A stretch of 40,194 nt of DNA from an uncultured Alphaproteobacteria bacterium (lineage in GTDB: Bacteria > Pseudomonadota > Alphaproteobacteria > CAAHEQ01 > UBA3637), in contig CALXVS010000013.1 of NCBI GenBank assembly GCA_944392145.1, positions 1 through 40,194 on the forward strand. The letters are read 5' to 3'. This document shows positions 1 to 40,194 of this stretch, one piece after another. The notes under the pieces are model-generated. The model ran no database searches. It was not told where the DNA came from and saw nothing but the letters and a program-made list of their open reading frames with translations. A program made the position numbers and the translations under genes. Every line of letters begins with the position of its first letter. Within the stretch, counting starts at the first letter, position 1.

Positions 1-85
1 TCCGTTTGGACGGCGTTACAAAAAGGAACCTTTATGTTACACTGCTAAGCATCTGTTTATACGTACCATAACGGGGGTTAGTATC
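1..85 (+). repeat. Duplicated 5' leader of prepilin-like gene, copy 1
   Basis: These 85 bases upstream of the first prepilin-like gene recur at 21535-21619 with a single C/T difference near position 66. The left limit is the window edge, so the copy may extend further. It contains an inverted repeat AAAGG-AA-CCTTT (22-33) that could be an operator or a hairpin. The conservation suggests that both genes keep the same promoter and translation signals. No promoter hexamers fit well enough to call. Confidence 0.85.
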
Positions 86-1285
86 ATGAAAAAAGACATA
101 ACGACACAAACGATTTTATCCACAGACACCGGTCGTTCTATGGTAGAGATGTTGGGCACGTTGGCGATTATGGGTGTCTTAAGTATCGGAGGGATAGCAG
201 GATATCGGTATGCGATGGATAAATCCCGCGCGAACGAGACGATAGATGAACTGAACAAACGGGCGTTTGTGTATGCCACACAGGTTTTAAATAACGAGAT
301 ACAGTCCGGAGAACCTTTAAGCAACGGGGAGTTTGGGGACAAGACCGCATTGGGGTATGATGTAGAAGCGAATAAGTCGTATTATCCGGACGAATTTGAA
401 GTAACGTTAAGCAACTATCCGTCAGAGGTATGTCGTGATATTTTAAAAAATTACACAATTCCGTATCAGATTATCGTTTCGGGGAAGGTTTATGATCCGA
501 CCTCGGATAATTATAGCATATGTGGTGAAGATGGCGAGACGGCCCCGGAAACGTTGTTTGTGTATACGGCGGATTTAAATCAAGAAAAGGAAGAAGGTCT
601 AGAGAGAAGCGATACTGTCGGTGTTCGGGTCTGCACACCCGGAGAGGAGTTTGCGGCATATGGCCAATGCTATCCGTGTGACAGCAGTGGAAGCTATCAA
701 ATCGGCAGTCAGTATGAATACGAATTGTGCCGCGCGTGTGGACGCCGGATGGCAGTTAAAAATCGTTGCGTTCCGGGGTGCATGGCGGGACAGGTATATC
801 ATGCCGGTGAAGAGGAATGTTTGAAGCCCGAGTGCGTAACGAACAGTGATTGTGACAGCGGGGAATATTGCAAGTTGGATTCAAGCCAAAACGATTCTTC
901 CTGCACGGAAGCGCCGACCTACGGCACGTGTGAAAGCGCCTCGGACACACAGCCGGAGGATGTTACCGGCGTTGGGAGATACCAAAAGTCCAGCAGCGAA
1001 ATGAACTGGTGGAGTGCACAGAACTACTGTCAGGCCATTGGGGGACGTATGGCTACGGTTGCTGATTTTGGTTGCGGCGATGACTATGTGGGTAAGAATA
1101 CAACGGGGAGTTGTGATTCGGATAATTTTAAGGCCTTCCAGACGGCCTTTGGCACAAGCGATGTTCTTTGGACAAGCGATTCGTATAATGCGTGTTACGC
1201 TTACCTCGTCCTTCTGGACAATGGTGGCGTGATCTACCGCGGTCGCGACCTCAACATCTACGCATTGTGCCGCGTCGGGGATTAG
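86..1285 (+). CDS. Prepilin-like Cys-rich protein with variable C-type-lectin-like C-terminus (copy 1)
   Basis: A 399-residue secreted or surface protein. The N-terminus fits a type IV prepilin: a short polar leader ending in Gly16, then R-S-M-V-E with Glu at +5, then a hydrophobic helix (about 22-44) followed by a charged pilin-like alpha region. The middle (about 185-275) is rich in CxxC pairs, as in small disulfide-bonded repeats. The C-terminus (about 305-399) has a WWSAQNYC...GGRM motif and ends ALCRVGD, which suggests a C-type-lectin-like fold. The nearly identical paralogue is at 21620-22855. The last 39 codons vary between the copies in a way expected of a DGR target. By inference, prepilin peptidase processes the protein and the lectin domain is displayed for binding. 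No pilus assembly genes are in the window. The ligand is unknown. Confidence 0.88.
   Translation: MKKDITTQTILSTDTGRSMVEMLGTLAIMGVLSIGGIAGYRYAMDKSRANETIDELNKRAFVYATQVLNNEIQSGEPLSNGEFGDKTALGYDVEANKSYYPDEFEVTLSNYPSEVCRDILKNYTIPYQIIVSGKVYDPTSDNYSICGEDGETAPETLFVYTADLNQEKEEGLERSDTVGVRVCTPGEEFAAYGQCYPCDSSGSYQIGSQYEYELCRACGRRMAVKNRCVPGCMAGQVYHAGEEECLKPECVTNSDCDSGEYCKLDSSQNDSSCTEAPTYGTCESASDTQPEDVTGVGRYQKSSSEMNWWSAQNYCQAIGGRMATVADFGCGDDYVGKNTTGSCDSDNFKAFQTAFGTSDVLWTSDSYNACYAYLVLLDNGGVIYRGRDLNIYALCRVGD
1172..1279 (+). other. Putative DGR variable region (VR), copy 1
   Basis: This is the C-terminal coding segment, from just after Trp codon 1169-1171 to the codon before GAT-TAG. Aligned without gaps to 22742-22849, it has 27 differences at codon positions 1 and 2, in 19 codons. 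Only two third positions differ (GCA/GCT and GGG/GGA). Changed codons end in C or T except the first (ACA/ATA). The constant GCG-TGT-TAC and TTG-TGC-CGC-GTC blocks frame the variable sites. Every difference can be explained by an A in a template (AAC/AAT codons). The template repeat itself was not found. Confidence 0.72.
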
Positions 1286-1315
1286 AGGCACAAATAAATC
1301 GGGTTCTTTTGCCTT
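1286..1315 (+). repeat. Identical 3' flank after variable region, copy 1
   Basis: The 30 bases directly after the stop codon are identical to 22856-22885, and the two loci diverge completely at the next base. The segment carries AGGCA near its start and TGCCT near its end, a weak stem with a long loop. Conservation just 3' of a variable region fits an IMH-type homing determinant or a hairpin required by DGRs. It could also simply mark the end of the duplicated unit. Confidence 0.7.
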
Positions 1316-1513
1316 ATGACAATTACATCAGATGAATCAGACCGTGAAAAATGTTTAAAATGCACCTCTACCCCATGGTTTTGGAACGGCACATCCTGCT
1401 ATCGGTGCGATTCGGTCGAAACACCCACCGTCACAACTGATGAGGAGGAAGCAAGTTGTAATTCTTGCACCAACCGAGAGGTCAAAAACGGTATCTGTGT
1501 CTTGGTGCAGTAA
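1316..1513 (+). pseudogene. 3' remnant of a Cys-rich surface protein gene
   Basis: An open frame of 65 codons starts at the exact base where the shared prepilin cassette ends. The peptide has repeated CxxC and Cys-Asn-Ser-Cys motifs (KCLKC, CYRC, CNSC) like the middle of the prepilin-like proteins, but lacks their signal, helix and lectin domain. There is no convincing ribosome binding site, since the upstream bases belong to the duplicated flank. It looks like the tail of another Cys-rich paralogue cut by recombination at 1315/1316. A tiny expressed protein cannot be excluded. A strong terminator follows at once, which fits a genuine former gene end. Confidence 0.5.
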
Positions 1514-1520
1514 CACCAAA

Positions 1521-1549
1521 AAAGCCGCTTTGAAACAAAGCGGCTTTTT
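1521..1549 (+). terminator. Rho-independent terminator
   Basis: A perfect 12-bp stem AAAGCCGCTTTG / CAAAGCGGCTTT around an AAA loop is followed by a T-run. It lies 8 bases after the remnant's stop codon. It ends the prepilin or remnant transcript before the oppositely oriented tRNA gene. Confidence 0.9.
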
Positions 1550-1591
1550 CAGATGATAAAAACAAAAAACCAAAATAGGCTTTTGCACGAT

Positions 1592-1667
<76 letters not shown>

Positions 1668-1737
1668 AACCTACAAAAAGTTTATACACTTTTTTTAAGG
1701 GCTTGTCAAGTATCGTTTTTCAAAGTATGATGAAATA

Positions 1738-2394
1738 ATGCAAAAAAAATTTATTTTACCAATTATTTTTCTTTTTACCATTGTTTTTGGTCTTTTCGGA
1801 ACACACATATGGATTGAAAAAACCATAACAAATACTCTTAAAAATTTTCAAAACCGTGAAATTGCACCCGGTATCTTTTTAAATTATCAGAATATACGGC
1901 ATGATTCGTCTTGTCATATTAAAATTTGCCACACACTGGAAAATGTTATACTTTCAGGGAAAAATTTTTCTTTACCGCTCGGAACTGTTTTTATCGCTTT
2001 ACAACCCGTCCCTCCTATAACGATTCACATTAAAAATTCAGCTCTCCTTCATTTAAAAAATGCCTTACAATTAGATGCCGTCTTATCTAAACACATTATT
2101 CATATTAATGATGGGGTATTAAGATTGAATCGCCTTAACGCAACATTTAAAGGCTTAATTGATTCAAAAAACCCGGATCAAACCCGACTAGAAGTACAAA
2201 CCGTCTACCTAAAAGAAACGCTCATCCCTTATTTACCGAAACAAATGCATTTTATGGCCAACTGGCTTTTTAAAGACACCTCTCAAAAACTCCTTATTCA
2301 AATCAAAAATGATTGGATAACACTGAACGATATCCCTCTTTTACCTTGCTCCGCTGTGCCCACCCTATCTTTGGACCCGATTATAACACCTTAA
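1738..2394 (+). CDS. Membrane-anchored hypothetical protein
   Basis: A 218-residue protein that I do not recognise. Residues 4-26 form one hydrophobic segment (signal anchor or uncleaved signal peptide). The rest is a soluble domain rich in beta-prone stretches, probably periplasmic. It carries a Cys pair around residues 59-64 (CHIKIC) that could form a disulfide. The layout recalls alphaproteobacterial AsmA/DUF2125-like envelope proteins, but I see no diagnostic motif. It lies 97 bases upstream of lptE, where leuS commonly sits in alphaproteobacteria, so an envelope role is only contextual. AT-rich codon use matches the neighbours. Confidence 0.75.
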   Translation: MQKKFILPIIFLFTIVFGLFGTHIWIEKTITNTLKNFQNREIAPGIFLNYQNIRHDSSCHIKICHTLENVILSGKNFSLPLGTVFIALQPVPPITIHIKNSALLHLKNALQLDAVLSKHIIHINDGVLRLNRLNATFKGLIDSKNPDQTRLEVQTVYLKETLIPYLPKQMHFMANWLFKDTSQKLLIQIKNDWITLNDIPLLPCSAVPTLSLDPIITP

Positions 2395-2436
2395 AATAAA
2401 GAAGATAGGATGAAACCAAACGTTTTTTCTTGTTTT

Positions 2437-2466
2437 TTGAACTAAAATCGGCTACCCTTATTAAAT
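2437..2466 (+). promoter_or_regulatory. Possible lptE-holA promoter
   Basis: TTGAAC (2437-2442) and TTAAAT (2461-2466) are separated by 18 bases, about 25 bases upstream of the lptE start. The -10 match is moderate. An AAGGAAG ribosome binding site precedes the start codon. Confidence 0.4.
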
Positions 2467-2491
2467 ACTAAATCCGAAAAGGAAGTTCCGA

Positions 2492-2995
2492 ATGATTTTC
2501 AAACCGCTTTTACCACTTTTGTTTCTTGCTTTAACCGCATGTGGTTTCAGTCCATTATATTCCGATTCAGATAACCAATTTGTTTTAACCGAATCGGCCG
2601 CTGTCAAAATAGATCCTATTCCGGATTATTATGGGTATGTCATGATGCAGGTTTTGGAAAACAAACTAAATCCTCAAAAACAAGCTCAACCCACCCGCTA
2701 TGTTTTGGATGTTCATTTGAATGATATTATCTATACCGACCAAATTATACAAGAAAACAATTTTTCCGATCGTAAAAAAATCACGATCAGTGCAACTTAT
2801 CGTTTGTCACGTCTGAAAGACTCACAAACATTGATTCAATCTGCTACGTCCGCCTCGGGTTCTTATAATATTGTCTCAAGTCCTTATGCTACTTTAACAG
2901 ATCAAGAAAAAAACCAAGAGGAATTGTTACAAATCATTGCTGATAATATCGCTTTGCATGTTTTAACATACTTCAAATCTGAAACGACCAAATAA
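2492..2995 (+). CDS. lptE: LPS-assembly lipoprotein LptE
   Basis: A 167-residue lipoprotein with a lipobox (LTAC, Cys17) followed by GFSPLYSD, the usual start of mature LptE. LptE plugs the LptD barrel in the outer membrane and helps place lipopolysaccharide in the outer leaflet. The length is typical. The lptE stop codon directly abuts the holA start, so the two are translationally coupled. The lptE-holA pairing is standard in proteobacteria and supports the call although the mature sequence is divergent. Its presence implies that the organism makes LPS. Confidence 0.88.
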   Translation: MIFKPLLPLLFLALTACGFSPLYSDSDNQFVLTESAAVKIDPIPDYYGYVMMQVLENKLNPQKQAQPTRYVLDVHLNDIIYTDQIIQENNFSDRKKITISATYRLSRLKDSQTLIQSATSASGSYNIVSSPYATLTDQEKNQEELLQIIADNIALHVLTYFKSETTK

Positions 2996-4033
2996 ATGAA
3001 AGTAAAACCTTATCAAATCAATGCCTTATCATCTCAGATTAAATCAAGTTATAAAGCAGCTCTTGTTTTTGGAACTGACCCCAGTGTTATTCAAGATACA
3101 GCTGAACAAATTGCCCGGTATATCGTTCCTTCCTTAAAAGATGACTTTAATGTTATCAAAGTATTTCAATCCCAATTAAAAGAACATCCCTCTTTATTAA
3201 CGGACGAAGGAAATGCTCTTTCCTTTATGGGAGGACGAAAGCTTATTTGGTTAAAAGAGGCAGACACACATGCAACTGAAGCGGTTATGGATTTTACACG
3301 GTTTGTTAAAACAGATTCTTTTTTATTGATAACCACCGGTAATTTAACAAAATCAGCTGCTTTGCGTGTTCAATCCGAGGAAAATCCTCTTATTTTGGCG
3401 GTTGCCTGTTATACAGATGACGAAAAAAACATCAAGAACAATGTGTTAACAACATTAAAAAATAACGGATACACAATTTCCCCCGAAATATTATCCATTC
3501 TTTGCCAGCGAATGAGTGAAAATCGTTTGGCAGTGAAATCTGAACTAAATAAACTCATGACTTATCTGGGTGACCGTAAAACTATTACAAACACCGATAT
3601 TGATGCCGTTATTTCTGTAACCGCTACTGCCAGCATTGATGCCTTATGTCAACAGGCAGCTGGTATCCAATTTGAAAAAACTGATTTTTTATATCGTCAA
3701 TTACTCCAGGCAGGGGAATCCCCCGTGACTTTAATCCGCTATTTAATAGCTTACTTTAACAACTTACTTTTAGGTATTCATCTTATTCAAAAAAAAGTAC
3801 CTCTTGAAACTATTTTTAAAAAGATTTTAAAGCCCAATCAATTCAACCAAAAAGAAGCTTTGGCCCGTCAACTGCACTATTGGGACATGGCAACACTGAT
3901 AAAAATAACAGATTTGCTTTTTGAAACAGAAAAACAAATGAAAACATCCGGTTTAAACCCGGAATTAATGTTGCACAGAACATTAACTCTTGTGAATTCT
4001 GCAGCCAAAAAGCAACATGCTAAATATTTATAA
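2996..4033 (+). CDS. holA: DNA polymerase III delta subunit
   Basis: A 345-residue HolA-type clamp-loader subunit. It opens the beta clamp for loading onto primed DNA. The N-terminal half shows the degenerate AAA+ fold (AALVFGTDPSVIQDTAEQI, then FMGGRKLIWLKEAD), and the C-terminal helical collar contains a DALCQQAAG-type segment near residue 213. Its length fits the family. It abuts lptE (TAA then ATG) and ends 9 bases from the convergent parB stop codon. Confidence 0.9.
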   Translation: MKVKPYQINALSSQIKSSYKAALVFGTDPSVIQDTAEQIARYIVPSLKDDFNVIKVFQSQLKEHPSLLTDEGNALSFMGGRKLIWLKEADTHATEAVMDFTRFVKTDSFLLITTGNLTKSAALRVQSEENPLILAVACYTDDEKNIKNNVLTTLKNNGYTISPEILSILCQRMSENRLAVKSELNKLMTYLGDRKTITNTDIDAVISVTATASIDALCQQAAGIQFEKTDFLYRQLLQAGESPVTLIRYLIAYFNNLLLGIHLIQKKVPLETIFKKILKPNQFNQKEALARQLHYWDMATLIKITDLLFETEKQMKTSGLNPELMLHRTLTLVNSAAKKQHAKYL

Positions 4034-4042
4034 CAGCACTTT

Positions 4043-4918
4043 TTATTTTTGCATTAAACGTTGTAATACAATATCCAATTGATCTAAACTATGACAGGAA
4101 ATCATCACCTTTCCTCCTTGTCGTCCCCAATTAATTGTTACATCAGCATTTAAAATTCGGCTTAATTCCTTTTCTAATGTCACAATATCACTATCTTTTT
4201 TTATTATCGGTTCTTTTTGAACAGATTTTTTTGGATTCTTGGCTGCAGCAACCAATTTTTCAGTTTGGCGCACATTCAGCCCCTTTTTTACAATCATATC
4301 TGCTAAATTTTCACAATCCGGTGCTCCTAAAAGAGCCCGTGCGTGCCCAATCGTCAAGTCTTTGCGTAAAACGTACCGTTTAATATTATCAGGCAATTCC
4401 AATAACCGGGTCATATTCGCAATATGTGAACGGCTTTTACCGACAACTTTTGATAATTCCTCCTGCGTATAGGAAAATTCTTCCATTAATCGCTCATATG
4501 CTTGCGCTTCCTCAAAAGGATTTAAATCTTCACGCTGTAAGTTTTCAATTAAAGCAACTTCTAGTGTTGTTTTATCGTCAAAATCCCTGATCAAAACAGG
4601 AACTTCGGTTAATCCCGCTTTTTGCGCCGCCCGGTAGCGCCGTTCACCGGCAATAATTTCATACAATCCCTCTTTTTTAGGATACGGTCGCACCAAAAGA
4701 GGTTGCAATACCCCCTTTTCACGAATAGAACTTGCTAATTCTTCCAATGCCGATTCATTAAATTCTCGTCGAGGCTGAAACCCACCGGGAATAAGGATAT
4801 TTATTTTAATCGGCACAACCCGAGCATCCGATGTATTTGTCGGGGACGTCATAAGATCCATATCATCCCCCATCAACGCACTTAACCCTTTTCCTAATCC
4901 GATTTTTGGCTTATTCAT
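4043..4918 (-). CDS. parB: Chromosome partitioning protein ParB
   Basis: A 291-residue chromosomal ParB (Spo0J family). It binds parS and spreads as a CTP-dependent sliding clamp to segregate origins together with ParA. It shows the N-terminal GLGKGLSALMG motif (ParA-interacting), the ParB/Srx CTP-binding domain with GERRYRA (about residues 92-98), an HTH in the YTQEELSKVVGKSRSHIA region, and a C-terminal dimerisation segment. The start overlaps the parA stop by 8 bases, which shows operon structure. A parS-like site lies upstream within the same operon. Confidence 0.97.
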   Translation of the reverse strand: MNKPKIGLGKGLSALMGDDMDLMTSPTNTSDARVVPIKINILIPGGFQPRREFNESALEELASSIREKGVLQPLLVRPYPKKEGLYEIIAGERRYRAAQKAGLTEVPVLIRDFDDKTTLEVALIENLQREDLNPFEEAQAYERLMEEFSYTQEELSKVVGKSRSHIANMTRLLELPDNIKRYVLRKDLTIGHARALLGAPDCENLADMIVKKGLNVRQTEKLVAAAKNPKKSVQKEPIIKKDSDIVTLEKELSRILNADVTINWGRQGGKVMISCHSLDQLDIVLQRLMQK

Positions 4919-5693
4919 GATTCATTTCCTTTTCTCGTGTTAAAATTTCGCCGGCCAAACGCACATAGCTTTGGGCCCCGACACTTCTAAAATCATATAA
5001 CATGACTGGTTTACCATGCGAAGGTGCTTCCGGCACACGCACGTTTCTTGGAATAAGTGTTTCGTATACCCGTTCCCCAAAAAAATTACGAACATCCCGC
5101 ACAACCGACTTTGATAAATTAGAACGCCCATCAAACATCGTCATCACAATACCATGAATTTCCAATTGCGGGTTAAAATGCTTTTTAATTTTCTCAATTG
5201 TTTTAACCAAATCAGCAACTCCTTCCAACGCTAAATATTCACACTGAACAGGAATAATAACACAATTCGACGCCACCAACGCATTCATGGTCAATAACCC
5301 AACCGCCGGCGGACAATCAATAAAAATATAATCAAATGCTTCGGCGTTTTCTAATGCATTTTTTAAAAAGAATTGCGGTTTTTCTACACCGGCCAATTCA
5401 ATATCAACACCCAATAACTCCTGTGATGAGGGTAATACATATAAATAAGGTATTTCTGTTTCTAAAACACTGTCTTTAAGACGATCCAAACCGGACAGGA
5501 CACTATAAGAGTTTCTGCGTCCGTATCCCCGTTTCAACCCAACGCTAACTGTTGCGTTTCCTTGCGGATCTAAGTCAATAATCAAAACCCGCTTCCGAAG
5601 AGCTGCTAACGCGGTTGCAACATTAACAGTTGTTGTTGTTTTACCAACCCCTCCTTTTTGATTTGAAACTGAAAAAATACGTGTCTTTTTCAT
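4911..5693 (-). CDS. parA: Chromosome partitioning ATPase ParA
   Basis: A 260-residue ParA/Soj ATPase that drives origin segregation with ParB. The deviant Walker A motif is at residues 11-18 (KGGVGKTT), Walker A' contains DLDPQGNA, and Walker B is FIDCPP. There is no N-terminal HTH, so this is the chromosomal type, not the long plasmid type. It overlaps rsmG by 4 bases (ATGA) and parB by 8 bases. Confidence 0.97.
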   Translation of the reverse strand: MKKTRIFSVSNQKGGVGKTTTTVNVATALAALRKRVLIIDLDPQGNATVSVGLKRGYGRRNSYSVLSGLDRLKDSVLETEIPYLYVLPSSQELLGVDIELAGVEKPQFFLKNALENAEAFDYIFIDCPPAVGLLTMNALVASNCVIIPVQCEYLALEGVADLVKTIEKIKKHFNPQLEIHGIVMTMFDGRSNLSKSVVRDVRNFFGERVYETLIPRNVRVPEAPSHGKPVMLYDFRSVGAQSYVRLAGEILTREKEMNHE

Positions 5694-6319
5694 TCTTTCT
5701 TTTTCTCCCGTAATTCTACAATAACACCCTGCTGATTTGTTTGACTGGGATGCCTGATAACATCATATTCTTTTTTTATCTGCTCTATTTCTGTTTCAGC
5801 CGTTGAGCCTTTTAAAAACAAGCATTTTGTGACTGGTGTTCTGAGTTTTACTGACAATCTCAGCAAAGTCTGTATATCCGCCAGTGCTCGTGCGGTTATA
5901 ACCGTTGCTGAAAGTCCTTCTATTTTTTCAATCCGAGCATTAATAACACGCGTTTTTTGCAATTTCAGAACACGAATAACCTCGGTTAAAAAAATGCTTT
6001 TACGTGTGTCACTCTCAATTAAAACAACTTGGTCAAAACATCCTTTTAAAAAAGTATTACACAAGGCCAGAACAATTCCGGGAAAACCGGCACCACTTCC
6101 TAAATCAATCAAAAGACCTTTTTCTTTTTTAATAAAGGGCCAAAGTTGCGCTGAATCACATATATGCCTTTTCCAAATATCATCTTGTGTTGTTGATGAA
6201 ATTAAGTTAATGGCTTTTTGCCATTGCTTAATTAAATCTTCATATTGCTGTAACAGCGGTTCTAACGGTTTTAGAAACGTAAAGAAGGGGTTATCTGTTT
6301 TATCAATAAAATGTTTCAT
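5690..6319 (-). CDS. rsmG: 16S rRNA m7G527 methyltransferase RsmG (GidB)
   Basis: A SAM-dependent methyltransferase that modifies G527 of 16S rRNA. The fold is marked by LIDLGSGAGFPGIVLAL (motif I), VLIESD, and TARALADI. I chose the ATG at 6317-6319 (209 residues, the family's normal length). The frame stays open upstream to a TTG at 6353-6355 that lacks a ribosome binding site. The chosen start codon lies inside a parS-like palindrome. The rsmG-parA-parB order is typical near bacterial origins, but mnmG (gidA) is not next to it here. Confidence 0.92.
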   Translation of the reverse strand: MKHFIDKTDNPFFTFLKPLEPLLQQYEDLIKQWQKAINLISSTTQDDIWKRHICDSAQLWPFIKKEKGLLIDLGSGAGFPGIVLALCNTFLKGCFDQVVLIESDTRKSIFLTEVIRVLKLQKTRVINARIEKIEGLSATVITARALADIQTLLRLSVKLRTPVTKCLFLKGSTAETEIEQIKKEYDVIRHPSQTNQQGVIVELREKKKE

Positions 6320-6327
6320 GTGAAACA
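6312..6327. promoter_or_regulatory. parS-like ParB binding site
   Basis: The 16-mer TGTTTCATGTGAAACA matches the consensus parS palindrome TGTTTCACGTGAAACA at 15 of 16 positions; the change is in the centre. It overlaps the rsmG start codon, upstream of parA and parB on the same transcript. In many bacteria parS sites cluster in and around this operon near oriC, so this is probably a real nucleation site. Confidence 0.82.
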
Positions 6328-6432
6328 ATGTATTTTCTTTTTGTTTTTTTTGCAAGAACTTTTTTTTAAAAAGAAAAAATTTTAAAATTTAATCTTATTT
6401 TTCAATAACATAAATAAAAAAGTAATAAAAAA

Positions 6433-7131
6433 TTATAAATCAATTTGCCACAAGTTATTTTTAATTTGCGCAACAAAAGCTTTATGACGCTTTAATTCCT
6501 CTTCTGAGACAGGAAAAAAGCGCTCCGGACGTGCTTGACAAGCAGGTTTCACTGGTACAATTCCAAAAGGTGAATCTGAAACGGTATCAACCTTTTTCTC
6601 AAGAACAAGACCAGGTTCACGCCCCCCCAATAATTCTAAATAAACCTCAGCCAACAATTCCGAGTCCAATAAAGCACCATGAACGGTTCGCGCCGAATTA
6701 TCAACACCAAAGCGTTTGCACAATTCATTCAAGTTAACACGAGCTCCGGGAAATTTTTTCTTTGCAATCAATAAAGTATCAATAACACGATCAGACGATA
6801 GCGGTTGTTTTCCAATCCATCCCAATTCTGCATTCAAAAATTTCATATCAAAGGAAGCATTATGCGCCACAAGACTAGAATCAGAGCCGATAAAAGCCAA
6901 AAATTCATCGGCAATTTCAGAAAATTTCGGCTTGTCAGACAAAAATTGTTCTGTTAAACCGTGCACAGCTATCACTTCCTCGCTCATAGAGCGCTCGGGA
7001 TTTAAATATTGATGATAAACACGCCCCGTCGGAACATGATTAACTAATTCAACACAACCAATTTCAACAATCCGATCCCCATTAGCCGGATCCAATCCTG
7101 TTGTTTCTGTATCAAAAACTATTTCCCGCAT
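6433..7131 (-). CDS. dnaQ: DNA polymerase III epsilon subunit (3'-5' exonuclease)
   Basis: A 232-residue DEDDh proofreading exonuclease of the replicative polymerase. ExoI is VFDTETTGLDP (near residue 4), ExoII includes VAHNASFDMKFLN, and ExoIII has HGALLDSELLAEVYLEL. The C-terminal tail would bind the alpha subunit. The start is set at the ATG at 7129-7131 because AAAGGA lies 6 bases upstream of it; the frame continues 17 codons further without a better site. It lies 113 bases upstream of rsmG, with no gene between. Confidence 0.94.
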   Translation of the reverse strand: MREIVFDTETTGLDPANGDRIVEIGCVELVNHVPTGRVYHQYLNPERSMSEEVIAVHGLTEQFLSDKPKFSEIADEFLAFIGSDSSLVAHNASFDMKFLNAELGWIGKQPLSSDRVIDTLLIAKKKFPGARVNLNELCKRFGVDNSARTVHGALLDSELLAEVYLELLGGREPGLVLEKKVDTVSDSPFGIVPVKPACQARPERFFPVSEEELKRHKAFVAQIKNNLWQIDL

Positions 7132-7566
7132 AAACATTCCTTTTGTTATAAACATCATACGATATATTCTATCATGCGTCAAGATACTTGTTCATAACTT
7201 TTTATAACGGGTATAACTTTTATAAAAATCATTTTATATACGGTGCACAAAAAAACGATACCCAATCATACGCTCTTTTTTTAACACACTTAAAAGCAGA
7301 ACAGATACACCAAAAAAGAAATGTATCCCTCATATAAAAACGAAAAAACAACGAGTCGGGAACAGATGATATTCCTGTCAAGAAAATTAAAAAAAAGTTA
7401 TGCACGAAATACACACCCACATACTAATATTATTTATTTTTTTTGAAATAAAAAAAGGCTATGTGCATAACGTTTTGCGAGATTTTTTTTCAAAAAAAAA
7501 GATTGTTGTTGCCTTAAAAACGTGCTATGATGCCTTTCAAGTTTTTAAGGTAAGTTAAGGAGAACC
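7132..7566. other. AT-rich intergenic region between divergent dnaQ and cysS
   Basis: About 435 bases separate the divergent dnaQ and cysS starts. I see no conserved RNA or convincing gene. A 63-codon minus-strand frame (7229-7420) has no ribosome binding site and biased low-complexity content. A cysS promoter lies at its right end. The rest is runs of A and T. Confidence 0.6.
7503..7531 (+). promoter_or_regulatory. Likely cysS promoter
   Basis: TTGTTG (7503-7508) and TATGAT (7526-7531) are 17 bases apart, about 35 bases upstream of the cysS start. AAGGAG precedes the ATG. Confidence 0.6.
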
Positions 7567-8961
7567 ATGCTAACACTTTTCAATACGGCCACACATCAAA
7601 AAGAAGAATTTAAACCGATTAAGGAAAATGAAGTTCGGTTTTATGGTTGTGGGCCAACGGTTTATAATTATGCACACATCGGGAATTTACGGGCATATGT
7701 GTTTTATGATATTTTAAACAGGTATTTACGGTATAAGGGATACAAGGTAACGTTTGCCATGAACTTGACCGATGTGGATGACAAGACGATTCGTGATTCT
7801 CGGGCGACGCATCAAACACTACGTGCTTTCACAGATTTTTATGCTGAAAAATTTTTTGAAGATTGTGCTAAACTTCACATTAAACGTCCTGATATTGTTA
7901 TGCGTGCAACCGAAGAAATTGACGCGATGGTTGATTTAATTGAACGATTATTGGAGAAAGGGTATGCCTATAAAACGTCACGGGGAGATGTTTTTTTTAA
8001 AATTTCGGCTTTTAAAGATTACGGGAAAATGGCCGGTATAGATGTTTCAGCCTTAAAGACAAATGCAGACGGGCGTTTGGCGGATGAATATGATAAAGAA
8101 GATGCCCAGGATTTTGCGCTTTGGAAAGCATATGAAGAACGTGATGGCGAGAATTATTGGGAAACACCGTTTGGGAAAGGCCGACCTGGTTGGTCATTGG
8201 AATGCTCGGCAATGGCACGTAAATACTTAGGCCAACCGATTGATATGCATGTGGGCGGTGTTGATCTGATTTTTCCGCATCACACCAATGAAATTGCACA
8301 ATCTGAATGTGCATATGGTTGTAAGTTTGTTAATTATTGGGTGCATAACGCGCACATTACCGTCAATGGTAAAAAAATGGCTAAATCTGCACATAACTTT
8401 TATACATTACGTGATTTATTGAACAAAGGGTATACACCGGAAGCCATACGATACGAATTTGTGAAAGCACACTATCGTTTGACAATGGATTTTATTGAAA
8501 ACAATTTAAAAGGAAATCAAAGTGTTATAGAAAAGTTTTCAAACTTTATGGAACGTTTGTCAAAAGAAGCTGACGGTGATGGTTGGTCCGGTGCCGAACA
8601 GGCATTAGACGATGTGTGTCAGGCTTTTGAATCTGGTATGGATGATGATTTAAACACGCCGGTTGCCCTGGCCGGAATATTTGCGTTTATGACTGAAGTG
8701 AATAAAAACTTTAATCACTTAAGTGCGGCACAAGCACAAAAAATAAAGGAATGTATGCTGAAATTTGATACGGTTTTAGCCATTTTACCCATTCGTGAAG
8801 AACGTGCTTTAACCACTGAACAAAAGCAGTTAATTGAAGAAAGACAACAATATAGAATACAAAAACAATGGGATAAGGCTGATGCTGTGAAACAGGTTTT
8901 AGCCGATCAAGGAATCGTTTTAAAAGATACACCAAACGGTCCTGTCTGGCGTTTCGTGTAA
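7567..8961 (+). CDS. cysS: Cysteinyl-tRNA synthetase
   Basis: A 464-residue class I synthetase that charges tRNA-Cys. The HIGH motif reads HIGN (about residue 38) within YNYAHIGNLRAY, and the KMSKS loop reads KMAKS (about 271). Zinc ligands are the Cys of GCGPTVY, the Cys of SLECSAMA, and His/Cys in the HHTNEIAQSEC region. The C-terminal DALR-like helical region and the anticodon-binding tail are complete. Length is normal for bacteria. It has its own promoter and is followed by a bidirectional terminator. Confidence 0.97.
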   Translation: MLTLFNTATHQKEEFKPIKENEVRFYGCGPTVYNYAHIGNLRAYVFYDILNRYLRYKGYKVTFAMNLTDVDDKTIRDSRATHQTLRAFTDFYAEKFFEDCAKLHIKRPDIVMRATEEIDAMVDLIERLLEKGYAYKTSRGDVFFKISAFKDYGKMAGIDVSALKTNADGRLADEYDKEDAQDFALWKAYEERDGENYWETPFGKGRPGWSLECSAMARKYLGQPIDMHVGGVDLIFPHHTNEIAQSECAYGCKFVNYWVHNAHITVNGKKMAKSAHNFYTLRDLLNKGYTPEAIRYEFVKAHYRLTMDFIENNLKGNQSVIEKFSNFMERLSKEADGDGWSGAEQALDDVCQAFESGMDDDLNTPVALAGIFAFMTEVNKNFNHLSAAQAQKIKECMLKFDTVLAILPIREERALTTEQKQLIEERQQYRIQKQWDKADAVKQVLADQGIVLKDTPNGPVWRFV

Positions 8962-8989
8962 AAAAAGCGGCTTTTAAAGCCGCTTTTTG
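8961..8989. terminator. Bidirectional terminator between cysS and trxB
   Basis: An A-run, then AGCGGCTTT-TA-AAGCCGCT, then a T-run. The A and T tracts on both sides let the hairpin work in both orientations. It serves the convergent cysS and trxB genes. Confidence 0.88.
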
Positions 8990-8991
8990 CT

Positions 8992-9903
8992 TTAACCGAT
9001 TAAGAACTTCTCGGCACTTAGTGCGGCGACACAACCGGTTCCGGCAGCAATAATAGCCTGTCGAAAAACGGGTTCTTGCACATCACCGCAGGCAAATACG
9101 CCGGGAACAGATGTTTTTTGCCCGAACGTTGTCTTGATGTATCCATATTCATCTAAATCCAATTGATTTTGAAATAAATCCGTATTGGGATGGTTGCCAA
9201 TGGCAACAAACGTTCCATCAATATCTAAAAAGGATTCTTTTCGTTCAATTTGATGAAAAAGTTTTAATCGCTTTAATTTTTCTTCACCGATGAATTCTTG
9301 AACAACTGTATCCCATAAGACGGTGATTTTGGGATTTTGCATCAGTTTTTCGGTTAAAACTTTATCTGCCCGTAAATGTGACCCCCGATGAATCAATGTG
9401 ACACGATCGGCGACTTCTGATAAAAAGAGGGCTTCATAAACCGCAGAGTTGCCACCGCCGATGACGGCAACATGCTTTTTGCGATAAAAAAAGCCGTCAC
9501 ATGTGGCACAAATTGAAATGCCTTTTCCTTTAAAGGTTTCCTCGCCCGGCACATTTAACCATTTAGGAGAAGAGCCTGTTGCAATAATAAGAGCATCCGC
9601 AGTCCATTCTGCGCCCATCTCTGTCGTAATAATAAACGGCTTTTTTGAAAAATCAATACGAGTTGCCATTTCATACTTAACGCGAACACCCAATGACTCT
9701 GCTTGTTTTTGAAACTCGGACATCAAATCAATACCTGAAATTTTGGGAAAACCGGGAAAATTTTCAATTTCATGTGTCAGCATCAATTGACCGCCGGCTG
9801 TCGGACCGGTTAATAAGGTTGTTTCTAATCCCGCTCTAGCAGCATAAATACCGGCTGTCCAACCGGCCGGTCCCGAACCTAAAATTAAAATACGTGTGTG
9901 CAT
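8992..9903 (-). CDS. trxB: Thioredoxin reductase
   Basis: A 303-residue FAD/NADPH-dependent enzyme that reduces thioredoxin and so supplies cytoplasmic thiol reduction. FAD motif GSGPAGWTAGIYAARAG is near residue 9. The redox-active CATC motif is near residue 132 (ICATCDGFF). The NADPH motif GGGNSAVYEA follows. The C-terminal FAD motif ends VFACGDVQEP. Length and domain order are canonical. It stands 27 bases after greA on the minus strand, so the two may be co-transcribed. Confidence 0.96.
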   Translation of the reverse strand: MHTRILILGSGPAGWTAGIYAARAGLETTLLTGPTAGGQLMLTHEIENFPGFPKISGIDLMSEFQKQAESLGVRVKYEMATRIDFSKKPFIITTEMGAEWTADALIIATGSSPKWLNVPGEETFKGKGISICATCDGFFYRKKHVAVIGGGNSAVYEALFLSEVADRVTLIHRGSHLRADKVLTEKLMQNPKITVLWDTVVQEFIGEEKLKRLKLFHQIERKESFLDIDGTFVAIGNHPNTDLFQNQLDLDEYGYIKTTFGQKTSVPGVFACGDVQEPVFRQAIIAAGTGCVAALSAEKFLIG

Positions 9904-9930
9904 GGTAAGTCCCTCTAACTTATTATGTAA

Positions 9931-10407
9931 TTACAAATAACGTACATTCAATATTTCATATGATTTTTCCCCTTTAGGTGTTTTGACGTCTACGATGTCA
10001 CCGATTTCTTTACCGATTAATGATTTAGCCAACGGAGATAATAAGGAAATCAGACCTTTTTCTAAATTAGCTTCGTATTGCCCAACAATTTGGTATGTTT
10101 TATCATTTTCTGTTTCAAGATCTTGAATATCTACCGTTGCACCAAACAATACTTTTTTACCGGATAACGTTTTTGTATCAATCACTTGTGCATGGGATAA
10201 TGCCCCTTCCAGTTCTTGAATACGCCCTTCTGTAAAACTTTGCTGTTCCCGAGCCGAATGATATTCGGCATTTTCCGATAAATCGCCATGACTGCGTGCT
10301 TCTTCAATGGCGGCAACAATTCGGGGCCGTTCAACAAACTTCAGGCGTTTTAATTCTTCGTTTAATTCTTCATACCCTTGAACGGTCATTGGTACTTTTT
10401 CTTCCAT
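9931..10407 (-). CDS. greA: Transcription elongation factor GreA
   Basis: A 158-residue factor that stimulates transcript cleavage by backtracked RNA polymerase. It has the N-terminal coiled coil with [16 protein letters not shown] and the acidic tip in [16 protein letters not shown], then a C-terminal FKBP-like domain containing [14 protein letters not shown]. Length is standard. It lies upstream of trxB and 100 bases downstream of the peptidase gene. A short A/T-rich spacer precedes it. Confidence 0.97.
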
Positions 10408-10507
10408 GTTTTTTCCTTTCAGTTATAAAAAAGAACACCACGGTCTAACGCCGCGGCATTCAAATTATTTTTTAAAAATGTATGAAAGAAAGTATAATCT
10501 TATTTTT

Positions 10508-11350
10508 TCAATTTGCAAGCTTTTTATTTTCTTGAAAACAGGAAAAAGTGTTGATTGTTTGTTCGGGATCCACCCGAATGTCATGCCAACTTAAAACAAA
10601 ATGCAAATGCGGGCCTGTTGAACGACCGGTTGTGCCAACTGTTCCTATCTTTTCCCCGCGACGAATCGGCTGATCGGGGTGAACAGAGATTTCATGTAAA
10701 TGAGAATAGCTTGAAAAAATACCGAATCCGTGGTCAATCAAAACTGTTTTTCCGGAATAAAACATGTCCGGGTGTGTTAATTTAACAATACCGTCGGCCG
10801 GAGCAACAACAGGTGTCCCGATGGGGGCGGCATAATCTGTTCCGCTGTGGCCTGCGCTTTTAATCCCGTTTAAAATGCGTTTAGAACCAAATTGACTTGA
10901 AATACGTTTAAAATCAGTAACCGGACGTTGAAAGCAAGTTGGAATTTTATAGTAATTATTTGATTCTCTGGCTTTTTTTAATTGTAAAGCCTCTTGTTTT
11001 ATACGGTGTTGATCTTGGGGGGAAGGTGTTACTTTTTTAGGAGGAAGGCCATTTACGATTTCTTCTACCCAAGCGCGTTTTTGAACGGAAAAAACGAGGG
11101 TATCCGTTTTTCCTTGAACAGTTCGGGTGAATGTAACAGTATCATCTGCCCATGTCGGTAAAGCTGCCACAAAATGTCCCGTATCGTTTGCTTGAATCAA
11201 ATGATCGTAAAGCAAAACTGTTTCATCGGGATTTAAGGTGCCATAAATCAAAGCTCCTTGTTTCAAAGGGGTGTGAATTTCAAACCCGTATGTTGGTATT
11301 ATCAGACCTGATAGAATTAAAAAAAGAATTACTTTATAATTACTTTTCAT
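10508..11350 (-). CDS. Secreted M23 (LytM-type) metallopeptidase
   Basis: A protein of about 280 residues with a signal peptide (hydrophobic about residues 5-22), an N-terminal beta-rich domain, and a C-terminal M23 domain. Zinc motifs are visible: HSGTDYAAP (HxxxD), the SHLHE segment and HLHFVLSW (HxH). It probably cuts or regulates cutting of peptidoglycan cross-links in the periplasm. I use the ATG at 11348-11350, with AAGGTG upstream; a GTG four codons earlier is possible. The start overlaps the xseA end by 11 bases, so translation may be coupled. Confidence 0.93.
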   Translation of the reverse strand: MKSNYKVILFLILSGLIIPTYGFEIHTPLKQGALIYGTLNPDETVLLYDHLIQANDTGHFVAALPTWADDTVTFTRTVQGKTDTLVFSVQKRAWVEEIVNGLPPKKVTPSPQDQHRIKQEALQLKKARESNNYYKIPTCFQRPVTDFKRISSQFGSKRILNGIKSAGHSGTDYAAPIGTPVVAPADGIVKLTHPDMFYSGKTVLIDHGFGIFSSYSHLHEISVHPDQPIRRGEKIGTVGTTGRSTGPHLHFVLSWHDIRVDPEQTINTFSCFQENKKLAN

Positions 11351-12647
11351 GAAATAAATCACCTTGTGTTTCTGAAATAACAGATTGCTTTTTATTTATT
11401 TTTTTTGTTTTTTGTTCAGGGGACAGATAAACAGGTTGCTGGCCATCCCAAAAACCGATATTTAATCTTGCACATTGGCTGGCTTGTTTTTTTGTTGTAA
11501 TAAGGGTGCCCTCTGGTGTTGTGACAAGGGTAAAACCACGTTCCAAAACAGATTTATAAGAATAAGAATCCAGCAATTGGGATAAATAGGTCATTTTATC
11601 AGATAATGTGTTTAAAAATACACGTATGGCGTTATTTAAACGATCGCTTTGATCATCCACACGTTGAAAAAACGTGTCAATCACATCACTTAAATTCGGC
11701 AGACGTGCTTGAAATTGTTTTAAAAGAGATTCTTTATCATTTAACGTGTAATGCAATCCTGTTTTTAAAGCGGTTGACAATGTGTCCAGTTGAAGAATTA
11801 ACTCTGTTTTAACGGGAACAGCCTTTTCGGCGGCACCGGTCGGCGTTGGTGCCCGCAAATCGGATACATAATCAATTAAAGTGGTGTCTGTTTCATGACC
11901 GACGGCGGAAATCAAGGGAATAGTGCTGTCAAATGCGGCTCGCACAACATTTTCTTCGTTAAAACACCACAAATCTTCCAATGAACCACCCCCGCGTGCT
12001 ACAATCAAAACATCCGGGCGGGGAATAAAACCGGTAGGTGTATTTAGGCCTGAGGCAGGAATGGCGTTCATTCCCTGAATAGCCGCACTGATTTGTTCGG
12101 CAGCGCCCTCTCCTTGAACCAAAACGGGCCATAATAAGATATGGCGCGGGAATCGGTCCGAAATTCGATGAATGATATCCTGAATGACAGCGCCCGTCGG
12201 CGAGGTGATTACACCGATTGTATCGGGCAGGTAAGGAATCGGCTTTTTATGGGCTGTATCAAATAATCCCTCTTTTTGTAATTTTTCCCGACGTTCATTT
12301 AAAAGTTTTAATAAAGCGCCAATACCGGCCGGTTCTGCCGATTCCACAATCATTTGATAAGTTGAACGTCCCGGATAAGTGGAAAGTTTGCCGCTGCAAA
12401 TAACTTCTAATCCCTCTTTTAACGCATTGATTGTTGTGGCATCTCGGCCGCGCCAGGCAATGGCTGATAAAACCGAATCGGCATCTTTTAACGAAAAATA
12501 GGTATGACCGCTGGGCGCGCGTTTCACACCGAAAACTTCGCCTTGCACCTTTATTTTTGAAAACAGTTGTTCAACACTGCTTTTTAAAGTCAAAGAAATG
12601 TCGGTAACACTGAAAACAGGAGGTTCGGAAGAATCAAAAAGGGTCAT
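11340..12647 (-). CDS. xseA: Exodeoxyribonuclease VII large subunit
   Basis: A 435-residue nuclease subunit that degrades single-stranded DNA together with XseB. The N-terminal OB-fold covers about residues 8-105 (FSVTDISLTLKSSVEQL...). The catalytic core carries IGVITSPTGAVIQDI, ARGGGSLEDLW, and SAVGHETDTTLIDYVSD, followed by a coiled-coil region. Length is normal. xseB is not in this window. Its start overlaps the tadA stop by 4 bases. Confidence 0.96.
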   Translation of the reverse strand: MTLFDSSEPPVFSVTDISLTLKSSVEQLFSKIKVQGEVFGVKRAPSGHTYFSLKDADSVLSAIAWRGRDATTINALKEGLEVICSGKLSTYPGRSTYQMIVESAEPAGIGALLKLLNERREKLQKEGLFDTAHKKPIPYLPDTIGVITSPTGAVIQDIIHRISDRFPRHILLWPVLVQGEGAAEQISAAIQGMNAIPASGLNTPTGFIPRPDVLIVARGGGSLEDLWCFNEENVVRAAFDSTIPLISAVGHETDTTLIDYVSDLRAPTPTGAAEKAVPVKTELILQLDTLSTALKTGLHYTLNDKESLLKQFQARLPNLSDVIDTFFQRVDDQSDRLNNAIRVFLNTLSDKMTYLSQLLDSYSYKSVLERGFTLVTTPEGTLITTKKQASQCARLNIGFWDGQQPVYLSPEQKTKKINKKQSVISETQGDLFHEK

Positions 12648-13102
12648 TGTTTTTTCCGTTTGTTTTTAAAAAAAGTCGTTAAAAGTTTGCCGCATTCATC
12701 TGCATGAATACCGCCGGTGACGTCAGGTTTATGATGTGTTTGCGGGTGTTCAAATGTGCAGCATCCCTGAAAAATACCGCCTGTTTTGGGATCAAAAGCA
12801 CCGAAATAAACATGATCTACCCGCGCTAAAGAAAGGGCTGCCGCACACAAGGCACACGGTTCCAATGTCACAAAAACCGAACAACCGTTCAAGCGTTTTT
12901 GATGTAATTTTTCAAATGCTGCGGTTAAAGCCAATATTTCCGCATGCGCTAAAGGATTTTTGCGTTCTTCGGTTTCGTTTCGGGCCATGGCAATGATTTG
13001 GTGTGTTTTTGAATCAAAAATCACAGCACCGACAGGAATTTCATCGGCCTGAAAAGCTTCTTTGGCCAACGAAAAGGCCGTTTTAAAAATGGTTTCGTTC
13101 AT
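12644..13102 (-). CDS. tadA: tRNA adenosine(34) deaminase TadA
   Basis: A 152-residue zinc deaminase that converts A34 to inosine in tRNA-Arg(ACG). The catalytic HAEILAL motif (HxE) and the PCALCAAAL motif (PCxxC) supply the zinc ligands and general base. Start at 13102 gives a standard-length protein. The 44-base gap to the divergent RluB-type gene must hold both promoters. Confidence 0.95.
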   Translation of the reverse strand: MNETIFKTAFSLAKEAFQADEIPVGAVIFDSKTHQIIAMARNETEERKNPLAHAEILALTAAFEKLHQKRLNGCSVFVTLEPCALCAAALSLARVDHVYFGAFDPKTGGIFQGCCTFEHPQTHHKPDVTGGIHADECGKLLTTFFKNKRKKQ

Positions 13103-13146
13103 CTTTGCTCTTTTCTTTTACATGATTTCGTTATAATATATGATTT

Positions 13147-13860
13147 ATGACAAAAAAGGAAGAACGAATTGCAAAAACAATTGCGGCTGCGGGTGTTTGT
13201 TCGCGCCGTGAAGCCGAACGCCTGATTTTGGACGGACGCGTTAAAGTAAACGGGGTTGTTTTAAAGACGCCGGCGTTTTTAACAAGTGAACAAGATCAAA
13301 TTTTAATAGACGATCAGCCGTTACCCGGGCGTCAAAAACGCCGCCTTTGGTGTTATCATAAACCCGCCGGATTGATTACAACGCATCGTGATCCGGGAGG
13401 ACGACCGACGGTTTTTGAAAAATTGCCGAAGTATTTGCCACGTGTTGTGTCGGTCGGGCGACTTGATTTTAATTCCGAAGGATTATTGCTTTTAACGACG
13501 GACGGTGCGTTGGCTCGTGCATTGGAGCATCCGTCCCGCGGGTGGACACGCCGGTATCGGGTGCGTGTGCATGGTGACATAACACCGACGATAATTGAAC
13601 GCTTAAAACAAGGGATAACCGTTAAAGGCATTCACTATGCATCGTGTGAGTTGGAAATAGAACGCAAACAAGGCAGCAATACGTGGGTAACCATCACACT
13701 TAAAGAAGGGAAAAATCGGGAAATCCGAAACATGATGGCATTTTTCGGGTTGCCTGTCACGCGATTAATTCGCGTTTCTTACGGTCCGTTTCAATTGGGG
13801 TCTTTAGCACCGGGTGAGGTGCGCGAGATGACCGGTAAAGCAATAGCGGATTTGGCATGA
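13147..13860 (+). CDS. rluB: RsuA/RluB-family rRNA pseudouridine synthase
   Basis: A 237-residue protein with an N-terminal S4 RNA-binding domain (GVCSRREAERLILDGRVKVN) and a pseudouridine synthase domain. The catalytic Asp lies in VGRLDFNSEGLLLL, the RsuA/RluB/RluE/RluF signature. Further motifs are EGKNREIRNM and a C-terminal LAPGEVREM. RluB acts on U2605 of 23S rRNA. The subgroup is inferred from length and alphaproteobacterial precedent; RsuA-like specificity cannot be excluded. It overlaps rsmD by 4 bases (ATGA). Confidence 0.93.
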   Translation: MTKKEERIAKTIAAAGVCSRREAERLILDGRVKVNGVVLKTPAFLTSEQDQILIDDQPLPGRQKRRLWCYHKPAGLITTHRDPGGRPTVFEKLPKYLPRVVSVGRLDFNSEGLLLLTTDGALARALEHPSRGWTRRYRVRVHGDITPTIIERLKQGITVKGIHYASCELEIERKQGSNTWVTITLKEGKNREIRNMMAFFGLPVTRLIRVSYGPFQLGSLAPGEVREMTGKAIADLA

Positions 13861-14447
13861 GAATTATTGCCGGTACATGGCGCGGTAAAAAACTGCAGGT
13901 ACCACCGGGAAATGTGACACGGCCGACGGCCGATCGTGCCCGAGAAAGTTTGTTTAACATATTGACAGCCCGATTTCAAAGACAAGGCATTTTATGGTCA
14001 GACCTGACATTTTGTGATGTATTTGCCGGATCGGGTGCTGTTGGGATGGAAGCGTTGTCACGGGGCGCAAAACAGTGCCTTTTTTTTGAAAAGGATTCGA
14101 ATGCTTTTCATGTTTTATTAAAAAATACCGCCGGGATTGATCGGGCGATTCTTTATAAAAAGGATGCCTTATTACCGCCGCCTGCCCCGAAAAGTGTTGA
14201 TGTGGTATTTATGGATCCGCCTTATTTAAAAAATTTATGGCAGTCAGCGTTGGAAGCATTTTTCAAACAAGGATATATCGATGCACATACGCTTGTTATT
14301 GTGGAAACAGACGGATTGGGGAATGAAATGTCACCATCGGGATGGATATTAGAACAGATACGGCAATCGGGTCGTAACCGTTTTTTATTTTTAAAGCGGG
14401 AAAATGAAGTTTGCCCTTTGACAAGCGAAACAGAGGAAATTAAATAA
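13857..14447 (+). CDS. rsmD: 16S rRNA m2G966 methyltransferase RsmD
   Basis: A 196-residue SAM-dependent enzyme. Motifs are MRIIAGTWRGKKL at the start, RPTADRARESLFNIL, FAGSGAVGMEALSRGA (SAM binding), and the catalytic DPPY in VFMDPPYL. The order and length match RsmD. Translational coupling to the preceding pseudouridine synthase forms a small rRNA-modification operon, which probably also reads into transketolase 24 bases on. Confidence 0.96.
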   Translation: MRIIAGTWRGKKLQVPPGNVTRPTADRARESLFNILTARFQRQGILWSDLTFCDVFAGSGAVGMEALSRGAKQCLFFEKDSNAFHVLLKNTAGIDRAILYKKDALLPPPAPKSVDVVFMDPPYLKNLWQSALEAFFKQGYIDAHTLVIVETDGLGNEMSPSGWILEQIRQSGRNRFLFLKRENEVCPLTSETEEIK

Positions 14448-14471
14448 AATAAAGATAAAGGGAGTGACAAT

Positions 14472-16430
14472 ATGAATTTGCAAAAAATGGCAAAAGCGGT
14501 TCGTTTTCTATCGGCAGATATGGTGGAAAAGGCAAAATCAGGTCATCCGGGCATGCCGTTGGGGATGGCAGATGTGGCAACGGTTTTATGGGCAAAATTT
14601 TTGAAATTTGATGCGACCAATCCTGATTGGCCCGACCGAGATCGGTTTGTTTTATCAAACGGGCACGGATCGGCATTGTTATACAGCTTGTTATATTTAA
14701 CCGGATTTCCGGGGTATGATAAAGAGACCTTGAAGCGGTTTCGTCAGTTTTCATCTTTGACGCCCGGGCATCCCGAAAAAGGTGTTGGCGTTGATTTTTC
14801 AACAGGACCTTTGGCACAAGGGTTGGCCGGGGCAGTCGGGATGGCATTGGCCGAAAAAATGCAGAACGCCCGTTATACGGATGCCTTGGTTCATCATAAG
14901 ACTTATGTTTTTGTCGGGGATGGCTGTTTAATGGAGGGATTATCCGAAGAAGCGTTGCAATTGGCAGGTCGCCTGAATTTAAATAAATTGATTGTTTTGT
15001 GGGATGATAACCGTATTACAATTGATGGAGCGGTTCAATCGGTTAGTGTCACAGATCAAAAAAAACGATTTGAAGCCAGCGGTTGGCAGGTTCTTTCCTG
15101 TGACGGACATGATTTTGATTCAATTGAAAAGGCCCTTAATCAAGCGCAAACGGCAATGAAACCAACAATGATAGCTTGCAAAACGACAATCGGATTCGGA
15201 GCTCCGCATAAATCCGGAACCTCAAAAGCACATGGGTCTCCATTGGGGGCCGATGAAATACAAGGCATGCGCCAACGCCTTGAATGGTTTTATCCACCGT
15301 TTGAAGTGCCCGAAGATATTTTGAACGATTGGCGTTCTATCGGTTGCCGATCACGGGAAAAACGCCGGTTATGGGAAGAGCGTTTGAAAAGTTTTTCCGG
15401 CCGAGAGGCTTTTTTAAATGAACAAGATGATGCTGTTTTCAAAAAAGCGTTTGATGCCGCTGAAATCTATAAAAATCGGGTTATTTCGGAAAAACCGGTG
15501 TTATCTACCCGTCAGGCATCTCAAAATGCATTGTCGGTATTGACGGAACATATCCCGCAGTTAATTGGCGGGTCGGCTGACTTATCGGCATCATGCCTGA
15601 CGATGACGCCGGACAGTCGTCTTGTGACGGTTCAAGATTTTTCGGGTAATTATATTGAATACGGCATTCGGGAACATGCAATGGCCGGCATTATGAACGG
15701 ATTGGCCGCCTATGGAGGGATTATCCCTTACGGCAGCACGTTTTTATCGTTTTCGGATTATATGAAACCGGCCGTTCGGTTAGGGTGTTTGATGCACTTA
15801 AAAGAAATTTATGTTTTGACACATGATTCCATTGCTGTCGGGGAAGATGGTCCCACGCATCAACCGATTGAACAATTGGCCATGTTGCGGGCCACGCCGA
15901 ATTTGCTTGTGTTTCGTCCGGCGGACGGGATTGAGGTAATGGAAAGTTACGAAACGGCTCTTACGGCAAATGGTCCCAGTGCATTGGTTTTATCGCGACA
16001 AAATTTGCCGACGATTCGTTCTGACGCCCATGAAAATAAAACCGCATTCGGAGCCTATGTGTTATATGAACCCGAAGGAGGCAGAGATGTAACGTTGTTG
16101 GCAACGGGATCAGAGGTCTCTTTAGCACTTCAGGCAAAAGATTTGTTAAACACAAATGGAGTTCGGGCGGCAGTTGTTTCAATGCCGTGTTGGGCTTTGT
16201 TTGAAAAGCAATCTGCCGCATATCAGGCGACTGTTTTGGGAACGGCTCCCCGTGTGGCGATTGAAACAGCATCCTCTTTCGGATGGGATCGTTTTATCGG
16301 TGATGTCGGAGCAATTTTATCTATTGATACATTTGGAAAATCGGCACCCGGTTCCGAGTTATTGGAGAAATTCGGTTTTACGAAAGAAAATATAACACAG
16401 GTTGTTTTAAAAGTATTGACGTTGGTTTAA
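14472..16430 (+). CDS. tkt: Transketolase
   Basis: A 652-residue thiamine-diphosphate enzyme of the non-oxidative pentose phosphate pathway. The N-terminal domain has KSGHPGMPLGMADV and the TPP-binding GDGCLMEG...DDN motif. The middle pyrimidine-binding domain has YIEYGIREHAMAG and DSIAVGEDGPTHQP. The C-terminal domain closes the fold. The length is typical. It works with rpe and the class II aldolase found further along, although those are not in the same operon. An AAGGGAG ribosome binding site lies 7 bases upstream. Confidence 0.97.
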   Translation: MNLQKMAKAVRFLSADMVEKAKSGHPGMPLGMADVATVLWAKFLKFDATNPDWPDRDRFVLSNGHGSALLYSLLYLTGFPGYDKETLKRFRQFSSLTPGHPEKGVGVDFSTGPLAQGLAGAVGMALAEKMQNARYTDALVHHKTYVFVGDGCLMEGLSEEALQLAGRLNLNKLIVLWDDNRITIDGAVQSVSVTDQKKRFEASGWQVLSCDGHDFDSIEKALNQAQTAMKPTMIACKTTIGFGAPHKSGTSKAHGSPLGADEIQGMRQRLEWFYPPFEVPEDILNDWRSIGCRSREKRRLWEERLKSFSGREAFLNEQDDAVFKKAFDAAEIYKNRVISEKPVLSTRQASQNALSVLTEHIPQLIGGSADLSASCLTMTPDSRLVTVQDFSGNYIEYGIREHAMAGIMNGLAAYGGIIPYGSTFLSFSDYMKPAVRLGCLMHLKEIYVLTHDSIAVGEDGPTHQPIEQLAMLRATPNLLVFRPADGIEVMESYETALTANGPSALVLSRQNLPTIRSDAHENKTAFGAYVLYEPEGGRDVTLLATGSEVSLALQAKDLLNTNGVRAAVVSMPCWALFEKQSAAYQATVLGTAPRVAIETASSFGWDRFIGDVGAILSIDTFGKSAPGSELLEKFGFTKENITQVVLKVLTLV

Positions 16431-16450
16431 TCAAAAAAAAGGGGGAAAAT

Positions 16451-17359
16451 ATGGGGTTACATCAGCAAACGGCACATTGGGTTGACCGGCATTTGATTAC
16501 GGCATCACAGCGACAAGCCATTTTAGAATCCGAACGACAAAAAATCGTTCCGTTTTTTAAGTTTGGTCTTTTTTGGATAGGTATTTTGTGTTTGTTAAGC
16601 GGTATTTCTTTTATCATTGCCGATTACTGGGCAATGATACCGTCAGCCGTTAAAATAGCGGGCGGCGGTGTGTTGTTGGGGATGATGGTAACATTAACCG
16701 TCTATTTTTTTAAAAAAGAGAAGAAAACGCTGACGGAATTGGGATTGTTTTTAAGTTTTTTGGGAATCGGCGCCTTTATCGGGTTGATTGCTCAAGTATT
16801 TGCATTGCCTTTGGATTCGGGACGGGGATTATTGATTTGGGCCGTATTGTCCTTTGTGATTGTGATGTTCAGTCAGCGTATTTATTTATCTTTTTTATGG
16901 ATTCCGTTATTTTTAGGGGGATTGTTGGGATATTTGAAATGGGAATTCCTTTTTTTGTTTTTTCAACAAGTTCCTATATTTACAACTTTTTTATCAGCGT
17001 TGGTATTATTGATGATTGTTGCTCTGACAGCAGATTTAAAGGCCTCTTTTGCTGTTGGGCTACGTCATTGGGCCATTCTTTTATATTTTGGGGCCACCTT
17101 TTTGGGAGATTTTTCGGCACCAACGCCCTTTTTGGGAATGATGTTAAGTGTTATCTTGTTGGTGGCAATAGGCGTGACTGCGGTTTTGAAACACAAATCA
17201 TTCTTATTTAATCTGACATCATTTTTATTGGTTTTAAGAATTATTTTCTTTTATTTTCAATCTGTTCCGGGATTAAGTGCCTGGGGGATCGGTTTGATTG
17301 CATTAGGGGCTATTCTTGTTTTTATCGGATACCTGATATTACATAAACGATTACCATGA
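16451..17359 (+). CDS. DUF2157-type membrane protein
   Basis: A 302-residue integral membrane protein. The first about 40 residues are soluble and carry the DUF2157-like WVDRHLITASQRQAIL segment; about eight hydrophobic helices follow. Function is unknown for the family. It begins 20 bases after the transketolase stop with a GGGGGAAA ribosome binding site, so it is probably part of that transcript. Phe/Leu richness and AT-rich codons match the neighbours. Confidence 0.85.
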   Translation: MGLHQQTAHWVDRHLITASQRQAILESERQKIVPFFKFGLFWIGILCLLSGISFIIADYWAMIPSAVKIAGGGVLLGMMVTLTVYFFKKEKKTLTELGLFLSFLGIGAFIGLIAQVFALPLDSGRGLLIWAVLSFVIVMFSQRIYLSFLWIPLFLGGLLGYLKWEFLFLFFQQVPIFTTFLSALVLLMIVALTADLKASFAVGLRHWAILLYFGATFLGDFSAPTPFLGMMLSVILLVAIGVTAVLKHKSFLFNLTSFLLVLRIIFFYFQSVPGLSAWGIGLIALGAILVFIGYLILHKRLP

Positions 17360-17458
17360 TAAAAAAATTATAATAATTTCAAATGATTATTTAGATAAAA
17401 AGTGTATCTTTAAAAAAAGGATTCTTTTCTTTAGACATGACATTTGCAAGGATAATTT

Positions 17459-18595
17459 ATGTTTTTTCGTCTGATTGTTTTTTTGATTTTTAACGGAATC
17501 ATTCTGTTACCTCTTTTTTATCGCTATATTTTATTTTTTAATCCGCCGGTTGCTGTTCAATTTACCTTTTTGGGGATTCTTTTTCTATTTGGTCTGTTAC
17601 CGATGGGAGCTAATGAACGATTTGAAAAAAATTTTAAATCTTTTTATCCCCTTTGGCGAACGATTCTTTATGCGATTTATATCGGGGGCATTTTGTTGCT
17701 TTTCTTGACATTTGTTCGGGATCTTTTTTGGATTGCCGTTGCCTTTATATTTTCACAAGTTCCTTCACCGTTTGATATTGGTCCCGTGATGTATGCCAAT
17801 TCACTGACACTGACGGTTGTGATAGTGCTGATTTTATGGTCTTTGGTTGAAGGGAATCGTCTGCCCCGCTTGCGTCATATCCCTTTTTATTCGCCTAAAA
17901 TAACTGATCCCATACGCTTGATTGTTTTAACTGATTTACATTTACACCGAACAACACCGATTAGGCGTATTCAAAAGATTATTGATCAAGTGAATACATT
18001 AAAACCTGATATTGTTTTGCTTGTTGGTGACACAATTGATGATGAACCAACACGTTTGACGGCGTTATTAGCTCTTTTTAAAACAGTATCAGCTTCCGGT
18101 GGAATGTATTTTGTGACAGGAAATCATGAATTTTACATCGGATATGCGGTTTGTGTTCGTGCTTTAAGCGACATGGGGGCGGTTTTGTTGGATAACAAAG
18201 GTGTTTTATTAAAATCTAATTTGTTTTTAGGGGGTATACCCGATTCGGAATGCGGGCCAAAGTTTTCAAATAAGCCTAATTTTAATAAAGCCTTTCAAAA
18301 TGCCGATTCGCATATGTTTCGGTTATTATTATCCCATACACCGATTCGGTTTAAAAAAAATTCTCCTTGCGATTTAGAAATATCAGGACACACGCATGGG
18401 GGACAAATTTTCCCGTTTCATGTTGCTCCTTTTTTAAGATATAAATGCGTTGCTGGTTTTTATCGTATGGGAAATGCATGGTTATACGTTTCGCGTGGTA
18501 CAGGCCAATGGGGACCACAAATGCGCCTTTTTGCACCAACAGAAATCACCTGCATAACACTTTGTCCGTGCAACAGGAAACTTCCCTTACCTTAA
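17459..18595 (+). CDS. Membrane metallophosphoesterase (YkuE/YaeI-like)
   Basis: A 378-residue protein. The N-terminus has about four membrane helices; from about residue 150 there is a calcineurin-like phosphoesterase domain. Metal-binding motifs are all present: DLHLH (DxH), GDTIDD (GD), GNHEFY (GNHE), LLSHTP (H) and SGHTHGGQ (GHxH). Family members hydrolyse phosphoester bonds in lipid intermediates (for example UDP-diacylglucosamine in LpxG-like cases) or unknown substrates. The substrate here is not known. It ends 4 bases before the convergent XRE regulator stop. Confidence 0.9.
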   Translation: MFFRLIVFLIFNGIILLPLFYRYILFFNPPVAVQFTFLGILFLFGLLPMGANERFEKNFKSFYPLWRTILYAIYIGGILLLFLTFVRDLFWIAVAFIFSQVPSPFDIGPVMYANSLTLTVVIVLILWSLVEGNRLPRLRHIPFYSPKITDPIRLIVLTDLHLHRTTPIRRIQKIIDQVNTLKPDIVLLVGDTIDDEPTRLTALLALFKTVSASGGMYFVTGNHEFYIGYAVCVRALSDMGAVLLDNKGVLLKSNLFLGGIPDSECGPKFSNKPNFNKAFQNADSHMFRLLLSHTPIRFKKNSPCDLEISGHTHGGQIFPFHVAPFLRYKCVAGFYRMGNAWLYVSRGTGQWGPQMRLFAPTEITCITLCPCNRKLPLP

Positions 18596-18599
18596 AGGA

Positions 18600-18809
18600 T
18601 TAAATTTTTTCCTTAAAAAGATCCTGAATGGGAACTTCCAAAACGGTTGCAATATCATTCAACAGCAAAACGGATAAATTACGCTTACCGTTTTCAATTC
18701 CCGACAAATACGAGCAGTCAATTTCCAACGCCGTGGCTAAATCAATCTGCCGTAAATGTAATTTCTTTCTAAGAAAGACAATATTATTTCCGATATTTTT
18801 TAAAATCAT
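18600..18809 (-). CDS. Small XRE-family HTH regulator
   Basis: A 69-residue protein consisting almost only of a Cro/C1-type helix-turn-helix: IGNNIVFLRKKLHLRQIDLA, then IDCSYLSGIENGKR as the recognition region, and a final LEVPIQDLFKEK. I use the ATG at 18807-18809; an upstream TTG at 18855-18857 would add 16 residues but they do not look like part of the domain. AGAGG lies very close to the chosen start, so the start is tentative. Its target is unknown, and it has no partner gene. Confidence 0.85.
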   Translation of the reverse strand: MILKNIGNNIVFLRKKLHLRQIDLATALEIDCSYLSGIENGKRNLSVLLLNDIATVLEVPIQDLFKEKI

Positions 18810-19095
18810 GCCTCTATCATACTGCCATCTTAAAATAAAAACATGGACTATAGTCAATGTTTATAAAAATTTTTAAAAAAAATACACTTTTTTTGCTTTT
18901 TAAAAGATATTAAAATATATATTTAAAAATAAATATCTAATATAATGGTTGTCTTTTACATTTCATCCACTCTTTCATATCAAAAAATTGTTTAGGATGT
19001 TTAAATATAGTCAAAAAATAAAGTGAACGCAAGAAAATTCTTTAAAAAGCATAAAAATACTTTAATGCAATTGGGAAGGTAATAAGAGTTTTTTT

Positions 19096-19605
19096 CTAAA
19101 AAAAAGGATTATACGCCCATTGAAGCAATGCTTGACGTTGCCGGGAACGACACTTAAGATCCATTGGAAAGCAATTTTTTTCAACTTGAGCCTTATGACG
19201 GATGAACGTGCGCCATCTTTTAATTTGAATGTGATCAATCCTTTTCAGTCGGCGTCCGCTGTAATATCGGCAATACCATTGAAACCAGCCGCGCGGATCG
19301 GGTCCGATAATCCATCCTTTTTGACGCCATGTCACAAGGGATTGCCGCGACTTTATGTGAAAGCAGTTACAGAAAACATCCGGTTTTTGGGGTGATAATT
19401 TGGCCTCTTGAAACCAATCTGACGGAAATTCAGATCGGCAGTCGTTTAAATAATGTCCTTCAAACACGCCCAACGCCAACATTTCCTTGGGTGTCAATTC
19501 AGGCGTAAATTCCGAATCAAAATCTTGGCCGAATCTTTTTTCCCGGATATAGGTATATCCCGTTTGCATTTTGTCATGAACCGTTACAACAACTGCCTTT
19601 TCCAT
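19096..19605 (-). CDS. Conserved hypothetical protein
   Basis: A 169-residue soluble protein of a widespread uncharacterised family, as I recall it. It is recognised by a Trp/Tyr-rich core (GPDPRGWFQWYCRYYSGRR), a KRWRTFIRH helix, a Cys pair (KNC...KCR) and the end RQRQALLQWAYNPFF. No known catalytic motif is visible. The basic, aromatic core suggests nucleic-acid or nucleotide binding, but this is a guess. The start lies 31 bases after the metK stop, so it is co-transcribed with metK and may fall under the same riboswitch-controlled promoter. Confidence 0.87.
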   Translation of the reverse strand: MEKAVVVTVHDKMQTGYTYIREKRFGQDFDSEFTPELTPKEMLALGVFEGHYLNDCRSEFPSDWFQEAKLSPQKPDVFCNCFHIKSRQSLVTWRQKGWIIGPDPRGWFQWYCRYYSGRRLKRIDHIQIKRWRTFIRHKAQVEKNCFPMDLKCRSRQRQALLQWAYNPFF

Positions 19606-19636
19606 AGTGATTCAAATAATTTCACTTTCGGGAAAG

Positions 19637-20659
19637 TCAAGAACTCTCTTTTTCCAAGGAAAACAAGCCATTTTTACATAATTGTGCAAAAATGGGGCGA
19701 TTAAGTCCTAATTCGGCAATCAGGTCGGTTGGTGTTGCCGTTACACAAAGAGGGAAAAAGGAAGTCACGCCGTTTTTAACTGTTTTCACAACAGCACTTG
19801 GTAAATCCGCCCGCCCGATACAGGATGACAAATACACAAAGCAAGCTTCATTATCTTTTAAATGCTTTAATGCCAGTTTCCGTGCATACAAGTTAAGTGT
19901 TAAATCAGCCTTGCTGGGATCTTTTGTCCACGGACTGCCTCCACCGATTGGAGCAGCTGTACCATAAAAATCACATGCTAATTTACGTCCCGTCACACCG
20001 CAATCGGCGATTGAGGCGTGGGTTTGGTATACTCCCGTTCCGTTCACAATTAAACGTCGCGGTATTTGTCCCAGTGTTTGAACAATAAAATCTTTTAATT
20101 CTGTTTTTTTAAGCATCGGAACGGCAGCAATCACCGTATCAAGTTCATTGTGGGTGTCCAGTGTTACCTGTGTTTTAATATCAAGGCCCAAGCAATCTGA
20201 TGTGAGTGCTCTATCATACAAAGCCTGATTTAAGCGGCGTGCTAATTCTAAAGCCCTGTCAATATGTCCCGGCCCTTGACAGGCGTAACCGACAAAAACA
20301 CCTTGATCCCCCCATCCGTTTCGGGCGACTCCCTGATAAATTTCGGATGATTGCCGACCAATTAAATCAATCACGTGAATCCGATTCGGTTCTATGGCAA
20401 AAGATCCCCACCGCCGGGCATAAGATTCCGTATATCCAATATCAGCCAATGCCTGTAATACAAATGTTTTTAAGGGTTTTAATGATATATCTCCTGTTAC
20501 TTCGCCTCCTAATACAACGGTATTACCCTTGATTAAAATTTCAACGGCGTATTTTACGTTTTTATCTTGTTCTGTTAAGCGGTCTAAAAGAAAACTTGAA
20601 ATGTAATCGGCAATTTTATCAGGGTGCCCCAAAGACACCGCCTCGGCTGTTCTTTGCAT
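19637..20659 (-). CDS. metK: S-adenosylmethionine synthetase (short, divergent form)
   Basis: A 340-residue enzyme making SAM from methionine and ATP. Signature elements are present but altered: SLGHPDKIADYISS near the start (GHPDK), NGWGDQGVFVGYAC in place of the usual GAGDQG segment, and APIGGGSPWTKDPSKADL in place of GGGAFSGKDP. It is 40-50 residues shorter than the canonical form. The start at 20657-20659 is preceded by AAGGAG 6 bases upstream; that site overlaps the riboswitch-like leader. Its own promoter lies at 20739-20767. It probably feeds the SAM-dependent methyltransferases seen here (rsmG, rsmD). Confidence 0.92.
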   Translation of the reverse strand: MQRTAEAVSLGHPDKIADYISSFLLDRLTEQDKNVKYAVEILIKGNTVVLGGEVTGDISLKPLKTFVLQALADIGYTESYARRWGSFAIEPNRIHVIDLIGRQSSEIYQGVARNGWGDQGVFVGYACQGPGHIDRALELARRLNQALYDRALTSDCLGLDIKTQVTLDTHNELDTVIAAVPMLKKTELKDFIVQTLGQIPRRLIVNGTGVYQTHASIADCGVTGRKLACDFYGTAAPIGGGSPWTKDPSKADLTLNLYARKLALKHLKDNEACFVYLSSCIGRADLPSAVVKTVKNGVTSFFPLCVTATPTDLIAELGLNRPIFAQLCKNGLFSLEKESS

Positions 20660-20667
20660 GATATGCT

Positions 20668-20716
20668 CCTTTTTTAGTCCTTTGACGTGGGACAAGTCAG
20701 GTTAAATCCACTGTGA
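20668..20716 (-). promoter_or_regulatory. SAM-II/SAM-V-like riboswitch in metK leader
   Basis: The minus-strand leader between the metK promoter and start contains, in order, AGTGG, ATTTAACC, a CTTG element, CCCAC, TCAAA, and GGACTAAAAAAGGAG. GTGG and CCAC would form P1. GTCC and GGAC could pair as a pseudoknot. The GATTTAACC and CTAAAAA segments match the conserved core of SAM-II and SAM-V riboswitches as I remember it. The 3' end covers the Shine-Dalgarno site, as in translational SAM-II control. SAM-II is typical of alphaproteobacterial methionine genes. The fold was judged by eye only. Confidence 0.62.
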
Positions 20717-20738
20717 TCCGGTAACCGAATCAAATGAT

Positions 20739-20767
20739 ATTTTATACCACTTTCTTAAAAGAGTCAA
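20739..20767 (-). promoter_or_regulatory. metK promoter
   Basis: On the minus strand TTGACT (20762-20767) is followed after exactly 17 bases by TAAAAT (20739-20744), giving a start near 20732. The implied leader is about 72 bases and holds the SAM-II-like element. Confidence 0.72.
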
Positions 20768-20779
20768 GTGCTGTTTTTT

Positions 20780-20821
20780 TATTACTCCATGTAATGGTAT
20801 TATTACCCTATGTAATAGTAT
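20780..20821. repeat. Two tandem 21-bp operator-like repeats upstream of metK
   Basis: Two adjacent 21-base units begin at 20780 and 20801, differing at four positions. Each holds an 11-base dyad: CCATGTAATGG and CTATGTAATAG. The arm changes are compensated so both remain palindromic. The dyad centres are 21 bp apart (two helical turns), about 60 and 81 bases upstream of the predicted metK start. They look like a pair of protein-binding sites. Confidence 0.6.
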
Positions 20822-20977
20822 TATTCTGTTTTAAGTTTTCTTAAAGCCCCCCTTTTTGTTTTTTTAAAGGAGATGCTTTACTTTTTTTAAAGGGATCATG
20901 TCTGAAAAACATGTCTTTTCTTTAAAATGTATGATAATATGATAACTTCCGGTTAAAAATAAACAAAAGGGGTGTGT

Positions 20978-21385
20978 ATGACAGCGTATGACATCAGAAA
21001 AGTTGCGGTTGTTTTTTTGATTAAGCAAGGGGATAAGTATTTGTTCCAAAAGCGCATAAATACCGGATATTGTGATGGGTATTATCTGTTACCCGGAGGA
21101 CATGTGGATGCGGGGGAAACTGTTTTACAGGCGGCTGTGCGTGAATTGCGGGAAGAATTGGGTATTCGGGTTTTGCCGAATGATTTAACTTTTAAATTGG
21201 TTCACCCGTTAAAAACGCACATTGTTTTTTTCTTTGAAGTTCAAAAATATACGGGAACCATTTCAAACCAAGAACCCGATAAACACAGTGATGTTTCATT
21301 TTTAAGGTTAGATCACCCTGAAATTCTGTCTGAAGTGTGTTTAGAAGTGCGCCAAATTGAACAAAATCAATTTTTTTTAGAATAA
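20978..21385 (+). CDS. NUDIX hydrolase
   Basis: A 135-residue NUDIX protein with a perfect box: GGHVDAGE...REELGI (GX5EX7REUXEEXGU). Such enzymes hydrolyse nucleoside diphosphate derivatives; the substrate cannot be read from this sequence. The ATG at 20978-20980 is chosen because AAAGGGG lies 5 bases upstream; a GTG two codons earlier is possible. It is divergent from metK and followed by an inverted repeat with a T-run. Confidence 0.92.
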   Translation: MTAYDIRKVAVVFLIKQGDKYLFQKRINTGYCDGYYLLPGGHVDAGETVLQAAVRELREELGIRVLPNDLTFKLVHPLKTHIVFFFEVQKYTGTISNQEPDKHSDVSFLRLDHPEILSEVCLEVRQIEQNQFFLE

Positions 21386-21416
21386 AAACAAACTGTTAGA
21401 ACTTTTGAAAAAATCG

Positions 21417-21438
21417 TTACAAAAAGGTTCCTTTTTTT
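21417..21438 (+). terminator. Putative terminator after NUDIX gene
   Basis: AAAAAGG-TT-CCTTTTTT forms a 7-bp AT-rich stem followed by T residues. The same flanking CGTTACAAAAAGG string recurs in the prepilin leaders (from 14 and 21548), where the loop is AA, so it may be a shared regulatory motif, not only a terminator. Confidence 0.45.
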
Positions 21439-21534
21439 GCAACTGTTTTTTTATGTTTGTCTATAAAAAGTATAAAACAAAAGAATCCCTTAAGAATCAA
21501 TCTGTTTTTTAAAAAATATCCGATAAGTCTTCTA

Positions 21535-21619
21535 TCCGTTTGGACGGCGTTACAAAAAGGAACCTTTATGTTACACTGCTAAGCATCTGTTTATACGTAT
21601 CATAACGGGGGTTAGTATC
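21535..21619 (+). repeat. Duplicated 5' leader of prepilin-like gene, copy 2
   Basis: This matches 1-85 with one mismatch and ends exactly at the start codon of the second prepilin-like gene. Upstream of 21535 comparison is impossible because copy 1 runs off the window. Confidence 0.85.
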
Positions 21620-22855
21620 ATGAAAAAAGACATAACGACACAAACGATTTTATCCACAGACACCGGTCGTTCTATGGTAGAGATGTTGGGCACGTTGGCG
21701 ATTATGGGTGTCTTAAGTATCGGAGGGATAGCAGGATATCGGTATGCGATGGATAAATCCCGCGCGAACGAGACGATGGATGAGTTAAACAAGCGAGTGG
21801 TTGTGTATGCCACACAGGTTTTAAATAACGAGATACGGTCCGGAGAAACTTTAAGCAACGGCGAGTTTGGGGATAAAACCGCTTTGGATTATGATATAGA
21901 AGCAAAAAAATCGTATTATCCGGACGAATTTGAAGTGACGTTAAGCAATTATCCGTCAGAGGTGTGTCGGGATATTTTAAAAAATTACATGATACCGTAT
22001 CAGATTATCGTTTCGGGGAAGGTTTATGATCCGACCTCGGATAATTATAGCATATGTGGAGAAGATGGTGAAACGGCCCCGGAAACGTTGTTTGTGTATA
22101 CGGCGGATTTAAATCAAGAAAAAGAGGTTTTTGAAGAAAAAGAAGTAACAACTTATTATTACGATGAGGTCTGCACACCCGGTGAGGAGTTTGCATCACA
22201 AGGCCAATGCTATCCGTGTGACAGCAGTGGGAGCTATTATATCAACGAACAGTATGAATATGAATTGTGCCGCGCGTGTGGACGCCGGATGGCAGTTGAA
22301 AATCAATGCGTTCCGGGGTGCATGGCGGGACAGGTATATCATGCCGCTAAAAAGGAATGTGTAACGCCCGAGTGCGTAACGAACAGTGATTGTGGCAGCG
22401 GGAAATATTGTAAGTTGGATCCAAGCCAAAACAATTCCTGCTCGGAAGCGCCGACCTATGGCACGTGTGAGGAGTCCACCTCGGATACACCGAAGGATGT
22501 TACCGGCGTTGGGAGATACCAAAAGTCCGGCAGCAAAATGAACTGGTGGAGTGCACAGAATTATTGTCAGGCCATTGGGGGCAGGATGGTAACGGTCGCG
22601 GATTTTGGCTGCGGCAATGATTATGTGGGCGCAGGTAAGACGGGGTATTGTAATGCGGATACAACAACGTCCTACGAAGGGACACGCTCCGCGAATATGG
22701 TGGCGTTTCAAAAGTCCGGTTTGACAAAGACAAAATATTGGATAAGCAATTCGCATACTGCGTGTTACCGTTACGTCGTCGTTCTGGGCAGTGGTAGCGT
22801 GGGCACCAACTTTCACAGCGACGTCAACTACGCTTTGTGCCGCGTCGGAGATTAG
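21620..22855 (+). CDS. Prepilin-like Cys-rich protein with variable C-type-lectin-like C-terminus (copy 2)
   Basis: A 411-residue paralogue of the gene at 86-1285. The prepilin-like N-terminus (Gly16, Glu21, hydrophobic helix) is identical over about the first 50 residues. The first about 160 residues are nearly identical, a linker near 168-182 differs completely, the CxxC-rich middle is similar, and an indel of about 12 residues precedes the last 39 codons. The C-type-lectin-like segment starts at NWWSAQNYC and ends ALCRVGD. Differences before the last 39 codons look like ordinary divergence with many synonymous changes; the last 39 codons do not. It is probably surface-displayed. Two GC-rich hairpins follow. 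Confidence 0.88.
   Translation: MKKDITTQTILSTDTGRSMVEMLGTLAIMGVLSIGGIAGYRYAMDKSRANETMDELNKRVVVYATQVLNNEIRSGETLSNGEFGDKTALDYDIEAKKSYYPDEFEVTLSNYPSEVCRDILKNYMIPYQIIVSGKVYDPTSDNYSICGEDGETAPETLFVYTADLNQEKEVFEEKEVTTYYYDEVCTPGEEFASQGQCYPCDSSGSYYINEQYEYELCRACGRRMAVENQCVPGCMAGQVYHAAKKECVTPECVTNSDCGSGKYCKLDPSQNNSCSEAPTYGTCEESTSDTPKDVTGVGRYQKSGSKMNWWSAQNYCQAIGGRMVTVADFGCGNDYVGAGKTGYCNADTTTSYEGTRSANMVAFQKSGLTKTKYWISNSHTACYRYVVVLGSGSVGTNFHSDVNYALCRVGD
22742..22849 (+). other. Putative DGR variable region (VR), copy 2
   Basis: This is the counterpart of 1172-1279. Variable residues, in order, are I, N, H, T, R, V, V, G, S, S, G, T, N, F, H, S, D, V, N, against T, D, Y, N, A, L, L, D, N, G, I, Y, R, G, R, D, L, N, I in copy 1. 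Apart from the first (I/T), all are reachable from AAY by changing A. Constant codons lie between them. The segment is richer in NNC codons than its AT-rich surroundings. Confidence 0.72.
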
Positions 22856-22885
22856 AGGCACAAATAAATCGGGTTCTTTTGCCTT
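22856..22885 (+). repeat. Identical 3' flank after variable region, copy 2
   Basis: Identical to 1286-1315 over 30 bases. Beyond it copy 2 continues into a GC-rich stretch with GGCGGG/CCCGCC arms (about 22887-22919), not shared with copy 1. Confidence 0.7.
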
Positions 22886-22934
22886 GGGGCGGGTGTCTCC
22901 CATAAAACTATTCCCGCCGATCAGCAAAAGAAAG

Positions 22935-22969
22935 CCCCTGCGGGCCCCCGTCCGCAGGGGTGTTTGTTT
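22935..22969 (+). terminator. GC-rich hairpin, probable terminator
   Basis: CCCCTGCGG (22935-22943) and CCGCAGGGG (22952-22960) form a perfect 9-bp stem with an 8-base loop, followed by a T/G-rich tract. It ends the copy 2 transcript. Because it lies about 85 bases downstream of a suspected variable region, a role as a DGR hairpin should also be considered. Confidence 0.65.
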
Positions 22970-22991
22970 GCTCCCTTAAATGACAAAATAC

Positions 22992-23020
22992 TTGCTTTTC
23001 GCTTTGGTTCGGGATATAAC
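22992..23020 (+). promoter_or_regulatory. Likely aldolase promoter
   Basis: TTGCTT (22992-22997) and TATAAC (23015-23020) are 17 bases apart, 50 bases before the aldolase start. GAAAGGAAA lies close before the ATG. Confidence 0.55.
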
Positions 23021-23070
23021 AAGGGGGAAAATAAGGACGAACTTTAAAATACAACTGAAAGGAAACAAAT

Positions 23071-24138
23071 ATGTCTTTAGTCTCACTCAGACAATTATTA
23101 GATCATGCGGCCGAACACGGATACGGTATTCCGGCGTTTAATGTGAACAATATGGAACAAGTATTGGCCATTTTGGCAGCTGCGAAAAAGACGGATTCCC
23201 CTGTGATTATTCAAGCATCCAAAGGCGCACGTTCCTATGCGAATGATGCTGTATTAAAACATTTGATGATGGCCGGTGTTGAAATGTATCCGGATTTGCC
23301 GATTTGTGTGCATCAGGATCACGGTTCCAGCGTGGATATTTGTTATTCGGCGATGATGAATGGGTTTACATCGGTCATGATGGACGGTTCGTTAGAAGCG
23401 GATGGCAAAACACCCGCGACACATGAATACAATGCCGATGTGACACGGCGTGTATCCAAAGTGGCGCATACCGTCGGTGTGTCGGTTGAAGGGGAAATCG
23501 GGGTTATCGGTTCGTTGGAAACGGGTAAAGGGGATAAAGAAGACGGTCATGGGTTTGAAGGAACATTGGATAAATCCAAATTGCTGACGGATCCGGATGA
23601 TGCGGTTAAATTTGTGGAAGAAACGCAGGTGGACGCATTGGCCGTGGCGATCGGAACCTCACACGGCGCTTATAAGTTTACGCGCAAGCCGGACGGTGCG
23701 ATTTTATCCATTGATACGATTAAAAAAATTCATGAAAAGTTGCCCTATACGCATTTGGTGATGCACGGGTCGTCATCGGTGCCGCAGGAATTACAGGATA
23801 TTATTAACGCATATGGCGGAAAAATGCCGCAAACATATGGTGTGCCGGTTGAAGAAATTCAGGAAGCCATTAAACACGGTGTGCGTAAAGTCAATGTGGA
23901 TACCGATTTGCGTATGGCCATGACGGGTGCGATTCGTAAAGTGTTTTCACAAAAACCCGAAGAATTTGATCCGCGCAAATATTTAAAACCCGCGATGGAC
24001 GCGATGCAAAAAGTGTGTGAGGCACGTTATGAACAATTCGGTGCCGCCGGTCATGCTTCTTTGATCAAGCCGATTTCTTTAGCGGATATGGCCAAACGGT
24101 ATCAATCCGGGGAATTGGCGCCGAAAATCGTGAAGTAA
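23071..24138 (+). CDS. fba: Fructose-bisphosphate aldolase, class II
   Basis: A 355-residue zinc aldolase of glycolysis and gluconeogenesis. Key features are [12 protein letters not shown] near residue 20, the zinc-binding [34 protein letters not shown] and the glycine loop VMHGSSSVP. The length and lack of large insertions fit the CbbA/FbaA subgroup of about 350 residues. A terminator separates it from rpe. GC content is higher than in neighbouring regions, as is common for highly expressed genes. Confidence 0.97.
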
Positions 24139-24151
24139 GGTTAAAAAAGGA

Positions 24152-24187
24152 GGTTCCGTCGGTTTATCAATCAACGGAACCTTTTTT
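24152..24187 (+). terminator. Rho-independent terminator after fba
   Basis: GGTTCCGT (24152-24159) pairs with ACGGAACC (24074+100 = 24174-24181), followed by six T residues. The A-run before it extends the stem. Confidence 0.85.
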
Positions 24188-24202
24188 GACAAAGGAGAGA
24201 AC

Positions 24203-24847
24203 ATGGTTCAGATAGCGCCCAGCCTTTTATCGGCGGATTTTGCCTGCTTGGGTAAAGAAGTGCATCGTATCTCACAGGCCGGTGCCGATTTGATTCATCT
24301 GGACATTATGGATGGACACTTTGTGCCGAATTTGACATTTGGGCCGATGGTTGTTTCTGCTATTCGGCCCTATTCATCCCTACCGTTTGATGTGCATTTA
24401 ATGCTGGATAAGCCCTCTGGTTTTATAGAAGCCTTTGCGGTGGCCGGTGCTGATTTTATCACGGTGCATCTGGAATCGGATGAGGATCCGGCAGTTTTAA
24501 TTTCTCAAATTAAAAAGCATGGGAAAAAAGCGGGGTTATCCGTGCGTCCGCAAACGAATATCAATCGGCTGATTCCGTATTTACCGGACATTGATTTGGT
24601 TTTGGTTATGTCGGTGGAACCCGGCTTTGGCGGGCAGGCATTTCAATGTCAGGCACTTGATAAAGTGGTTGCCTTGAAAGCCTTAATCGGTACAAAAAAA
24701 ATCAAGATTTCCATTGACGGTGGGGTTAATCCCCAAACAGCACCCGCCTGTGTATTAGCCGGTGCAGATATTTTGGTATCGGGCAGTTATATTTTTAAAC
24801 ACCGTTCTTACGCGCGGGCGATTGCTGGTTTAAAGGAAAGGCAGTAA
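24203..24847 (+). CDS. rpe: Ribulose-phosphate 3-epimerase
   Basis: A 214-residue TIM-barrel metalloenzyme that interconverts ribulose 5-phosphate and xylulose 5-phosphate. Motifs are APSLLSADFACL at the start, HLDIMDGHFVPNLTFGP (metal and active site), MSVEPGFGGQ, and IDGGVNPQTA. Length is canonical. It starts with an AGGAGA ribosome binding site and lies 2 bases upstream of the response regulator, so the two are co-transcribed. Confidence 0.97.
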   Translation: MVQIAPSLLSADFACLGKEVHRISQAGADLIHLDIMDGHFVPNLTFGPMVVSAIRPYSSLPFDVHLMLDKPSGFIEAFAVAGADFITVHLESDEDPAVLISQIKKHGKKAGLSVRPQTNINRLIPYLPDIDLVLVMSVEPGFGGQAFQCQALDKVVALKALIGTKKIKISIDGGVNPQTAPACVLAGADILVSGSYIFKHRSYARAIAGLKERQ

Positions 24848-24849
24848 AG

Positions 24850-25545
24850 ATGACACGTATTTTGATTGTTGAAGATGAAGCGGCATTGGTCACGCTTTTG
24901 AAATACAATCTTGAAAAACAAGGATATGAAACAAGCAGCGTTATGGAGGGGAAAGATGTGCTGCAAACGGCACTTTCGGAAAAACCGGACTTGATTTTGT
25001 TGGATTGGATGATGCCGAATGTTTCCGGGATTGATTTGTGTCGTGAGATTCGTAAATCTTATGAATTGCGTCAAACACCGATTATTATGTTGACGGCACG
25101 CGGGGACGAGGCAGATAAAGTAAAAGGCTTGTCTGTCGGAGCCGATGATTATATGACAAAGCCGTTTTCCGTTCCTGAATTGATGGCGCGCATTACGGCT
25201 TTATTGCGGCGGGTTGCGCCGGTCCCCGTGCATGAAAATTTGTCGTTTGCCGATATTACGATGGATTTTTCTCAACGCCGTGTGATGCGTGGGGAGAGGA
25301 ACGTGCATTTGGGACCGACAGAATTTAGGTTGCTACAGTTTTTAATGGAAAAACCGGGACATGTTCTGTCCCGTGAGGCGTTATTAAAATCTGTTTGGGG
25401 CGGCTCTATTTATGTTGAACTCAGGACGGTGGATGTGCATATTCGCCGCTTACGGCGGGCGCTGAATAAAGATGGGGAGGCTGATTTGATTCGCACGGTG
25501 CGATCGGCCGGTTATGCGTTGGATTATCCTGTATCAGCCGAATAA
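24850..25545 (+). CDS. OmpR/PhoB-family response regulator
   Basis: A 231-residue two-domain regulator. The receiver has Glu/Asp at 8-10, the phosphoacceptor Asp52 (LLDWMMP), MLTAR and MTKPF. The C-terminal winged helix ends IRTVRSAGYALD. The sequence is closest in feel to PhoB/PhoP-like regulators. No histidine kinase gene is adjacent, so its partner is elsewhere. Coupling to rpe is unusual but may reflect a compacted genome. The phosphate regulon cannot be claimed from this alone. Confidence 0.93.
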   Translation: MTRILIVEDEAALVTLLKYNLEKQGYETSSVMEGKDVLQTALSEKPDLILLDWMMPNVSGIDLCREIRKSYELRQTPIIMLTARGDEADKVKGLSVGADDYMTKPFSVPELMARITALLRRVAPVPVHENLSFADITMDFSQRRVMRGERNVHLGPTEFRLLQFLMEKPGHVLSREALLKSVWGGSIYVELRTVDVHIRRLRRALNKDGEADLIRTVRSAGYALDYPVSAE

Positions 25546-25557
25546 AGACAGGTTCTA

Positions 25558-26178
25558 ATGTTGAAAAAGGAAATCAGATCAAGTAAGGAAGCCTATTATT
25601 TTATCAACGGTCATCGGCACGGGCGGTTGGTGACATTAAAGACCTATACCGAAGAGCAAGTTGCCGCTGCCCGTGTGGAATATCAACAGTTTTATCGGTT
25701 ACCCAACGGGTCGCATTGGCCACGACACCGCTTTGTGCAATATATTGCCCGATTGGGTAAAATGGATGGTTTGTTTGCGCCCAATGTCGTTAAAAATGCG
25801 GCGTTAAAAGGGGTTGTTCCCGCCGGGTTTGATGTGCATCATCATATTCCTTTATCTTTGGGCGGTCAAAATTTTGTGTATAACATGTGTTTGATTGAAA
25901 AAAAGACACATCAAAAAATGCATAAGTTCATTTGGAATAAAATTTTTCAAGATATGGTAAAACAGGCCGTTTTGCATCCGCAAATGCAGTTTTACGTTTT
26001 ATTACCCGATTTTCCGACGGTATTTAAGCCGAAAGATTTACCCTTTTTTTTATCGGAAAAAGAGATGAAAATCTTTCCCACTTCTTTAAAACCGCACCGT
26101 TCAGCCGAATTGGTGTTGCGGTCAAGTTGCCCGACATATGCTTTATCCCGGTGTTTTAAGCCGGTTTTTATGCGATAA
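25558..26178 (+). CDS. HNH-type nuclease-like protein
   Basis: A 206-residue protein with a central HNH-like motif: FDVHHHIPLSLGGQN, then NMCLIEKKTHQKMHKFI (about residues 97-130). The HH...N...H spacing fits HNH/ENDO VII-like nucleases. The N-terminus (about 1-60) is basic. No recognisable DNA-binding domain is present. Phage, restriction or toxin genes are not next to it; it stands 12 bases after the response regulator. Activity and target are unknown. It may be a domesticated homing-type or housekeeping nuclease. Confidence 0.75.
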   Translation: MLKKEIRSSKEAYYFINGHRHGRLVTLKTYTEEQVAAARVEYQQFYRLPNGSHWPRHRFVQYIARLGKMDGLFAPNVVKNAALKGVVPAGFDVHHHIPLSLGGQNFVYNMCLIEKKTHQKMHKFIWNKIFQDMVKQAVLHPQMQFYVLLPDFPTVFKPKDLPFFLSEKEMKIFPTSLKPHRSAELVLRSSCPTYALSRCFKPVFMR

Positions 26179-26182
26179 GGGT

Positions 26183-26211
26183 TTGACTTTAACGCTGAAA
26201 AAGCATATAAT
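26183..26211 (+). promoter_or_regulatory. Near-consensus thrS promoter
   Basis: TTGACT (26183-26188), 17-base spacer, then perfect TATAAT (26206-26211). The leader contains ATGTC...GACAT arms (about 26221-26245) that could form a small hairpin and may influence thrS translation. Confidence 0.82.
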
Positions 26212-26273
26212 TAAAAACCAATGTCCCTTAAAAAGTAGAGACATCGGATGTTTTTTTTAAAAAGAGGATGAAA

Positions 26274-28199
26274 ATGATAGAAATAATGTTACCGGACGGT
26301 TCAAAACTTGGATTTGAACAGCCCGTTTGTGCTTTGGATGTTGCCCATAAAATCAGTGAAGGGTTGGCCCGTGCGGCGGTTGCTGCTACGGTTGACGGAA
26401 CCCCGACGGATTTGATGACACCGATCACGCATGATGCTGCTGTTTCTATCATAACAACAAAAGATAAAGATGCTTTGCCGATTTTACGTCATACAGCTGC
26501 CCATGTGTTGGCGCATGCCGTATCACGCCTGTATCCTTCAGCACAGGTTACGATTGGTCCGGCCATTGAAAACGGATTTTATTATGACTTCTTCGGCATC
26601 GTGGTGAAAGAGGCTGATTTACCGGCAATTGAAGCGGAAATGCACAAAATCGTTGCGGCCGATTACCCGATTGTGCGGACGGTTATGTCCCGGGAAAAAG
26701 CGCGGGAATTATTCATTAAACGCGGCGAAAAATACAAAGTTGAAATTTTGGACGATATGCCGGATGACGTAACAGAGGTATCTGTTTATACACAGGATGA
26801 TTATGTTGAGTTATGCCGTGGCCCGCATTTAAGCAGCACCGGAAAGTTGGGCAAGGCATTTAAGTTGACCAAGGTGTCGGCGGCCTATTGGCGCGGTGAC
26901 AGCACAAAAGAATCTCTGCAGCGCATTTACGGCACTGCCTTTTTCACGGAAAAAGAGTTAAAAAATTATTTTGTCTTGTTGGAAGCGGCCGAAAAACGCG
27001 ATCATCGTAAATTGGGCAAAGAAATGGACTTGTTTCATTTTGAAGAATATGCCCCGGGCGATGTGTTTTGGCATCCACGCGGATGGACGCTGTTTCAAAC
27101 ATTGATTGATTACATGCGGAAACGGCAAAAGGCTGTCGGGTATGTGGAAATCAATACGCCCCAGTTGATGAACCGGGTGTTATGGGAAACGTCGGGACAT
27201 TGGAACTGGTATAAAGAAAATATGTTCACGACGACAATTGAAGACCGGGCTTTTGCTCTTAAACCAATGAACTGCCCGGGTGGGGTGTTGGTGTTTAAAC
27301 AAGGAATCACCAGTTATCGGGATTTGCCGCAGTATATCGGAGAGTTTGGGCGGGTGCACCGGTATGAAGCTTCGGGTGCCATTCACGGATTGTTACGCGT
27401 GCGCGCCTTTACCCAAGATGATGCGCATATTTTTTGCACCCCCGAACAGTTTAAAACGGAATGCCAGAATGTTGTGCGTCTGATGTTAAGCATTTATAAG
27501 GATTTCGGATTAACGGACATGTCTATTAAACTGTCCACACGTCCGGCCGAACGTATCGGGACAGACGATATTTGGGATATGTTAGAGCAGGGGTTGGCCG
27601 ATGCATTGACAGATATGGGATATGCCTATGAGATCAATCCCGGTGACGGTGCTTTTTACGGACCGAAATTGGATTTTAAATTCCGTGACGCGTTGGGACG
27701 CGCATGGCAACTTGGCACGTTGCAGGCCGATTTGAACCTGCCCGAACGGTTTGATGTAACCTATATCGGTGAAGATGGGCAAAAGCATCGTCCGATTATG
27801 TTACATCGGGCGTTGTTCGGTTCACTGGAGCGCTTTATCGGCGTGTTGATTGAAATTACGGCCGGTCATTTGCCGTTTTGGTTGGCACCGGTGCAGGTTA
27901 TGGTCTTACCCGTGACCAATGCGCAAGATGATTATGCGAAAAAACTGGCACATCGGTTGAATTTGGCGGGTGTGCGGGCAGAAACCGACTTGCGTAATGA
28001 AAAAATCGGCTATAAAGTACGCGAGCATTCTTTGAAAAAAATACCGGTTATGTTGGTCGTGGGAGCAAAAGAAGCCGCAGACAATACCGTTACAATCCGT
28101 CGCTTGGGCTCCAATGAACAAACGGTGATGCCGTTTGATGAGGCGTTACGTCAATTTAAATTGGCCGCACGGTATCCCAGCCTTGAGTATGAAGATTGA
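26274..28199 (+). CDS. thrS: Threonyl-tRNA synthetase
   Basis: A 641-residue class II synthetase. The N-terminal TGS domain contains LPDGSKLGFEQPVCALDV; the editing domain has HTAAHVLAHAV and a YVELCRGPHL zinc-like motif; the catalytic core has MNCPGG, YRDLPQYIGEFG and RVRAFTQDDAH; the C-terminal anticodon domain begins near LAPVQVMVL. The ATG at 26274 is preferred since GAGG lies 6 bases upstream; another ATG two codons earlier is too close to it. All domains are complete. Confidence 0.97.
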   Translation: MIEIMLPDGSKLGFEQPVCALDVAHKISEGLARAAVAATVDGTPTDLMTPITHDAAVSIITTKDKDALPILRHTAAHVLAHAVSRLYPSAQVTIGPAIENGFYYDFFGIVVKEADLPAIEAEMHKIVAADYPIVRTVMSREKARELFIKRGEKYKVEILDDMPDDVTEVSVYTQDDYVELCRGPHLSSTGKLGKAFKLTKVSAAYWRGDSTKESLQRIYGTAFFTEKELKNYFVLLEAAEKRDHRKLGKEMDLFHFEEYAPGDVFWHPRGWTLFQTLIDYMRKRQKAVGYVEINTPQLMNRVLWETSGHWNWYKENMFTTTIEDRAFALKPMNCPGGVLVFKQGITSYRDLPQYIGEFGRVHRYEASGAIHGLLRVRAFTQDDAHIFCTPEQFKTECQNVVRLMLSIYKDFGLTDMSIKLSTRPAERIGTDDIWDMLEQGLADALTDMGYAYEINPGDGAFYGPKLDFKFRDALGRAWQLGTLQADLNLPERFDVTYIGEDGQKHRPIMLHRALFGSLERFIGVLIEITAGHLPFWLAPVQVMVLPVTNAQDDYAKKLAHRLNLAGVRAETDLRNEKIGYKVREHSLKKIPVMLVVGAKEAADNTVTIRRLGSNEQTVMPFDEALRQFKLAARYPSLEYED

Positions 28200-28201
28200 T
28201 G

Positions 28202-28234
28202 AAAAAAAGGATGCTTTCAAAGCATCCTTTTTTT
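28202..28234. terminator. Terminator between thrS and glycosyltransferase
   Basis: AAAAAAAGGATGCTTT-CA-AAGCATCCTTTTTTT. A 9-bp GC-containing core is flanked by A and T tracts on both sides, so it can serve both convergent genes. Confidence 0.9.
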
Positions 28235-28243
28235 ATTTTACAT

Positions 28244-29566
28244 TCATTTTTGAAAAATGTATGTGCCGTCGGTATTTTTCACGAATGTTTCTTCTTTATT
28301 GTCTTCCCATTTAAGAGTTAAATCGGTATCATGCCACGAAATAAGACGGGGCCTGTTTTTTTTCTTTGAAAACAAAACTTCTGTTCCGAAAACGAAAAAA
28401 GAATCCCGCCAGTGTGGATGTATTATTTTCGATGACGAAAAAAAAGTGTTGTCTGATATCCAAATATCTGCTAATCGGCGATAAAGATATTGTTTATGTG
28501 TTATTTCTGATTCAATCAGTAAGGTTTCATCATCTTTTTGAATCACATGAAAACAATTGTCTTCAGCAGCACAGACAATATCGTTTTCTTTTTCTTCAAA
28601 TAACAATGAACGGGTATTATGCCTGACGGCAAAAAAAGAACCGGACGAGCAGGCTTCTTGTTTTTTAAGTTTATCAATAGCCGTTTTTCGTGCAGCAATT
28701 GTTTCAATTTTTTCCAAACGGTCTAAAATAAAACAAGTTTCTTTTTTATTGATCCATGATTGAGAGAAAATATAACCTTGCTTCACTGCATTTAACGATT
28801 CGTTTAAATACGCGCTATAGGATGAAATCTGTTCGGAATAATATCCCTTTTTTTTGACGGAATTTCCCCGCAAAACCAATGGTGGGTTAAGGCGAACGAT
28901 ATTCCCCCCGGCCAAGGCGATTTGATGCCAAAAATCAATATCTTCGGCAGAAGGATAGCGTTTATCATAAAAGATGTTATGTTGAACCAAAAAGTCTCGC
29001 CGAATCATGGCAGAGGGATGTAAAATAGGTACCTGATAATAGCTTTCAATATAACATTGAGCTGCATCTGCTTCTATAAAGACGGTACTTGGTTGTTTTT
29101 TCGGCGGATTTGTTGCATAAACATGCGGTGTGGTACCGGTAACGGTAACGTCGGGGTTGCGTTTCATAAATTCAATTTGGCGTTCAAATCGTACGGGCAA
29201 AGAAAAATCATCATCATCCATACGGGCAATATATGTTCCGCGAGCTACAGACAGTGCTTTGTTCAGACTGGGAATCAGACCTAAATTTTTTCCGTTTTCA
29301 ATCAGTTTAATACGTGAATCCTGACGGGCAAAATTTTTAAGAATATCAGCCGTCTTATCCGTTGAGCCGTCATTGACAATAATAAATTCGAAATCCGATA
29401 CCGTTTGATTTAAAATACTTGTAATGGCTTTTGAAATCAATTGATCCCGATTATAAGTAGACATGATGACGGAAATAAGGGGTGTCTTTTCTTTTTGTAT
29501 GATAACAGCGATCACACAAAAAGAAAAGACAAAGACCGATAGAATGATTTTAAAAACCTGTTTCAA
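28244..29566 (-). CDS. Family 2 glycosyltransferase with extra C-terminal domain
   Basis: About 440 residues. After one N-terminal hydrophobic segment comes a GT-A domain: ISVIMSTYNRDQLISKAI, IVNDGSTDKT, and ARMDDDDFS (the DxD-type motif), then VRFERQIEFM. It should transfer a sugar from a nucleotide sugar in surface polysaccharide synthesis. The last 130 or so residues (after about 310) form a beta-rich extension without a recognised match. No ATG precedes the domain: the TTG at 29564-29566 is used as the start, with weak AAGAAG upstream, but TTG at 29596 or a later GTG are alternatives. A TTGACA sequence overlaps this region and may be a promoter. Confidence 0.82.
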   Translation of the reverse strand: MKQVFKIILSVFVFSFCVIAVIIQKEKTPLISVIMSTYNRDQLISKAITSILNQTVSDFEFIIVNDGSTDKTADILKNFARQDSRIKLIENGKNLGLIPSLNKALSVARGTYIARMDDDDFSLPVRFERQIEFMKRNPDVTVTGTTPHVYATNPPKKQPSTVFIEADAAQCYIESYYQVPILHPSAMIRRDFLVQHNIFYDKRYPSAEDIDFWHQIALAGGNIVRLNPPLVLRGNSVKKKGYYSEQISSYSAYLNESLNAVKQGYIFSQSWINKKETCFILDRLEKIETIAARKTAIDKLKKQEACSSGSFFAVRHNTRSLLFEEKENDIVCAAEDNCFHVIQKDDETLLIESEITHKQYLYRRLADIWISDNTFFSSSKIIHPHWRDSFFVFGTEVLFSKKKNRPRLISWHDTDLTLKWEDNKEETFVKNTDGTYIFQK

Positions 29567-29705
29567 AAAAATATCTTCTTTTAAAAAAACTGTCAAATCA
29601 ATAACAATTCATTTTATTTCAGAATAAAATAAAATTCAAATAAAAAAATATCAAAAGAGAAAATTACAATCTTCTCAACATGTATGTTCAAATGAAACTA
29701 AGAAT

Positions 29706-30011
29706 TTAAAGTTCATATGTATTTCGATGCCGTTTTTTTAAATAAAAAGGTTTATCGGGTGTTTCAGCGATAATACGGCCGGTTTGATTGTCAATGATTA
29801 AAGGTTTTTGGGACATAATCGGTTCAGAAGGGGGATTGATGTGATCTTTAAAATTTTGGCACATGCTTTTAAATAAATGCGTCAGACGCGGATCAACCAA
29901 GGTGAAATTCGGATAATCCCGTGTCGTATGTTCGGCCTTATTCTGCGCAGCAGGGGATGCGGTTGTCTCTTTTTGTGTAAAAGAAGCTTGATAAAGCGGT
30001 TTTTTTGACAT
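29706..30011 (-). CDS. Small hypothetical protein
   Basis: A 101-residue polar protein without membrane segments or a known domain. The N-terminal third looks disordered (Ser/Thr/Ala/Gln rich), followed by DPRLTHLFKSMCQNF and a basic C-terminus. The ATG at 30009-30011 has CAGGAG five bases upstream, which is why it is chosen over an in-frame start at 30035. It stands alone, upstream of the glycosyltransferase on the same strand. Confidence 0.7.
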   Translation of the reverse strand: MSKKPLYQASFTQKETTASPAAQNKAEHTTRDYPNFTLVDPRLTHLFKSMCQNFKDHINPPSEPIMSQKPLIIDNQTGRIIAETPDKPFYLKKRHRNTYEL

Positions 30012-30171
30012 ATATTCTCCTGGGTGTAAAATCAAAGAACATATCCAGTTATAATAGATTTTTAGTGATATTACAACAAAAAAGTGTAAATTTTTTATTT
30101 TTTTATTGAAATTTTGTTTTTAAATCCCATATTTTCTGTGTCTTTTATATTGTTAAACGAAAGGGAAAAAC

Positions 30172-30384
30172 ATGAAAATACTGACACAGGTAGCCTTATG
30201 GCTTTTAATTATCGGCGGGTTGAACTGGGGCCTTATCGGCTTTTTCGGGTTTGACTTGGTGGCGGCGTTATTCGGTGCCATGAGCGTTTTGTCACGTTTG
30301 ATTTACGCATTGGTCGGCGTTTCGGCCGTTTGGATTATCATTGATTTTTTCAGCAACATGCGCTTAAAACAATTGGATGATTAA
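30172..30384 (+). CDS. DUF378 family small membrane protein
   Basis: A 70-residue protein with two hydrophobic segments and the DUF378-like motif IIGGLNWGLIGFFGFDLV near the N-terminus. The family is widespread, usually 60-80 residues, and of unknown function. A GAAAGGGAAA ribosome binding site precedes the ATG. A terminator follows 14 bases after the stop. Confidence 0.88.
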   Translation: MKILTQVALWLLIIGGLNWGLIGFFGFDLVAALFGAMSVLSRLIYALVGVSAVWIIIDFFSNMRLKQLDD

Positions 30385-30398
30385 CTGATAAGGAGGGC

Positions 30399-30437
30399 GA
30401 AAAAAGGATTCGTCCATTAAGACGAATCCTTTTTTTC
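30399..30437. terminator. Terminator between DUF378 gene and gatB
   Basis: AAAAAAGGATTCGTC (ending 30413) and GACGAATCCTTTTTTT (from 30421) form a long perfect stem around CATTAA with A and T tracts on both sides. It serves both converging genes. Confidence 0.9.
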
Positions 30438-30455
30438 ATGCTTTAACGTGCTTTT

Positions 30456-31907
30456 TTAAGATAACTTTTTATTTAACAGCTCGTTTAAAAGTGCCGGGTT
30501 GGCTTTTCCTTGACAAGCACGCATTACTTGTCCTACAAACCACCCTTTTAATTTATCTTTACCGGCTTTGATTTCGGCAACTTTATCAGGGTTTTGCGCC
30601 AAAATATCATCAATCAGTTGTTCAATGGCGCCGGTATCGGTAATTTGCTTTAATCCCTTTTCCGCGATGATTTCATCGGGGGATTTACCGGTTTGGGCCA
30701 TCAATTCAAACACATCTTTGGCGATTTTGCCCGAAATGGTATTATCGGCGATTCGGCCGACCAATTGTCCCAAGTGTTCGGGGCAAATGGGCGATTCCAA
30801 AATCGTTTTACCCGATTTGTTCAACAAAGCAAACAAATCCCCGATGACCCAATTCGCGACTTTTTTGGCGTCTTGACCTTTCAGGGCGGTTTCAAAATAA
30901 TGTGATGTTTCCGAATCTGCCGTTAAAATACCTGCATCATAGGGGGTCAAACCCAATGTATCAACATAGCGTTTCTTTTTGGCCTCGGGTAATTCGGGCA
31001 GATTTTTACGGATGTTTTCAATATACTCATCCGTTAAAATCACAGGTGGCAGATCGGGATCCGGAAAATACCGATAGTCATTGGCATTTTCTTTGGACCG
31101 CATCGGACGTGTCTCTAAGTTATCCGCATCAAACAACCGGGTTTCCTGAGAAAAGGTTTGTCCCGATTCATAAAGTTCAATTTGACGGGCCGCCTCAATT
31201 TCAATGGCTTGCATCACGAACCGCACCGAATTGACGTTTTTTACTTCCACGCGCGGGCGCAAAGTCTGTTCACCGACGGGACGCACCGAAACGTTAACGT
31301 CACACCGCATGGACCCTTCATCCATGTTGCCGTCACATGTGCCCAACGCACGCACGATGGCCCGCAATTGACGCAGGTATTCACCCGCTTCCTCGGGAGC
31401 CTGAATATCCGGTTTTGACACAATTTCCATTAACCCGATGCCGCAGCGATTTAAATCAATAAAAGATTTGCTGGGGCTCATATCATGAATTGATTTACCG
31501 GCATCTTGTTCCAGATGCAGACGTTCCACACCGATTTTGCGGGTCCCGCGATCGGTTGTAACTTCAATAAATCCTTCGCCGACAATCGGATGATACAGTT
31601 GTGAAATCTGATAGCCCGAGGGTAAATCCGCATAAAAATAGTTTTTGCGATCAAAGCGGGAATATTTATTGATTTTGGCATTTAAACCTAATCCGGTTTT
31701 AACGCATTGTTCCACACACTTTTCGTTTAAAACGGGTAACATCCCCGGAAAGGCCGCGTCAACAAAAGAAACGTGTGTATTTTGTTCGGCACCGAAAGCG
31801 GTTGAGGCACCCGAAAACACTTTGGCTTTTGAAATGATTTGACAATGCACTTCTAACCCGACAATCAATTCCCATAAACCGGTTTTACCTTGTATTGTAT
31901 ATCTCAT
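30456..31907 (-). CDS. gatB: Aspartyl/glutamyl-tRNA amidotransferase subunit B
   Basis: A 483-residue subunit of GatCAB, which transamidates Glu-tRNA(Gln) and, in many bacteria, Asp-tRNA(Asn). Signatures are [11 protein letters not shown] near the start, [44 protein letters not shown], and [12 protein letters not shown]. The C-terminal YqeY-like tail ([13 protein letters not shown]) is complete. It starts 5 bases after gatA. No glnS or asnS is in this window, so which tRNA is served cannot be judged. Confidence 0.97.
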
Positions 31908-31912
31908 GAAAA

Positions 31913-33394
31913 TTATCCTTTCACAACGCGGTGAGGTCTTTTATTAAAGTTGGCGGCAGTTTCCAATGCTGCTGCGACATGAAAGACCGTGTTTTCGTCA
32001 AAGTGGTTGCCGATGATTTGTAATCCGATCGGCAGTCCCGTTTTGGATAAAGTAACCGGTAATGATAATGCGGGTAATCCGGCTAAAGAGGCCGGTGTCG
32101 TGAAAACATCGCCTAAATAGGTATCAACGGGGCTCATGTTTTTCATCGCTTCATAAGTCAGCGCAGGTGTCGGAGCAGCCGGTGCCAACAGCGCATCAAC
32201 GGTTTGAAAGACTTGCTTAAAATCATTGTAAATCAAACGTCTGACCCGTTGCGCCCGTAAGTAATAGGCATCATAAAAACCGGCTGATAACACGAATGTT
32301 CCCAATAAAATACGGCGGATAACCTCGGCTCCGAAGCCGTCGGTGCGTGTGTTTTCATACAATTCGTCCAGCGTATTTCCGTTAACACGGGTTGTATACC
32401 GCACGCCGTCATAGCGGGACAGGTTGGATGACGCTTCTGCGCAAGCAACAATATAATAAACCGGTAAGGCGTATTTTGTGTGCGGTAAAGAGACATCTAT
32501 GATTTCAGCGCCGGCCTCTTTTAACAACCGAATCCCTTTGTCCCAGGCAGCGGCCACATCGGCGTTTAAATTATCCGAACGATATTCGGCGGGAATACCG
32601 ATTTTTTTACCGCGGATGTCTCCCGTTAAAGCTGCCGTAAAGTCCGGCACCGGTAACTCCGAAACCGTTGAATCTTTCGGATCAAACCCGGCCATGTTGT
32701 TTAATAACAAAGCACAATCTTGCACATCGCGTGCCATGGGACCGGCTTGATCCAACGAGGACGCAAACGCCACAATGCCATAGCGCGAGCAACGGCCATA
32801 GGTTGGTTTAATGCCTGTTACACCGCAAAATGAAGCCGGTTGACGGATGGACCCCCCTGTATCCGTTCCCGTTGCGCCCATACACAGGCCGGCCGATACG
32901 GCCGCGGCCGATCCGCCCGATGATCCGCCCGGAACCAAAGAATAAGCCCCCGTTTCATCTGTCCAAGGGTTTTTGGTGACCCCGAACCAACTGGTCATGG
33001 TAGACCCGCCCATGGCAAATTGATCCGTGTTTAATTTACCCAACATCACGGTGCCGGCGTGCTTTAATTTTTCACTGACTGTTGATTCATAGGGTGGTAT
33101 GAATTGAGATAAAATTTTTGAAGCCGCTGTTGTTTTAATACCTTTGGTGCAATATAAATCTTTGTTGGCAATGGGAATTCCTTCAAGCGCGCCGCAAATA
33201 CCCGCCGCCCGTCTGCGATCTGATTCAGCGGCTTGGGCCAAAGCACTCTCGGGGGTTGGTGTAATATAGGCATTTAAAAAGGCCGCTTTTTCCATTTCGT
33301 TTAAATGGCTTTGCGTCAGTTCTACCGATGAAATTTCCTTTTTTTTAAGCAAATCCAACGCTTCATGAATGTGTAAATCAACTAAATTTTCCAT
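31913..33394 (-). CDS. gatA: Aspartyl/glutamyl-tRNA amidotransferase subunit A
   Basis: A 493-residue amidase of the AS family that frees ammonia from glutamine. The Ser-cisSer-Lys site is visible: Lys in [10 protein letters not shown], cis-Ser in the [12 protein letters not shown] loop and the nucleophile Ser in the [13 protein letters not shown] segment. The start at 33392-33394 is preceded by GGAG 7 bases upstream and lies 4 bases after the gatC stop. The gene order is gatC-gatA-gatB. Confidence 0.97.
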
Positions 33395-33398
33395 CTTT

Positions 33399-33686
33399 TT
33401 ACTCCACCATTTTGGGCACAACGTAAAATCCCATAACCGATTCGGGGGCGTTGGCGGTCAGTTCCGCTTGAAGGTCACCATCGGTGACAACATCGGCACG
33501 CATGCGATTTGTTTCAGCGGCAATGGATGTCAAGGGTTCAATCCCTGTGATGTCAACACCGTTTAATTGTTCCACCCAATTTAAAATACCGTCTATTTCA
33601 CCGGCGAATTTTTCCCTGTCTGCCTCGGATAACTTTAACCGAGCCAGTCGGGCAATGCTTTGAATTTGCTTTGTATCAAAACTCAT
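33399..33686 (-). CDS. gatC: Aspartyl/glutamyl-tRNA amidotransferase subunit C
   Basis: A 95-residue subunit that stabilises GatA-GatB. Typical features are IQSIARLARLKLSEADREKF near the start, ILNWVEQLNGVDITGIEP, and the RADVVTDGD segment followed by a C-terminal VPKMVE. Length is normal. It heads the gatCAB operon. The spacer upstream (33687-33874) is shared with virB3. Confidence 0.95.
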   Translation of the reverse strand: MSFDTKQIQSIARLARLKLSEADREKFAGEIDGILNWVEQLNGVDITGIEPLTSIAAETNRMRADVVTDGDLQAELTANAPESVMGFYVVPKMVE

Positions 33687-33874
33687 GTTACATCTTTCTT
33701 AAAAAAATCATGCGGCGGATTAAATACCGCCGGTTGATAAGGTCTTTTTATTTAAAAACAACTAAAGATGACACCTTTTCGGGAAAAAAGTCAAGGAAAA
33801 TCATTTTTTTCTTTTCATTTATGGGGAAGTGGTTTATAGTAAGAAAATATTTTAATGGATAGGAAAGGGGTCCG

Positions 33875-34165
33875 ATGAATGAACCGATTTTAAAAGCCGT
33901 TTCAATGCCGCCCAGGATTTTTTGGGCGCCGATGGTGCCGGCTGTTGTTAATTTGGCGGTTCAGTTATCTTTGATGTTCACGATCGGTATTCCGATGGGG
34001 ATGAACCCGCTTATTTTCGTTGTGACGATTTTGCTTGTGCATATTGGTATTATCGCCTATGGTGTTAAAGAACCGCATCTGTCTAAAATGATGAAAGCGC
34101 AAGGGCCCCTGATGACGCCCTCTAAAAACATTTATGCGGCGCGGGGGAATAAATTGGCACCGTGA
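33875..34165 (+). CDS. virB3: Type IV secretion protein VirB3
   Basis: A 96-residue inner-membrane protein with two adjacent hydrophobic segments (about 22-44 and 47-66) and a C-terminal cytoplasmic tail. The start NEPILKAVSMPPRIFWAP and the following genes match VirB3. VirB3 sits with VirB4 at the base of the T4SS inner-membrane complex. Start has GGAAAGGGG nearby. It lies 34 bases upstream of virB4. Confidence 0.9.
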   Translation: MNEPILKAVSMPPRIFWAPMVPAVVNLAVQLSLMFTIGIPMGMNPLIFVVTILLVHIGIIAYGVKEPHLSKMMKAQGPLMTPSKNIYAARGNKLAP

Positions 34166-34199
34166 AAGTGCCGAATAAAAACGAAAGAAGGTTAAGGGG

Positions 34200-36632
34200 A
34201 TGAACGAAACGGGTGTTTTTGATATGATGGTTCAAAGTGCGTCGTCACTGTCAACACTGGTGGCTGTGATGGGTATTTTAGGCGCTATGCTGATCATGTC
34301 TATCTTTGTAACGAAACTGGGAGATATCATTCTTCCCAAGCCCAAAGAAACCCGTGTGTCTGATTTTTTACCGTTTTTGAAATTGGATGAAGATGGGGCG
34401 ACCATTCATTTGCGGAACGGTTCCTTTGCCCGTGTGTTTGAGGTGCAAGGGGCCGATACAACCCTTTTAATGCCCGAAGAGCGGGCCGTTTTGGCCGAAG
34501 CGCGCAAGCGTTGGATTGACTCTATGGCCGAATTGGAAATCACCTCACGCGTGATTACGATTCGGGAAAAACAGCCCCTGAATGAAGAAAAACTGTATAA
34601 AGACAGTAAGATGCTGCAAACCATTTCAACGTTGTGGATTGAAAATTTGCATCGGATTTTCAAAAACAAACATTATATTGTTTTGTCCGTCAATGACCGC
34701 AAAACCGCTTTAAAGGATTTGGATCAGGCAACAAATGCTCTGACCTCTATTTTGGATATGTATCAACCGATTTTAATTTCCGAAAAAACACCCTTTAAAC
34801 ATCAGGATAAAAGTCCGTTTTGGCTGTTTGCACAATTGGCAAGTCCGTTGTCCGTTCCCAAACCTATTGTGGGAATTGAAGAAAAAGAATATTTAAACGC
34901 CTTACTAACGGCGGATTATATTCATTTTACGAAAGACGAAGGGATTATTCGCTTTTTTGCCGGTGACCGTGAAAAATTGGCGATTGCTGTCGGTATTCGC
35001 AAACCCGGTGATTATATGGATGAACAAATGGTCGCCGATATTATCAGTATTGATTGCGAATTAACTGTGATTCACAATATCAAGGCCATTCATCCGTTGA
35101 CGGCAAAGGCGTTATTGGCACAACAACAGCGTATGGCCTATTTGACCACGTTTTCGGCCAATGTGGCGGCACAATATAATACGGCCCTGCAATGGATGGA
35201 TCCATCCGATGCGGATGCGCAAACATTGAATGAATACGCCATGACGGTGTTGGTATTTGGCGATTCGGTTGAAGAAATTCGCTTTGGGCAAGAGGAAATT
35301 GAAAAAATTTGCCGCTTGCACAACGTGACGCCGGTGCGCGAAGGGTGGGCGGCTCAGGCGGTCTTTTTTGCCCAATTCCCGACGTATGAAGTGTATCCGC
35401 GAACATTCCTGTATCTGTCACGTGTAGTTGCATGCAGCATATGTATTGATAAAACGGCCGAAGGACGTCAAAAGTCGGATTGGGGCCCTGTGCCGTTGAC
35501 ATATTTCAGGACGATTACCGGCACGGCTTATGCGTTTCAATTTCACGTTTCCGAAGAACCCTATGCCGTGGCGCATACTGCGCTAATCGGTCCGACGGGA
35601 CAGGGGAAAACAACCCTGTTTTCGTTTTTAGCCGGTCAGGCGATGCGTATTCCCGATTTGCACACCTACTTTTTTGATCGTAACAACGGTGCTAAAGTGT
35701 TCGCGTTGATGCAAAATGCGCCGTATGTGAAATTTGACGGTGGCGAAGAATCGGTTTCGTTAAATCCCTTTGCTATGCCCGATACCCCTGAAAACAGGGC
35801 TTTTTTGCGCACATGGATGCGGGATATTACGGGCGGGGCAGATGCCGTTTCGGAACAAGAAATTGCTCGTGCCGTAACGACAGCGTTTGATTATTTGCGC
35901 CCCAGTGAACGCCTAATGAAAAACCTGTATAAAAGCTGTTTTGCCCCCAACAGTTATATGCGGCGGGAATTAAACCGTTGGATTAACGATGACCAATACG
36001 GCCGCATTTTCAATTCGCCCAGTGATAATTTGGATTTAACCAGTCGTTATATGGCGTTTGATTTTACAACCATTTTCCAAGATGCCGTCTTGGCACCGGC
36101 GGTGATCAGTTATGTCATGCACCGCATTCATACGTTGGCATCGGCTATGGGAACGCCGTCGTTGATTATGATTGACGAAACCGCGCCGATGTTGGAACAC
36201 GAAATGTTCAAAGAAAGCTTTATTGTGGGCTTAAGAGAAGGACGTAAAAAACGTCAGGCGTTTTTGTGCGCGTTCCAACAGCCGCGCTTTTTGGATGATA
36301 ACGGCTTGGGGGACGTGATTCGGGGACAATGTCAAACGGTGATTTTCTTCCGTAACCCGCAGGCCAATCCGTCGGATTATGCAACGTGGAATTTAACCCC
36401 ACGTGAAATGAATTTTGTTATGGGTAAAGAGTTTACCGACCGCAAATACGCTATTTTGGTCAGCCGACCGGCCATTAAAGAATCGGTTATTTTGGATGTC
36501 GATTTAAGTGGGTTGGGCCCGTATCTAAAGGTTTATTCATCCGGTAACAAAAACGTTTTGTTGGCGGAACAGTTATCGCGCCAAATTCAAGATACCGATG
36601 CGTTGGTTCAAGCCTATTTAGAACGAGCTTGA
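34200..36632 (+). CDS. virB4: Type IV secretion ATPase VirB4
   Basis: An 810-residue ATPase powering T4SS assembly and substrate transfer. A membrane-proximal segment (about 10-42) precedes the CagE/TrbE/VirB domain (to about 430). The AAA+ domain has Walker A GPTGQGKTT (about 463), Walker B LIMIDET (about 656) and a VGLREGRKKRQAF segment. The C-terminal AAA+ half is complete. The virB3-virB4 pair resembles the split T4SS of Rickettsiales and relatives, where virB6 genes usually follow. Here no virB6, virB8-11 or virD4 follows within the window; repeats begin at the stop codon. Confidence 0.95.
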   Translation: MNETGVFDMMVQSASSLSTLVAVMGILGAMLIMSIFVTKLGDIILPKPKETRVSDFLPFLKLDEDGATIHLRNGSFARVFEVQGADTTLLMPEERAVLAEARKRWIDSMAELEITSRVITIREKQPLNEEKLYKDSKMLQTISTLWIENLHRIFKNKHYIVLSVNDRKTALKDLDQATNALTSILDMYQPILISEKTPFKHQDKSPFWLFAQLASPLSVPKPIVGIEEKEYLNALLTADYIHFTKDEGIIRFFAGDREKLAIAVGIRKPGDYMDEQMVADIISIDCELTVIHNIKAIHPLTAKALLAQQQRMAYLTTFSANVAAQYNTALQWMDPSDADAQTLNEYAMTVLVFGDSVEEIRFGQEEIEKICRLHNVTPVREGWAAQAVFFAQFPTYEVYPRTFLYLSRVVACSICIDKTAEGRQKSDWGPVPLTYFRTITGTAYAFQFHVSEEPYAVAHTALIGPTGQGKTTLFSFLAGQAMRIPDLHTYFFDRNNGAKVFALMQNAPYVKFDGGEESVSLNPFAMPDTPENRAFLRTWMRDITGGADAVSEQEIARAVTTAFDYLRPSERLMKNLYKSCFAPNSYMRRELNRWINDDQYGRIFNSPSDNLDLTSRYMAFDFTTIFQDAVLAPAVISYVMHRIHTLASAMGTPSLIMIDETAPMLEHEMFKESFIVGLREGRKKRQAFLCAFQQPRFLDDNGLGDVIRGQCQTVIFFRNPQANPSDYATWNLTPREMNFVMGKEFTDRKYAILVSRPAIKESVILDVDLSGLGPYLKVYSSGNKNVLLAEQLSRQIQDTDALVQAYLERA

Positions 36633-36639
36633 TACCGCT

Positions 36640-37512
36640 TTCCCGCGTCAGCGGATAACTAATTCCATGTCATCCTCTAAGCTTGGCCCGAGCATCCAGG
36701 CAGCATGAATGCCGCTTTTCCTCCCCTTGACGCATCGCTAAAATAAGGAATCATTGCCTTGGACCCTCGGGTCAAGCCCAAGGGTGACGGTAGAGAGGAG
36801 TCCCGAACGGCGGTTTAACCTCAGCCGTCATGCTTGCGAAAGCGAGCATCCAGGCAACATGAATGCCGCTTTCCCTACCCCTTAACGCCCCGCCAAAATA
36901 AGGACTCTTTGTCCTGAACCCTCGGGTCAAGCCCAAGGGTGACGGTAGAGAAGAGTCTCGGCCGGCGGTTTACCTCAGCCGTCATGCTTGCGAAAGCGAG
37001 GATCCAGCAACACTGATACCGCTTTTTAGGGACATTGACGCCCCCGCCCATGAAAGAACCCACCGCCCATGACGCACCCCCGATGGTCATCCTTGCGAAA
37101 GCGAGGATCCAGGCAGCATGAATGCCGCTTTTTAGGGACATTGACGCCCCGACAAAATAAGGAATTATTATCCTGGACCCTCGGGTCAAGCCAAGGGTGA
37201 CGGTAGAGAGATGTCGCGGACGGCGGTTTAACCTCAGCCGTCATGCTTGCGAACGCGAGCATCCAGGAAACATGAATTCCGCTTTTCCTTGCCTTGTCGC
37301 ATCGCTAAAATAAGGACTCTTTGCCCTGGACCCTCGGGTCAAGCCCAAGGGTGACGATAGAGAGATGTCGCGGACGGCGGTTTAACCTCAGTCGTCATGC
37401 TTGCGAAAGCGAGCATCCAGGCAGCATGAATACCGCTTTTCCTTGCCTTTGAGGTCTGGCCAAAATATGGTATTATTGCCCTGGATGCCCGCCTGCACGG
37501 TAATACAGGCGA
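36640..37512. repeat. Tandem array of about 154-bp REP-like composite units
   Basis: Directly after virB4 come tandem copies starting at about 36711, 36865, 37018, 37124, 37278 and 37432, with degenerate partial copies at both ends. Four full units are about 153-154 bp; the one at 37018 is 106 bp and lacks the first palindrome. Each full unit has two hairpins: ACCCTCGGGTCAAGCCCAAGGGT and TGCTTGCGAAAGCGAGCA (GAAA loop). GC content is far above the flanks. The second hairpin resembles the dispersed REP-type palindromes common in alphaproteobacteria. It is non-coding; open frames in it are repeats of one another. Confidence 0.9.
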
Positions 37513-37591
37513 AAAGAACTCCTTTCAGGAAAGGGCACAGCAAACTTATAAAGAACGGCCTTGGGCTTGTTTCTTTTAAAAGGAGGCGTTC

Positions 37592-37825
37592 CTAAAACAA
37601 GCTTAAGACCCGTGCCCAGATACCAGCACTGGTTGTTTCTTCAACCGTTGTTTCCACATAGGAAGTTGTCGCTTGCTCTTCACTCATTGTTATCTGACGC
37701 GACGTTGTTACTGTTGCTCCCTGAACCGATGATGCCGTCCCAACCGTGGACGAAGTCGTCTTTTGTGTAGACGAGGTTGTCGCCGGGGCCGCTGTGGTTG
37801 TCGGTATCAACGATGTAATTGTCGT
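37592..37825 (-). pseudogene. Thr/Ser-rich gene relic between repeat units
   Basis: A minus-strand frame encodes a stretch dominated by Thr, Ser, Ala and Val (for example TTSSTQKTTSSTVG), then an acidic part and a hydrophobic end AGIWARVLSLF. It has no clear start or ribosome binding site; its 5' side runs straight into a REP-like unit at 37830. The 3' end lies in an inverted repeat (GCTTGTTT...AAACAAGC, 37563-37602). It looks like the linker and tail of a surface or secreted protein broken by repeat insertion. It could also be a spurious frame. Confidence 0.35.
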
Positions 37826-37829
37826 CGAT

Positions 37830-37950
37830 ATTCCTTGCGAAAGCGAGGATCCAGAAAAAATGAGGGCGCTTTCCCCACTCTTAACGCCTCACATAAATAA
37901 GAAATCATTATTCTGGATGTCCGCATCCGCGGGCTTGACAGAAATGACCT
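37830..37950. repeat. Isolated degenerate REP-like unit
   Basis: CCTTGCGAAAGCGAGGATCCAG (37833 onwards) followed by a GCGCTTTCCCC...ATAAATAAGAAATCATTATTCTGGATG stretch, as in the array units. It ends with CCGCATCCGCGGGCTTGACAGAAATGACC, a diverged first palindrome. It lies at the 5' edge of the Thr/Ser-rich relic. Confidence 0.7.
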
Positions 37951-38533
37951 AAACCACCGCAGGGAAAAAACACCCTCCTAAGGGGGCCGAGAGAGAAAGA
38001 AAAATCTGCCTATAACGTATTTTCCGATTCGGTATATACTGCCATTGGAAGAGTCGCCTGTTATCAATACGGTTTTATCACTCGTTGCGTTGTAAAAAAA
38101 TAAAATAAGAACAAAACAGGAATATATGAGAACATTTAGAAAACAAAACCTTATTTAAGTGATCGTTTATGATGCACCCTTTAATAGAAAAAGAACACCA
38201 TAAAAGCGAAAAAAAATTAAAATATTTTCTTTTTTATCTCTTATTATTTTACCGGTTTTAAAGAGGATTATACAGATAAATGGTTGCCTGTTCCTTTAAT
38301 GAATAATATAATATGTTATCCAAAAAATAAGACACTTTATGCCGTATTTTTGTATTGAAAAAAATTTATACTTTTTTTAAAAAAAACAGCTAAAAAAAAT
38401 CTTTCAAACAGCTTTAAAAAAATATATTTTCAGCATATAAAAAAGAAGGCACTTTTTTTCTTAAAAAAGTCAACATAAAATGTTTCTGTTTTGTTCTTTT
38501 TTGAAAATAAAAAATTATATCAAAATATAATAT
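37951..38533. other. Gene-free AT-rich region
   Basis: After a short GC-rich bit (38000 region) the sequence becomes strongly AT-rich with many A and T runs. I see no RNA gene, no long frame and no strong promoter here. It could be decayed DNA or a regulatory region of a mobile element. Confidence 0.5.
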
Positions 38534-38634
38534 ATAACAATTTTTGTTATCATTTTTTAAAAAATAAGGGTGCTCACGTGAAAAAAGTAACAAAATTTGT
38601 TACTTTTGGGGACGTTTCTAACAAAAATTTGTTA
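38534..38634. promoter_or_regulatory. Cluster of three related TAACAAA palindromes
   Basis: Three inverted repeats with the same core occur in 101 bases: 38534-38550 (ATAACAA-TTT-TTGTTAT), 38583-38607 (12-bp perfect arms AAAAGTAACAAA around one A) and 38619-38634 (TAACAAA-AA-TTTGTTA). Centres are about 53 and 31.5 bp apart, close to five and three helical turns. This looks like a set of binding sites for one dimeric protein. A 38-codon frame beginning at the GTG at 38578 overlaps the second and third sites. Confidence 0.55.
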
Positions 38635-38971
38635 TTGAATAAAATTATATTTTGCTCTGAAAAGGGGCTAAAAAAGGCCTTAAAATCGCATTAAAAAATA
38701 TGAATTTTATAAAGGAGAAAATAAGGGGTGATTTTTTGTATGTTATTATCCTTGATTTTATTTAGTTAATCTAACTTAATTCTTTTAATAAAAGATTTGT
38801 TTTTGAAAAAACACTAAATAAGCGCATACTTTTATTTTTTTTATTCAGAAAAATAAAAAATATTCTTTCTTGTAAATAATCTTTTATTTTTTACGTTTCG
38901 TAAAAAGGTATGTACGGATGACGTTATTCTTAAAATAATAGGAACGAATAAAGAACATTTATGAGGGGCGA
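38635..38971. other. Gene-free AT-rich region
   Basis: A/T-runs and short frames only. A 21-codon frame with an AAAGGAG-like sequence is present near 38700 but nothing supports it as a gene. No RNA gene recognised. Confidence 0.45.
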
Positions 38972-39175
38972 ATGATGTTCTCTTTCACCCATTCGTCATT
39001 AGACAGAAAGGTGTGTTATCAATCCGAAGTAGTGGGTGATGATATGCCTTTGAAAGATAAATTGTTTTAAAAACAAGGTAAGCCGATTCGTTTTTTGTCA
39101 TCGGTGGTGGAAAAGATGTTTTTAGGGGGGGGGATAAGGCTTGACGCTGTTTTAAACGATATGGTTGTCATCTGA
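38972..39175 (+). pseudogene. Small reading frame broken by one stop, with G9 tract
   Basis: An ATG at 38972 (or 38975) with GAGGGG just upstream opens a frame that runs 32 codons to a TAA at 39068-39070 and then continues in the same frame for another 34 codons to a TGA at 39173-39175. Peptide parts are FSFTHSSLDRKVCYQSE and FLSSVVEKMFLGGG. The second part contains nine consecutive G (39125-39133). I do not recognise the protein. It may be a relic or chance; the ribosome binding site slightly favours a former gene. Confidence 0.25.
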
Positions 39176-39366
39176 ATTTATCAGAAAAGTTCGGATAATA
39201 GTCTGGAAACTTTGAAAATGATCGCTTGTGTGTCTTTAATGATATCAATCATTGAACAATGAGGATATTTAATTATCATTTTTCCCATTTGCTCCTTATT
39301 ATAAGCAATGAGGCGATTGCTGCACGGTTGTCCCCTATGTCGGAAAAAAAGACACATATTATTCAT

Positions 39367-39392
39367 AAAAAAACCGACCTTAAAGGCCGGTT
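39367..39392 (-). terminator. Minus-strand terminator
   Basis: Read on the minus strand: AACCGGCC-TTTAA-GGTCGGTT followed by a T-run (stem of 8 pairs including one G-T). It could end transcription coming from the serine recombinase gene to its right. Confidence 0.75.
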
Positions 39393-39711
39393 ATCTATTG
39401 GAGCGGGTGAAGGGGCTCGTTCCATTTTTCATTAGAAGTATTGATTTTTAAGCTTTTTAACATTTTATTTCCTGTCGTTTATATATAAATGAATCACACT
39501 TGCATCACACTTTTTTATATTATAATTTGTTTAGGATAGAATGTACACAAACTTTTTGTCATCCCGATAAAAAACAGGCTAATTTTCCATAGTGACAGCA
39601 TAGTTAACTTTAACTTTTAGGAAATTACATTAACAATTTTGTTTTCTTCCCATTCTTTGGATAAATCTATAAACACTCCTTAGGGCAAGAAGTTAAAAGA
39701 ATGGATATATC
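39393..39711. other. Intergenic region before recombinase stop
   Basis: About 320 bases without a gene. It contains a short direct repeat CACACTT-GCAT-CACACTT (about 39495-39512). I searched for paired inverted repeats that could serve as recombination sites and saw none that convince. Confidence 0.45.
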
Positions 39712-40194
39712 TTAAGCCCATCCTTGACGAGAGATAAAACGCCGAAGCGTCGTGCGTCCAACGCCCATAGCTTTAGCAATTTGAGCTTTTGAAACGCCTT
39801 TATCCAATAAATCTTTGACTCGCTTTGAATTCTTTGACAGTTTTAATTTCTTACTTGTTGCAGCAAATGGACGGCCCAGTTTTTTACCACTTGCTTTTAT
39901 GTTTGCCAAAGATGATTTTGTCCGTTGAGATATTAAACTGCGTTCAATTTCTGCCGATATGCCAAAGGCAAACGCCATTACTTTTGATTGAATATCTGCG
40001 CCTAGTTTAAAATTTTCTTTTATCGTCCATACCTGACATTCTTTATTCAGACATGTCTCCAATATACGCATCACTTCTAATAAAGAACGCCCCAGACGAG
40101 ATATTTCACAAGAAATAAGGATATCTCCGGCTTTCATACTTTGGAGTAATTTTCCTAATTTTCTTTTATCTAAAGATTTTCTGGATGAAATAGT
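39712..40194 (-). CDS. Mpi-like serine recombinase (5' end beyond window)
   Basis: The C-terminal about 160 residues of a small serine recombinase. The frame is open through the right edge of the window, so the N-terminus with the catalytic Ser is missing here. Visible are SLDKRKLGKLLQSMKAGD, the SRLGRS motif, a FAFGISAEIERSLIS E-helix region, a KLGRP hinge and a C-terminal Hin-type HTH (SKAQIAKAMGVGRTTLRRFI). The sequence resembles the master DNA invertase Mpi of Bacteroides and Pin/Hin-type invertases, as far as I recall. An ATG at 40135-40137 exists internally but the homologous region begins upstream. A role in phase variation or mobile DNA is inferred. Confidence 0.88.
   Translation of the reverse strand, partial: TISSRKSLDKRKLGKLLQSMKAGDILISCEISRLGRSLLEVMRILETCLNKECQVWTIKENFKLGADIQSKVMAFAFGISAEIERSLISQRTKSSLANIKASGKKLGRPFAATSKKLKLSKNSKRVKDLLDKGVSKAQIAKAMGVGRTTLRRFISRQGWA

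Follow-up and report, generated by a model that had tools for sequence, protein, structure and literature searches.

The window, a stretch of 40,194 nucleotides that makes up the whole of contig C13 in a 49-contig, 98%-complete metagenome-assembled genome (MAG) of 1.45 Mb, carries two members of what we take, with a probability of about 0.9, to be a dispersed array of at least 11 targets of a diversity-generating retroelement (DGR), in which a cassette acting in trans rewrites the tips of pilin-anchored lectins. DGRs usually rewrite a single neighbouring gene. That the variable regions (VRs) of the lectins are of DGR origin is near certain, and the most probable account of how they are rewritten is action in trans by a cassette that lies in an assembly gap. 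Each protein has a type IV prepilin-like anchor, followed by a cysteine-rich stalk and, at its C-terminus, a C-type-lectin domain. According to the mechanism proposed here, a DGR reverse transcriptase (RT) together with Avd would copy an AAC/AAT-rich template RNA, misincorporating at adenines, and the cDNA would replace the 3' ends of lectin genes at unlinked loci. The outcome would be a distinct binding face for each copy, carried on a surface pilus or pseudopilus, with the cassette lying now in an assembly gap of the MAG, or having been there recently.

Both targets of the window are encoded on the forward strand. Gene A (86..1285, 399 residues) and gene B (21620..22855, 411 residues), delimited by translation and alignment, show 79% protein identity when aligned pairwise and have the same architecture, in which a class III prepilin leader is followed by a Cys-rich stalk and then by a C-type-lectin domain that contains the variable region. 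In gene A, the prepilin-like N-terminus (86..220) reads TG/RSMVEMLGTLAIMGVLSIGG, with G at -1 and E at +5; the Cys-rich stalk comprises residues about 183-282 (632..931), for which Cys-repeat matches were weak only, and the C-type-lectin-fold domain spans 1001..1282. By alignment, variable region A occupies 1169..1285, with hypervariable NNY codons at 1184-1243 that run on to about 1258 and a GC-rich constant 3' end, and variable region B occupies 22739..22855. Over the last 39 codons, the two genes differ 13, 14 and 2 times at codon positions 1, 2 and 3, respectively; 19 codons are altered at position 1 or 2, all but one of them (18/19) ending in C or T in both genes, and the two third-position differences fall in codons 32 and 37. 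Upstream, 360 aligned codons differ 48, 39 and 67 times at positions 1, 2 and 3, which is ordinary divergence, so that the 3' end is unlike the remainder of the gene (Fisher p = 1e-4 for the two codon-position profiles). These counts reproduce what an earlier note on this DNA had read from the pair, namely 27 first- and second-position differences in 19 codons with only two third-position ones, the C or T ending of 18 of the 19 changed codons and ordinary divergence upstream. Its further statement that only A is needed in the template holds for the window pair, but fails once nine more paralogues are added, because of five off-site changes in gene B (ACA>ATA, GAT>AAT, GCT>CGT, which counts as two bases, and CGC>CAC) at otherwise near-invariant sites. 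Gene B thus accounts for five of the ten off-site exceptions among the 11 copies and is the least clean of them.

In a pattern search of the whole assembly, the variable region turned up 11 times, spread over nine contigs. When aligned by codon, these copies read TGG ACA AGC GAT TCG NNT NNT GCG TGT NNC GCT TAC NNC GTC NNT CTG NNC NNT GGT NNC GTG NNC NNC NNC NNT CGC (NNC)n TAC GCT TTG TGC CGC GTC, and their third bases are almost all fixed. In the fixed-length part, the predicted template-A sites (N) are polymorphic in 24 of 24 cases, against 7 of 54 other sites (Fisher p = 3e-14), as expected of a DGR target mutated at AAY codons; the alignment of all paralogues, which the earlier note had proposed as a check, thus gives a stronger signal than the one it had claimed. 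Base counts at the N sites are A 113, G 73, T 47 and C 31, while the non-N sites hold ten minority letters in total across the 11 copies. Averaged over all pairs, the distance between copies amounts to 0.67 at A sites and 0.03 at the remaining VR sites, against 0.19 upstream. Moreover, the distance at N sites does not track the upstream distance (rho -0.26, no positive correlation), and the blocks common to the variable regions are no longer than chance would give (longest run 6, permutation p = 0.52), which together argue for independent rewriting and not for drift, selection alone or gene conversion. Within the 26-codon block, no more than one off-site change is seen in any of 10 of the 11 copies, while upstream regions differ by 10-28%; the rewriting of the variable regions is therefore more recent than the divergence of the genes. 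The copies differ in how many codons separate CGC from the constant 3' end, which may point either to a slipping (AAC)n template or to the use of more than one.

At the protein level, the N-terminus TG/RSMVEMLG, followed by a hydrophobic helix, is by sequence a class III prepilin leader, with its G(-1) and E(+5), and a prepilin peptidase (Peptidase_A24) is encoded on contig C36; none of the pilin models of Pfam gave a match. A structural model of the C-terminal domain, built from three sequences (pLDDT 74, pTM 0.70), was compared with the PDB, and the best 50 matches are all C-type-lectin domains, headed by LOX-1 (E 1.9e-4). As in other DGR targets, the variable region, here the last 39 codons, therefore lies at the 3' end of a gene with a C-type-lectin fold. 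A model of the full-length protein (pLDDT 42) was too poor for use. The prepilin-like lectins may assemble into a surface pilus or pseudopilus, and they would probably be displayed at the surface and bind ligands.

The retroelement predicted from these genes is found in relatives. A query template was written from the target genes, with AA at every NN, before any search of relatives was made, the expected AAY-rich lectin template being defined by a match to GCGTGTNNCGCTTACNNCGTCNNTCTG... This inferred template matches G041:C69:840-923 at 89% identity, a non-coding, AAC/AAT-rich stretch (TTGCAACGCGTACAACGTGAACCTGAACAATGGTAACGTCAACAACAACAATCGCAACAACAACAACTACGCG) with an Avd-like gene on one side and a GLPIGNLTSQ reverse transcriptase on the other; Avd was named by three libraries, the G041 gene matching bAvd. 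In another relative, G013, there are three such templates and one RT (on C50). Between its C32 template and the VR of the lectin gene next to it, 16 of 16 mismatches fall at template A and none elsewhere, and the same is true of all eight mismatches between its C50 template and the downstream lectin gene; the lectin domain family is thus a genuine DGR target in close relatives. G013, G016, G019, G021 and G023 each have a Cys-rich or pilin-like gene with an Avd-template-RT cassette immediately downstream of it. The DGR RT motif, [ILV]GxxxSQ, is present as LGNQTSQ in the RT on contig C4 of the present genome and as IGNLTSQ in the RTs of relatives, and for both the best solved structure is 8ub7; a match to the phage RT family phrog_1423 was also obtained. 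Taken together, the 11 paralogues, the Avd-template-RT cassettes of relatives, the A-only mismatches in G013 and the fold search bear out the claim, made from the window pair, that AAY codons have undergone DGR adenine mutagenesis in a protein combining a C-type-lectin fold with a prepilin-like N-terminus.

Some cassettes of relatives look incomplete. The G013 templates on C16 (L067 1505-1575) and C32 (L063 1496-1566) are AAY-rich orphans: both follow a pilin-like or lectin gene, and neither has an RT in its vicinity. Cognate-type RTs carry an in-frame stop in G041 C69 (L062 987-2132; TAA) and in G023 C72 (TAG), and that of G015 C1 is truncated; these may be either decaying cassettes or assembly errors. 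Two relatives rich in targets are G027, which by kinship codes belongs to the same family and a different genus, and G028, with 37 and 28 lectin-domain copies, respectively; their variable regions bear the DGR signature, yet no RT (RVT_1) was matched in either assembly. In G027, where 14 of the 37 copies were alignable, all 20 of 20 NN sites are variable among these, and differences at third bases that are linked to one another point to at least two templates.

In the genome under study, blastn with the inferred template returned only the 11 variable regions from its own assembly, an A-tolerant scan of the retrieved loci likewise gave variable regions only, and a cognate lectin-type RT, a type seen in relatives only, was not found in the 98%-complete 49-contig assembly. 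The single RT and the single Avd-like gene of the assembly both belong to a different DGR. The absence of RT and template repeat, reported at first for the window, hence extends to the whole assembly with regard to the lectin template and cognate RT, and the genome-wide search that the earlier note had suggested yielded an RT of another DGR, with the lectin template present only in relatives. The lack of a template in a closed genome had been named there as a refutation; it is formally what is seen in this MAG, which is not a closed genome, and absence from an incomplete 49-contig assembly is no proof. Regarding its conclusion that diversification acts in trans on dispersed targets, dispersal is confirmed by the 11 copies on nine contigs, whereas we infer action in trans, the one RT of the genome belonging to another DGR. 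A contig end truncates five of the 11 lectin genes on the 5' side (those on C36, C38, C17, C43 and C33), and the gene at C13:86 begins 85 bases from such an end. Since many targets thus lie at contig breaks, and since the cassettes of relatives lie downstream of pilin-like or Cys-rich genes, a cassette hidden in a repeat gap is plausible. Weighing against the trans-acting cassette are the lack of a lectin template or cognate RT in an assembly whose sole RT serves a different target, the target-rich G027 and G028 assemblies without any RT, and the ten changes outside predicted A sites.

These same observations would also fit a diversification by DGR that took place in the past and is now frozen, the cassette having been lost and the lectin repertoire being inherited as fixed, which we consider unlikely, albeit a reading to be taken seriously. 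In its favour are the absence of cognate RT and template in this assembly, and of any RT in G027 and G028, the off-site changes accumulated in gene B, the internal stop of the G041 RT and the truncation of the G015 RT. Against it speaks the near-absence of off-site changes in 10 of the 11 copies compared with the upstream difference of their genes, and several copies are cut by contig ends, so that the cassette could simply be unassembled.

The sole RT gene of the assembly belongs to a complete cassette on contig C4 consisting of Avd, template repeat (TR), RT and target (L032 8443-12492, L032 being C4:45000-64900), with the TR at 9079-9193, the RT at 9444-10523 and the VR at 10704-10818; the Avd-like gene upstream of the RT scores below the curated cut-off. 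In the target, a variable segment near the N-terminus is fused to a MoxR-like AAA ATPase, and the target gene is followed by a DUF2201 metallopeptidase/VWA gene. To our knowledge, a VR so far from the C-terminus is unusual. G009, which belongs to another genus, has a copy of this DGR that shares 99.26% identity across 5779 bp and has an identical TR, and 28 of the 29 sites that differ between the two variable regions are at template A, indicating that the C4 DGR was recently active; a mis-binned G009 contig would alter the owner of the copy, not the existence of two alleles. The C4 DGR resembles DGR-linked MoxR-vWA systems (PMC7159879), a likeness that implies no assignment. Upstream of it (L032 2583-7080), a serine recombinase piece, a portal-like piece, an S49-type protease and small Rz-like genes look, on reading, like a degraded prophage.

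It is doubtful that the RT and Avd of C4 also serve a lectin template that the assembly lacks. Although this cassette is complete and recently active, and G013 shows that three templates can accompany one RT, the C4 RT and the RTs adjoining lectin templates in relatives belong to different lineages (about 26-40% identity in matched parts), there is no lectin template in the C4 stretches that were read, and the C4 template, when tried as the lectin template, matches its own target only. Another tentative reading, to which we likewise give little credence, is that of a family-wide lectin-pilin repertoire of 11 to 37 dispersed genes per genome, with enzyme and template having no stable place on the chromosome that bears the targets, but coming and going by way of a mobile element or as orphan templates; if true, a visiting retroelement would rewrite a resident adhesin repertoire in trans. 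As G027 and G028 also lack an RT, loss of the cassette or a visiting element keeps some weight. A viral origin of the pilin-lectins was considered and discarded, since neither the template nor a pilin-lectin was matched in IMG/VR, and phages gave only two short N-terminal matches. A scan of GTDB r220 retrieved one distant relative only, an alphaproteobacterial MAG from rabbit gut ('Lapin' being read as rabbit). Finally, gene conversion among silent and expressed copies in the style of pilE/pilS, or positive selection, without a retroelement, can be set aside as most improbable: paralogues are many and their upstream parts have mosaic motifs in common, but random bases are restricted to the AA of AAY codons with constant third bases, runs shared among variable regions do not exceed chance and the predicted template is present in relatives.

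A trans-acting DGR with dispersed lectin targets, as proposed here, has counterparts among known systems. Like the DGR of Bordetella phage BPP-1 (Mtd, Avd, TR, Brt), it would involve Avd, an AAY template, an RT of the same family and a C-terminal C-type-lectin variable region; unlike it, the lectins here are cellular, with many unlinked targets, a prepilin anchor instead of a tail fibre and no local cassette in the genome. Closer in organisation is Thiohalocapsa PB-PSB1, with nine DGR loci, 15 targets, trans action and degenerate loci (PMC10907252), where several dispersed CLec targets, loci without RT or TR and inferred action in trans are all found; its targets are conflict-system sensors, whereas those described here are secreted pilin-like lectins, whose lectin domain occurs in as many as 37 copies in one genome. 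Cyanobacterial remote variable proteins (PMC7517822) are also CLec paralogues spread across the genome with homology to the template, but mostly cytosolic signalling proteins, and the portion of their description consulted mentions no prepilin anchor. In gut Bacteroides, type V tip pilins are an adhesive pilus component diversified by DGRs (as cited in PMC12632263); according to that citation, the Bacteroidales proteins are lipoprotein type V pilins, in contrast to the class III (type IV-like) prepilins of these Alphaproteobacteria. DGRs, targets in trans and DGR-diversified pili are already known (PMC10907252, PMC7517822, PMC12632263). In the literature searched, dispersed DGR-diversified lectins on type IV-like prepilins of gut Alphaproteobacteria were not found, nor was any paper joining DGR and prepilin. 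A reduced gut alphaproteobacterium (1.45 Mb) with scattered pilin-anchored lectins, all randomised at the same codons, would connect a type IV-like pilus surface with targeted hypermutation in gut bacteria that are uncultured. It also opens two questions to testing: by what route a single template gets to many unlinked targets, and whether a repertoire persists after its retroelement is lost.

Some further features deserve mention. A 7-bp inverted repeat, TTGTGCC...GGCACAA, crosses the end of variable region A (1265..1293, forward strand), and an 8-bp one, TTTGTGCC...GGCACAAA, stands at the end of variable region B (22834..22864, forward strand). The former could possibly form a homing cruciform; the arms are present, yet folding is no better than that of shuffled sequences (z -0.4, not significant, for A and z -1.2 for B), and the cruciform was not retained. 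A 947-aa open frame of the same family in G000 (C10:46000-50736, L043), with tandem CxxC modules and a lectin end without the NNC signature, is apparently a non-diversified relative of the pilin-lectins. Within the window, the neighbours of both targets are otherwise mostly housekeeping genes, and a gene for a VirB4/CagE-type type IV secretion ATPase lies at 34200-36632.
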